In this document: positions 1 to 38,710 of the stretch, piece after piece | Numbering within the stretch: the stretch's first letter is position 1 | Layout: every line of letters begins with the position of its first letter | Assembly (NCBI GenBank): GCA_913062675.1 | Contig: CAJXWR010000012.1 | Span: 1-38,710, forward strand | DNA: 38,710 nt | From: an uncultured Trueperaceae bacterium | Lineage (GTDB): Bacteria > Deinococcota > Deinococci > Deinococcales > Trueperaceae | Direction of reading: 5' to 3' | Notes under the pieces: generated by a model | The model's database searches: none | What the model was told of the DNA's origin: nothing | What the model saw: the letters and a program-made list of their open reading frames with translations, nothing else | Translations under genes and position numbers: made by a program

Positions 1-546
1 GGCAAAGTCGAGCGGGAAGGGAAGAGGACCGTCGAGGAGCGTGGCGAGCACCCATCCCGAAAGGAGCGCCAGGCCACCACCAATCGCGTTGCGCAAGGCC
101 CAGAAGGTGCCCAGGCGATAGTGGGGTACCACCTTGGCGGTCACGTCGGCGAAGGGAACGCCGCCCACGCCGCCCGCGATGGCGCTCACGCCGAGCGAGG
201 TGAGGACGATGGCGATGACGAGTCCCGGGGAGGCGCCGAGCGTGAAGACGGCCACCGTCATCAACACGTACGCAAGGACGCGTACCGTCGAGGCGCGTCG
301 GTACACCGGCAACTTGAACGGTTGATGCGCCAGGCGGCTCGCGACGAATAGTTGGGGGACGTACCAGCCGCCCGTCCGCACCGCGGGAATCAGCCCAATC
401 GCCCAAGCGGGGGCGCCGAGCACGGCGAGGAACGGTGCGAGCACCAAGGAATTGTGGAAGAACGCCTCCCCGCCGTTGACGAGAACGCCGTTGTACACCC
501 CGAGCCAGAAGTTTCGGTTGGGTTCCCCGAGCCCCTTCGCGCGCAT
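1..546 (-). CDS. MFS-type membrane transporter, 3' end cut off by window edge
   Basis: The minus strand is open from an ATG at 546 to the window edge, giving 182 residues with no stop. After a short polar start (MRAKGLGEPNRNFWLG) come long hydrophobic stretches: roughly residues 17-60, 90-125 and 145-175. There are short basic loops between them (for example RLAHQPFKLPVYRRAS). The pattern of four to six N-terminal helices with basic cytoplasmic loops fits the N-terminal half of a major facilitator transporter. The substrate cannot be told. The start is supported by a TAGCAT hexamer at 558-553 on the minus strand, six bases before the ATG, with no Shine-Dalgarno sequence, so the mRNA may be leaderless. 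It is divergent from the potassium channel gene. The family call is inference from hydropathy and composition. Confidence 0.6.
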   Translation of the reverse strand, partial: MRAKGLGEPNRNFWLGVYNGVLVNGGEAFFHNSLVLAPFLAVLGAPAWAIGLIPAVRTGGWYVPQLFVASRLAHQPFKLPVYRRASTVRVLAYVLMTVAVFTLGASPGLVIAIVLTSLGVSAIAGGVGGVPFADVTAKVVPHYRLGTFWALRNAIGGGLALLSGWVLATLLDGPLPFPLDFA

Positions 547-612
547 TCGAACATGCTACGCCCAACCCGGAAATTTTGCGCCCGGTGCGCGCCGGTTCGG
601 TAGCCTGACGCC
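547..612. promoter_or_regulatory. Divergent leaderless promoters for the MFS and K+ channel genes
   Basis: Two back-to-back -10-like hexamers are visible. TAGCAT lies on the minus strand at 558-553 and TAGCCT on the plus strand at 601-606. Each ends exactly six bases before its start codon (546 and 613), and neither gene has a Shine-Dalgarno sequence. On the plus side TTGCGC at 576-581 is a weak -35 candidate with a 19-base spacer. This is the geometry expected for leaderless transcripts. Confidence 0.6.
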
Positions 613-1431
613 ATGAACCTGCGCGACCAACTCGGTGACATCATCTTCGAGACGAACACGCCACTGGCGCGAGGGTTCGACGTGGCCCTTCTCGTCGCCA
701 TCCTCGCGAGCGTGAGCCTGGTGCTGCTCGAGAGCGTCGCCTCGGTTCGCGCGCAGTACGTGGAGGTGCTCCGCGCCGCCGAGTGGGGGTTCACGATCCT
801 CTTCACCGTCGAGTACGGCCTGCGCCTCTGGACGGCAAGGAAACCGTGGGCGTACGCCCGGAGTTTCTACGGCGTGATTGACCTTCTCGCCATCCTCCCG
901 ACGTACGCCAGCCTTTTCATCGCCGGGTCGCAGTACCTGCTCGTCGTCCGCGCCTTGAGGTTGCTTCGCGTCTTCCGCGTGTTCAAGGCCGTCCGGTACC
1001 TCGGGGAGGCCAACGTGCTGGGGCGGGCGTTGCGGGCGAGTCGCGAGAAGATCACCGTCTTCTTGTTCACCGTCCTCACGCTGGTGCTCGTCATCGGTTC
1101 GATCATGTACCTCGTCGAGGGTCCCGAGAATGGGTTCGACAGCATCCCCATCGCCATCTACTGGGCCATCGTCACGCTCACGACCGTTGGCTATGGGGAC
1201 GTGGCGCCCGGCACGGCGCTCGGCAAGGCACTCGCGTCGGTCGTGATGATCCTCGGGTACGGCATCATCGCCGTCCCCACCGGCATCGTGACGACCGAAA
1301 TCTCGCGGGCGTCGCGGCCCCCGAGAGATCTGCGCGCCTGCTCGCAATGCGGCGCGACGGGGCATGAACCCGATGCGCGCTACTGCCGCAAGTGCGGCGC
1401 GGAGCTCGAGGAGGAGGTGGAGAAGACGTGA
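613..1431 (+). CDS. Voltage-gated K+ channel (Kv/KvAP-like) with C-terminal zinc ribbon
   Basis: A 272-residue six-helix potassium channel of the inner membrane. Helices S1-S3 run from about residue 22 to 108. The S4 voltage sensor shows the periodic charges R113, R116, R119, R122 and K125. S5 follows at about 146-168, then a pore loop with the K+ selectivity filter TVGYGD at 191-196 and S6 at about 203-228. The cytoplasmic tail ends in a treble of C243-x2-C246 and C258-x2-C261, a zinc-ribbon knuckle that is not part of the classical channel. The ATG has a TAGCCT hexamer six bases upstream instead of a ribosome binding site. Its stop overlaps the GTG of the next gene (GTGA), so the channel is translationally coupled to a sugar phosphorylase. 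The channel family is certain; the ribbon's role (assembly, sensing or docking) is unknown. Confidence 0.93.
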   Translation: MNLRDQLGDIIFETNTPLARGFDVALLVAILASVSLVLLESVASVRAQYVEVLRAAEWGFTILFTVEYGLRLWTARKPWAYARSFYGVIDLLAILPTYASLFIAGSQYLLVVRALRLLRVFRVFKAVRYLGEANVLGRALRASREKITVFLFTVLTLVLVIGSIMYLVEGPENGFDSIPIAIYWAIVTLTTVGYGDVAPGTALGKALASVVMILGYGIIAVPTGIVTTEISRASRPPRDLRACSQCGATGHEPDARYCRKCGAELEEEVEKT

Positions 1432-3806
1432 AGGAAGCGCAATCCTGGTTCCTGCAAGCGCAAGGGTTCGATGACGCGCTGATCGCGCGCGACGGCAGCA
1501 ACTTTCTCACGGGGAATGGGTACCTCGGGGTGCGGGGCACGCTCGACCCGTGGCGCGCTGACCGGTACCCCGCCATCACCGTGTCGGATACGTACGACAT
1601 GGCGGATGGCCGCTGGCGGGAGTTGTGCACCGTTCCCAATGGCCTCTACGCATCGCTCCATGACGAGGCGGGCAGAGCGTTGCTCGATGCCGTTTCGCCC
1701 GACGTGCTCACCCGCACGCTCGACCTCCGCGATGGCGTGCTTCGGCACGACTACGCACCACCGGCGGAGGATGCGCCGCGCATCACGGTGCAGCGATTCG
1801 CGAGCCTGGGTGACCTGCACCTCGTCGTGACCCACCTGTCGTTGCACGCGCCCGAAGGTGGACGCTTCACCCTCGACGCGGGCATCGACACGCACGTGTG
1901 GAGCCTGAACGGGAATCACTTCGCCCGCATGGAACCCCTCGCGCACGACGCGGACGGCACGGCGCTCGATGGACCGCTTCTCGGCGTCGCGTGCCGCACG
2001 GTGGAGCGTGGAACGCAGATCGAAGTGCGCGAGGGCCTCCGTATCGATGCGGAGAACGGCGCCACGTTCGAGACCCAAGCCCTTCCCTTCGAGGGCGACG
2101 ACGGTCGTCTTCTGCGACGCGTCACCCTCGACTTTCCCGCGGGAGCCACGGTGCACGTGACGCGCGCCTTCGCGGTCACGACTTCCAACGACGTCGACCC
2201 CGCCACCGACGTGGTGGGCGACCCGGCCGCCGCGGCAGAAGCGAGCGTGACGCGCGCCCTCGAGGCAGGCTGGGATGCTCTTCACGGTGCGCAGCGGGCC
2301 GCTTGGGATGCCTTCTGGGCGGTGTCGGACGTGCAGATCGAAGGGGAGGACGACGCCCAGTGTGCACTGCGGTTCGGCATCTACCAGAATCGGCTTGCCA
2401 CTCCGGCGCACAGTGACCGACTCCCCATCGGCGCGCGTGGCCTGTCGTGCCAGGCGTACCAGGGTGCCGCCTTCTGGGACCAGGAGACGTACAACCTCGA
2501 CGTGTTCCTCCACACGCACCCCGAGGTGGCGCGCAACCTCCTGACGTACCGCTGGCGCACCCTCAACGGCGCGCGGGAGAAGGCGAAGCGACTCGGCTAC
2601 GAGGGCGCCTACTACGCCTGGATCAGTGGTGATGATGGTGAGGAGTTGTGCCCCGACTGGTTCTTCCGCGAGGTGATCACCGGCCGCGAGATTCGAAACC
2701 ACTTCAACGACCAGCAAATCCACGTCAGTCCCGACATTGCCGTGACGATTCGCGAGTACCTCGACGCGACTGGGGACGAGGCGTTCCTCATCGAGCACGG
2801 CGCGGAAATCGTGTTCGAGGTGGCCCGCTTCCTGGCGTCGCGCGTCTCCTGGATCCCTCATCGCAAGCGCTACGAGATTCACCGCGTGCTCGGGCCCGAC
2901 GAGTACCACGAGTTCGTCGACGACAATGCCTTCACGAACCACCAGGCGCGGCACGCGCTGCGCTTCGCACTCGACGTGCGCGACGTGTTGAAGCGCAGCG
3001 CCCCGCATCGACTCGCCGAACTCGACGCCACGCTCGACGTCACCCCCGAAGAGGTGGACGCCTGGAGGCACGTGGCCGAGAACCTGCATTGCCCCGAGCC
3101 GGATCCCGCCACGCATCGCATCGAGCAGTTCCGCGACTACTTCACCCTGGAGGACGTCCGACCCGCCGACCTCAAGGCTCGACTGCTCGACCCGAGCGAG
3201 TACTGGGGTTGGCCCATCGGGGTGGCCGTGCACACGCAGGTGCTCAAACAGGCGGACGTACTTCAACTCCTCGTACAGGACGTCGACACGCCTCGCGAGA
3301 CGCTCGAAGCCAACTACGCGTACTACGAGCCCCGCACCCAACACGGCAGTTCGCTCAGCCCCTCGGTGCACGCCATCGCGGCGGCGCGCCTCGGGCTGGC
3401 GGGCGACGCCCACCGGTACTTCATGAAGAGTGCGCTCGTCGACCTCGAGGGCGACTTCAAGGCGGTCAGTGGCGGTACGTTCATCGGGGGCGTCCACACC
3501 GCCGCGTGCGCCGGCACCTGGCAAGCGGCCGTGTACGGTTTCGGGGGCTTGCGCGTCCATCCCGACCGCCTCGAGATTGACCCGCTCCTGCCCGAGGGCT
3601 GGACGCGCTTGCGGTACGCCGCCATGCGGCACGGACAACGCGTATGGGTCACCGTAACCCCCGACCAGGTGAGCGTGACGGCTGACGAGGCGAACATGCA
3701 TCCCGTTCCCCTCGACGTCAGTGACCAACGATTCGACCTTGCGCCCGGCGCCACCCAAGACGTCGCGGGCGCAACCCGTAAGTCCCATGAAGGAGGACGA
3801 GCATGA
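1428..3806 (+). CDS. GH65 family disaccharide phosphorylase (maltose/trehalose/kojibiose type)
   Basis: A cytoplasmic 792-residue enzyme of glycoside hydrolase family 65, which splits alpha-glucosides with phosphate to give beta-glucose 1-phosphate. Family landmarks appear in order. They are the N-terminal [13 protein letters not shown] signature near residue 26, AFWDQETY before the (alpha/alpha)6 barrel, the GPDEYHE segment at 489-495 that carries the catalytic acid region, KQADVLQL near residue 607, [17 protein letters not shown], and [14 protein letters not shown] near the C-terminus. The length is normal for the family. The GTG start at 1428 was chosen because GGAGGAGGTGG lies just upstream and the residues before it do not fit the family. 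It overlaps the channel stop by four bases, and its own stop overlaps the next gene (ATGA). The substrate cannot be assigned, and no beta-phosphoglucomutase is adjacent, unlike many GH65 loci. Confidence 0.9.
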
Positions 3807-4708
3807 CCCACCCAGAAACCCCAGTACGGGCCGACGCCGGCGGGACGTTCAAGCTTGGCGGTGACCATGAGGTCGCCCGCCTCGGATTCGGCGCCATGCG
3901 CATCACCGGACCCGGCGTGTGGGGTGACCCCATCGACCCGGCCGAGGCGCACCGCGTTCTGAAGCGCCTTCCCGATTTGGGCGTCACGCTCATCGACACG
4001 GCCGACAGTTACGGACCGTTCGTGAGCGAAGACCTGCTCCGCGAGACGTTGCATCCCTACGAAGGCATGCTCATCGCCACCAAGGGTGGTCTCACGAGGC
4101 ACGGGCCCGACGTCTGGAAACCCGTCGGCAGGCCGGAGTACCTGAGGCAATGCGTCCTCATGAGCCTCCGCAGGCTCGGGGTCGACCAGATCGACCTTTG
4201 GCAGCTTCACCGGATCGATCCGGCGGTCCCGCGCGACGAGCAGTTCGGCGTGATGAAGGCCATGCAGGACGAGGGCCTGATTCGTCACCTCGGGTTGAGC
4301 CAGGTGACGGTGGAGGAGATCGAGGCGGCGCGCGAGGTGTTCGACGTGGCGACGGTGCAAAACCTGTACCACCTGGCGCGGCGCGATAGTGAGGACGTGC
4401 TCGACTACTGCGAAGTGGAAGGGATTGGCTTCATCCCTTGGTACCCGCTTGCTGCCGGGACGCTCGCGCAACCGGGCACGGTGCTCGACGCGGTGGCGGA
4501 GCGGCACGGCGCGACGTACGCGCAGGTGGCGCTTGCCTGGCTCCTCGCCAAGAGCCCGGTCATGCTGCCCATTCCGGGGACGGGCAAGGTGGCGCACCTC
4601 GAGGAGAACGTGGCGGCCGTGCAGGTTGCGTTGACAGAGCAGGAGGTCAAGCAACTCGATGCGGCGGGGCGTGACGCCTGGGAGGCGGAGCAAGCGGCCG
4701 CCTCGTAA
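3803..4708 (+). CDS. Aldo/keto reductase
   Basis: A 301-residue cytoplasmic NADPH-dependent oxidoreductase of the aldo/keto reductase superfamily. The catalytic tetrad is visible: D65 in [10 protein letters not shown]70 in the same motif, K94 in IATKGG and H136 in WQLHRID. Later motifs include [15 protein letters not shown] and the cofactor-phosphate segment [15 protein letters not shown]. The ATG is preceded by AAGGAGGACGAGC, a strong ribosome binding site inside the end of the phosphorylase gene, and overlaps its stop by four bases. It is the last gene of the channel-phosphorylase-reductase operon and probably reduces an aldehyde or ketose related to that sugar pathway. The substrate is inference. 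No clear terminator hairpin was seen in the 32-base gap to the convergent cyclase gene. Confidence 0.92.
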
Positions 4709-4740
4709 ACCGACCGATCACTACAAGACGCGAAGGGGCA

Positions 4741-6357
4741 TCAGTTCGATTCGGTCGTCGCGTTTGGACCGATGCCCTCCGGTCCCGTCGCAGTATGCGG
4801 TGCGAGGCAGGTGCGGTTTCGTCCCTCGACCTTCGCCCGGTAGAGCGCTTCGTCCGCGGCGTTCACCAGGTCCGATGGTGATGGCTGGGCAGCGAGCTCG
4901 GCCACGCCAAGCGAGCACGTGAAGCGCAGCTCGGTACCATCCGCTAGGTGAAGCACGTGCCCCTCGATAGCGCTCCGAACCCGCTCGGCAACCTCCTCAC
5001 CCGCCTCGAGATTCGTGCGCGGCAGCAGCATGGCGAACTCCTCGCCCCCCACGCGGTACAGCGCATCCGATGCGCGCAATGCGCCCGCGGCAAGCGCGGC
5101 GAACGACCGCAAGGCGGTGTCGCCCACGCCGTGCCCATACGCGTCGTTGACGTTCTTGAAGTGGTCGAGGTCTGCCACGGCCACGCATAGCGACTCGCCG
5201 TACCGATGCGCACGCTCCACCGAGCGTGCTAGGTCGGCGTCGAACGCGCGCCGGTTCGAAAGGCCGGTGAGCGCGTCCACCAACGCATCTCGCTCGAAGG
5301 TGCGTCGTTGCCGCAGCACGCGAGCCACCCCCCAACCGAGGAAGAGGGAGAGGATGGCGAGCGTGATGACGATACCGACGGCCAAGGTCATCAGCGCTGG
5401 GTCGTTCAGGGGCGTGAGCGCACGAAGCGTACTCGGAGCCACCAGCGTCACGAACGCCCATGACAGCATGGCGTCCGCCCCGGCTTGGGCTGGATCCATC
5501 TCGATGCGGAAACCGGTGACCTGCTCGTTCGCGTCGATGGGCCACGCGTGCACGCGCCCTCGATCCACGCGGTACACCGTGGATTCCGTGGTCGGCAGCT
5601 GCCGCGGAACGCCGGGAAGGACCACGTCGATGGGCGCCTCACGCGCGTGCCGCAGGGCACGATGCCAATTCCCGTCGGTCGGTGGACGGAGTGCGAATCC
5701 ACCTCCAAGCACGAGGAAGGCTTCACTTGGGACGAACGCCTGGTCGAACGCGGCGAAGGCGCGCTCGAGGTGTCGTGTCGCGTCATACTCGACGAACAGG
5801 CCTCCCAGAACGGTGCGCCCCTCGGGACCGAGGATGGCGGCATGAAACCGCAGAAGCGGTGTTCTCACGCCATTCACGCGCCCAGCGCTCAGCTCGGAGA
5901 TGAACACGGTGCGAGGAGCCTGCAGGTCGCCCCCGTCGGCGAGGTCGGAGGTGGAGGGTAACGACCTGACCACGTCGACCGACGTGACGCCATCGGCGAG
6001 CAGCGTCAGGACGTCGGTGCCGTCGGCATCGACGACCCGGAGGCGCACGTACCGGCCCGACGTGCTGAGGAACCGCTGGAGGTAGCGTTCCGCCATGACG
6101 CGGTTGGCGGCGTTCGGGTTGGAGGCCACGGCAACGAGGGCAGGAACCGACGTGGCGACCACGACGTCGCCCGCCACGTTGGCTTGCGCCACCTCCAGAA
6201 TGGAGGCTGCGACCCGCAAGTCGGCCATCTCGCGCGCCTCGAGAAGCTCAAGGCGCTCGCCATGTAAGCGACCGTTGACGGGCAGGGTGAGCATCGCCAC
6301 GAAGCCCACCGAGGCGGAGAAGATGGCGAGCGACGCGAGGAGGGCGACGCGAACCAT
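4741..6357 (-). CDS. Membrane-bound diguanylate cyclase with extracytoplasmic sensor domain
   Basis: A 538-residue two-helix receptor. TM1 is at about 4-24, and a large outside domain at about 25-318 is probably Cache/CHASE-like; I cannot name the subfamily. TM2 is at about 321-345, followed by a C-terminal GGDEF domain from about 356. The active-site loop is GGEEF (437-441), the catalytic form that makes cyclic di-GMP from two GTP. The metal/substrate segment DLDHFKNVND is at 396-405. An intact RxxD product-inhibition site (RASD, 428-431) lies five residues before the loop, so feedback inhibition is likely. It starts seven bases after the stop of the DUF4139 gene and probably shares that transcript. 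The signal sensed is unknown. A partner EAL or PilZ gene is not nearby, though a pilin operon lies elsewhere in the window. Confidence 0.92.
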   Translation of the reverse strand: MVRVALLASLAIFSASVGFVAMLTLPVNGRLHGERLELLEAREMADLRVAASILEVAQANVAGDVVVATSVPALVAVASNPNAANRVMAERYLQRFLSTSGRYVRLRVVDADGTDVLTLLADGVTSVDVVRSLPSTSDLADGGDLQAPRTVFISELSAGRVNGVRTPLLRFHAAILGPEGRTVLGGLFVEYDATRHLERAFAAFDQAFVPSEAFLVLGGGFALRPPTDGNWHRALRHAREAPIDVVLPGVPRQLPTTESTVYRVDRGRVHAWPIDANEQVTGFRIEMDPAQAGADAMLSWAFVTLVAPSTLRALTPLNDPALMTLAVGIVITLAILSLFLGWGVARVLRQRRTFERDALVDALTGLSNRRAFDADLARSVERAHRYGESLCVAVADLDHFKNVNDAYGHGVGDTALRSFAALAAGALRASDALYRVGGEEFAMLLPRTNLEAGEEVAERVRSAIEGHVLHLADGTELRFTCSLGVAELAAQPSPSDLVNAADEALYRAKVEGRNRTCLAPHTATGPEGIGPNATTESN

Positions 6358-6364
6358 GAGGCCG

Positions 6365-8401
6365 CTACCGGGCGGTGAGGGCTCGAATCGCGTCGCTCAA
6401 GCGCGCCTGCGCTTCCCGCACGCTCGCCTCGAGCGACGTCAGCACGCTGCGGGTCTCCTGCAAGGAATCCTCGAGTGAGGTCAGGTCGGCCACGTAGCGG
6501 CGATATAGGGGACTCTCCTGATCGAGGACGGCCATGTTTTCCCGAATGCGCGCTTGCTCACCCGCCAACGTCTCGCGTTCCTGCCGGACGGTCGAGAGGC
6601 GCGCCTCGAGATTCGCAAGGTCGCGCTGTGCAGCGAGGACCTCCTCGAGTGCTGCCCGGTCGGCACGACTCCACGTGTCGTTGCGAAGGAGCACCGCGAG
6701 GTCGTCGCTCGAGACGTTCTGGACCAGGAGTGAGCGTTCTGTCAGGCGTTCGAGCATCACGTCGAACGTGCAGGGGTCGGTCATGGCGCAGCGAACCTGC
6801 ACGGGAAGGTCGGGAATCGACTCCGGTTCGGCGCCGCCTGCGCCATCAAGTTGCACGCCGAAGCGCCACGCGGCATCACTCTGGAGCGGTGCGGGGCCTG
6901 AGGGCTTGACGATCGTCCAACCCGCCTGCAGCGGTACCTCCACGACCAGCACGCGCGCCTCATCATCGTCGCGTGCGACGCGCACGTTCGTCACGCTGCG
7001 TTCACGGACCTCACGAACGAGCATGCCACCCTCGAGGTAGGCGCGCTCCACCGTTTGGGTGGGTTGCGTGACTTCGCGCGACACGCGAACACCAAGGTCG
7101 CCAGCGAATCCCAGCCACCGCGTCGCGCCGGCCGGCAGGGTGGACGACAAGGCGTTGCCCTCGAAGCCGGTCTCCCCGTACAGCGTCACGGTGCCGGCGG
7201 GGAGCAGCACGTCCGACGTGTTGCGCAACCACACGGCGCGCCAGGGTTCGTTGCCGACGTCCACCACCGTCACGCGGTGCGCAGTGATCCGCTCCGTCAC
7301 GATGGGCACCATGATGGAGGACTGCCGCATCACGTCGACGGGATCGCGGACGGTGAAGGCGAAGGCGCTGGCCGTCGCCGACCCCGTCGCCGTGGCATCC
7401 GTCCCCGTTCCCAACAGGGAAGGTGCGGCCGACCGGAGGGCCATGCCACCGGGAGCTTCGAGTGACGCATCGGCGAAGCTGCCCTCATCCGTCTCCGGTC
7501 GACCCGTCCCCGTGACCGTGGGGGCAACCACCTCACGGTCGACGTAGCGCGGCTCGAACAAGGCGGTGCGGAACGCGACCGGTGCGCCGGCAAGCAGGGT
7601 GAGGTCGACGTCCTCCATGTCGAGGTCGGTTGGATTGTCCAGAATCGCCCAGCCCTGCAGGCTCGCGGTGCCCTCCTCCGCGACGACTAGGCGGTACGTC
7701 GGTTTCCATACCGGCATGGACCGCAGGTACTGCACGCGGACGCGTCGTTCACCCTCCCCCTCGAATCGCACGTGCACGCGCGCCGCGTCGCTGGCGCGAT
7801 CCTCCGCGATGGCAGCGAGGGCGGCGTCAAGCTCGGCCTGCAAGCCGAGGTCGTCGAACTGCAAGGTGGTGACCGAGGCAAGTGCGAAGCGTTGCAGGCC
7901 CGCCTCCGTCACGAGCGTCACGAACCAGGCCTCCCCGACGTCACTCGCGTCCCGTTCGACCGTCGTGACGACACCCCGGTGCGTATCGCTCGCAGTCAAC
8001 GTCACGACGGCGCCCCTCGCCTGGTGCAGCACGTCGGCGAGACTCTGCACGGCGCGAAGGTCGAAGGCGTAACTCGCGAGGCGGCGATCGAGCGCGTCGC
8101 GTGCCTCGTACTGCACGGCGCGCACGACACCCCCGTCGAAATCCTCGACGACCAGGCTTTGCAGCAGGTCGTCCATCGCGTCACTCGGGACGCGCAGGAT
8201 CCACTCGGTCGTGCCGGTCACGGTGCCCTCGTGAACGAAGGTGGCGACGCCGCTCGTCGTCACGACGAGTTCGCGGACGGGAAGCGCGTGCGTCTCGATC
8301 CGCGTGGGTTCCCCCTGCGCCAAGGCGAAGAACGACAGGAGGCACGCGGTCAGTATCGGCACGGAGCGCAAGAAGCCAGAGGAAAACGGGAATTGCGACA
8401 T
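6365..8401 (-). CDS. Exported DUF4139 (MuiA-like) protein with C-terminal coiled coil
   Basis: A 678-residue protein with an N-terminal signal peptide (about 1-29, hydrophobic core SVPILTACLLSFFALA). A middle beta-rich region carries the DUF4139 hallmark, with the segment YLRSMPVWKPTYRLVV followed by a short WAILDNPTDLDMEDVDLTL. The last ~100 residues are a charged helix rich in E, R, L and Q, typical of a coiled coil. DUF4139 proteins (mucoidy inhibitor A-like) have no established chemistry. The ATG at 8401 was chosen over upstream in-frame codons because it gives a clean signal peptide and a TAGCAT hexamer lies five bases before it. The diguanylate cyclase follows seven bases downstream, suggesting a shared envelope or surface role. 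It has no catalytic motif I recognise. Confidence 0.82.
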   Translation of the reverse strand: MSQFPFSSGFLRSVPILTACLLSFFALAQGEPTRIETHALPVRELVVTTSGVATFVHEGTVTGTTEWILRVPSDAMDDLLQSLVVEDFDGGVVRAVQYEARDALDRRLASYAFDLRAVQSLADVLHQARGAVVTLTASDTHRGVVTTVERDASDVGEAWFVTLVTEAGLQRFALASVTTLQFDDLGLQAELDAALAAIAEDRASDAARVHVRFEGEGERRVRVQYLRSMPVWKPTYRLVVAEEGTASLQGWAILDNPTDLDMEDVDLTLLAGAPVAFRTALFEPRYVDREVVAPTVTGTGRPETDEGSFADASLEAPGGMALRSAAPSLLGTGTDATATGSATASAFAFTVRDPVDVMRQSSIMVPIVTERITAHRVTVVDVGNEPWRAVWLRNTSDVLLPAGTVTLYGETGFEGNALSSTLPAGATRWLGFAGDLGVRVSREVTQPTQTVERAYLEGGMLVREVRERSVTNVRVARDDDEARVLVVEVPLQAGWTIVKPSGPAPLQSDAAWRFGVQLDGAGGAEPESIPDLPVQVRCAMTDPCTFDVMLERLTERSLLVQNVSSDDLAVLLRNDTWSRADRAALEEVLAAQRDLANLEARLSTVRQERETLAGEQARIRENMAVLDQESPLYRRYVADLTSLEDSLQETRSVLTSLEASVREAQARLSDAIRALTAR

Positions 8402-8406
8402 GCCGC

Positions 8407-8412
8407 ATGCTA
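8407..8412 (-). promoter_or_regulatory. Leaderless -10 hexamer for the DUF4139-cyclase operon
   Basis: TAGCAT on the minus strand lies five bases before the ATG at 8401, with no Shine-Dalgarno sequence between them. It matches the TANNNT pattern seen before several other first genes in this window. Confidence 0.5.
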
Positions 8413-8520
8413 CGCAATGCCGCGCCGCGACGCGGGTACTCATGCCGCTGCAACGTCGTAATCCCCACATGCCGGCGTGACCGTGCGGGCGTAGAGTACG
8501 AAGTGGAACAGGAGGTTCCC

Positions 8521-8736
8521 ATGGCGAAGAATGAAGGAACCATCGATCGCGTCATCCGCGTCGTGCTGGGTGTCGTACTCCTCGCACTCGTCCTTCTTGG
8601 AAACGTGACGGGCACGTGGGCTTGGGTGGCTGGCATCGCTGGCGTCGCCGCGCTCGCGACCGGTGCGCTCGGGTACTGCGGGTTGTACTCGGTGCTCGGC
8701 ATTCGCACCTGCCCGCTCCCCGAAAAGCAAGCCTGA
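8521..8736 (+). CDS. DUF2892 (YgaP-like transmembrane) small membrane protein
   Basis: A 71-residue membrane protein with two helices. Its opening GTIDRVIRVVLGVVLL and its closing ALGYCGLYSVLGIRTCPL match the DUF2892 family, the transmembrane part found alone or fused to rhodanese in YgaP. The two conserved cysteines, C53 and C64 by eye, are present. The ATG has an excellent ribosome binding site (CAGGAGGTTCCC). TAGAGT at 8492-8497 could be its -10 element, leaving a leader of about 20 bases. It is a single-gene unit, divergent from the DUF4139 gene and ended by a perfect palindrome. The function of stand-alone DUF2892 proteins is not established. Confidence 0.85.
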   Translation: MAKNEGTIDRVIRVVLGVVLLALVLLGNVTGTWAWVAGIAGVAALATGALGYCGLYSVLGIRTCPLPEKQA

Positions 8737-8758
8737 ACGTACGTTCCACACGATCGAT

Positions 8759-8788
8759 GTGCGCCGCGACGAATTCGTCGCGGCGCAC
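8759..8788. terminator. Perfect 30-base palindrome, bidirectional terminator
   Basis: Positions 8759-8773 and 8774-8788 are exact inverted copies (15-bp arms centred on GAATTC). It sits between the converging ends of the DUF2892 and rtcB genes, touching the rtcB stop codon. The flanking T runs are poor (CATTCTCCCTT on the plus side). It could also be a cruciform-forming or protein-binding site. Confidence 0.7.
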
Positions 8789-10135
8789 TCATTCTCCCTT
8801 CAGGACAAGGCGTGGGTGCAGGCGCTGCACCACCCGCGCAACGCCTGACGCGACGACCGCATCGACGACGCGCACCACGTCCTTGTAAGCGGCTGAAGCC
8901 TCGTCGAGCGGAACGTGCCGCACGTTCGTCATGGCACCCACCCGCTCGAGAACCTCATCCATTGCCCCCTGCTGTAACCGACGCTTCGCCTCGCCGCGCG
9001 CGAGCGTGCGCCCCGCACCATGCGGCACGGTCGAACCGAACCGGAGGGCATTGGGGCCCACGGCGAGTTGGTACGAGACGGTCGCCATGCTGCCCGGAAT
9101 GAGGAGCGGCAGGTCGCGCGCCGGGTCGGCCGGGGTTGCCCCCTTGCGCTGCCAGTACGCGCCCTGCTCCAGGGTGATGACGTTGTGGGGTATGTGACCC
9201 AGGAGCGCGCCCTCACCACACGCGAGGTGCTCCGCAAGGATGCGCCGCGCGGTGGCTTGCACCCGTGCGTGATTCACCGTCGCGTACTCGAGCATGGCCT
9301 GCTGGAACAGCAGGTAGTGACGCCCCAGCGGGGTATCGGCCGGGAGTCCGGTCAGGCTGCCGGGCGGTTCGGACGCCGTGACTTCGCCTGGTTTCGCGTC
9401 ACGCATCCGCGACTCGAACCATCGTGCACCGGCCGCCCCGAGGCCACGCGAACCGAAGTGCGCCATGACGTAAAGGTCGCCATCGTCCCCCTCCTGCACC
9501 TCGAGGAAATGATTGCCACCGCCAATCGTTTCGAACTGGGCGCGCCGCGCGGGCGTGGCGAGCGTCTGCAGCCAGGCACGGAACGCGTCGAGCTCCGCGC
9601 CACTTGCAAGCTCATGGAGTCGTGGCGTTCCCCATACCCAGCTCTCTGGAGGTCGTTCGGCGCCACTGAGAACCTTCCAGAATGCCTCAATGTCGACGGG
9701 TTTCTTGGCGCTCCCGACGGGGTGATGGGCGTTGACGTGAATCGCGCGCTGAAGGTCGTCGAGGATCGCGCGGCGCGCAGGTTTGTCGAGGGTGCCGAGG
9801 TGGCAGCCGGGCAGGTGGGAGAGGGAAACCGAGCAGGCCGGGTCGGGACCGACCGTGTCGGGGTACAGGTGCGTGTGCGAAACGGCGGTGAAGCCAATCG
9901 GTACGGCGTAGCCGGGGTGTACGTCCGGGGTGATGATCACCCGCTCGAGCCCTGGAAGGTAGGACGCATCGTCGAGTTGCCACCAAGCGGCCGGTTCGAC
10001 GGCGTCGAGAAGCGAGCTCGTGAGGAGGAGCGTGACGTCGATTCCACGCAACGTCAAGCGGTACACGCCCTCCTGCACCTCGCGGGCCTCATCGAGCCAT
10101 GCGGGGGGCGCCGCGCGCGGTTCGACTTGCGTCAT
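8789..10135 (-). CDS. rtcB: RtcB-family RNA ligase (3'-phosphate/5'-OH splicing ligase)
   Basis: A 448-residue cytoplasmic enzyme that joins RNA 2',3'-cyclic phosphate or 3'-phosphate ends to 5'-OH ends using GTP and Mn2+. Seen in order: PDVHPGYAVPIGF at 70-82, a metal site with D98 and C101 (GPDPACSV), GGGNHFLEVQ with H209 at 205-214, AHFGSRGLG with H227, HIPHNVIT, IPGSM, and PHGAGR with the histidine to be guanylylated (H372). The C-terminus ends RLHPRLVLKGE, as usual. The first metal motif is unusual: most family members read close to GVDIGCGM. The ATG at 10135 is chosen because TGGAGG lies seven bases upstream; 24 further in-frame codons upstream lack this support. No archease gene (the usual activator) is nearby, and no RtcA or RtcR. 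Its role is probably RNA repair. Confidence 0.92.
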   Translation of the reverse strand: MTQVEPRAAPPAWLDEAREVQEGVYRLTLRGIDVTLLLTSSLLDAVEPAAWWQLDDASYLPGLERVIITPDVHPGYAVPIGFTAVSHTHLYPDTVGPDPACSVSLSHLPGCHLGTLDKPARRAILDDLQRAIHVNAHHPVGSAKKPVDIEAFWKVLSGAERPPESWVWGTPRLHELASGAELDAFRAWLQTLATPARRAQFETIGGGNHFLEVQEGDDGDLYVMAHFGSRGLGAAGARWFESRMRDAKPGEVTASEPPGSLTGLPADTPLGRHYLLFQQAMLEYATVNHARVQATARRILAEHLACGEGALLGHIPHNVITLEQGAYWQRKGATPADPARDLPLLIPGSMATVSYQLAVGPNALRFGSTVPHGAGRTLARGEAKRRLQQGAMDEVLERVGAMTNVRHVPLDEASAAYKDVVRVVDAVVASGVARVVQRLHPRLVLKGE

Positions 10136-10221
10136 GGAGACCTCCATTCCAGGGGCTTGCATGGCAAGGTAGCCGCTCCCTTGCGCGAGCGCGGTGACGC
10201 GCGTCATGAGGCCACGAAGAC

Positions 10222-10249
10222 GCGCCCTTCCCCGCGGGGGGAAGGGCGC
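10222..10249 (-). terminator. Hairpin terminator after cytochrome c peroxidase
   Basis: A perfect 12-bp stem (10222-10233 with 10238-10249) closes a GCGG tetraloop, 40 bases past the peroxidase stop. The following T tract on the minus strand is short (GTCTTCG). It lies just upstream of the rtcB start region, so it also insulates rtcB. Confidence 0.75.
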
Positions 10250-10289
10250 CTCGACTGCACGAACGTGCAGGTGCGACGGGGTGTCGCGG

Positions 10290-11366
10290 TTACGGCATCG
10301 TCATCCCGGTGGGGAGCGGCGTCGATTCGGTGATCTCGGGAAGGATCGGGAATTCGACGACGGGCTGGTCGCCCGTGAGGGTGCGCAGGAAGGCGGTGAT
10401 CTTCACCACGTCATCGTCAGTCAGTGTCGCGCCGAGCTGCGCGTCACCCATGATGCGGACCGCATCCTCGAGGCTCCAAATCGAACCGGAGTGGAAGTAC
10501 GGCGGGGTGAGCTCGATGTTGCGGAGGCTGGGTGACTTGAACGCGTACTTGTCGGCCTCGACGTTCGTGACCTGGTAGCGACCAAGGTCATCTTCGGGGA
10601 GGATGAAGGCGTCGGGGCGCTCGATCACGCCGAACGGGAAGTAACCGGTGCCGCCAATGTTGATGCCCATGTGGCAGGACACGCAACCCTTGTTGACGAA
10701 CAGCTCGAAACCTTCGCGCTCCTCGGCGTTGATCGCGTCCGCGTCACCCTTCATGTACAGGTCGAAGGGCGCGTTGGGGGTAAGGAGCGTGGCTTCGAAC
10801 ACCTCGATGGCCTTCGCCATGTTCTCGAACGTCACGGGGTCGGCTTCGCCGGGGAAGGCGGCTTCGAACGCTTCGACGTAACCGGGCATGCTCTTGAGCG
10901 TGGCCACCGCGTTCTCGGGCGTGTTGTTCATCTCGAGCGAATCTTGGACGGGGCCCATCGCTTGCTCTTCGAGATCCGCGGCGCGTCCATCCCAGAACTG
11001 CGCGAGGTTGTACACGGCGTTCAGCATCGTCGGGGAGTTCCGCCCACCGCGTTGCCAGTCGTGGCCGATCGACTTCGACTGCAAATCGACGCCGCCCGTC
11101 CCGAGGTTGTGACAGCTGTTGCAGCTGATCGCCCAGGAGGCGGAGAGGCGCGGGTCGAACCACAGCATGCGACCGAGCTCGGACTTCGCTTCGGTGTAAG
11201 GGTTGTCGTCCAACTCCGCGTATCCCGTGGTGGGGATGGGCTCGAACAGCGCTTGCGCGCGTGCGATGAGCGGGTCGTCCTGCGCGACGACCATCGGCGT
11301 GAACAACAGTGAAGCCGTCACGACGGCGGCCAGTGTGATGGCGAAAGTACGAAGAACTCGATTCAT
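10290..11366 (-). CDS. Di-heme cytochrome c peroxidase (CcpA/MauG family), exported
   Basis: A 358-residue periplasmic enzyme that reduces H2O2 to water with electrons from small cytochromes or cupredoxins. It has a signal peptide (1-28, cleavage likely after VVA). Two heme c sites are C82-N-S-C85-H86 and C228-V-S-C231-H232. Between and after them are the family motifs SPTMLNAVYN, FWDGRAADLEEQAMGPV and FKSPSLRNIELTPPYFHSG. The ATG at 11366 has GGAGG six bases upstream, and translation from further upstream would destroy the signal peptide. It is transcribed away from the hydrogenase operon. A candidate -10 (TACGCT, 11523-11518) would give a leader of about 145 bases. The shared control region with a hydrogenase suggests co-regulation by oxygen, peroxide or the energy state; that is inference. 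Confidence 0.93.
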   Translation of the reverse strand: MNRVLRTFAITLAAVVTASLLFTPMVVAQDDPLIARAQALFEPIPTTGYAELDDNPYTEAKSELGRMLWFDPRLSASWAISCNSCHNLGTGGVDLQSKSIGHDWQRGGRNSPTMLNAVYNLAQFWDGRAADLEEQAMGPVQDSLEMNNTPENAVATLKSMPGYVEAFEAAFPGEADPVTFENMAKAIEVFEATLLTPNAPFDLYMKGDADAINAEEREGFELFVNKGCVSCHMGINIGGTGYFPFGVIERPDAFILPEDDLGRYQVTNVEADKYAFKSPSLRNIELTPPYFHSGSIWSLEDAVRIMGDAQLGATLTDDDVVKITAFLRTLTGDQPVVEFPILPEITESTPLPTGMTMP

Positions 11367-11517
11367 GCGTTCCTCCAATGTCGGGGTCCCTGTCCCCGTT
11401 TCCGAAGTGCGCCGGTGTTCCTCCAAGCGTGAGGATCCGGCCGTACCAACTCCGAATCGTGATGGCGAGAACACGGTCGCGTGTCGCGCCTGACGTTCAC
11501 GTCGGAGGCTTCGCCTA

Positions 11518-11523
11518 AGCGTA
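11518..11523 (-). promoter_or_regulatory. Candidate -10 of the peroxidase promoter
   Basis: TACGCT on the minus strand fits TANNNT. It lies exactly 23 bases from the edge of the palindrome at 11547-11560, leaving room for a 17-base spacer and a poor -35 (TCAGGA) abutting the palindrome. The weak -35 next to a palindrome is typical of activator-dependent promoters. Confidence 0.4.
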
Positions 11524-11546
11524 TGAACGAAACGTGAGAATCCTGA

Positions 11547-11645
11547 GGTACGAACGTCCCACCCGTCGGCGGGCGCTGACCGCGTGCAAACGAAAGGCTC
11601 GTCGAGCGGCACAAATGTCCCTCCAGCACGGGGGACGTGCGTCCC
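11547..11645. promoter_or_regulatory. Three copies of a 14-bp palindromic operator between peroxidase and hydrogenase genes
   Basis: The 456-base gap 11367-11822 holds no credible gene. It contains GGTACGAACGTCCC (11547-11560), GGCACAAATGTCCC (11608-11621) and GGGACGTGCGTCCC (11632-11645). The consensus is GGNACNNNNGTCCC. The last is a perfect 6-2-6 inverted repeat and the other two have one arm mismatch each. Centres are 61 and 24 bases apart. The outer copies lie 23 bases from oppositely oriented TANNNT hexamers (11518-11523 and 11669-11674). The cognate regulator is not recognised, and the sites do not look like FNR/CRP boxes. Confidence 0.6.
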
Positions 11646-11668
11646 ATCACGCTCCGTGGCCACCCTGC

Positions 11669-11674
11669 TACGTT
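11669..11674 (+). promoter_or_regulatory. Candidate -10 of the hydrogenase operon promoter
   Basis: TACGTT lies exactly 23 bases after the palindrome at 11632-11645, mirroring the arrangement on the peroxidase side. The would-be -35 (ATCACG) is poor. A start near 11681 would give a 5' leader of about 140 bases before the hydrogenase small subunit. Confidence 0.4.
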
Positions 11675-11822
11675 CGCCCCATCACGCGGGATCGATGGCA
11701 CGCATCCGACGCCCATGACGGCTCGGACGGAGCCACCGCGAACCGTGAAACCGGATCGGGGAGCGACCCGATTCACCCAGCGGTACTTCGGGGGAGGTAT
11801 CGACACGCGCGAGGAGGAGCGC

Positions 11823-13070
11823 ATGACGGTAGCACCCAGGCAACACGGCTTAGGCGCGAACCACGACCTGGATCTCCGGACCCAGGAGCATTACGAGTGG
11901 CTCGCCGCGGAAGCCGACAAGAATCTCGACCGGCTCGAAGCGCAAGACCCGGTCAATGACACCACCCTTGACGAGGTCTTGAAGCGACGCGGCATCTCGC
12001 GTCGTGACTTCCTCAAGATGTCGGCCGTCATGACCGCCACGCTCGGCCTTCCCCCCATGTTCGACCTGCGGGTTGCACGTGCTCAGGAGGTCGCCACCCG
12101 CATCCCCGTCATTTGGCAGGAGCTGCAGTCCTGCAGTGGGAACAGCATGGCGCTCATCCGCAACGCCAACCCGGGAACGGATGAACTGCTGCTCGACCTG
12201 ATCAGCCTGGAGTACGCCGAGATCCTCATGGCGCCCTCCGGCCAGGCGGCCGAAGACGTGCTCGCCGCGTCGATCGAGAAGTACGACGGCGCCTACATCG
12301 CCGTGTTCGAAGGCTCGGTCCCCGTGGGCGACGACGGCAACTTCCTCACCATCGGCCCGGCCGGTGAAACCGGTGTGGAAAAGGTGGAGCACATCGCCAA
12401 GCACGCCGCCGCCGTCATCGCGGCCGGCAGCTGCTCGGCGTACGGCGGGATTCCTGCCGCACGCCCCAACCCCACGACCGCCATGGGCGTCGGCGATTTC
12501 CTCGCCAGCCGCGGCATCAGCAAGCCGGTCGTGAACCTTCCCGCCTGCCCCGTCTCCTCGACCAACGTCGTGGGCACGATCCTCGAGTACGCCATGTTCG
12601 GTCGCCTTCCCTCGCTCGATGCGTACGGCCGTCCGCTCTGGGCGTACCAGGACCGCATCCACGACAAGTGTGAACGCCGCGGGCACTTCGACGCCGGCGA
12701 ATTCGTCGAAGGCTGGACCGACATCGAAGGCCTCAAAGAGGGCCTGTGCCTCTTCAAGGTCGGCTGCAAGGGCCCCATGGCCTACAACAACTGCGGTGTC
12801 GTCCGGTACAACGAAGGTGCCTCCTGGCCCATCATGAGTGGTCACGGCTGCATCGGATGCAGTGAACCCGGTTTCTGGGACACGCTCACCCCCTTCGAAG
12901 TACCGCTTGCCGGTCGCCTCTACAGCACCCCGTTCGGTACCGACGCGAACGCCGACACGATCGGAACGGCCGTTCTCGGAGCCGCTGCCGCCGGTGTGGC
13001 GATTCACGCGGGCGCAACCGCCATCAAGGCCGCAACCGAAAAGCGGTACGAAGGTCAAGAGAAGGAGTAG
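11823..13070 (+). CDS. hyaA: Uptake [NiFe] hydrogenase small subunit, Tat-exported, membrane-anchored
   Basis: A 415-residue electron-transfer subunit of a membrane-bound H2-oxidising hydrogenase. A 57-residue polar leader precedes a twin-arginine signal (SRRDFLKM at 59-66, then a hydrophobic core), so the folded pair is exported. Distal cluster ligands are H280, C283, C309 and C315; medial ligands are C324, C343 and C346. At the proximal cluster C104, C204 and C242 are present. The position that is usually the second cysteine of the first motif is Asn107 (CSGN). G209 sits where oxygen-tolerant six-cysteine enzymes have an extra cysteine, so it is not of that type. Residues about 380-402 form a C-terminal membrane anchor. 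The ATG is preceded by GAGGAGGAGCGC. It is the first gene of the operon. Confidence 0.94.
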   Translation: MTVAPRQHGLGANHDLDLRTQEHYEWLAAEADKNLDRLEAQDPVNDTTLDEVLKRRGISRRDFLKMSAVMTATLGLPPMFDLRVARAQEVATRIPVIWQELQSCSGNSMALIRNANPGTDELLLDLISLEYAEILMAPSGQAAEDVLAASIEKYDGAYIAVFEGSVPVGDDGNFLTIGPAGETGVEKVEHIAKHAAAVIAAGSCSAYGGIPAARPNPTTAMGVGDFLASRGISKPVVNLPACPVSSTNVVGTILEYAMFGRLPSLDAYGRPLWAYQDRIHDKCERRGHFDAGEFVEGWTDIEGLKEGLCLFKVGCKGPMAYNNCGVVRYNEGASWPIMSGHGCIGCSEPGFWDTLTPFEVPLAGRLYSTPFGTDANADTIGTAVLGAAAAGVAIHAGATAIKAATEKRYEGQEKE

Positions 13071-13076
13071 TGCATC

Positions 13077-14771
13077 GTGGCCGCGAAACACGTCATTGAC
13101 CCCATTACCCGCATCGAAGGGCACCTCCGCATCGAGATCGAGGTGGATGACACCACCAACATCGTGCAGGAGGCGTCGAGCAGCTCCACCGCGTTCCGTG
13201 GGTTTGAGAACATCATGCGCGGACGCGATCCCAAGGACGTCGGGATGTTCGCGCAACGCATTTGCGGTGTCTGCACCTTCCACCACTACGAGCGCGGCGT
13301 CGAAGCCACCGAAATGGCGTACGGCGTCACCATCCCGCCGAATGCCCGCTCGCTACGCAACCTGATTTGGGCTGCGCAGGCCGTCAACGACCACAGCACG
13401 CACTTCTACCAACTCCACGCGATGGACTGGTTCGACGTGGTCAGCGCCCTCGATGCCGACCCGGTCGCCGCAACCGAGATTGCGCACCAGTTCCACGCCA
13501 CGCCGTACAACGCCAGCGAATCGCACTACACGATGGTCGCGCAGCGACTCCTCGCCTTCGTGCAATCCGGTCAACTCGGGCCGTTCGCCGGTGGCTACTG
13601 GGGTCACCCCAAGTACCGCTTGAGCCCCGAAGAGAACCTGATCATCGCGAGTCACTACCTCGACAACCTCGCCGTGCAGCGCATGAGCGCCAAGGCCAGC
13701 GCCATCTTCGGCGGTAAGAACCCCCACCCGCAAAGCATGATCGTGGGCGGCATGACGTCGGCGCGCGACGGTCTCGATGCGCACCGCATCGCCGAGTACC
13801 AGTTCCTCATGCAGAAGTCGATGGACTTCGTCGAGCGCGCGTACCTGCCCGACCTCGAGATGATCGGTCGTCGTTACCAGACCGAAGCGCTCGCAGGCGA
13901 AGGTGGCGGTCTGCGCAACTACATGTCGTTCGGCGCGATGGCGCTCGACGAGCAGCCGTGGGAGCGCCGCGCGCACCTGCTGCCCGCCGGCCTCATCATC
14001 GATCGCGACATGAGCACCGTGCATTCCGTCGATCCCATGAAGATTGCCGAAGAGGTTTCGCACTCCTGGTACACGTACGAAGGCGGCAGCGACTCGCTGC
14101 ACCCGCTCGACGGTCAGACCAACCCGAACTACGAGGGCCTGAACGCCGATGGAACGCTCAAGACCGAAGGTGGCTACAGCTGGATCAAGGCGCCCCGATA
14201 CGACGGCATGCCCGTCGAGGTGGGACCCCTGGCCCGCATGTTGATCGCCTACGCGGCAGGGGACGAAGCCGTCCAGCAAGTCATGGACGATTTCACGACC
14301 AAGATCAACGTGCCGTTCGAGTTCTGGTACTCCACGGTCGGTCGCACCATCGCGCGTGGCCTCGAAACGAAGGTCATTGGCGATGCGATTCCCGGTCTGA
14401 TCGGCAAGCTCACGAACAACGTCAAGAGTGGTGATGACCGCTTCTACAACCAGTTCGAGGTCAAGGACGGCCCCGGCTGGGCGATGGGTGAAGCACCCCG
14501 CGGCGCGTTGAGCCACTGGCTCACCGTCGAGAATGGCTCGGTTGCGAACTACCAGGCCATCGTTCCCTCCACGTGGAACGCCAGCCCGAAGGATGGGCGC
14601 GAACAGCGCGGCGCGTACGAAGCCGCGCTCGTGACGCAACCCATGGTCGATCCGACCCGTCCGCTCGAGGTCGTGCGCACCGTGCACTCCTTCGATCCTT
14701 GTCTCGCCTGCGCGGTTCACATCCTGAACCGGGACGGCGAGGAGATCGCAAGCTTCGAAGTGGAGGTGTGA
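13077..14771 (+). CDS. hyaB: Uptake [NiFe] hydrogenase large (catalytic) subunit
   Basis: The 564-residue precursor of the catalytic subunit, which splits H2 at a Ni-Fe(CN)2CO centre outside the cytoplasm. The N-terminal nickel motif is RICGVCTFHH with C63 and C66, plus H70. The C-terminal motif is DPCLACAVH with C542 and C545. Cleavage after H548 by the maturation protease removes the last 16 residues (ILNRDG onward), so the gene encodes the uncleaved form. It carries no signal and is exported with the small subunit. The GTG start six bases after the previous stop has AGAAGGAG about ten bases upstream and begins AAKHVIDPITRIEGH, the standard opening. Sequence alone places it in group 1; I cannot assign a subgroup by eye. 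Confidence 0.96.
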   Translation: MAAKHVIDPITRIEGHLRIEIEVDDTTNIVQEASSSSTAFRGFENIMRGRDPKDVGMFAQRICGVCTFHHYERGVEATEMAYGVTIPPNARSLRNLIWAAQAVNDHSTHFYQLHAMDWFDVVSALDADPVAATEIAHQFHATPYNASESHYTMVAQRLLAFVQSGQLGPFAGGYWGHPKYRLSPEENLIIASHYLDNLAVQRMSAKASAIFGGKNPHPQSMIVGGMTSARDGLDAHRIAEYQFLMQKSMDFVERAYLPDLEMIGRRYQTEALAGEGGGLRNYMSFGAMALDEQPWERRAHLLPAGLIIDRDMSTVHSVDPMKIAEEVSHSWYTYEGGSDSLHPLDGQTNPNYEGLNADGTLKTEGGYSWIKAPRYDGMPVEVGPLARMLIAYAAGDEAVQQVMDDFTTKINVPFEFWYSTVGRTIARGLETKVIGDAIPGLIGKLTNNVKSGDDRFYNQFEVKDGPGWAMGEAPRGALSHWLTVENGSVANYQAIVPSTWNASPKDGREQRGAYEAALVTQPMVDPTRPLEVVRTVHSFDPCLACAVHILNRDGEEIASFEVEV

Positions 14772-14775
14772 TTCC

Positions 14776-15597
14776 GTGACGACCGACACGACCCGCATGC
14801 GCCGCACGCCCGTGAAGAGTGCGGTCGTGCTGGAGCGGGAAGGCCGCCCCAAGATGGTGGTGTACGTCTTCGGAGCGTTCGTTCGGGCATCGCACTGGAT
14901 TCGCAACGCGTTGCTGATCTGGCTCGTGCTGTCCGGAATCTACATCGCCAACCCGTTCCTCGCCCGCGTGATTGGCAGTGACACGTCGAGCAACTTCATC
15001 CTCGCGCAGGTGCGCGGATGGCACGTGGCCGCCGGATGGCTCCTGCTCGCGTTCACGCTTGGGCGCATCTACCAGTTCCTGTTCATCAACCGGGAAGGCA
15101 AGTTGGGTCTCGGGGCAGAACTCCGCATGGCGCCCATCCTGTTCGATCTCAAGGCCTGGCGCGACCAGCTGAAGTTCTACCTGCTGATGAGCAAGGAGCA
15201 CCCGCACCTCACCTACAGCAACTACGGCCCGCTGCAGTACCTCGTGTACACGGCCCTCTACGCCGCGTTGCTGATCATCTCCGTCACCGGAATTCTGCTG
15301 GCCGCGCCGTACCTGTCGAGCGGTATCGCGGTGTGGAGCGCCGAGCTTCTGAGGCCCATCGAAGTGGCCGTGGGTGGTCTCGCGAACGTGCGGATGCTGC
15401 ACCACGTCACCATGTGGTTCTTCATCCTCTTCACGCTCGTGCACATCTACATGGCCGTCTGGAACAGCATGCGGACGGGCAACCTGCTCGTCGAAGGCAT
15501 CATTTCCGGGTTCGCAGCCAAGGACATGCCCGGTGCGCGTGAAGCGACGCCGGAAGATCTCGACAAGCCCGCCGCGAAGGCGGAGAAGGAAGGCTAA
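14776..15597 (+). CDS. hyaC: Ni/Fe-hydrogenase b-type cytochrome subunit
   Basis: A 273-residue integral membrane di-heme cytochrome b that takes electrons from the hydrogenase and gives them to the quinone pool. Four membrane helices are visible. The likely heme-ligand histidines are in ASHWIRNALL, RGWHVAAGW and MLHHVTMWFFILFTLVHIY, as in HyaC/HupC proteins. The GTG start at 14776 has GGAGG in the end of hyaB about nine bases upstream. A later ATG (codon 8) is possible but less well placed. It is followed three bases later by the maturation protease gene. Its presence shows that this hydrogenase feeds the respiratory chain rather than NAD. Confidence 0.93.
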   Translation: MTTDTTRMRRTPVKSAVVLEREGRPKMVVYVFGAFVRASHWIRNALLIWLVLSGIYIANPFLARVIGSDTSSNFILAQVRGWHVAAGWLLLAFTLGRIYQFLFINREGKLGLGAELRMAPILFDLKAWRDQLKFYLLMSKEHPHLTYSNYGPLQYLVYTALYAALLIISVTGILLAAPYLSSGIAVWSAELLRPIEVAVGGLANVRMLHHVTMWFFILFTLVHIYMAVWNSMRTGNLLVEGIISGFAAKDMPGAREATPEDLDKPAAKAEKEG

Positions 15598-15600
15598 ACC

Positions 15601-16185
15601 ATGACCGATGCACGCTCACTCCTGATTCTCGGCGTCGGCAACATGTACTACGGCGACGAAGGTGCGGGCGTGCATCTCATGCACTTCCTGCGCAACAAGT
15701 ACGCATTTCCCGAGCACGTCGACGTGGTCGATGGCGGCACGCTCGGTTGGCACCTGCTCAACCTGATTGCCGAGTATGACCACGTGCTCCTCGTCGACGC
15801 CGTGTGCGCCCCCCCTGGGAAGGTGTACCGGTTTGGACGCGGCCAGATTCCGTCCGAGATCGGGTACGGGAAACTCTCCTCGCACGAGTGGGAAGTCCCC
15901 GACCTGCTGACCGCCATGGATTTGCATGGCGACCTGCCGGACGTCACGATCGCTGCGATTGGCGTAACGCCACTCGAGTTCGAAACGGGGGAGGTGGGCG
16001 TCATCCTGTCCGATACGATTCGTGAGCGGATGGACGCGCTCGCCACCGTCGTGCTGCGTGAGCTCGAAGCCCACGACGTGCATCCCGTCGAGATCGATCC
16101 CGACCTGCGGGCGGGGGACGTGTTCAGCGCGGAGGACATCGTGTTCGGCGCGTTCGAAGCGCAGAAGAAACTGCAGCATGCATGA
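15601..16185 (+). CDS. hyaD: Hydrogenase maturation endopeptidase (HyaD/HupD type)
   Basis: A 194-residue cytoplasmic protease that checks nickel insertion and then trims the C-terminal tail of the large subunit. The family opening is present (LILGVGNMYYGDEGAGV), with metal-recognition residues E20, D45 (VVDGG) and H96 (LSSHEWEVPDLL) at the spacing known from HybD. The ATG follows GAAGGAAGG. The gene ends inside the start of hypA, an eight-base overlap that indicates coupled translation. The tail is somewhat longer than in HybD (about 160 residues); the extra residues are acidic and carry no motif I know. Confidence 0.94.
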   Translation: MTDARSLLILGVGNMYYGDEGAGVHLMHFLRNKYAFPEHVDVVDGGTLGWHLLNLIAEYDHVLLVDAVCAPPGKVYRFGRGQIPSEIGYGKLSSHEWEVPDLLTAMDLHGDLPDVTIAAIGVTPLEFETGEVGVILSDTIRERMDALATVVLRELEAHDVHPVEIDPDLRAGDVFSAEDIVFGAFEAQKKLQHA

Positions 16186-16525
16186 GTTCTCCATCGTGAT
16201 GAGCATGCTCGACCTGGCCGAGGCGTCCGCCCGCGAGGAGGGCGCCTCCCGGATCGAGGCGATTCACTTGGAGATTGGTGCGCTTGCGGGCGTCGTGCCC
16301 GAAGCGCTGGAGTTCGCCTTTCAGGGCGCGCGGGAGGGCACCATGGCGTCCGCCGCGCGGCTCGAGGTTGATTACCTGCCCGCCGTCGCACGCTGCAACA
16401 CGTGCGACGCATCGTTCGAACTCGACAACCGCTGGGGGGTCGCCTTGTGCCCCACCTGCGGAACACCGTCTGCGCAGTTGCTGCAAGGCAAGGAGATGCA
16501 ACTCGCCCGTTTAGAGGTGGCTTGA
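16178..16525 (+). CDS. hypA: Hydrogenase nickel-insertion protein HypA
   Basis: A 115-residue nickel metallochaperone. It begins MHEFSIV, giving the N-terminal Met-His-Glu nickel site. It has a zinc site of two CxxC pairs (CNTC and CPTC) about 25 residues apart. It hands nickel to the large subunit together with HypB. The ATG at 16178 overlaps hyaD by eight bases; a second ATG at 16182 is out of frame. Length and motifs are standard. Confidence 0.96.
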   Translation: MHEFSIVMSMLDLAEASAREEGASRIEAIHLEIGALAGVVPEALEFAFQGAREGTMASAARLEVDYLPAVARCNTCDASFELDNRWGVALCPTCGTPSAQLLQGKEMQLARLEVA

Positions 16526-16542
16526 CGCCGGGGAGGTTCACC

Positions 16543-17289
16543 ATGGCCACGCACGATTCGACACGCGACATCAATCTTCATTCGCACGGCGGCGTGGACG
16601 GTAGTACGGACGTCCGTACCGTGCAGGTGCAGAAATCTCTCATGACGCACAATGACGGGGTGGCGGCCGAGAACCGTATGCGGTTCGGGTCGCGTCTCGT
16701 CCTCAATATCGTTAGTTCGCCCGGTTCGGGCAAGACGGCGTTGATGGAGCGGACGGTTCGCGAACTCGCGAACGATCTGCAGGTCGGCGTCGTCGTCGGA
16801 GACCTAGAGACCGACAATGATGCCGTCCGCATTCACGATGCAGGCGCCCCCTCCGTGCAGATCGTGACGGGGGCGGTGTGCCACCTCGAGGCGGAGATGG
16901 TGGCGCGCGCCGTCGACAACCTCGACGTCGAGGGTCTCGACGTGGTGGTCATCGAGAACGTTGGAAACCTCGTGTGTCCTGCCGCGTGGGACCTCGGGGA
17001 GGATCTGCGCGTCACGATGCTCAGCGTGACGGAGGGGGAGGACAAGCCCCTGAAGTACCCGCGGATCTTCAAGGATGCGCATGCGGTGATCGTGAACAAG
17101 ATCGACATTGCCGAGGTGGTGGGTTTCGATCGAGCCAAGGCGCTGGATTCCATCGCCAAGGTTGCGCCGGCCGCCACGGTGTTCGAAGTGTCCGCCAAGA
17201 CGGGGGAGGGAATGGCCGACTGGCTCGACTGGTTGCGCGCCCGGCGCGTCGAGAAGGTGGAACGGTTGTCCAAGGTGACGGTTGGGTGA
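16543..17289 (+). CDS. hypB: Hydrogenase nickel incorporation GTPase HypB
   Basis: A 248-residue GTPase that drives nickel delivery. The P-loop SPGSGKT is at 59-65 and VNKID is the guanine-specificity motif. The metal site at the dimer interface has C113-H114 (VCHLEAEM) and C145 (GNLVCPA). The N-terminus lacks the CxxCGC high-affinity nickel site of the E. coli protein and has only a short H-x-H (NLHSHGG), so nickel storage at the N-terminus is reduced or absent. The ATG has GGGAGG nine bases upstream. Downstream an 80-base gap, the longest in the operon, holds a candidate internal promoter. Confidence 0.96.
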   Translation: MATHDSTRDINLHSHGGVDGSTDVRTVQVQKSLMTHNDGVAAENRMRFGSRLVLNIVSSPGSGKTALMERTVRELANDLQVGVVVGDLETDNDAVRIHDAGAPSVQIVTGAVCHLEAEMVARAVDNLDVEGLDVVVIENVGNLVCPAAWDLGEDLRVTMLSVTEGEDKPLKYPRIFKDAHAVIVNKIDIAEVVGFDRAKALDSIAKVAPAATVFEVSAKTGEGMADWLDWLRARRVEKVERLSKVTVG

Positions 17290-17295
17290 CGAGGC

Positions 17296-17338
17296 GGGAC
17301 GAATCGTCCTGTCCCCACCAGCCAGGCAAATGTATGGT
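17296..17338 (+). promoter_or_regulatory. Candidate internal promoter with operator-like palindrome before hypC
   Basis: GGGACGAATCGTCCT (17296-17310) contains a perfect 6-1-6 inverted repeat (17297-17309) and resembles the GGNACNNNNGTCCC sites upstream of the operon, but with a five-base rather than four-base centre. A TATGGT hexamer at 17333-17338 follows 22 bases later, close to the 23 bases seen at the two upstream promoters. It would give a short leader that carries the hypC ribosome binding site. Confidence 0.4.
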
Positions 17339-17369
17339 GAATCACGATTCTTGAGAGGGGAGTTACGCG

Positions 17370-17600
17370 ATGTGCCTAGGAATCCCACATGAAGTCGTCG
17401 ACGTCATGGACGCCGATACCTGCCTCATTAAGGTGGGCGACCGCTCACAACACTGCTTCATCGGTCTGGTCGAAGACCTCAAGGCTGGCGATTGGGTCGT
17501 CGTCCACGCGGGCTTCGCGATCGACAAGATTGCGCCTGAAGACGCGAAAGCCAACTTGAAGCTCATCCAGACGTACCTCGAGCCGGAAACGCGAGCCTGA
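17370..17600 (+). CDS. hypC: Hydrogenase assembly chaperone HypC
   Basis: A 76-residue chaperone. It begins MCLGIP, exposing C2, which with HypD carries the Fe(CN)2CO unit and then binds the unprocessed large subunit. The rest (FIGLVEDLKAGDWVVVHAGFAIDKI) is the normal small beta-barrel. The ATG is preceded by GAGAGGGGAG. HypD begins eight bases downstream. Confidence 0.97.
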   Translation: MCLGIPHEVVDVMDADTCLIKVGDRSQHCFIGLVEDLKAGDWVVVHAGFAIDKIAPEDAKANLKLIQTYLEPETRA

Positions 17601-17607
17601 GGTCATC

Positions 17608-18792
17608 ATGAGTGAGGCTGCCACCCCCACGTTCGATTTCGACCCCCACATCTACAAGGATGCCGATGTCGTCAAGGGTTTGCAGGAAAAGTTGGCGACC
17701 CTGGCTGATGAGATTGGCCGCCCCGTCAAACTGATGCACATTTGCGGGACGCATGAGCACGAGATGGGCCGCTTCGCCCTTCGGGATTTGATTCCCGAAA
17801 GCGTGGAGGTTCTCGCGGGCCCCGGCTGTCCCGTCTGCGTGTGCGACAACGAGTACATCAACATGGCGATTCAGTTGTCGCTCCTCGACGACGTGATCGT
17901 CACGAGTTTCGGCGACATGCTCGCCGTGCCCGGCAGCATTCCCCTCGAGGGAGAACGCCGCGGTGACGTACGCATGAGTCTTCTCGATGCCCGAGCGCAG
18001 GGAGGCGACGTGCGCGCCGTGTACAGCGCGTTCGACGCCGCGCAAATCGCGCGCGACAATCCCGACAAGGAAGTCGTGTTCTTCAGTGTCGGCTTCGAGA
18101 CGACCGTGGTCGCCGTCGCCGCCATGCTGAAACGCGGTGCGCCGGACAACTTGAGCATCATCGAGGCGAACTACTACACGCCACCTGCGACGCACTTGCT
18201 GCCTGAACTCGACGGTTTCGACATCGAGGGCTTCATCCTTCCCGGGCACGCGGTCACCATCACGGGCCTGCGGGTCTACGAACATCTCGCCGAGCAGGGC
18301 ATCGCCTGTGCCTCGGGCGGGTTCGAACCGGTGGACGTCCTTGCGTCGATCGCTTCGCTGCTCGAGCAGTTGCGTGACGACAAGGCCATCATCGACAACC
18401 CGTACAGCCGGCTCGTGAAGTACGACGGGAACGAGAAGGCGCGAAGCGAACTGCACGAAGTCTTCGAACTCGGCCCCATCCGCTGGCGCGGCATTGCCGA
18501 GATTCCCGAGTCGGGCTACAAGCTGCGACCCGAGTACCAGAAGTACAGCGCCGCGAGGAAGTTTGCCGGTCGGCTTGACCAGCGCGCGCTCGCGGGCGCG
18601 GAGCATCCGAAGGGATGCCGTTGCGCCGAGGTGACGCTGGGCCAAATTCGACCCGACGAGTGCGGCGTGTTCGGCAAGCTATGCACCCCCGACGCTCCGT
18701 ACGGCCCTTGCATGGTGAGTCACGAGGGCACCTGCCGGGCTTGGTACCTCTATGGCATGCACAAGGAGAAATTGAATGTCGAAGTCGCCTGA
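17608..18792 (+). CDS. hypD: Hydrogenase formation protein HypD
   Basis: A 394-residue iron-sulfur scaffold on which the Fe(CN)2CO moiety is built with HypC. Conserved segments are all present: HICGTHEHEMGR, GPGCPVCVC, VGFETT, GFEPVDVL, and the C-terminal cluster region with GCRCAEV, DECGVFGKLC and GTCRAW. The length is typical. The first ~20 residues are poorly conserved. Its end overlaps hypE by 17 bases. Confidence 0.97.
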   Translation: MSEAATPTFDFDPHIYKDADVVKGLQEKLATLADEIGRPVKLMHICGTHEHEMGRFALRDLIPESVEVLAGPGCPVCVCDNEYINMAIQLSLLDDVIVTSFGDMLAVPGSIPLEGERRGDVRMSLLDARAQGGDVRAVYSAFDAAQIARDNPDKEVVFFSVGFETTVVAVAAMLKRGAPDNLSIIEANYYTPPATHLLPELDGFDIEGFILPGHAVTITGLRVYEHLAEQGIACASGGFEPVDVLASIASLLEQLRDDKAIIDNPYSRLVKYDGNEKARSELHEVFELGPIRWRGIAEIPESGYKLRPEYQKYSAARKFAGRLDQRALAGAEHPKGCRCAEVTLGQIRPDECGVFGKLCTPDAPYGPCMVSHEGTCRAWYLYGMHKEKLNVEVA

Positions 18793-19852
18793 GGGGGACA
18801 CCCCCGTAGCCGAGTCGACCTCCACCCGCTCGAGCGCCGTGTCGCGCTATGCCAGCGTTCGTCTTGCGCACGGGTCGGGAGGCAAGCTCAGTCTCGAACT
18901 CATTCAAGACTTGTTCGTCAGCACGTTTGGCGGCAACGAACTCGCCGAGCTGACCGATGCGGCGGTCGTCGCGAACCCGGGTGGACGCGTCGCGTTCTGC
19001 ACCGATTCGCACACCGTCACCCCGACGTTCTTCCCTGGCGGGGACATTGGTCGACTGGCCGTGGCCGGAACGGTGAACGACCTCGCCGTCATGGGCGCAA
19101 AACCGACCTACCTGACGGCCGCCTTCCTCATCGAGGAGGGGTACGACATGGACGAGCTCGAACGCGTCGTGCGCTCCATGAAGGCGACCGCCGACGAGGC
19201 GGGCGTCGCAATCGTTGCGGGCGACACGAAGGTGCTCGAGCGCGGCAAGGGCGACGGCCTGTTCATCAACACGGCGGGCGTCGGATTCATCCCCGACGGG
19301 GTGGATCTCGGTCCGTCCCGCATCGAGGCGGGCGACAAGATTCTCGTGAACGGCACGCTCGGTGATCACGGCATCGCCGTCATGTCCCGCCGGGAGGGTC
19401 TCGCCATGGGTGCGAGCCTCGAGTCGGACGTCGCGCCCCTCAATGGCCTCATCGAACAGGTGATGGCGGTCGCACCGAACGTCCGCTTCATGCGTGACGT
19501 GACGCGTGGCGGTCTCGCCGCCGTGGGCAACGAGGTCGTGCTGAACCAGGCTTGGGGCCTGCGCATCTTCGACGTGGCCGTCCCGATTCACGACATCGTC
19601 GAGGAGTACAGCGAAATGCTGGGGATCGACCCGCTCCTCGCCGCCAACGAAGGCAAGGTGCTCATGGTGGTGCCCGACGACGAGTCGGAAGCCGCCCTGG
19701 GTGCCATGAAGGCCCATCCCTTGGGCCGTGAAGCCGCCATCATCGGGGACATCGTCAAGAAGCCCGAGGGTGTGGCCCTGGTCGAAACGGCGTACGGAAG
19801 TCGGCGTGTGCTGGAAATGCCGATCGAAGAGCAGCTTCCAAGGATTTGCTGA
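18776..19852 (+). CDS. hypE: Hydrogenase expression/formation protein HypE
   Basis: A 358-residue PurM-like ATPase that dehydrates a carbamoyl group on its C-terminal cysteine to make the cyanide ligands. The conserved C-terminal PRIC tail is intact (C358). AHGSGGK, TDSHTVTPTFFPGGDIG and TRGGLAAVGNE are the usual ATP-site segments. The ATG lies inside the end of hypD, preceded by AAGGAG. HypE needs HypF to supply the carbamoyl group, and no hypF is present in this window. The stop overlaps the next ATG. Confidence 0.97.
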   Translation: MSKSPEGDTPVAESTSTRSSAVSRYASVRLAHGSGGKLSLELIQDLFVSTFGGNELAELTDAAVVANPGGRVAFCTDSHTVTPTFFPGGDIGRLAVAGTVNDLAVMGAKPTYLTAAFLIEEGYDMDELERVVRSMKATADEAGVAIVAGDTKVLERGKGDGLFINTAGVGFIPDGVDLGPSRIEAGDKILVNGTLGDHGIAVMSRREGLAMGASLESDVAPLNGLIEQVMAVAPNVRFMRDVTRGGLAAVGNEVVLNQAWGLRIFDVAVPIHDIVEEYSEMLGIDPLLAANEGKVLMVVPDDESEAALGAMKAHPLGREAAIIGDIVKKPEGVALVETAYGSRRVLEMPIEEQLPRIC

Positions 19853-20406
19853 TGATCAAGCGGGAGCGCGCATTCATCGAAGCGGCGGTCGCGGCGGTGG
19901 AGGAAGCCAAGGATCTCGTTCTTCCCGTCTTGATGGTCGAAACGCCGAACGACCCGTGGACGCCGGAGCGAATTCGTTCGCTGCAGGGGCGCCGTGAGGA
20001 GCTTGGTGACTTGATGGCGGATGCCGTGGAGCTCCTCGTTGATCTCGAGGTGCCCTTCCTCGAGGAGGAGGCGCGACTCGCGAATGGTGGTGTCGACCTC
20101 GCATCGGACCTGCAAGGGTTTGAGGTGGCGATGGTGGACTTCGAGCGGGGCTTCTGGGAGGCGCGGTTCGCGGAGTACCAGGCGAACCCCGAGCGTTGGC
20201 CGCTGCGTGAGGTGGAGCACTTCGACGTGTGTGAGGACCACCAGTTGAGCAGTGCGCGCGTTCGTCAAGCCATCGAGGAGCATGGCATCACGAGTTTCGA
20301 GGATCTTGCGCCGCACCTGGGTACCGACGTGTCGTGCAGTACCTGCCATACGGCTGTGACGAAGATGCTGCTCCACGAGTTGAAGCGCAGCAAGCAAGCG
20401 AATTGA
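19852..20406 (+). CDS. Hydrogenase-operon protein with C-terminal BFD-like cysteine domain (unknown function)
   Basis: A 184-residue cytoplasmic protein with no signal peptide. Residues 1-115 are acidic, mostly helical and unrecognised. The last ~60 residues resemble the bacterioferritin-associated ferredoxin (BFD) [2Fe-2S] fold: FDVCEDHQLSSARVRQAIEE, then ITSFEDLAPHLG, then SCSTCHTAV. It keeps only three of the four usual cysteines (C127, C162 and C165). The second position of the first CxC pair is lost, and D129, H130 or H166 could substitute as a ligand. The ATG overlaps the hypE stop (TGATG) and follows AAGGA. Its stop overlaps the next gene, so it is made together with HypE and the DUF692 enzyme. 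Possible roles are electron donor, iron-sulfur carrier or partner protein of the DUF692 enzyme. All are inference. Confidence 0.8.
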   Translation: MIKRERAFIEAAVAAVEEAKDLVLPVLMVETPNDPWTPERIRSLQGRREELGDLMADAVELLVDLEVPFLEEEARLANGGVDLASDLQGFEVAMVDFERGFWEARFAEYQANPERWPLREVEHFDVCEDHQLSSARVRQAIEEHGITSFEDLAPHLGTDVSCSTCHTAVTKMLLHELKRSKQAN

Positions 20407-21248
20407 CGACGAATCTTCGAGCATGGGAGGGCGACGGGGAACCCGTCGCCCTTGCCGTGAACGACACGCCGGTCTCACGCGCGTTGCACGCGTCGGGTCG
20501 TCTACCCGGCGAGCTTTGGTTGGAGACGAGTGGACCCCTGACGGAGGAAGCGGTCGAGCATTTCGTCGGCCGCCGCATGCTGCTTCACAACGGCGTGTGG
20601 GACTGGTCCCTGGCGCACGACGACGCCCTTTCGCATCTCGATGCCCTGACGGTGACGCGCCGCAGGTTGCGGGCGACGGCTGCACCGTGGCTGAGTGTGC
20701 ACGTGGGGTTCGCCGCGGCGACCGTGGCGTACGAGGAGGGAATGCAGGCAACGTCCCCCGTCCTCGAGCGTGACGTGTTGCTCGAGCGGATGGTGCGGAC
20801 GGTCCGCGCGCTGCAGGAGGCGTTGGACGTTCCGGTCCTGCTCGAGAACCTAGATGACCAGCCATCCCCCGCATACCGTTTCGTGTGCGAGCCGAGCTTC
20901 ATCGATGAACTCGTCTCGAGGACGGGGGCGTTCCTGCTGCTCGACTTGGCGCATGCTCAGGTGAGCGCTGCGCGCCAGGGCGTTGCGGTCGAGGCGTACC
21001 TCGAGGCGTTACCGCTGGACCGGGTCCGGCAGGTTCACGTGAGTGGACCGCGCCGGGGGGAGGGCGGCGTGCTGCTGGATGCGCACGAAACGTTGCGGGA
21101 CGTGGATCTTGCCCTCGTGCAGTCCGTGCTTGAGCGCGGGACGCCGTGGGCGGTGACGCTCGAGTACGGACGTACGGCCGACGCCTTGCTTCGCGACGTC
21201 GCTGCGCTTCGCGAGACGTTGGGAATCTCCGCGTCGAGGTGGACGTAG
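20403..21248 (+). CDS. DUF692 / MNIO-family putative multinuclear iron oxidase
   Basis: About 281 residues forming a TIM-barrel protein of the DUF692 family, whose studied members (MbnB, TglH) use two or three irons and O2 to remodel Cys or other residues in peptides. Landmark segments are LSVHVGF with H100, LLENLDD with E148, FIDELVSRTGAFLLLDLAHAQVSA with D181 and H184, QVHVSG with H212, DAHETL with D226 and H228, and VTLEYGR near the end. The second histidine of the usual HLAGH motif is replaced. The TTG start at 20403 is chosen for coupling (it overlaps the previous stop); a GTG at 20457 is an alternative and also leaves the barrel whole. It closes the hydrogenase operon. No short precursor peptide gene was found nearby, so the target may be another protein of the operon. 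Confidence 0.8.
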   Translation: MTTNLRAWEGDGEPVALAVNDTPVSRALHASGRLPGELWLETSGPLTEEAVEHFVGRRMLLHNGVWDWSLAHDDALSHLDALTVTRRRLRATAAPWLSVHVGFAAATVAYEEGMQATSPVLERDVLLERMVRTVRALQEALDVPVLLENLDDQPSPAYRFVCEPSFIDELVSRTGAFLLLDLAHAQVSAARQGVAVEAYLEALPLDRVRQVHVSGPRRGEGGVLLDAHETLRDVDLALVQSVLERGTPWAVTLEYGRTADALLRDVAALRETLGISASRWT

Positions 21249-21262
21249 CCGCACGACGGACC

Positions 21263-24200
21263 TTAGGGAGCGGGCATGACGTGCTCGACATGGTCGATGG
21301 ACGTGAAGATCAAGAGTCCTTGCGGCGCGTCGAGGAGGCGTAGGTACGCCTCGAGCTGATTCCGGTACACGTCGAGGTGGTTCGTCGTCTTGTCGCTCTT
21401 CCAGTCGATGACGAGTGTCGCGCCACCATCCTCATCGCGGGCCACCGCCACGGCGTCGGCGAGACCATTGACGATGCGTACGTGCACGTCGTCTTGATCG
21501 GCGCGGGCGACGGGAACCTCGGCCATGAGTCGATCGCGCACGGCGTGAACCTCATCGAGGTTCCACGCGGCCCGCACTTGTTCCGCCACGTGAGACGGGT
21601 CGACGTCGGGGTGGGACTCGTGCTGCGCATCGAGTTCTCGTGCGCGCTCCTCGAGACTCTCTTCGGTGCACTCACCGGTGATGAGTTCTTCGAGGAGCTT
21701 GTGGACGAGTCGGCCTCGTACGAGGCCGTCGCTTGGCTGCTCACGATTCTGGGTCTCGGTGACCGTGACGTCCTCGCGCGTGGGTTCTTCGGGGTCGTGG
21801 TGATCGGAGGGCGCTCGGCGCTCGATGGTGGGGAGCGTTTCGCGGAGGCGTGCACTTCGCTGTTCGAACGTCCTCTCGTCTGGTCCTCCGTCTTGGCGTT
21901 GGCTGCGGGTGCTGAGGGGCGTCGTGGGGACGTCGATGCGTTCGCCGCTCGATTCGGGCCAGCCGAGGCGGGCGTACCAACTCGCCTCATGGATCTCCAT
22001 GTTGACCTCGGGGAGGACGAGCAGGTCGCGGGCGCGGGTGGTGAGGACGTAGCCGAGCCGGAGTACCTCGGCGGCAATCTGGTCGGTTTCGAACTGCTTC
22101 GTTGCCTCGAAACCTGACGTGGGTAGGTTGAAGAGTTTGTGGTGCAGCGTGTTGGTCGAACGGTCGCGTAGGGGCCCGCTGACGCCCTGAGGCTTGTGGA
22201 ACAGGTTGATGGGAATGACGATGGGCCACTCGAGCCCTTTCGAGGCGTGAATGCTCATGAGGGTGATGGCGTCGTCGTGCTCGTCGGTGGCCGCTTCGGA
22301 GTCGCGCACGTTGTCGCTCCAGGCTCGCCAGACGTCGTGTGCATAGGCGCGAAGCCCTCGCGTCGCGTAGGCGGACGCTTCGCCGAGGAAGCGCTCGAGG
22401 TTCGCGAGGTCACGGCGGGCGTGTCTTGGATTGCGAAGGTGGAGGATGGCGATCACGTCGAGCGTGTCCATGGCGTCGTGCAGCGTGTCGAACGGCGTGC
22501 GGGCCCATGCCCGTTCGGCGAGGGGTTGCAGCCGGGCAAGGGCGTCCCGAACGGCACCGGCGGGTAGGTCGTCGAGGGGCGTGTCGATGCGCAGCGCCAT
22601 GCGCTGGGGTGCGTGGGTGCGTCCATCGCTCGTTGCCGCCTCACGCATCGCCTGGGTGGCGGTGACGAGCTCGTCGTCGCGGAGGCCGATGAGGGGTCCG
22701 CGGAGGAGAGCGCCGAGGGCGAGGGTGTCGTTCGGGTCGGCCAACGCGCGGGTGAGGGCGAGCAGGTCGTGCACGATTTGCTGCTGGTAGTAGTTCTTGC
22801 CCGCTTGGCTCGTGACGGTGAGTCCGCGACGCTCGAGCGCGCGTTCGTACGCGTCGAGTCCCGTACCGGTTGGGGCGAGGAGGGCAATGTCGCGTTGCGT
22901 GAGGGGTGTGCCGTCTTCGTGTCGATGGTTGGTGAGGAGGTGGGCGCACAGGTCGGCAACGGCGTTGGCTTCGAGCGTGCGTGGGTGTTGCGTCGAGGGG
23001 GTGTCTATTGATTCGTCGTCGAGGGTGGCGTCGAACGTGTCGTCGGGGTCATCGACGACGTCGGTGTGCGGGAGTCGCAGGATGGCGGTTTCGTGGCTTG
23101 CACCCGCATGCGCCTCGAGGGCTTGGTAGCCGGGCTGCGTGGGACCTTGGAAGTGGCGTTCGAAGGTGGCGTTGGTGAGGTCGAGAATGCCGTGACGGGA
23201 GCGGAAGTTCGTGTGGATGGTGAGGACGAGAGCGTTCGGGTCGTCCTCCATGCGTTGACGTAGGTCGAGGTAGCTCGTGACGTCGGCCTCGCGGAAGCGG
23301 TAGATCGATTGCTTTGGATCACCGACGATGAAGCGTGCGCCTGGGCGGGACGGCCATTCGCGCCAGGGTTGGTCGCTGGGTTCGCCGGTGAGCCGCCAGA
23401 CGATTTCGGCTTGGAGCGGATCGGTGTCCTGGAACTCGTCAATGAGGACGTAACGGAAGCGCCGTGCGAGTTCGTCGCGCACGTCGGCGTGATGGCGGAG
23501 GAGGTCGGCGGCGTTGCGAAGGAGGTCGTCGGGGTCGAGCAGGGCGGCGCGTCGTTTGGCGTCGTGGTACGCGGCGACCCCCTCGTGCGCGATGGTGACG
23601 AGCTCGTGCAGCATCGTGTCGGCGAGATCGATGCGGAGGGTTTCGAGGGCTTCGGTGAAGGTGTCGTACGACGCTTGCGTGAGGCCGTGGCGAGCTTCGC
23701 CCTCGCTGGCGGGTAGGCCGACGCTCTTCGCGGCGTCCTTCCACTTGCCTTTCGTCCGGTACTGGCGCACACCGCCGTCCTGGGTCAGGACGTGGTGGTG
23801 GGAGCCTTCGCTTCCGAGGGTGCGGGCGAGGAGCGCGACGTCGTCGGCCGCATCATCGAGGGCGTCGGCAAGCGTGCGTGCGCCCTCGGCGAACGCGTGC
23901 GCCTCGTCGGGCGCAATGGCGTCGCTTTCGACGGCGCGGGCGAAGTCGCGTGCAGCGATTGCGGAGGCGTGGCGACTCGCCTCGAGGTCGACGGGTGCGG
24001 GGCCTTGTACGTCGGGTTGGTTGCGAAGCTGATTGGTGAGCGCGTCGAGTGCCTTTCGCGTTTCGGCGGGCTCGCGCAGGAAGAGTTGCGTGAGCAGCGG
24101 GTGCGTGGCGGAGCCGTCCTCGTCGAGGATGCCGCGCAGCCAGGTTTCGCGCACCTCATGGAACATCCGGTTGGCGTCGTGGGGCTCGAGCATGGTTGCG

Positions 24201-24607
24201 CCGGGGTCGACGTTGGCTTCGACGGGGTAGGGCGTGGTGAGGACGCGCGCGAAGGCGTGAATCGTGCTGCACGTCAGGTCGTCGAGGTGGGCGAGGGCCG
24301 TGTCGACCGTCGCCTGGAACGTCGCTTCGTCTGCGTCGGGGAAGGCGTCGGCCACTTCGCTTGGAACGTAACCCCGTGCGAGGCGTGTAAGGAGGTCATG
24401 AACGGCGTTGCGGAGGTGGGTGGCGGCCGCTTCGGTGAAGGTGATGGCCGCAATCTGGTCGGGGGGTGTGCCGTTGGCGAGCATGCGCGCGATCCTGCCG
24501 GCCATGAGCGTGGTCTTGCCGCTGCCAGCGCCGGCTTCGACGAGGATGCTGACGTCGTGTCGGGTGAGGGCGGTGAGGCGGGCAGCGTGATCCGTGGGGC
24601 GCGTCAT
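21263..24607 (-). CDS. addA: AddA/RecB-like UvrD-family helicase-nuclease
   Basis: A 1114-residue ATP-dependent DNA helicase and nuclease subunit for double-strand-break processing. Superfamily 1A helicase motifs are in order: the Walker A EAGAGSGKTT near 24-33, AITFTEAAA, the DEFQDTD Walker B box, GDPKQSIYRFREAD, HTNFRS, and SIHASKGLEW. The C-terminus carries a RecB-type nuclease with LVIDWKSDK and, about 15 residues later, NQLEAY. The ATG at 24607 is chosen because GGGAGAGG lies upstream and it overlaps the stop of the upstream gene (ATGA); an in-frame ATG at 24625 is weaker. It pairs with the AddB-like gene. D. radiodurans lacks RecBCD/AddAB, so the pair is informative for taxonomy. Confidence 0.92.
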   Translation of the reverse strand: MTRPTDHAARLTALTRHDVSILVEAGAGSGKTTLMAGRIARMLANGTPPDQIAAITFTEAAATHLRNAVHDLLTRLARGYVPSEVADAFPDADEATFQATVDTALAHLDDLTCSTIHAFARVLTTPYPVEANVDPGATMLEPHDANRMFHEVRETWLRGILDEDGSATHPLLTQLFLREPAETRKALDALTNQLRNQPDVQGPAPVDLEASRHASAIAARDFARAVESDAIAPDEAHAFAEGARTLADALDDAADDVALLARTLGSEGSHHHVLTQDGGVRQYRTKGKWKDAAKSVGLPASEGEARHGLTQASYDTFTEALETLRIDLADTMLHELVTIAHEGVAAYHDAKRRAALLDPDDLLRNAADLLRHHADVRDELARRFRYVLIDEFQDTDPLQAEIVWRLTGEPSDQPWREWPSRPGARFIVGDPKQSIYRFREADVTSYLDLRQRMEDDPNALVLTIHTNFRSRHGILDLTNATFERHFQGPTQPGYQALEAHAGASHETAILRLPHTDVVDDPDDTFDATLDDESIDTPSTQHPRTLEANAVADLCAHLLTNHRHEDGTPLTQRDIALLAPTGTGLDAYERALERRGLTVTSQAGKNYYQQQIVHDLLALTRALADPNDTLALGALLRGPLIGLRDDELVTATQAMREAATSDGRTHAPQRMALRIDTPLDDLPAGAVRDALARLQPLAERAWARTPFDTLHDAMDTLDVIAILHLRNPRHARRDLANLERFLGEASAYATRGLRAYAHDVWRAWSDNVRDSEAATDEHDDAITLMSIHASKGLEWPIVIPINLFHKPQGVSGPLRDRSTNTLHHKLFNLPTSGFEATKQFETDQIAAEVLRLGYVLTTRARDLLVLPEVNMEIHEASWYARLGWPESSGERIDVPTTPLSTRSQRQDGGPDERTFEQRSARLRETLPTIERRAPSDHHDPEEPTREDVTVTETQNREQPSDGLVRGRLVHKLLEELITGECTEESLEERARELDAQHESHPDVDPSHVAEQVRAAWNLDEVHAVRDRLMAEVPVARADQDDVHVRIVNGLADAVAVARDEDGGATLVIDWKSDKTTNHLDVYRNQLEAYLRLLDAPQGLLIFTSIDHVEHVMPAP

Positions 24608-27237
24608 GCGTCCTCTCCCTTCCATGCCGTGTCGACGGGCGCGTGCAGGGCTTCGAGGGCAGCGCGTTTGCGTTCGAGGTACGGGCCGAGGTGGGCGGGT
24701 AGAGCGAGGGTGAAGGCGTGACCGTAGCGTGGCACGCTGGCTGCCGGTACGGCATGGCCTTGTGCGAGGCGCGTGCGCGCAGCGTCGAGGGTTCGCCTAA
24801 GCCTGGTGATGGAGGCGTCGACGTCGTAGGTGGGGAGGATGGCCATCCGGTCGTCGGCGAGGAAGTGCAGGACGGCATCGACGTCGGTTGCCTTGCCGAG
24901 TTGTCGTTTGACGGCGACGGCGTACACGGTGCGTTGCACTTCGCGTTCCGCTTCGAGGGCGTTGGGCGTCTTCGAGCGGCCGGTCTTGTAGTCGATGACG
25001 CGCACGCGCGATCCGTCATGGGCGAGATCGAGTCGGTCGATCTTGCCGCGAATCGTGGAGGCGCCGAGACGCACCGTGGCCGTGCCATCCCAAGCGCCCT
25101 CGAGGTCGTTGGGGTTCCCGAAGCGGGCGTCTCCGAACTGCACCTCAGGGTAGCTGTGATCAATCGGGAAATCGTGTGTGGTCTTGAGGGCACGGAGGAC
25201 GAAACGGGTGATGCGCTCCTGGTATCCGAGCCATAGAGCGGCGGGGGGGACGGGGTGGTCGCTCGCCCATGCGTCGCACACTTCGCGGACGACCGCGTGG
25301 ACGGCGTCGGGATTCGGGTCAAGGCCGTGTCGTCGCTGCGTGCGTTCGATCGCGTCGTGGCACAGCGCACCGAACGACAGGGGGTCGAGCTGGAGGGGTT
25401 GCTCGTCGAGGGGAGGCTCGCTCCAGCGCAGGACGTGCTCGGCGAGGAACTCGAAGGGGTCGTTGATGAGCGGGACGATGGTGGTGGCGGAGAGGGGCGC
25501 GTCGAGTACGCGTTGCAGCGCGGTGCGCACCTCGTCGGTGAGGTCGAGCATTCCGTCGTGTGGGGTGAGCGCTTCGGCGTGCCGGTGTTCGAAGGCGCGG
25601 ACTGCGCGTTGCACGAGGGGATCGGCGTGTCGTTCGTCGGGGCGTTGGCGGCGACGGTCGCGCTCGTCGATGGGCGTGTCGCTCACCGTGGTGCTCGTCA
25701 CGACGTGAGAGTCACCGAAGGGGGCGAGGAGGGGGCTGCGGCGTTGCGCCTTCCCGTCGCTGCCCATGCGTGGGAACGTGAGGGTCAATGAAGCCGTGGC
25801 CGTGCGGGTGATGGCGTGGAAGGTGCTGCGGTCGATCTGGGCTTGCGTGCGTTCCTCGAGGGTGTGGCCTGCGAGGATGCGCGTCGGTAGGAGGGGGTCT
25901 TCATGGTTGGCGCGTGGCCATGCGCCGCTCGTCATGCCGAGCATGCGTACGTGCTTTCGTGGCGTGCCGAGCAGGACGTTGACGGGGCCCCAAAGGGTGC
26001 TCGTGGTGGGGTCGGTCTCGTCGTTCAGGCGGTGTCGAGCCACGCGAGCGGGGAGGGTTTCGAGGGGGCCGCGTTCTGCGAGGTCGCGCCAGGTGGTTGC
26101 GGTTTCGCCCTCCAGCCACGTGTGGGCGAGGTGAGCGGCGTCCTCTCGTGCCGTGATGAGGTCGTCGCGTAGGTTGCGCAGAAGGTCCCACGTGTCGTCG
26201 GGAAGATCGCTGGGTGCGTGGGTCGGCCACGCCTCGTTCGTGGGGAAGGTGCGTGCGGGGTCGATGCCGCGACTCCAGGATGGGGGGATCCGCATCAAGG
26301 CGGTTTGTTCCGCTGCATGACCCGCGTGGATGAGGCGTTCGATGCGTGCGCGGGATGGTTCGTGCGTCACGGCGTCGGCGAGCGCGGCGAAGAGTTGGCC
26401 CATGGGCTGCCGCACGGTGGGAATGCCTTGGACGGCATGGACGGGAAGGTCGCTCGTTTCAAGGAGCGCGAAGAGGGAGGGTTCGTAGGGCCCGGGGTTG
26501 GGTGCGACGATGGCCAGGTCGGCGGGGGAGGTGCCTGCCTCCAGCATGCCGCGCAGCCAGCGGAGGGCGTTGCGGACTTCCTGGTACGGCGTGGCATGCG
26601 ATTCGATCTGCGCCGGGCCGTGGTGGGTTGAATCGTTGGGCGTGTGGAGGGCGATGCGGCTGGGCGTCCACGTGGGGTCGGGGATGGGGCAGGTCCATTC
26701 GACCTTCACGTACTCGGCGAGGGCTTCGAGGACCGGCCGGTAGACGGGTGGGACGTCGTCGAGCCCGTGCAGGTGCACGTCACCGAGCGTCTCGGGTGCG
26801 TGCCGTACCCCTTCCAGGGCACGTCGTGCGAGTCGTGGCGCCGGTAGGGCCTCGCGGGGGAGTCGCTGCGCGACGTAACTTTCGAGGATCGCGAGTTCGC
26901 TCCAACGGGGTTGCTGCGGCGTCGCGTCGCGCATCGCTTCAAGGTCAAACCCTGCACGCCATGCCAGGTCGAGCGTTCGCGCGACGGCACGGCCGAACCC
27001 GGGGAGATCGGCGATGGTGGCGAGGCTCGGGAGACCGTCACGAGGGACGTCCGTGGAGAGGAGCGGTTCGACGTCGCGGGGCGTTGCCGCCCGGAGGAAT
27101 CCACCCGCGAGGCGTGCGAGGAGATGCTGCAGGGTCATCACTTGCGTGCCCTGCGTACCCTCGAGGGCCAGCCGGGTTCGTGCGTGGATGAGGGCGGTGC
27201 GGTCGGGAACCACGAGGGTGCTGCGGACGATGGGCAT
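24604..27237 (-). CDS. addB: AddB/RexB-like nuclease subunit with C-terminal PD-(D/E)XK domain
   Basis: An 877-residue protein, shorter than B. subtilis AddB (about 1160). The N-terminal two thirds resemble an inactivated helicase: TLQHLLARLAGGF near the start, HATPYQEVRNALRWLRGML and LADLAIVAP-like segments (ADLAIVAPNPGPYEPSL), and later GMTSGAWPR. The C-terminus has a RecB-like nuclease: GALCHDAIER, then GKIDRLDLAHDGSRVRVIDYKTGRS, with D and K of the active site, then EVQRTVYAVAV. I see no four-cysteine set like the one that holds the AddB iron-sulfur cluster. It starts with ATG preceded by a TACCCT hexamer six bases upstream and no ribosome binding site. Its stop overlaps addA, so the two form a complex-encoding operon. 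Confidence 0.85.
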   Translation of the reverse strand: MPIVRSTLVVPDRTALIHARTRLALEGTQGTQVMTLQHLLARLAGGFLRAATPRDVEPLLSTDVPRDGLPSLATIADLPGFGRAVARTLDLAWRAGFDLEAMRDATPQQPRWSELAILESYVAQRLPREALPAPRLARRALEGVRHAPETLGDVHLHGLDDVPPVYRPVLEALAEYVKVEWTCPIPDPTWTPSRIALHTPNDSTHHGPAQIESHATPYQEVRNALRWLRGMLEAGTSPADLAIVAPNPGPYEPSLFALLETSDLPVHAVQGIPTVRQPMGQLFAALADAVTHEPSRARIERLIHAGHAAEQTALMRIPPSWSRGIDPARTFPTNEAWPTHAPSDLPDDTWDLLRNLRDDLITAREDAAHLAHTWLEGETATTWRDLAERGPLETLPARVARHRLNDETDPTTSTLWGPVNVLLGTPRKHVRMLGMTSGAWPRANHEDPLLPTRILAGHTLEERTQAQIDRSTFHAITRTATASLTLTFPRMGSDGKAQRRSPLLAPFGDSHVVTSTTVSDTPIDERDRRRQRPDERHADPLVQRAVRAFEHRHAEALTPHDGMLDLTDEVRTALQRVLDAPLSATTIVPLINDPFEFLAEHVLRWSEPPLDEQPLQLDPLSFGALCHDAIERTQRRHGLDPNPDAVHAVVREVCDAWASDHPVPPAALWLGYQERITRFVLRALKTTHDFPIDHSYPEVQFGDARFGNPNDLEGAWDGTATVRLGASTIRGKIDRLDLAHDGSRVRVIDYKTGRSKTPNALEAEREVQRTVYAVAVKRQLGKATDVDAVLHFLADDRMAILPTYDVDASITRLRRTLDAARTRLAQGHAVPAASVPRYGHAFTLALPAHLGPYLERKRAALEALHAPVDTAWKGEDA

Positions 27238-27243
27238 GCCTCA

Positions 27244-27366
27244 AGGGTACGCGACGCGTGCGTCATCGAGCGACGGAGGGTCGTTTCGAATCGAAAGGGG
27301 ACGGTCGCTATGCGATGGGCGCATGCCGGCTCCATCACGTGGCGCGCGACGGGTTCGGCGTAGCCT
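27244..27366. promoter_or_regulatory. Divergent leaderless promoters for addBA and the Gre-like gene
   Basis: TACCCT on the minus strand (27249-27244) ends six bases before the addB ATG. TAGCCT on the plus strand (27361-27366) ends six bases before the GTG of the Gre-like gene. Neither gene has a Shine-Dalgarno sequence. No convincing -35 hexamer or operator repeat was seen in the DNA between them. Confidence 0.6.
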
Positions 27367-27372
27367 CGGGCG

Positions 27373-27885
27373 GTGAGCGGACCTCAAGACGTCAAGCCCC
27401 AGTTCGCCCATCTGGTGCGGTTGGCCGAGGACGATGCGGAGCGGCTGATGCGGGAGCGGGACGAGGCGTTGGCGCGCGCGGGCGAACGGGAGGCGTTCCT
27501 GCGTGACGTGCTGGCGTGCCGCTGCACGGCGGACGAGGAGACCTTGCGGGATGCTCGCCTTTCGCGCGAGCAGGCCATGGCGAGGGCGCAGGTGCTCGAC
27601 GATCTGCTTGCGAGGGCCGAGGTCGCGTCACCGGGCGACATCCCGTTGGACGTCGTGACGCTGGGCTCCACGTTCGAGATGCATGACCTCGAGACCGATG
27701 CGACCTGGTGGATGCGCGTCGTGCCCGCAGCCGACGTGGAGGTCGTCGAGGACGCCGTTCTTCGGATGAGCGACGTTTCGCCCCTTGGTGCGGCCGTGCT
27801 GGGCACGCCGCCGGGTGGCGTCGTGGAGGTTCGGTCGGCGTCGGGGTCGCTGCACGCCTACCGCGTCGGCCGGATCGGGTCCTGA
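27373..27885 (+). CDS. GreA/GreB/Gfh1-like transcription factor
   Basis: A 170-residue protein with the two-part plan of Gre factors. An N-terminal coiled coil (about 10-85, rich in E, R, A and L) would enter the RNA polymerase secondary channel. A C-terminal FKBP-like domain carries VTLGSTFEMHDLETDATWW and the signature MSDVSPLGAAVLGTPPGGVVEV. The coiled-coil tip (about residues 48-60, CRCTADEETLRDA) has acidic residues but not the GreA pattern DLSENAEY, so transcript-cleavage stimulation is doubtful. It could be an inhibitor like Thermus Gfh1. The two tip cysteines (CRC) are odd. The GTG start has a TAGCCT hexamer six bases upstream. Confidence 0.8.
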   Translation: MSGPQDVKPQFAHLVRLAEDDAERLMRERDEALARAGEREAFLRDVLACRCTADEETLRDARLSREQAMARAQVLDDLLARAEVASPGDIPLDVVTLGSTFEMHDLETDATWWMRVVPAADVEVVEDAVLRMSDVSPLGAAVLGTPPGGVVEVRSASGSLHAYRVGRIGS

Positions 27886-28087
27886 CGGCGCGCCGAAAAG
27901 ACTTACCTCAATGATGACTGCGTCGAAGCGGCGTCATTCCCTGAACCGATTCGGCATGCCTGAGATCGCGGAACGGAAGGTTGGGTCCCGCAACGTCGCC
28001 TGCGACCGCTCCCTGCACGCCATGAGCGTGCGACTCGGACGTGCGGATGGCGTGCGCCGCGATGCATTCATGCCTGAACGAGCGTGA

Positions 28088-28858
28088 TTAGCGGAGCGTG
28101 ACCCCCCGCTGCCCCAAGGCCTTGAGGTGAGGGACGGCGTCACGCGGAAGCTCGCGCGTGCGGACGTACGTGCCGTCGAAGTAGGCGCGTGCGCCGTGGA
28201 ACGACTCGGCATTCACGGTGGAGAGGTGGAGGCGGCCGTGCTGCAGGTCAAAGGTGACGATGGTGAGGGCGCGATCCTCGCTGCTCGGGTCGGGCACGGC
28301 GAAGCGTGCGCGCTGCATGCCGGCGTTGACGAGTGCGACGCCTTCGATCAAGCCGGTGTGGAGCGTGGGGCCGCGAACGGCTTCGAGGCGGAAGGCGAGC
28401 ACGCGGTCACCCATGTCGAGCACTTCGAGGTAGCCGCCTTGGCCGTCGACCCACACGCCCTCCCACGTTCCGAGATGCTCGGGTTGCACGCAGTAGGTGT
28501 AGACGTGGCCGCGAAGCCAGCGGGTCATGGCGTTCGTCGTGCCCAGCAGGTCGTACCAGTAGCTGATGGCGTCCTCCTCGTTGCCGGCCTCCACGCCGGG
28601 TTCGAGGCGGGCGGCCGCGCGCGCCCGGTCCTCGCGCGTATCGAGGAAGCTTTGAATGGTGGCGTCGAGGTCCGTGCGGATGGCTTCGGGTGCGGCTTGG
28701 CGCGCCATGTCGGCCGCGCGTTCGAGGACGGTGTTGGCGCGCTCGACGTCGGCGCGTGCGAGATCGAGGTCGGCCTGTGCCTGAACGGTACCCAGCAGCA
28801 TGGCCAGGGCGAGAACGAGGAGGGACGGGCGGGTTTGGCAGCTCCGGTTGCGTACCAT
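28088..28858 (-). CDS. Exported protein of unknown function with helical N-terminal region
   Basis: A 256-residue protein. It has a signal peptide with core SLLVLALAMLLGTVQA, then a helical segment rich in Ala, Arg and Asp (about 30-100). After this comes a beta-rich half with repeated strand-turn patterns (GTWEGVWVDGQGGYLEVL, DRALTIVTFDLQHGRLHL, FDGTYVRTREL) that looks like a small barrel. I recognise no family. The ATG at 28858 was chosen because it starts the signal peptide; there is no ribosome binding site, and a CACCGT hexamer lies six bases before it (a CANNNT variant of the leaderless pattern). The 202 bases between this gene's end and the Gre-like gene's end hold no gene or clear hairpin. 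Confidence 0.7.
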   Translation of the reverse strand: MVRNRSCQTRPSLLVLALAMLLGTVQAQADLDLARADVERANTVLERAADMARQAAPEAIRTDLDATIQSFLDTREDRARAAARLEPGVEAGNEEDAISYWYDLLGTTNAMTRWLRGHVYTYCVQPEHLGTWEGVWVDGQGGYLEVLDMGDRVLAFRLEAVRGPTLHTGLIEGVALVNAGMQRARFAVPDPSSEDRALTIVTFDLQHGRLHLSTVNAESFHGARAYFDGTYVRTRELPRDAVPHLKALGQRGVTLR

Positions 28859-28978
28859 GCCGTCACGGTGGCACGTGTGGGACGGATTTGCATGGGATTC
28901 GTGTCCCGGTCGTCTCAAGAACGCCGCTGAAGGACGGAGTCAACGCGTCGCCCCCGGCCCGTGCCGCCTGGCGCGCCG

Positions 28979-29485
28979 TCAAGCCGTTCGCCGTGCAGCC
29001 GGGAGGCTTCGGTCCCAAGGGGCGAGCATCGTCTGCAGCTCGCGGTCCAGCGCATCCCACGGGCCACGCCGTTCGCTCGCGGGGAGGTCCCAGACGGCGT
29101 GCCTTTGCGCGAGGTGCGCGGTGAGCATCGTCGTCAGCCCTTCGGGAGGCGCGCCTTCGGGAATGAGCCCCTCGACGTGGTACCGCTCGAGGAGATCGAG
29201 GGGCGTGAGGCGCAAGGGCGCCTCGCTGGGCCTGCGCACGAACACCAACGTGGCGTGGAGGGACTCCGGGAAGAGGGTTTCGGCTCCCTGTTCGCGCAGC
29301 ATCCACGAGAACGTGTCGAGAGCGACCCGGATGGGTCCGTGCAACATGACGTCGGAGATGATCGCTTCACGTGGGCGTGCGGCCACGATGGCGTCGAGCA
29401 GTGCCTCCCTGCTGGGCGTGGGTCCTGCTTCGAAGGGGCGGATGAAGTACAGGTACGTCGTGAATCGTTCATGGAGGTGGGTCAT
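28979..29485 (-). CDS. Hypothetical protein, 168 residues
   Basis: A soluble protein without signal peptide or membrane segment. It opens MTHLHERFTTYLYFIRPFEAG and has balanced composition, with helices such as REALLDAIVAARPREAIISD. The pattern of hydrophobic and charged residues looks like a real folded protein rather than a frame shadow. I recognise no family or catalytic motif. The ATG lacks a ribosome binding site; CACGAT lies six bases upstream. It follows the photolyase gene by 48 bases on the same strand and may be cotranscribed with it. Confidence 0.6.
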   Translation of the reverse strand: MTHLHERFTTYLYFIRPFEAGPTPSREALLDAIVAARPREAIISDVMLHGPIRVALDTFSWMLREQGAETLFPESLHATLVFVRRPSEAPLRLTPLDLLERYHVEGLIPEGAPPEGLTTMLTAHLAQRHAVWDLPASERRGPWDALDRELQTMLAPWDRSLPAARRTA

Positions 29486-29533
29486 GGCCCCATCGTGCTG
29501 GAGGGGGGCAACTCCACCGAGTTGGCCTCGTCT

Positions 29534-31081
29534 TCAGAGCTCGCCGCGGAGGAATGCGTCACGGGTTTGCGAGGCCCGTTCTCTCACGCGCTGCTTCTCC
29601 TCCTCGGGGCGTTTGCGCCAGGCGGAGACGATCATCCGCATGCGGGGATTGGGTGCGAAGCGTTCCTCGTGCCGGTCGATGAACGACCAGTACCAACTCG
29701 TGATGGGGCAGGCGTCGGGTCCGTCCTTGGCCTTGGGGTCGAAGCGGCAGCGGCCGCAATGGTCGCTCATGCGGTTCAGGTAATTCGCGCCGGCGGCATA
29801 GGGCTTGCTGGTGAGCGTGCCGCCATCGGCGTACTGGCTCATGCCAATCACGTTGGGCGCCATGACCCAGTCGAGCGCGTCGACGTGCGTGGCGGTGAAC
29901 CAGGCGAGCAGCGCTTGGGGGTTCACGCCGACGAGTTGCGCGAGGTTGCCGAGCACCATGAGGCGTTGAATGTGATGGGTGTAGCCCATCGCCTCGAGTT
30001 GCTGGAGGGTGTCCGCAAGGCAGGCGAGGTCGGTCGGCGCGCCCCAGTAGGCGGGGGGCAGGTCGGCGCGTGCGTCGAGCTCGTTCATGTCGCGAAGGGC
30101 GGCTCCCCGCGTCCGGTAGACGTGGTGGAGGAACTCGCGCCAGCCGAGAATCTGGCGGACGAAGCCTTCGAGGGCGTTGAGGGGGACGGGTCGACCGGCG
30201 CGTTCGCGTTGCTCGGCGTGGATGAGGGTGGCGTCGAGCACCTCGCGGGGGTGGAGGAGACCGAGGTTCAGCGGGACGGAGAGGGTGGAGTGCCACATCG
30301 TGGGTTGCCCGCCCTGCATGGCATCCTGGAAGGTGCCGAAGTCGTCGAGTCGCGCGTCGAGGAAGTGCTGCAGCACGGCGAGGGCGTCACGCCGCGTGAC
30401 GGGCCAACCGAACGGTTGGGCGGCACCCCAGGCGTGGGGGAGGGCGGCGACGTCGCGTTGCACCTCGCGGGTGAGCGCGTCGGGTTCGAACGTGGGGAGG
30501 GTGGGGGGCGTGCGGTTCGGGTCGGGCCGACCGCGATTCTCCGCGTCGTAGTTCCACTCCCCGCCGCGCGGCGCGTCGGGGCCATCCATGAGGATGCCGG
30601 TTTCTCGGCGGACGGTCCGGTAGAAGTGCTCGAGGCGCAGGGTCTTGCGCGACGCGGCCCACGCGTCGAACGTCGTGTCGGGCGTGACCCAGAGTTCGTT
30701 GGCGAGGATCTCGAGGGGAACGCCGAGCGTCGCGCAGGCCTCCTCGATGGGTTCGCGGACACCATGGTCGTTGGGGCGTTGCAGCAGGATTCGGTCGGCG
30801 TCGACCGTGGTGAGGTGGTGACGGAGGCCGCTCGCGAAGTCATCGGCGGCGGGGTGATCGAGACGCAGGTACTGCACGGCGTAGCCATCGGCCTCGAGGT
30901 CGGCAGCGAAGTGCCGCATGGCGGAGAGGAAGACGGTGAGCTTCTGGGCGTGGTGGGGGAGCGCGTGGAGGATGCCACGCGATTCGATCATGAGGACCTG
31001 CACGTCGTCCGGTCCGAGTCGGGTGAGCGGTCCGACCTGGCGGGTGAGTTGATCGCCCAGGATGAGCAGGGTGGCTTTCAC
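29534..31081 (-). CDS. Iron-sulfur bacterial cryptochrome/photolyase (FeS-BCP, PhrB/CryB-like (6-4) photolyase)
   Basis: A 515-residue flavoprotein that repairs (6-4) photoproducts in DNA using light. The N-terminal Rossmann domain (LLILGDQLT) and the C-terminal FAD domain are complete. Four cluster cysteines, C354 (DLACLADT), C442 and C445 (HCGRC) and C458 (DACP), sit at a constant +4 offset from C350, C438, C441 and C454 of A. tumefaciens PhrB. That is strong support for a [4Fe-4S] member. YTHHIQRLMVLGN carries the paired active-site histidines. The GTG start at 31081 is supported by a TACCCT hexamer six bases upstream; longer in-frame starts are low-complexity Arg/Ser/Pro sequence and unlike the family. 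Confidence 0.93.
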   Translation of the reverse strand: MKATLLILGDQLTRQVGPLTRLGPDDVQVLMIESRGILHALPHHAQKLTVFLSAMRHFAADLEADGYAVQYLRLDHPAADDFASGLRHHLTTVDADRILLQRPNDHGVREPIEEACATLGVPLEILANELWVTPDTTFDAWAASRKTLRLEHFYRTVRRETGILMDGPDAPRGGEWNYDAENRGRPDPNRTPPTLPTFEPDALTREVQRDVAALPHAWGAAQPFGWPVTRRDALAVLQHFLDARLDDFGTFQDAMQGGQPTMWHSTLSVPLNLGLLHPREVLDATLIHAEQRERAGRPVPLNALEGFVRQILGWREFLHHVYRTRGAALRDMNELDARADLPPAYWGAPTDLACLADTLQQLEAMGYTHHIQRLMVLGNLAQLVGVNPQALLAWFTATHVDALDWVMAPNVIGMSQYADGGTLTSKPYAAGANYLNRMSDHCGRCRFDPKAKDGPDACPITSWYWSFIDRHEERFAPNPRMRMIVSAWRKRPEEEKQRVRERASQTRDAFLRGEL

Positions 31082-31087
31082 GCGTGC

Positions 31088-31093
31088 AGGGTA
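31088..31093 (-). promoter_or_regulatory. Leaderless -10 hexamer of the photolyase gene
   Basis: TACCCT on the minus strand ends six bases before the GTG at 31081. There is no Shine-Dalgarno sequence, and it lies just beyond the terminator of the upstream TPR gene. Confidence 0.55.
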
Positions 31094-31117
31094 CCGAGGC
31101 TGCGCGCGGGGAACAGG

Positions 31118-31148
31118 AAGCGGGGCGCCCTTCGTGGTCGCCCCGCTT
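31118..31148 (-). terminator. Hairpin terminator after the TPR gene
   Basis: A 10-bp GC-rich stem (31118-31127 with 31139-31148) closes an 11-base loop, 22 bases past the TPR stop on the minus strand. The T tract after it is weak. Confidence 0.65.
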
Positions 31149-31169
31149 GCTGAAGACGAGTTGGAGGCT

Positions 31170-32045
31170 CTACGACCCGGCGCGGCGGGCGGCTTCACCC
31201 CGGAAGTACTCGTACAGGTCACTGCCCGGGTCGAGCTCGGCGGCGCGACCGTACGCATCGGCCGCCTGCGGGTAGAAGCCGCGTTCGAAGGCGACGCGGC
31301 CGCGCCACGCCCACGCTTCGGCGTACTGGTCGTTCGCATTCGTGGCGCGCGTGAAGGCGGTGGCGGCGGTATCGAGATTGCCGGCCTCGTAGGCGGTCAC
31401 GCCCTCGCGGAAGGCGTTCTCCGCATCGACGCCCCAGCGCACCTGATCGCGGGCGAGGTCGAGGAAGAAGCGGGCACGGTCGTCCTCGGGGTCTTGCTGC
31501 ACGACGGCTTCCCAGTAGGGAACCGCATCACCGGGACGTCCCTGCTCGAGGCGAATGCGGCCCAGCCAGACGCGCGCATCCTTGGCGAAGGGGACGGCGT
31601 CGAGGACGGCGCTTTGGTACGTGGCGGCGGTCTCGAGGTCACCGCGGTCGTAGGCGGACCAGGCCATCTCTTCACCCACGGAGAGGAAGAGGGGTGACTG
31701 GGTTGCGTTGAGCGGGTAGCCCGCGTCGAGGTACGCCTGCCAGGCGTTCCAGGCGCGCAGGTGGAAGTTGCTGCGGCTGTATACCTCGGCGAGCAGGCCG
31801 AGGGTGCGGGCGTCGCTCGGTGCCGCCTCCACGGCGGCGGTCGCCTGCCGGATGGCTTGCGCCCAGAGCGGCTGGTCGGGGAACGGCGGGACCTCCTGCG
31901 CGAGGGCTTCGTTCATGGCGGTGAGGGCCGCGTCGTACGGGGCCTGCGCCTCGCTCGGCAAGGCCTGCGAGAGGCCGACCGTGAAGCTGCCGAGCAGCAG
32001 GGTGAGGGCGAGGGGGAGAAGCGGTACGGAGCGTCGAAGATTCAT
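31170..32045 (-). CDS. Exported tetratricopeptide-repeat protein
   Basis: A 291-residue protein with a signal peptide (core LPLALTLLLGSFTVGLSQA) and at least four TPR-like helix pairs. Examples are ARTLGLLAEVYSRSNFHLRAW, ARVWLGRIRLEQGRPGDAV, AENAFREGVTAYEAGNLDTA and AEAWAWRGRVAFERGFYPQA. It ends near GSDLYEYFRGEAARRAG. Such proteins act as periplasmic or surface adaptors; the partner is unknown. The ATG has GGAGG seven bases upstream. It lies 68 bases after rdgB on the same strand and is ended by a hairpin before the photolyase gene. Confidence 0.82.
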   Translation of the reverse strand: MNLRRSVPLLPLALTLLLGSFTVGLSQALPSEAQAPYDAALTAMNEALAQEVPPFPDQPLWAQAIRQATAAVEAAPSDARTLGLLAEVYSRSNFHLRAWNAWQAYLDAGYPLNATQSPLFLSVGEEMAWSAYDRGDLETAATYQSAVLDAVPFAKDARVWLGRIRLEQGRPGDAVPYWEAVVQQDPEDDRARFFLDLARDQVRWGVDAENAFREGVTAYEAGNLDTAATAFTRATNANDQYAEAWAWRGRVAFERGFYPQAADAYGRAAELDPGSDLYEYFRGEAARRAGS

Positions 32046-32113
32046 GGTGCCTCCTGGTGGGCGACTACGTGGAATGCGTCTTCGCGTCGAGGCGCGTGGG
32101 GCGCCCGTTCATG

Positions 32114-32776
32114 CTAGTCGGTTTTCTCGGGGGGTGGCGTGACCTGCGAGGGGTCGAGGAACGCGTGTGCGGTTGGCGTATCGAGCCAAGCGGCGAGGTG
32201 TTCGAGGGCGCGACCGCGGTGGCTCACGCTGCGTTTCGCCTCGAGGCTGGCGGTGCCGAACGGTTCGTTCAGGTCGAGGCTGAAGAAGACCGGGTCGTAG
32301 CCAAACCCTTGCGTGCCGGCGGGGGCGTGCAGGATGCGGCCCTCGCAGGCGCCTTCGAAGGCCACGTTGCGACCGTCGGGAAGGGCGAGCACGAGGCTGG
32401 CGCGGAAGCGAGCCGAGCGTTCTTCCTCGGGTACGCCTGTTAGGCGCTCGAGGAGCAGGGCGACGCGGTCCGCGTCGTCGAGCCCGGGGCCGCCAAAGCG
32501 GGCCGAGTGCACGCCGGGCGCGCCACCGAGCGCGTCGACCTCGATGCCGGAATCGTCGGCGAGGGCAGGGAGTCCGCTCGCCTTCGCGGCGTGGTGGGCC
32601 TTGATCGCCGCGTTGCCCCGGTAGTCGGGCGCATCCTCGGGCGGGAAGGGGGGAAGGTCGATGTCGCTCGACGCGAGGAGGGTGACGCCATGGGGTTCGA
32701 GTGCGTGGCGCACCTCGCGCAGTTTTCCGGGGTTGCCCGATGCGAGGAGCAGGCGGACCGGGTTCGGCTCGTTCAC
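32114..32776 (-). CDS. rdgB: XTP/dITP pyrophosphatase (RdgB/HAM1)
   Basis: A 220-residue house-cleaning enzyme that hydrolyses dITP and XTP to monophosphates and keeps deaminated purines out of DNA. Family motifs seen are LLASGNPGKLREV at the start, ALADDSGIEVDALGGAPGV, GFGYDPVF and SVSHRGRALEHL. The last ~20 residues, rich in proline, are extra. The GTG start at 32776 overlaps the rph stop (GTGA) and follows GAAGGA. The rph-rdgB pairing on one transcript is common in bacteria. Confidence 0.96.
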   Translation of the reverse strand: MNEPNPVRLLLASGNPGKLREVRHALEPHGVTLLASSDIDLPPFPPEDAPDYRGNAAIKAHHAAKASGLPALADDSGIEVDALGGAPGVHSARFGGPGLDDADRVALLLERLTGVPEEERSARFRASLVLALPDGRNVAFEGACEGRILHAPAGTQGFGYDPVFFSLDLNEPFGTASLEAKRSVSHRGRALEHLAAWLDTPTAHAFLDPSQVTPPPEKTD

Positions 32777-33483
32777 GCGAGGTCCTTCGACACTTCCTGG
32801 AGAAGCGTCTGGACGGCCTGCACGCCGCGGCCAATCAACGCGACGTAGCGCTCGGCGTCGATGGGGTCGTGCTCGCTTCCACCCTGCACCTCGACCAGTG
32901 CGCCCTGGTCGGTGGCGACGACGTTCAGGTCGATGTCGGCAGCCTCGTCCTCGCGGTAGTCGAGGTCGGTGATCGTCTCGCCGTCGAGCAGGCCGATGCT
33001 CACCGCGCCGATGGCGTGACGCAAGGGCCACTCGGCGAGGGTCCCGTCACGAATCGCCTTGTCGGCAAGGTCGTGCAGGGCCGCGTAGCCGGCCAGGACA
33101 CCGGCGCAGCGGGTACCGCCATCGGCTTGCAGGACGTCGACGTCCACGATGAGCGTCTTCTTGGGAAAAGCGCTCAAGTCCACGGCGGTGCGGAGCGCGC
33201 GGCCGAGGAAGCGTTGAATCTCCTGGCTGCGGCCGCCGGTGTAGAGGCGTTCGCGGGTTCGGCGTGTCTCCGTCGCGCGGGGGAGGAGTGCGTACTCGGC
33301 GGTCAGCCATCCGTCGCGCGTCTTGCTGCCGCGCAGGTGAGGGGGAAGGCGGTCGTCGATGCTAATGGTGGCCTGGACGTGCGTGTCGCCCCATCGGACG
33401 AGGGCGGAGCCCTCGGCCCAGCGGTTGACGCCGCGCTGGAGGTGGACCGGTCGGAGTTGATCGGGGGAGCGTCCTTCGCGCAT
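32773..33483 (-). CDS. rph: Ribonuclease PH
   Basis: A 236-residue phosphate-dependent 3' exoribonuclease that trims tRNA 3' ends. Motifs are DQLRPVHLQRGVNRWAEGS at the start, GWLTAEYALLPRAT, RSQEIQRFLGRALR, DVLQADGGTRCA and DLDYREDEAADID, in order and at normal length. The ATG at 33483 has no ribosome binding site; TACCCT lies eight bases upstream, suggesting a leaderless or very short-leader mRNA. It is coupled to rdgB and divergent from the thioredoxin-fold gene. Confidence 0.96.
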   Translation of the reverse strand: MREGRSPDQLRPVHLQRGVNRWAEGSALVRWGDTHVQATISIDDRLPPHLRGSKTRDGWLTAEYALLPRATETRRTRERLYTGGRSQEIQRFLGRALRTAVDLSAFPKKTLIVDVDVLQADGGTRCAGVLAGYAALHDLADKAIRDGTLAEWPLRHAIGAVSIGLLDGETITDLDYREDEAADIDLNVVATDQGALVEVQGGSEHDPIDAERYVALIGRGVQAVQTLLQEVSKDLA

Positions 33484-33491
33484 GAGGTTGC

Positions 33492-33497
33492 AGGGTA
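33492..33497 (-). promoter_or_regulatory. -10 hexamer of the rph-rdgB operon
   Basis: TACCCT on the minus strand, eight bases before the rph ATG, with no Shine-Dalgarno sequence between them. The slightly longer spacing than elsewhere would put the first transcribed base at or just before the start codon. Confidence 0.45.
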
Positions 33498-33538
33498 GCA
33501 CCGGGGACCTTGCGAGGGGACGTTCGCCACCCCCTGGA

Positions 33539-33559
33539 CATACCCCCCTAGGGTATGCT
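33539..33559 (+). promoter_or_regulatory. CsoR/CstR-like operator overlapping the promoter of the thioredoxin-fold gene
   Basis: CATACCC (33539-33545) and GGGTATG (33551-33557) form an inverted repeat with a CCCTA centre. A C/G tract flanked by ATA/TAT is the known shape of sites bound by CsoR-family repressors (CsoR, CstR). The right arm overlaps TATGCT (33554-33559), a good -10 for the downstream gene, so binding would block transcription. No csoR-like gene is in the window. Confidence 0.6.
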
Positions 33560-33591
33560 TTGATGCAACCAAGAAAGAGGAGGAACCCACC

Positions 33592-34269
33592 ATGTCCAAC
33601 TTGCTCACCGAAGAAGTCATCGATCAGGTCCGGCCCATGCTCGCCGACCTTGCCCACGACGTCGAGCTCAAGGTCCTCACCGGCGGCAGCGTCGTCATGC
33701 CCGGATCCGATGCGACCGGCTACCAGGACGAAACCCTCGGCCTGCTGCGCGAACTCGCCGAGCTCACCGACAAGATCACGATCACCGAAGCGGCCATCAG
33801 CGAAGACGAGGAAGCCCAAGCGGCCGGCATCACCCGTGCGCCCACGATCCTCTTCCGGCGCCTCGGTGAGACCCGCACCAACCTGCGCTTCCTCGGCCTG
33901 CCGAGCGGCTACGAGTTCACCACCCTGCTCGAAACCATCCGCATGGTGGCCAGCGACGAGGAACGCGACGACAAGGTCGGCAACCTCGACGAACCCCTCA
34001 CGCTGCAAACCTTCGTCACCCCCACCTGCCCCTACTGCCCGCAGGCGGTCCTCACCATCTTCGATCTCGCCATGTCCAACGAGAACATCGTGGCCGAAGG
34101 CGTCGAAGCCAACGAGTTCCCCGTCCTGTCCCGCAGCTTCCGCATTTCCAGCGTGCCCGACACGGTGATCGGTGGCAACAACGACACCCGCCTGCTCGGC
34201 GCGCAGCCCAAGAAGCAATTCGTGGAGGCCATCCAGGCCGCCACCGGGGGATCCACCGTCCCCGCCTAA
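33592..34269 (+). CDS. Two-domain thioredoxin-fold protein (PDO/glutaredoxin-like disulfide oxidoreductase)
   Basis: A 225-residue cytoplasmic protein made of two thioredoxin folds in tandem, as in protein disulfide oxidoreductases of thermophiles and the N-terminus of AhpF. The C-terminal unit is active-looking: FVTPTCPYCPQA with C146 and C149 and a cis-proline loop SSVPDTVIGG. The N-terminal unit keeps its cis-proline loop (TRAPTILFRR), but its CxxC position is replaced by Cys-free GSDATG-type sequence, so only one redox pair remains. The ATG has GAGGAGG upstream. A CsoR/CstR-like palindrome overlaps its promoter, suggesting induction by persulfide, copper or disulfide stress. A 7-bp hairpin (34260-34276) carries the TAA stop in its loop, before the stronger terminator. 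Confidence 0.87.
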   Translation: MSNLLTEEVIDQVRPMLADLAHDVELKVLTGGSVVMPGSDATGYQDETLGLLRELAELTDKITITEAAISEDEEAQAAGITRAPTILFRRLGETRTNLRFLGLPSGYEFTTLLETIRMVASDEERDDKVGNLDEPLTLQTFVTPTCPYCPQAVLTIFDLAMSNENIVAEGVEANEFPVLSRSFRISSVPDTVIGGNNDTRLLGAQPKKQFVEAIQAATGGSTVPA

Positions 34270-34339
34270 GGCGGGGAACCTTCGTCCGCACCCCCTCCGG
34301 TGCGGCCCCCACCCATTCCTCCGGTCGCTCCCGGAGTGC

Positions 34340-34368
34340 AACGCCGCCCCTCCAAGAGGGGCGGCGTT
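34340..34368. terminator. Strong bidirectional hairpin terminator
   Basis: A perfect 13-bp stem (34340-34352 with 34356-34368) has a CAA loop. It lies between the converging thioredoxin-fold gene and the last gene of the pilin operon and can serve both. Confidence 0.8.
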
Positions 34369-34390
34369 CGTGACGTCGGAAGGCGGGCGG

Positions 34391-36019
34391 TTAGCGGCGT
34401 TCTTCGGACAGCACCTGGAAGATGCCGGTGGCCTGCACGGACTCCGAGCCCGGCATGCCCAACACGGCGGCTGCCTCCGGCACCGCGCGGTTGTGCAGGA
34501 TCTTCGGTACGTTCTTCAGGTTCACGTTCGTTCCGAAGAGCGACCCGACGATCGTCACTTGCCGCTCCACCGAAATGGTGTTCTGCGCGAACAGCAAGGC
34601 GGCCACGACGTCCCCTTTCGCGGAGCTGACGTCGATCGTTCCGCTCGACGTCAACCCCAAGGCGGACGTCGTCAAGTAATCGTTCGACGCGGGAGCGAGG
34701 TTGCCCTCCACCGTCACTGCCGCCGCGTACGTCGAATCGCCAAACCACAAGCCGAGCAGCCCATCGTAGCTGACGTCATCCTCCACCACGAGATCGGCGC
34801 TCGGGAACGAAAGGTACGTCGGCCCCGTCGGCGAGACGACGAGCGTGTCGCCCGACCAGGCCAGCACTGGGGTGCCGTCGTCGTCCAGGCACGCCACGCC
34901 CGGATCGGCAGGGGGAAGCGTCAACGTGCCGCCATCGAGCCAGGGGCAGGTCACCGGGTCGCTCACCGTCCGCACCGGCACCCCATCAATCTCGCTCGGC
35001 GGGTAGGCGGCCTCCGCGAACGACGGCAAGTCCTGGTAATCGAACGGGTCGTAGTCACTCACCGGGTTGCGGACGAACACGTACGGTTCGCTCATCGGGT
35101 CGATCGGATCCCCCTTCGACGTGACGGCATGATCCCCACTCGCAAAATCGAGGAAGATGCCCCAAATGCTGCTCGTGATCCCCTCGTGATCCGCTTCGGC
35201 ACCAATTCGCGTTCCCGCCGCCGTATTCAGGTTCCCGACCTCGAGGTCCCCGACCTCCATTTTCACCGTCGTACACAAGTCCTGGTACCGCAACGCATCG
35301 GTGGCGAACAGGGTGTTCGCGACGTCCTGCGCGTAGGTGGGCGACGTCGCACCCTTCCCCATGTAGTTGTTGAAGATGCCGGCGTTACCGGTCAGGTCAA
35401 TGTCCGCATCCACGGTCGCGTCCCCCGTCAGGATGTGGACCGGCCCGTACACCGAAATCGTGCCCGCCAAGCCCCCGGCCGAGCCGGGAGCCAACGTCCC
35501 CGCGGTGATCGCGTTGTCCCACACGGTTGCTGGGCCGTCGCCCACCGCCGCGATGACCTGCACCGTCGATTGCGCATCGTTCACGCGCCCCACGGACCGC
35601 AGCAGCATGAGCGGCCCTGCAAGTTCGAACGACAGGTCGTACGTGGCCCCCTCGTCGCCCAAGGAGAACGTCGCCACGTTCGTCACCGAAAGGGTGGACG
35701 GCAATAGCGTCAGGGCGTCCCCAAAGTCGATGCCATCCCCAATCGGCAAGCCGCACGACGCCGAGGGGTCGCCCGACCAATCCATGTCCGCCTCGGCCAG
35801 CGCCCACAACGCCGCCACCTTGAACTGCTCGATGCCCGCCTTCGCCACGTAGTACGCCTCGGTCCCCTCCCGTTGCTCCGCCGCGCTTTGACGGTCCACC
35901 AGCGACGTGAAGGCCGCCCCCACGATCAACAACAACAACAAGAGGCTCGTGATGAGCACCGTGACCAGCAGGAACCCGTCACGCCTCCGCATCGAACTCA
36001 CGCCAGTGCGCCGACTCAT
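34391..36019 (-). CDS. PilX-like pilus-assembly protein
   Basis: A 542-residue protein with a basic N-terminus (RRRDGFLLVTVLITSLLLLLL) resembling the PilX type of minor pilin, in which a Gly-Phe junction precedes a long hydrophobic helix but the glutamate at +5 is missing. The large exported part is beta-rich, with repeated Gly/Asp/Thr strands (for example GTISVYGPVHILTGDATVDADIDLTGN). Few cysteines are seen; some are widely spaced and may pair. This size is much greater than typical minor pilins (about 200 residues) and resembles the large PilX/DUF4900-like proteins of Deinococcota. It overlaps the preceding gene by four bases and is the last of four pilin genes, ended by a strong hairpin. 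Confidence 0.75.
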   Translation of the reverse strand: MSRRTGVSSMRRRDGFLLVTVLITSLLLLLLIVGAAFTSLVDRQSAAEQREGTEAYYVAKAGIEQFKVAALWALAEADMDWSGDPSASCGLPIGDGIDFGDALTLLPSTLSVTNVATFSLGDEGATYDLSFELAGPLMLLRSVGRVNDAQSTVQVIAAVGDGPATVWDNAITAGTLAPGSAGGLAGTISVYGPVHILTGDATVDADIDLTGNAGIFNNYMGKGATSPTYAQDVANTLFATDALRYQDLCTTVKMEVGDLEVGNLNTAAGTRIGAEADHEGITSSIWGIFLDFASGDHAVTSKGDPIDPMSEPYVFVRNPVSDYDPFDYQDLPSFAEAAYPPSEIDGVPVRTVSDPVTCPWLDGGTLTLPPADPGVACLDDDGTPVLAWSGDTLVVSPTGPTYLSFPSADLVVEDDVSYDGLLGLWFGDSTYAAAVTVEGNLAPASNDYLTTSALGLTSSGTIDVSSAKGDVVAALLFAQNTISVERQVTIVGSLFGTNVNLKNVPKILHNRAVPEAAAVLGMPGSESVQATGIFQVLSEERR

Positions 36020-36705
36020 GAGCCACCTCCCACCGTTCGCGTGTTCGGCATGGAGACCGACAGGGACAAGGTGTCGGACGCGCCACTCCGCCCCAGCGAC
36101 GTGCCCGTGACCGTCACCGTGGCCGCCCGAACCCCCTCGCTACACAAGGCTGGATCGACCTTCGTCACGGGGCCCCCCGATGCATCGCTCTCCGTGCACG
36201 TGAACGACACGTCAATCGCGTCGATGCCCGTCGCGAAGGTACTGCCGAACGAAGCCGAGCCATCCCCACCGTCCTCGCACCGGGTATCCCCCCGGTACAA
36301 CGTGCCATCACTCAACACGTACGTCACCCAGCGGCAGGCATCGTCGATCGAGCCGTACGTCAACCGAAGCGACGAGGCGTACACCGTCGTGAGGAGCGTC
36401 GTGTCCGAACACTGCACGTACGCCGAGCCGCAAACCGTATCCACCTCCGGCACGTACTGCACCGTGCCATTCGACGCAATCGCCCGCGCGCCCGCCAGCG
36501 TCAAATCCTGCGTCATCGCTTCCGCCACGCTCCGCAAACGCAACTGCAGTTCCCCCTCCTCCTGAAGCTCGGTCGACACGCGCGCTTGCGAAGCAAAGAA
36601 GGAACCCACGACCGTCATGACCACCGCCATGATTCCGATCACGACCAGCAGCTCGACGAGCGTCAAGCCCGCCGTGCGACGTGGAGAGCTGCCGCGGTGC
36701 ATCAT
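36016..36705 (-). CDS. Type IV minor pilin, PilW-like
   Basis: A 229-residue prepilin. The class III signal is clear: SPRRTAG then LTLVELLVVIGIMAVVMTVV, with cleavage after Gly and glutamate at +5. The globular part carries six or so cysteines (VCGSAYVQC, DACRW, RCEDG, FTCTE, LCSEG) that could form disulfides after export. The ATG at 36705 overlaps the upstream stop (ATGA); an immediately following ATG is an alternative. It is probably part of the initiation tip complex of a type IV pilus or pseudopilus. Confidence 0.85.
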   Translation of the reverse strand: MMHRGSSPRRTAGLTLVELLVVIGIMAVVMTVVGSFFASQARVSTELQEEGELQLRLRSVAEAMTQDLTLAGARAIASNGTVQYVPEVDTVCGSAYVQCSDTTLLTTVYASSLRLTYGSIDDACRWVTYVLSDGTLYRGDTRCEDGGDGSASFGSTFATGIDAIDVSFTCTESDASGGPVTKVDPALCSEGVRAATVTVTGTSLGRSGASDTLSLSVSMPNTRTVGGGS

Positions 36706-37160
36706 TCGCAGGCCACCCCCGGGTTCGCCACGCTCGGAGCCGCACCGCCCGACGCCGAGAGGCACGAGACGAATTGACGAAGCGTGAGCGTATCGGTCCC
36801 GTCATCCACGCTCACCACGATTTCCACGAGACCGCGCGAGGCGACCGGAGAACCCGACGCCGGAACCACGTTCGGACGACCCGTCACGCTCACGTTCACG
36901 TCGGCCCCCTGGACGAACTCCGGGCCGCTCCTGCACGTCGCCGGCGTGCACGTCAAGAACGAGGCGAAGTCGGCCTCCACCGCCCTCTTCTCCTGCTCGA
37001 ACCGCGCCACGGCAATCTCGAGCCGGGTCGAATCCAAGCGCGCGCCCCGCGTCGTTTGCAAATTCGAGAGTTGCAGCGACGCCAAGGCCGCCACGACGAC
37101 GCCCAAAACCCCCACGGCAATCAACGCCTCGAGAATCGTCAAGCCGCTCCGTCGCCTCAT
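36702..37160 (-). CDS. Type IV minor pilin, PilV/GspI-like
   Basis: A 152-residue prepilin with RRRSG then LTILEALIAVGVLGVVVAAL, cleaved after Gly with glutamate at +5. The globular domain has paired cysteines (LTCTPATC and later SCLSAS and VACE). Its start overlaps the stop of the upstream pilin by four bases and its end overlaps the next, so the four genes are translated as a coupled set. Confidence 0.85.
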   Translation of the reverse strand: MRRRSGLTILEALIAVGVLGVVVAALASLQLSNLQTTRGARLDSTRLEIAVARFEQEKRAVEADFASFLTCTPATCRSGPEFVQGADVNVSVTGRPNVVPASGSPVASRGLVEIVVSVDDGTDTLTLRQFVSCLSASGGAAPSVANPGVACE

Positions 37161-37666
37161 GGCGCCATCACCTCCACCGCCGCGTACCGGTTGACGCGGA
37201 ACGTTCCCGTCGCATCGTTGCGTTCATGATCGATCGTCACGCGAATCTGATCCGAAACCACGAAACTCCCGCTCGCAAGGATTCCCTGCCCCACGCCGCG
37301 AGGGTCGAACAGCAAACCCGCGGGCGTGGCGAGGGCATCCTCGACCGTGAAGGAAAGGTTTTCAAGATCACCCTGCGCGAAATCGTGCACCGTGATCGAG
37401 GTCCCGCTCGAAAGGTCGTCGGCGTCCCCCAGGCGCGCCACGACGATGCGCTGCGCAGCGGGATCGAACGTCACGAGCGTGAAGGCGTTCCGCTCCACGG
37501 CGTGCAAGCGCGCACGCTGCACCGAGCGAGTCACCCGCTCCATGGCCTGGTTCACCTCGATCTGCCCCGTCGACAGGCGCGAGGCAATCAGGACGACCAG
37601 AATGCCGAACACTGCGAGCACGAGGATCATTTCGACCAAGGTGATGCCCGAACGGCGCTGCCTCAT
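37157..37666 (-). CDS. Type IV minor pilin, FimT/GspH-like
   Basis: A 169-residue prepilin, first gene of the pilin operon. The signal QRRSG then ITLVEMILVLAVFGILVVLIA is cleaved after Gly with glutamate at +5. The following SVQRARLHAVERNAFTLVTFDP matches the start of the FimT/GspH globular fold. No Shine-Dalgarno sequence is seen; a CATGCT hexamer seven bases upstream could be a leaderless -10. Its product probably starts assembly of a type IV pilus, which could serve natural transformation, adhesion or motility. The ATPase, platform and secretin genes are not in this window. Confidence 0.87.
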   Translation of the reverse strand: MRQRRSGITLVEMILVLAVFGILVVLIASRLSTGQIEVNQAMERVTRSVQRARLHAVERNAFTLVTFDPAAQRIVVARLGDADDLSSGTSITVHDFAQGDLENLSFTVEDALATPAGLLFDPRGVGQGILASGSFVVSDQIRVTIDHERNDATGTFRVNRYAAVEVMAP

Positions 37667-37800
37667 TGGTTACAGCATGTCAGGAAAACGACCTCGCGTC
37701 GGTGTTCAACGCGCACACCGAGCCCCAACGCGTCGCACGGGTGTTCCCCCCGCCCCAATTCTTCGCTATCGTGTACCTCGAACCGAAGGAGGCAACGCCC

Positions 37801-38253
37801 ATGCGGAAGCTACCCATCCTCGCCACGCTACTTCTCGTCGCCGGCATGCTCGCCGCCTGCAGCACCCCCACGAACCACGACGTGGCGGGCACGTACCGCA
37901 TCGATGCGGAAATCACGGCGACCAACGACCCCGCCCGCAGCGTCGGCGATCCCGACTTCGATACCGTCACCGTCAGCGAAGCGCGTTTCGGGGTGACCAT
38001 GACCTTCGACCGCAGCGAGACCACCGTGTACGGAACGCGGGACGGGAACCAGGTCCGCCTGTTCCGCGAGGGCACGGAAAGCAAGATCTGGTACGAACTC
38101 ACCTGGACGTCCGACGACACGTTCGAAGGCACGCTCCACCGCGAGGATCCAGGAGACATTTACGTCGACGCCGACCTCACGGGGGTCGCCACGACCGGCA
38201 CGGCAAGCGAAAGCCTGGGCGCAGCAGGATTCCTCGACCCCATCCTCGAGTAA
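37801..38253 (+). CDS. Small lipoprotein of unknown function
   Basis: A 150-residue lipoprotein. The signal MRKLPILATLLLVAGMLAAC carries a lipobox (MLAA-C), so Cys20 should be lipidated and anchored to a membrane. The rest is beta-rich with repeating GTYRIDAEI-, FGVTMTFDRSETTVYG- and IWYELTWTSDDTFEGTL-type strands, consistent with a small barrel or lipocalin-like fold. I recognise no family. The ATG is preceded by GAAGGAGGCAACGCCC. Longer in-frame starts from 37666 would bury the signal peptide and are rejected. A strong hairpin follows. Confidence 0.85.
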   Translation: MRKLPILATLLLVAGMLAACSTPTNHDVAGTYRIDAEITATNDPARSVGDPDFDTVTVSEARFGVTMTFDRSETTVYGTRDGNQVRLFREGTESKIWYELTWTSDDTFEGTLHREDPGDIYVDADLTGVATTGTASESLGAAGFLDPILE

Positions 38254-38286
38254 CGCCCGCTGCGGCCTCGCTGCACCCGACAAGAA

Positions 38287-38318
38287 CGTCGCCCCCACGT
38301 ATCAACGTGGGGGCGACG
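38287..38318. terminator. Strong bidirectional hairpin terminator
   Basis: A perfect 14-bp stem (38287-38300 with 38305-38318) has an ATCA loop, followed by CATTT on the plus strand. It lies between the lipoprotein gene and the converging tRNA-Ser gene. Confidence 0.85.
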
Positions 38319-38322
38319 CATT

Positions 38323-38417
38323 TGGCGGAGGGAGAGGGATTCGAACCCTCGATACGAGGGATTGCCCCGTATACACGCTTTCCAGGCGTGCTCCTTCAAC
38401 CACTCGGACACCCCTCC
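38323..38417 (-). tRNA. tRNA-Ser (anticodon GGA)
   Basis: Read on the minus strand, the acceptor arm GGAGGGG pairs with TCCCTCC (one G-U at its base), followed by discriminator G and an encoded CCA end. The anticodon stem-loop is CACGCCTGGAAAGCGTG with anticodon GGA. A long variable arm (class II) and the GGTTCGAATCC T loop identify serine tRNA. The length with CCA is 95. Confidence 0.97.
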
Positions 38418-38439
38418 AGGCGCCTTGCGGGCAACGGCG

Positions 38440-38468
38440 AGTCTAGCAAGGTGCACCAAGGGGGTCAA
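38440..38468 (-). promoter_or_regulatory. Promoter of tRNA-Ser
   Basis: On the minus strand TTGACC (38468-38463) and TAGACT (38445-38440) are separated by 17 bases, a near-consensus housekeeping promoter. The start would lie about 16 bases before the mature tRNA 5' end. Confidence 0.75.
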
Positions 38469-38613
38469 CGCGACCGCACCGTCACGCCACGCTTCGCACC
38501 GGGACGTACTCCGAACGCTTGCGGCCAAGCCGCCTGAGTGAAACACTCGGAATTGCAAGATTGGCGACGGCGCGCCCCCACGGAGCGCCGTACCCTTACC
38601 TCCAGGAGGACTC

Positions 38614-38710
38614 ATGCTGAGAGACCGCATCGTGAACCTGACGAGCCCCGAGGACGTCGAATCGTTCCTCACCGCCTACCCCACCAGCATCCTGTTCAAG
38701 GCCGGCACCT
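38614..38710 (+). CDS. Probable monothiol bacilliredoxin (YtxJ/BrxC-like), cut off by window end
   Basis: Only 32 codons are present: MLRDRIVNLTSPEDVESFLT, then a segment ending SILFKAGT at the window edge. The ATG has a strong AGGAGG site seven bases upstream. The opening, with a helix and then the strand SILFKAGT where a TC(H/P) active site would follow, resembles YtxJ-type bacilliredoxins, which remove bacillithiol from proteins and occur in Deinococcus. The call rests on a short fragment. A 7-bp inverted repeat (38567-38573 with 38585-38591) lies upstream. Confidence 0.5.
   Translation, partial: MLRDRIVNLTSPEDVESFLTAYPTSILFKAGT

Follow-up and report, generated by a model that had tools for sequence, protein, structure and literature searches.

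The window, a stretch of 38,710 nucleotides, comes from a Trueperaceae (Deinococcota) MAG of 2.5 Mb (G000; 90% complete, 196 contigs). On its forward strand, from ~11.6 to 21.2 kb, it carries hyaA, hyaB, a b-type cytochrome gene, hyaD, hypA, hypB, hypC, hypD and hypE, followed by a gene for a BFD-like protein and a gene for a DUF692 enzyme of the MNIO family, the latter two being the last genes of a HyaABCD-HypABCDE operon for a group 1f-type [NiFe]-hydrogenase. The features are as follows:

11637–13070, + strand: HyaA-type small subunit, with a Tat signal and the proximal-cluster motif C-S-G-N (Cys to Asn), the group 1f signature
13077–14771, + strand: HyaB-type large subunit (PF00374)
14776–15597, + strand: b-type cytochrome subunit (TIGR02125)
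15601–16185, + strand: HyaD/HybD-like maturation endopeptidase
16178–16525, + strand: HypA
16543–17289, + strand: HypB
17370–17600, + strand: HypC (MCLGIPHEV..., read directly; 51–89% identity to homologues of related operons)
17608–18792, + strand: HypD
18776–19852, + strand: HypE, with PRIC intact at the C-terminus
19852–20406, + strand: BFD-like protein of 184 aa, an N-terminal helical domain plus a C-terminal BFD-like domain with CxxH...CxxC
20230–20241, + strand: C127-E-D-H130, first half of a putative metal site (Cys and His invariant in 13 homologues)
20335–20346, + strand: C162-S-T-C165, second half of the putative metal site (both Cys invariant in 13 homologues)
20403–21248, + strand: DUF692/MNIO, 281 aa from TTG 20403 or 263 aa from GTG 20457, a TIM barrel
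20943–20954, + strand: D181-L-A-H184, with His in place of the site-3 Asn ligand (DxxH, not DxxN)

The last two genes thus lie behind hypE where the initial annotation had located them. The hydrogenase is of the group 1f type as assigned by its proximal-cluster motif: residues 166–169 of HyaA read CSGN, and replacement of one proximal-cluster Cys by Asn or Asp (CxxN) is the reported signature of this group, which the window operon shares while also having a b-type cytochrome subunit (PMC5364354). CSGN or CTGN is found in all Deinococcota small subunits read, and the same Asn in most of the Chloroflexota ones. The hypF gene of this genome lies outside the operon on a separate contig (C49), and the idea that the MNIO and BFD-like proteins together replace HypF was rejected on that account.

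The BFD-like gene begins at a TGATG overlap, in which the hypE stop codon (TGA 19850–19852) runs into the ATG at 19852, and it ends at TGA 20404–20406. The Fer2_BFD profile (PF04324) matches the C-terminal third (~50 residues) of the 184-residue protein at E 2e-5 and 25.2 bits, just missing the cut-off of 26; it matches nine of the 13 homologues at E ≤ 1, the best at 2.5e-8. Compared with bacterioferritin-associated ferredoxin (PF04324; PDB 6e6r, 4e6k), to which this weak match aligns the first Cys and the CxxC, the window protein has CxxH for CxC, an extra helical N-terminal domain of ~115 residues, and a link to hypE. The domain had at first been described as incomplete. Because CxxH...CxxC is kept throughout the 13 homologues, with the second Cys of the classical CxC...CxxC replaced in every one of them, it is, as the alignment has it, a consistent variant and not a damaged or broken BFD. 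Invariant positions in the 13-member alignment include F8, E10, P25, P35, P68, E73, W102, C127, H130, C162 and C165. The structure model is confident (pLDDT 90.5, pTM 0.68), and a Foldseek search with it returned no PDB chain at E ≤ 0.001, the structures of TglI/DUF2063 partners included; the N-terminal helical domain has no fold match in the PDB. Between the sister species G003 and G004, dN/dS is 0.039/0.208 for the BFD-like gene and 0.013/0.235 for hypE.

The link between this protein and the hydrogenase is supported by its distribution. Homologues, with identities down to 30%, occur in 13 of 111 Deinococcota genomes, and HyaB of the group 1 hydrogenase likewise in 13, twelve genomes being common to both sets (Fisher p 4e-14, uncorrected for the relatedness of the 111 genomes). 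Among the 12 loci read beyond the window, the BFD-like gene stands directly behind hypE in 11; the twelfth (G084, L062) has it adjoining hypC. The association holds wherever contigs can be read, for both exceptions are MAGs in which the relevant contigs are truncated or absent: in G109, which has HyaB without the BFD-like protein, the contig ends within hypE, and G110, which has the BFD-like protein without HyaB, is 72% complete and has hypCDE adjoining the BFD-like gene. The search covered these 111 genomes, 301 sampled Chloroflexota genomes and plasmid records. No homologue was found in the plasmid records or, with a profile that recovers Deinococcota members ~30% identical to the window protein (members that were themselves built into it), in the Chloroflexota genomes. 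The Deinococcota operons add a BFD-like gene after hypE, an addition absent from the Chloroflexota CxxN operons inspected.

A comparable kind of protein is known from mycobacteria. HucE/HhyE, described as NifU-like with Rieske- or rubredoxin-like C-termini, are encoded in group 2a/1h operons (PMC6883350); the window protein, likened to them by description only, would share with them the character of a putative small metal or Fe-S protein apparently specific to its [NiFe]-hydrogenase, but is BFD-like rather than NifU-like by description and belongs to a group 1f operon. Conserved sequence and gene position together speak well for the BFD-like protein as a candidate hydrogenase accessory protein of Deinococcota, probably a genuine one that has not been described before. 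As a constant and apparently undescribed neighbor of hypE, it is a concrete protein through which to study a lineage-specific step in the maturation of [NiFe]-hydrogenases.

In ten genomes that have the hydrogenase and the BFD-like gene, no MNIO gene follows the latter; what does follow is unrelated sequence or a gene for a radical-SAM or DUF302-like protein. Thermaceae-like operons have, downstream of the BFD-like gene, a gene for a ~135-aa protein (L061 8004–8405, L062 4613–5023) or, at L060 175–1119, a fusion of such a protein to the BFD-like one; the L062 copy matches DUF302 (PF03625), and the other two, without a Pfam match, look alike by eye. In the Trueperaceae genus g11 (L055 1674–3005, L057 4384–5338), a coproporphyrinogen oxidase-like radical-SAM protein is encoded near or behind the BFD-like gene.

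The second gene of the pair had been assigned to DUF692, and this is borne out: PF05114 matches its product at E 4e-25 and 89 bits against a cut-off of 25, and the window genome encodes no other PF05114 protein. An AlphaFold2 model (pLDDT 89) finds TglH (8hci, E 2.3e-16), MbnB (7dz9, E 8e-13) and 3bww (E 2e-11) by Foldseek. Judged by profile and by modeled fold, the protein is a genuine MNIO. It scores far under the NCBIfam cut-offs of ApyH, BufB, HvfB, ChrH and MbnB, the best match being ApyH at 83 bits with a cut-off of 400.

The iron ligands of VcMbnB are His55, His91, Glu135, Asp165, Asn168, His194, Asp209, His211 and Glu238 (PMC8888699). Read from alignments to TglH and 3bww and checked over 39 MNIOs, the corresponding positions of the window enzyme (numbered from TTG 20403) are H62, H100, E148, D181, H184, H212, D226, H228 and E254. 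All nine positions are filled and eight are identical to VcMbnB, the exception being His184 at the position of N168; these ligands are kept in all three species with an operon MNIO. Set beside TglH, MbnB, HvfB, BufB and ApyH (PF05114), then, the enzyme has the same TIM barrel, with TglH 8hci as its best PDB match, and the nine ligand positions in the same order, but differs in His184 for the site-3 Asn. Between G003 and G004 its dN/dS is 0.096/0.341, a weaker constraint than on the BFD-like gene or hypE but still purifying selection, so at the sequence level the gene appears to behave like a functioning one.

Where translation of the MNIO begins is less settled than where it ends. The frame is open from TTG 20403, with an alternative start at GTG 20457, to the stop codon TAG at 21248. 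At the position of window 20457, G004 has GTG and G003 only CTG (L034, around 10137), and the homologous frame of G003 has no ATG, GTG or TTG for a long stretch past that CTG. Because the sister species offer only GTG or CTG at this position, the overlap of the BFD-like and MNIO genes at 20403 is not conserved. A programmed frameshift fusing the two proteins was considered and rejected, the relative frame being −1 in the window and +1 in G003 and G004. No internal promoter or credible terminator was found around the pair; the two terminator-like matches, both within the MNIO gene, are close to what chance would give.

The distribution of the MNIO is quite different from that of the BFD-like protein. 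The order hypE-BFD-MNIO occurs only in the window's genus, in three species (G000, G003, G004) whose operon MNIOs have diverged to ~62% identity. MNIOs 48–51% identical to the window's are found in G011 and G024, neither of which has hypD; a match in a Truepera MAG (L002), of the same family as the window genome, is the same as that of G024. Chloroflexota homologues, ~43–45% identical, stand alone beside unrelated genes. Across the 111 genomes MNIOs as a whole show no association with HyaB (p 0.40); in a narrow clade of five genomes three have the hydrogenase (p 0.011), but these are one genus and hence one evolutionary event. Plasmid records hold no close MNIO homologue and phage records no MNIO homologue, and a literature search on hydrogenases with DUF692 found nothing relevant. 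The CxxN proximal motif as the reason for the MNIO was rejected, since that motif occurs without one; it is present in all Deinococcota operons read and in most of the Chloroflexota ones read.

Because ten genomes have the BFD-like gene without an MNIO, and close MNIOs occur without hypD, the data lend no support to a general maturation module of DUF692 and BFD-like proteins, and the two genes are better read as two separate stories. The pair had been proposed as one hydrogenase accessory module, with orthologues expected to lie by hydrogenase genes. The BFD-like half of that proposal is supported: the protein tracks HyaB in the co-occurrence survey, adjoins hypE and is always linked to the hydrogenase. 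The other half, the MNIO as a general hydrogenase factor, is not, for its orthologues lie mostly away from hydrogenase genes and do not follow HyaB. In general, hydrogenase maturation probably does not involve the chemistry of the MNIO.

The main rival to this separation is a recruitment confined to the window's genus, in which the MNIO would oxidize a residue of a hydrogenase-pathway protein (for instance a Cys or Asp in HyaA, HyaB, HypE or the BFD-like protein) for maturation or protection. Consistent with such a role, operon and gene order are the same in three diverged species, and the same-genus genomes without the hydrogenase (G001 and G002, which have neither hypD nor the BFD-like gene) also lack the MNIO. 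Further, MNIO precursor genes usually lie upstream of the MNIO gene and may encode long proteins (PMC12452194); here the gene ahead of the MNIO encodes a protein whose CxxC is invariant. On the other hand, the BFD-like protein, the Hyp proteins and the subunits are conserved without an MNIO in ten other genomes, the BFD cysteine motif of this genus is no different from that of others, and two of the closest enzymes, those of G011 and G024, are in genomes without hypD. We consider genus-specific recruitment an unlikely account of the arrangement.

The adjacency of the two genes might also be explained if the BFD-like protein were the partner of the MNIO, in place of the DUF2063 or RRE partners, as the initial annotation had suggested as one option. 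Type 2 MNIO partners have a helix-rich N-terminal domain (PMC12452194), and so does the BFD-like protein in its model. Yet the model has no fold match to TglI or to any PDB chain at E ≤ 0.001, the BFD-like protein occurs in ten genomes without an MNIO, and homologous MNIOs occur without it. An obligate partnership is accordingly unlikely, and we regard a partner role of any kind as very improbable.

What sets the enzyme apart is the branch to which it belongs. Of the 39 MNIOs, 25 have His at the site-3 position, every close relative of the window enzyme among them, and the tree of the 39 sequences separates these 25 DxxH enzymes from the DxxN ones with 100/100 support. The DxxN side holds the bufferin-linked, TIGR04222-linked and dapC-linked enzymes, among them the dapC-linked Tsukamurella enzyme. 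Work on HvfB found that activity depends on the Asn at the equivalent position and that the enzyme requires its partner HvfC to attain the mixed-valent state (PMC13419390). None of the 15 genomes with DxxH enzymes, G000 included, has a DUF2063 protein (PF09836) above the cut-off, which a highly diverged partner might fail to reach. From this small sample we propose that DxxH enzymes may work without a partner protein. The branch carries His at the disputed third iron site, the role of which could be examined by comparing natural enzymes.

To our knowledge, the characterized MNIOs all act on ribosomal peptides, and the best NCBIfam match, ApyH, far under its cut-off though it is, points the same way. 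A conventional RiPP system with its precursor peptide encoded elsewhere in the genome must then be weighed. As first noted, however, no precursor peptide gene is evident in the window, nor at the related DxxH loci inspected, though a short unannotated precursor acting in trans might escape such inspection; the window genome has no DUF2063 partner above the cut-off; and the 100/100 branch parts the DxxH enzymes from the bufferin and TIGR04222 ones. A RiPP reading is thus likewise unsupported and seems to us a long shot. The window system differs from known MNIO systems on each of these counts, in having neither a DUF2063-type partner nor an evident precursor, and in placing the MNIO last in a hydrogenase operon. 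From its sequences, the DxxH branch would represent a part of a large and much studied family that is seemingly active without either accessory.

The explanation that we favor, and hold to be moderately probable, takes the BFD-like gene as an old hydrogenase accessory gene and the MNIO gene as a later arrival in the operon. The BFD-like protein would assist the group 1f hydrogenase of Deinococcota as a helper particular to that lineage. On a BFD-like fold, its CxxH...CxxC site would bind either a small Fe-S cluster or zinc, while the helical N-terminal domain may dock on a Hyp protein or on the apo-hydrogenase; the most economical idea is that the protein delivers electrons or a cluster in maturation via this 3Cys-1His site. 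The MNIO, as a member of the DxxH branch, would be an oxidase working on its own, activating O2 at a mixed-valent di-iron site by analogy with MbnB and HvfB but without a DUF2063-type partner, on a substrate presumably encoded elsewhere and not beside the gene. Its gene would have settled behind that of the BFD-like protein in the ancestor of a single genus, to be read from the same operon in what is a late arrangement. Against this explanation, the operon position has been kept in three species despite MNIO identity of only ~62%, a point in favor of some advantage from co-expression with the hydrogenase.

A bolder combination would make the DxxH enzymes a partner-free class in which the site-3 His does the partner's job, and would have the enzyme of this genus oxidize a residue of the hydrogenase pathway, in the BFD-like protein or a subunit. 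We consider this combination unlikely; if true, it would give an MNIO acting in enzyme maturation rather than on a peptide natural product.

In Chloroflexota, DxxH MNIO genes stand directly behind aspartate-semialdehyde dehydrogenase genes (L004 8940–10783, L005 3258–6228), which hints at a possible link between the two enzymes, with a 376-aa protein without a Pfam match encoded between the two in L005. In a Chloroflexota MAG (L003 10016–11617) a gene for a CDGSH/Fer4_19 iron-sulfur protein lies just behind the DxxH MNIO gene, and in G040, of the same order, two overlapping tandem DxxH MNIO genes lie beside a respiratory complex I cluster (L039 8610–10356).
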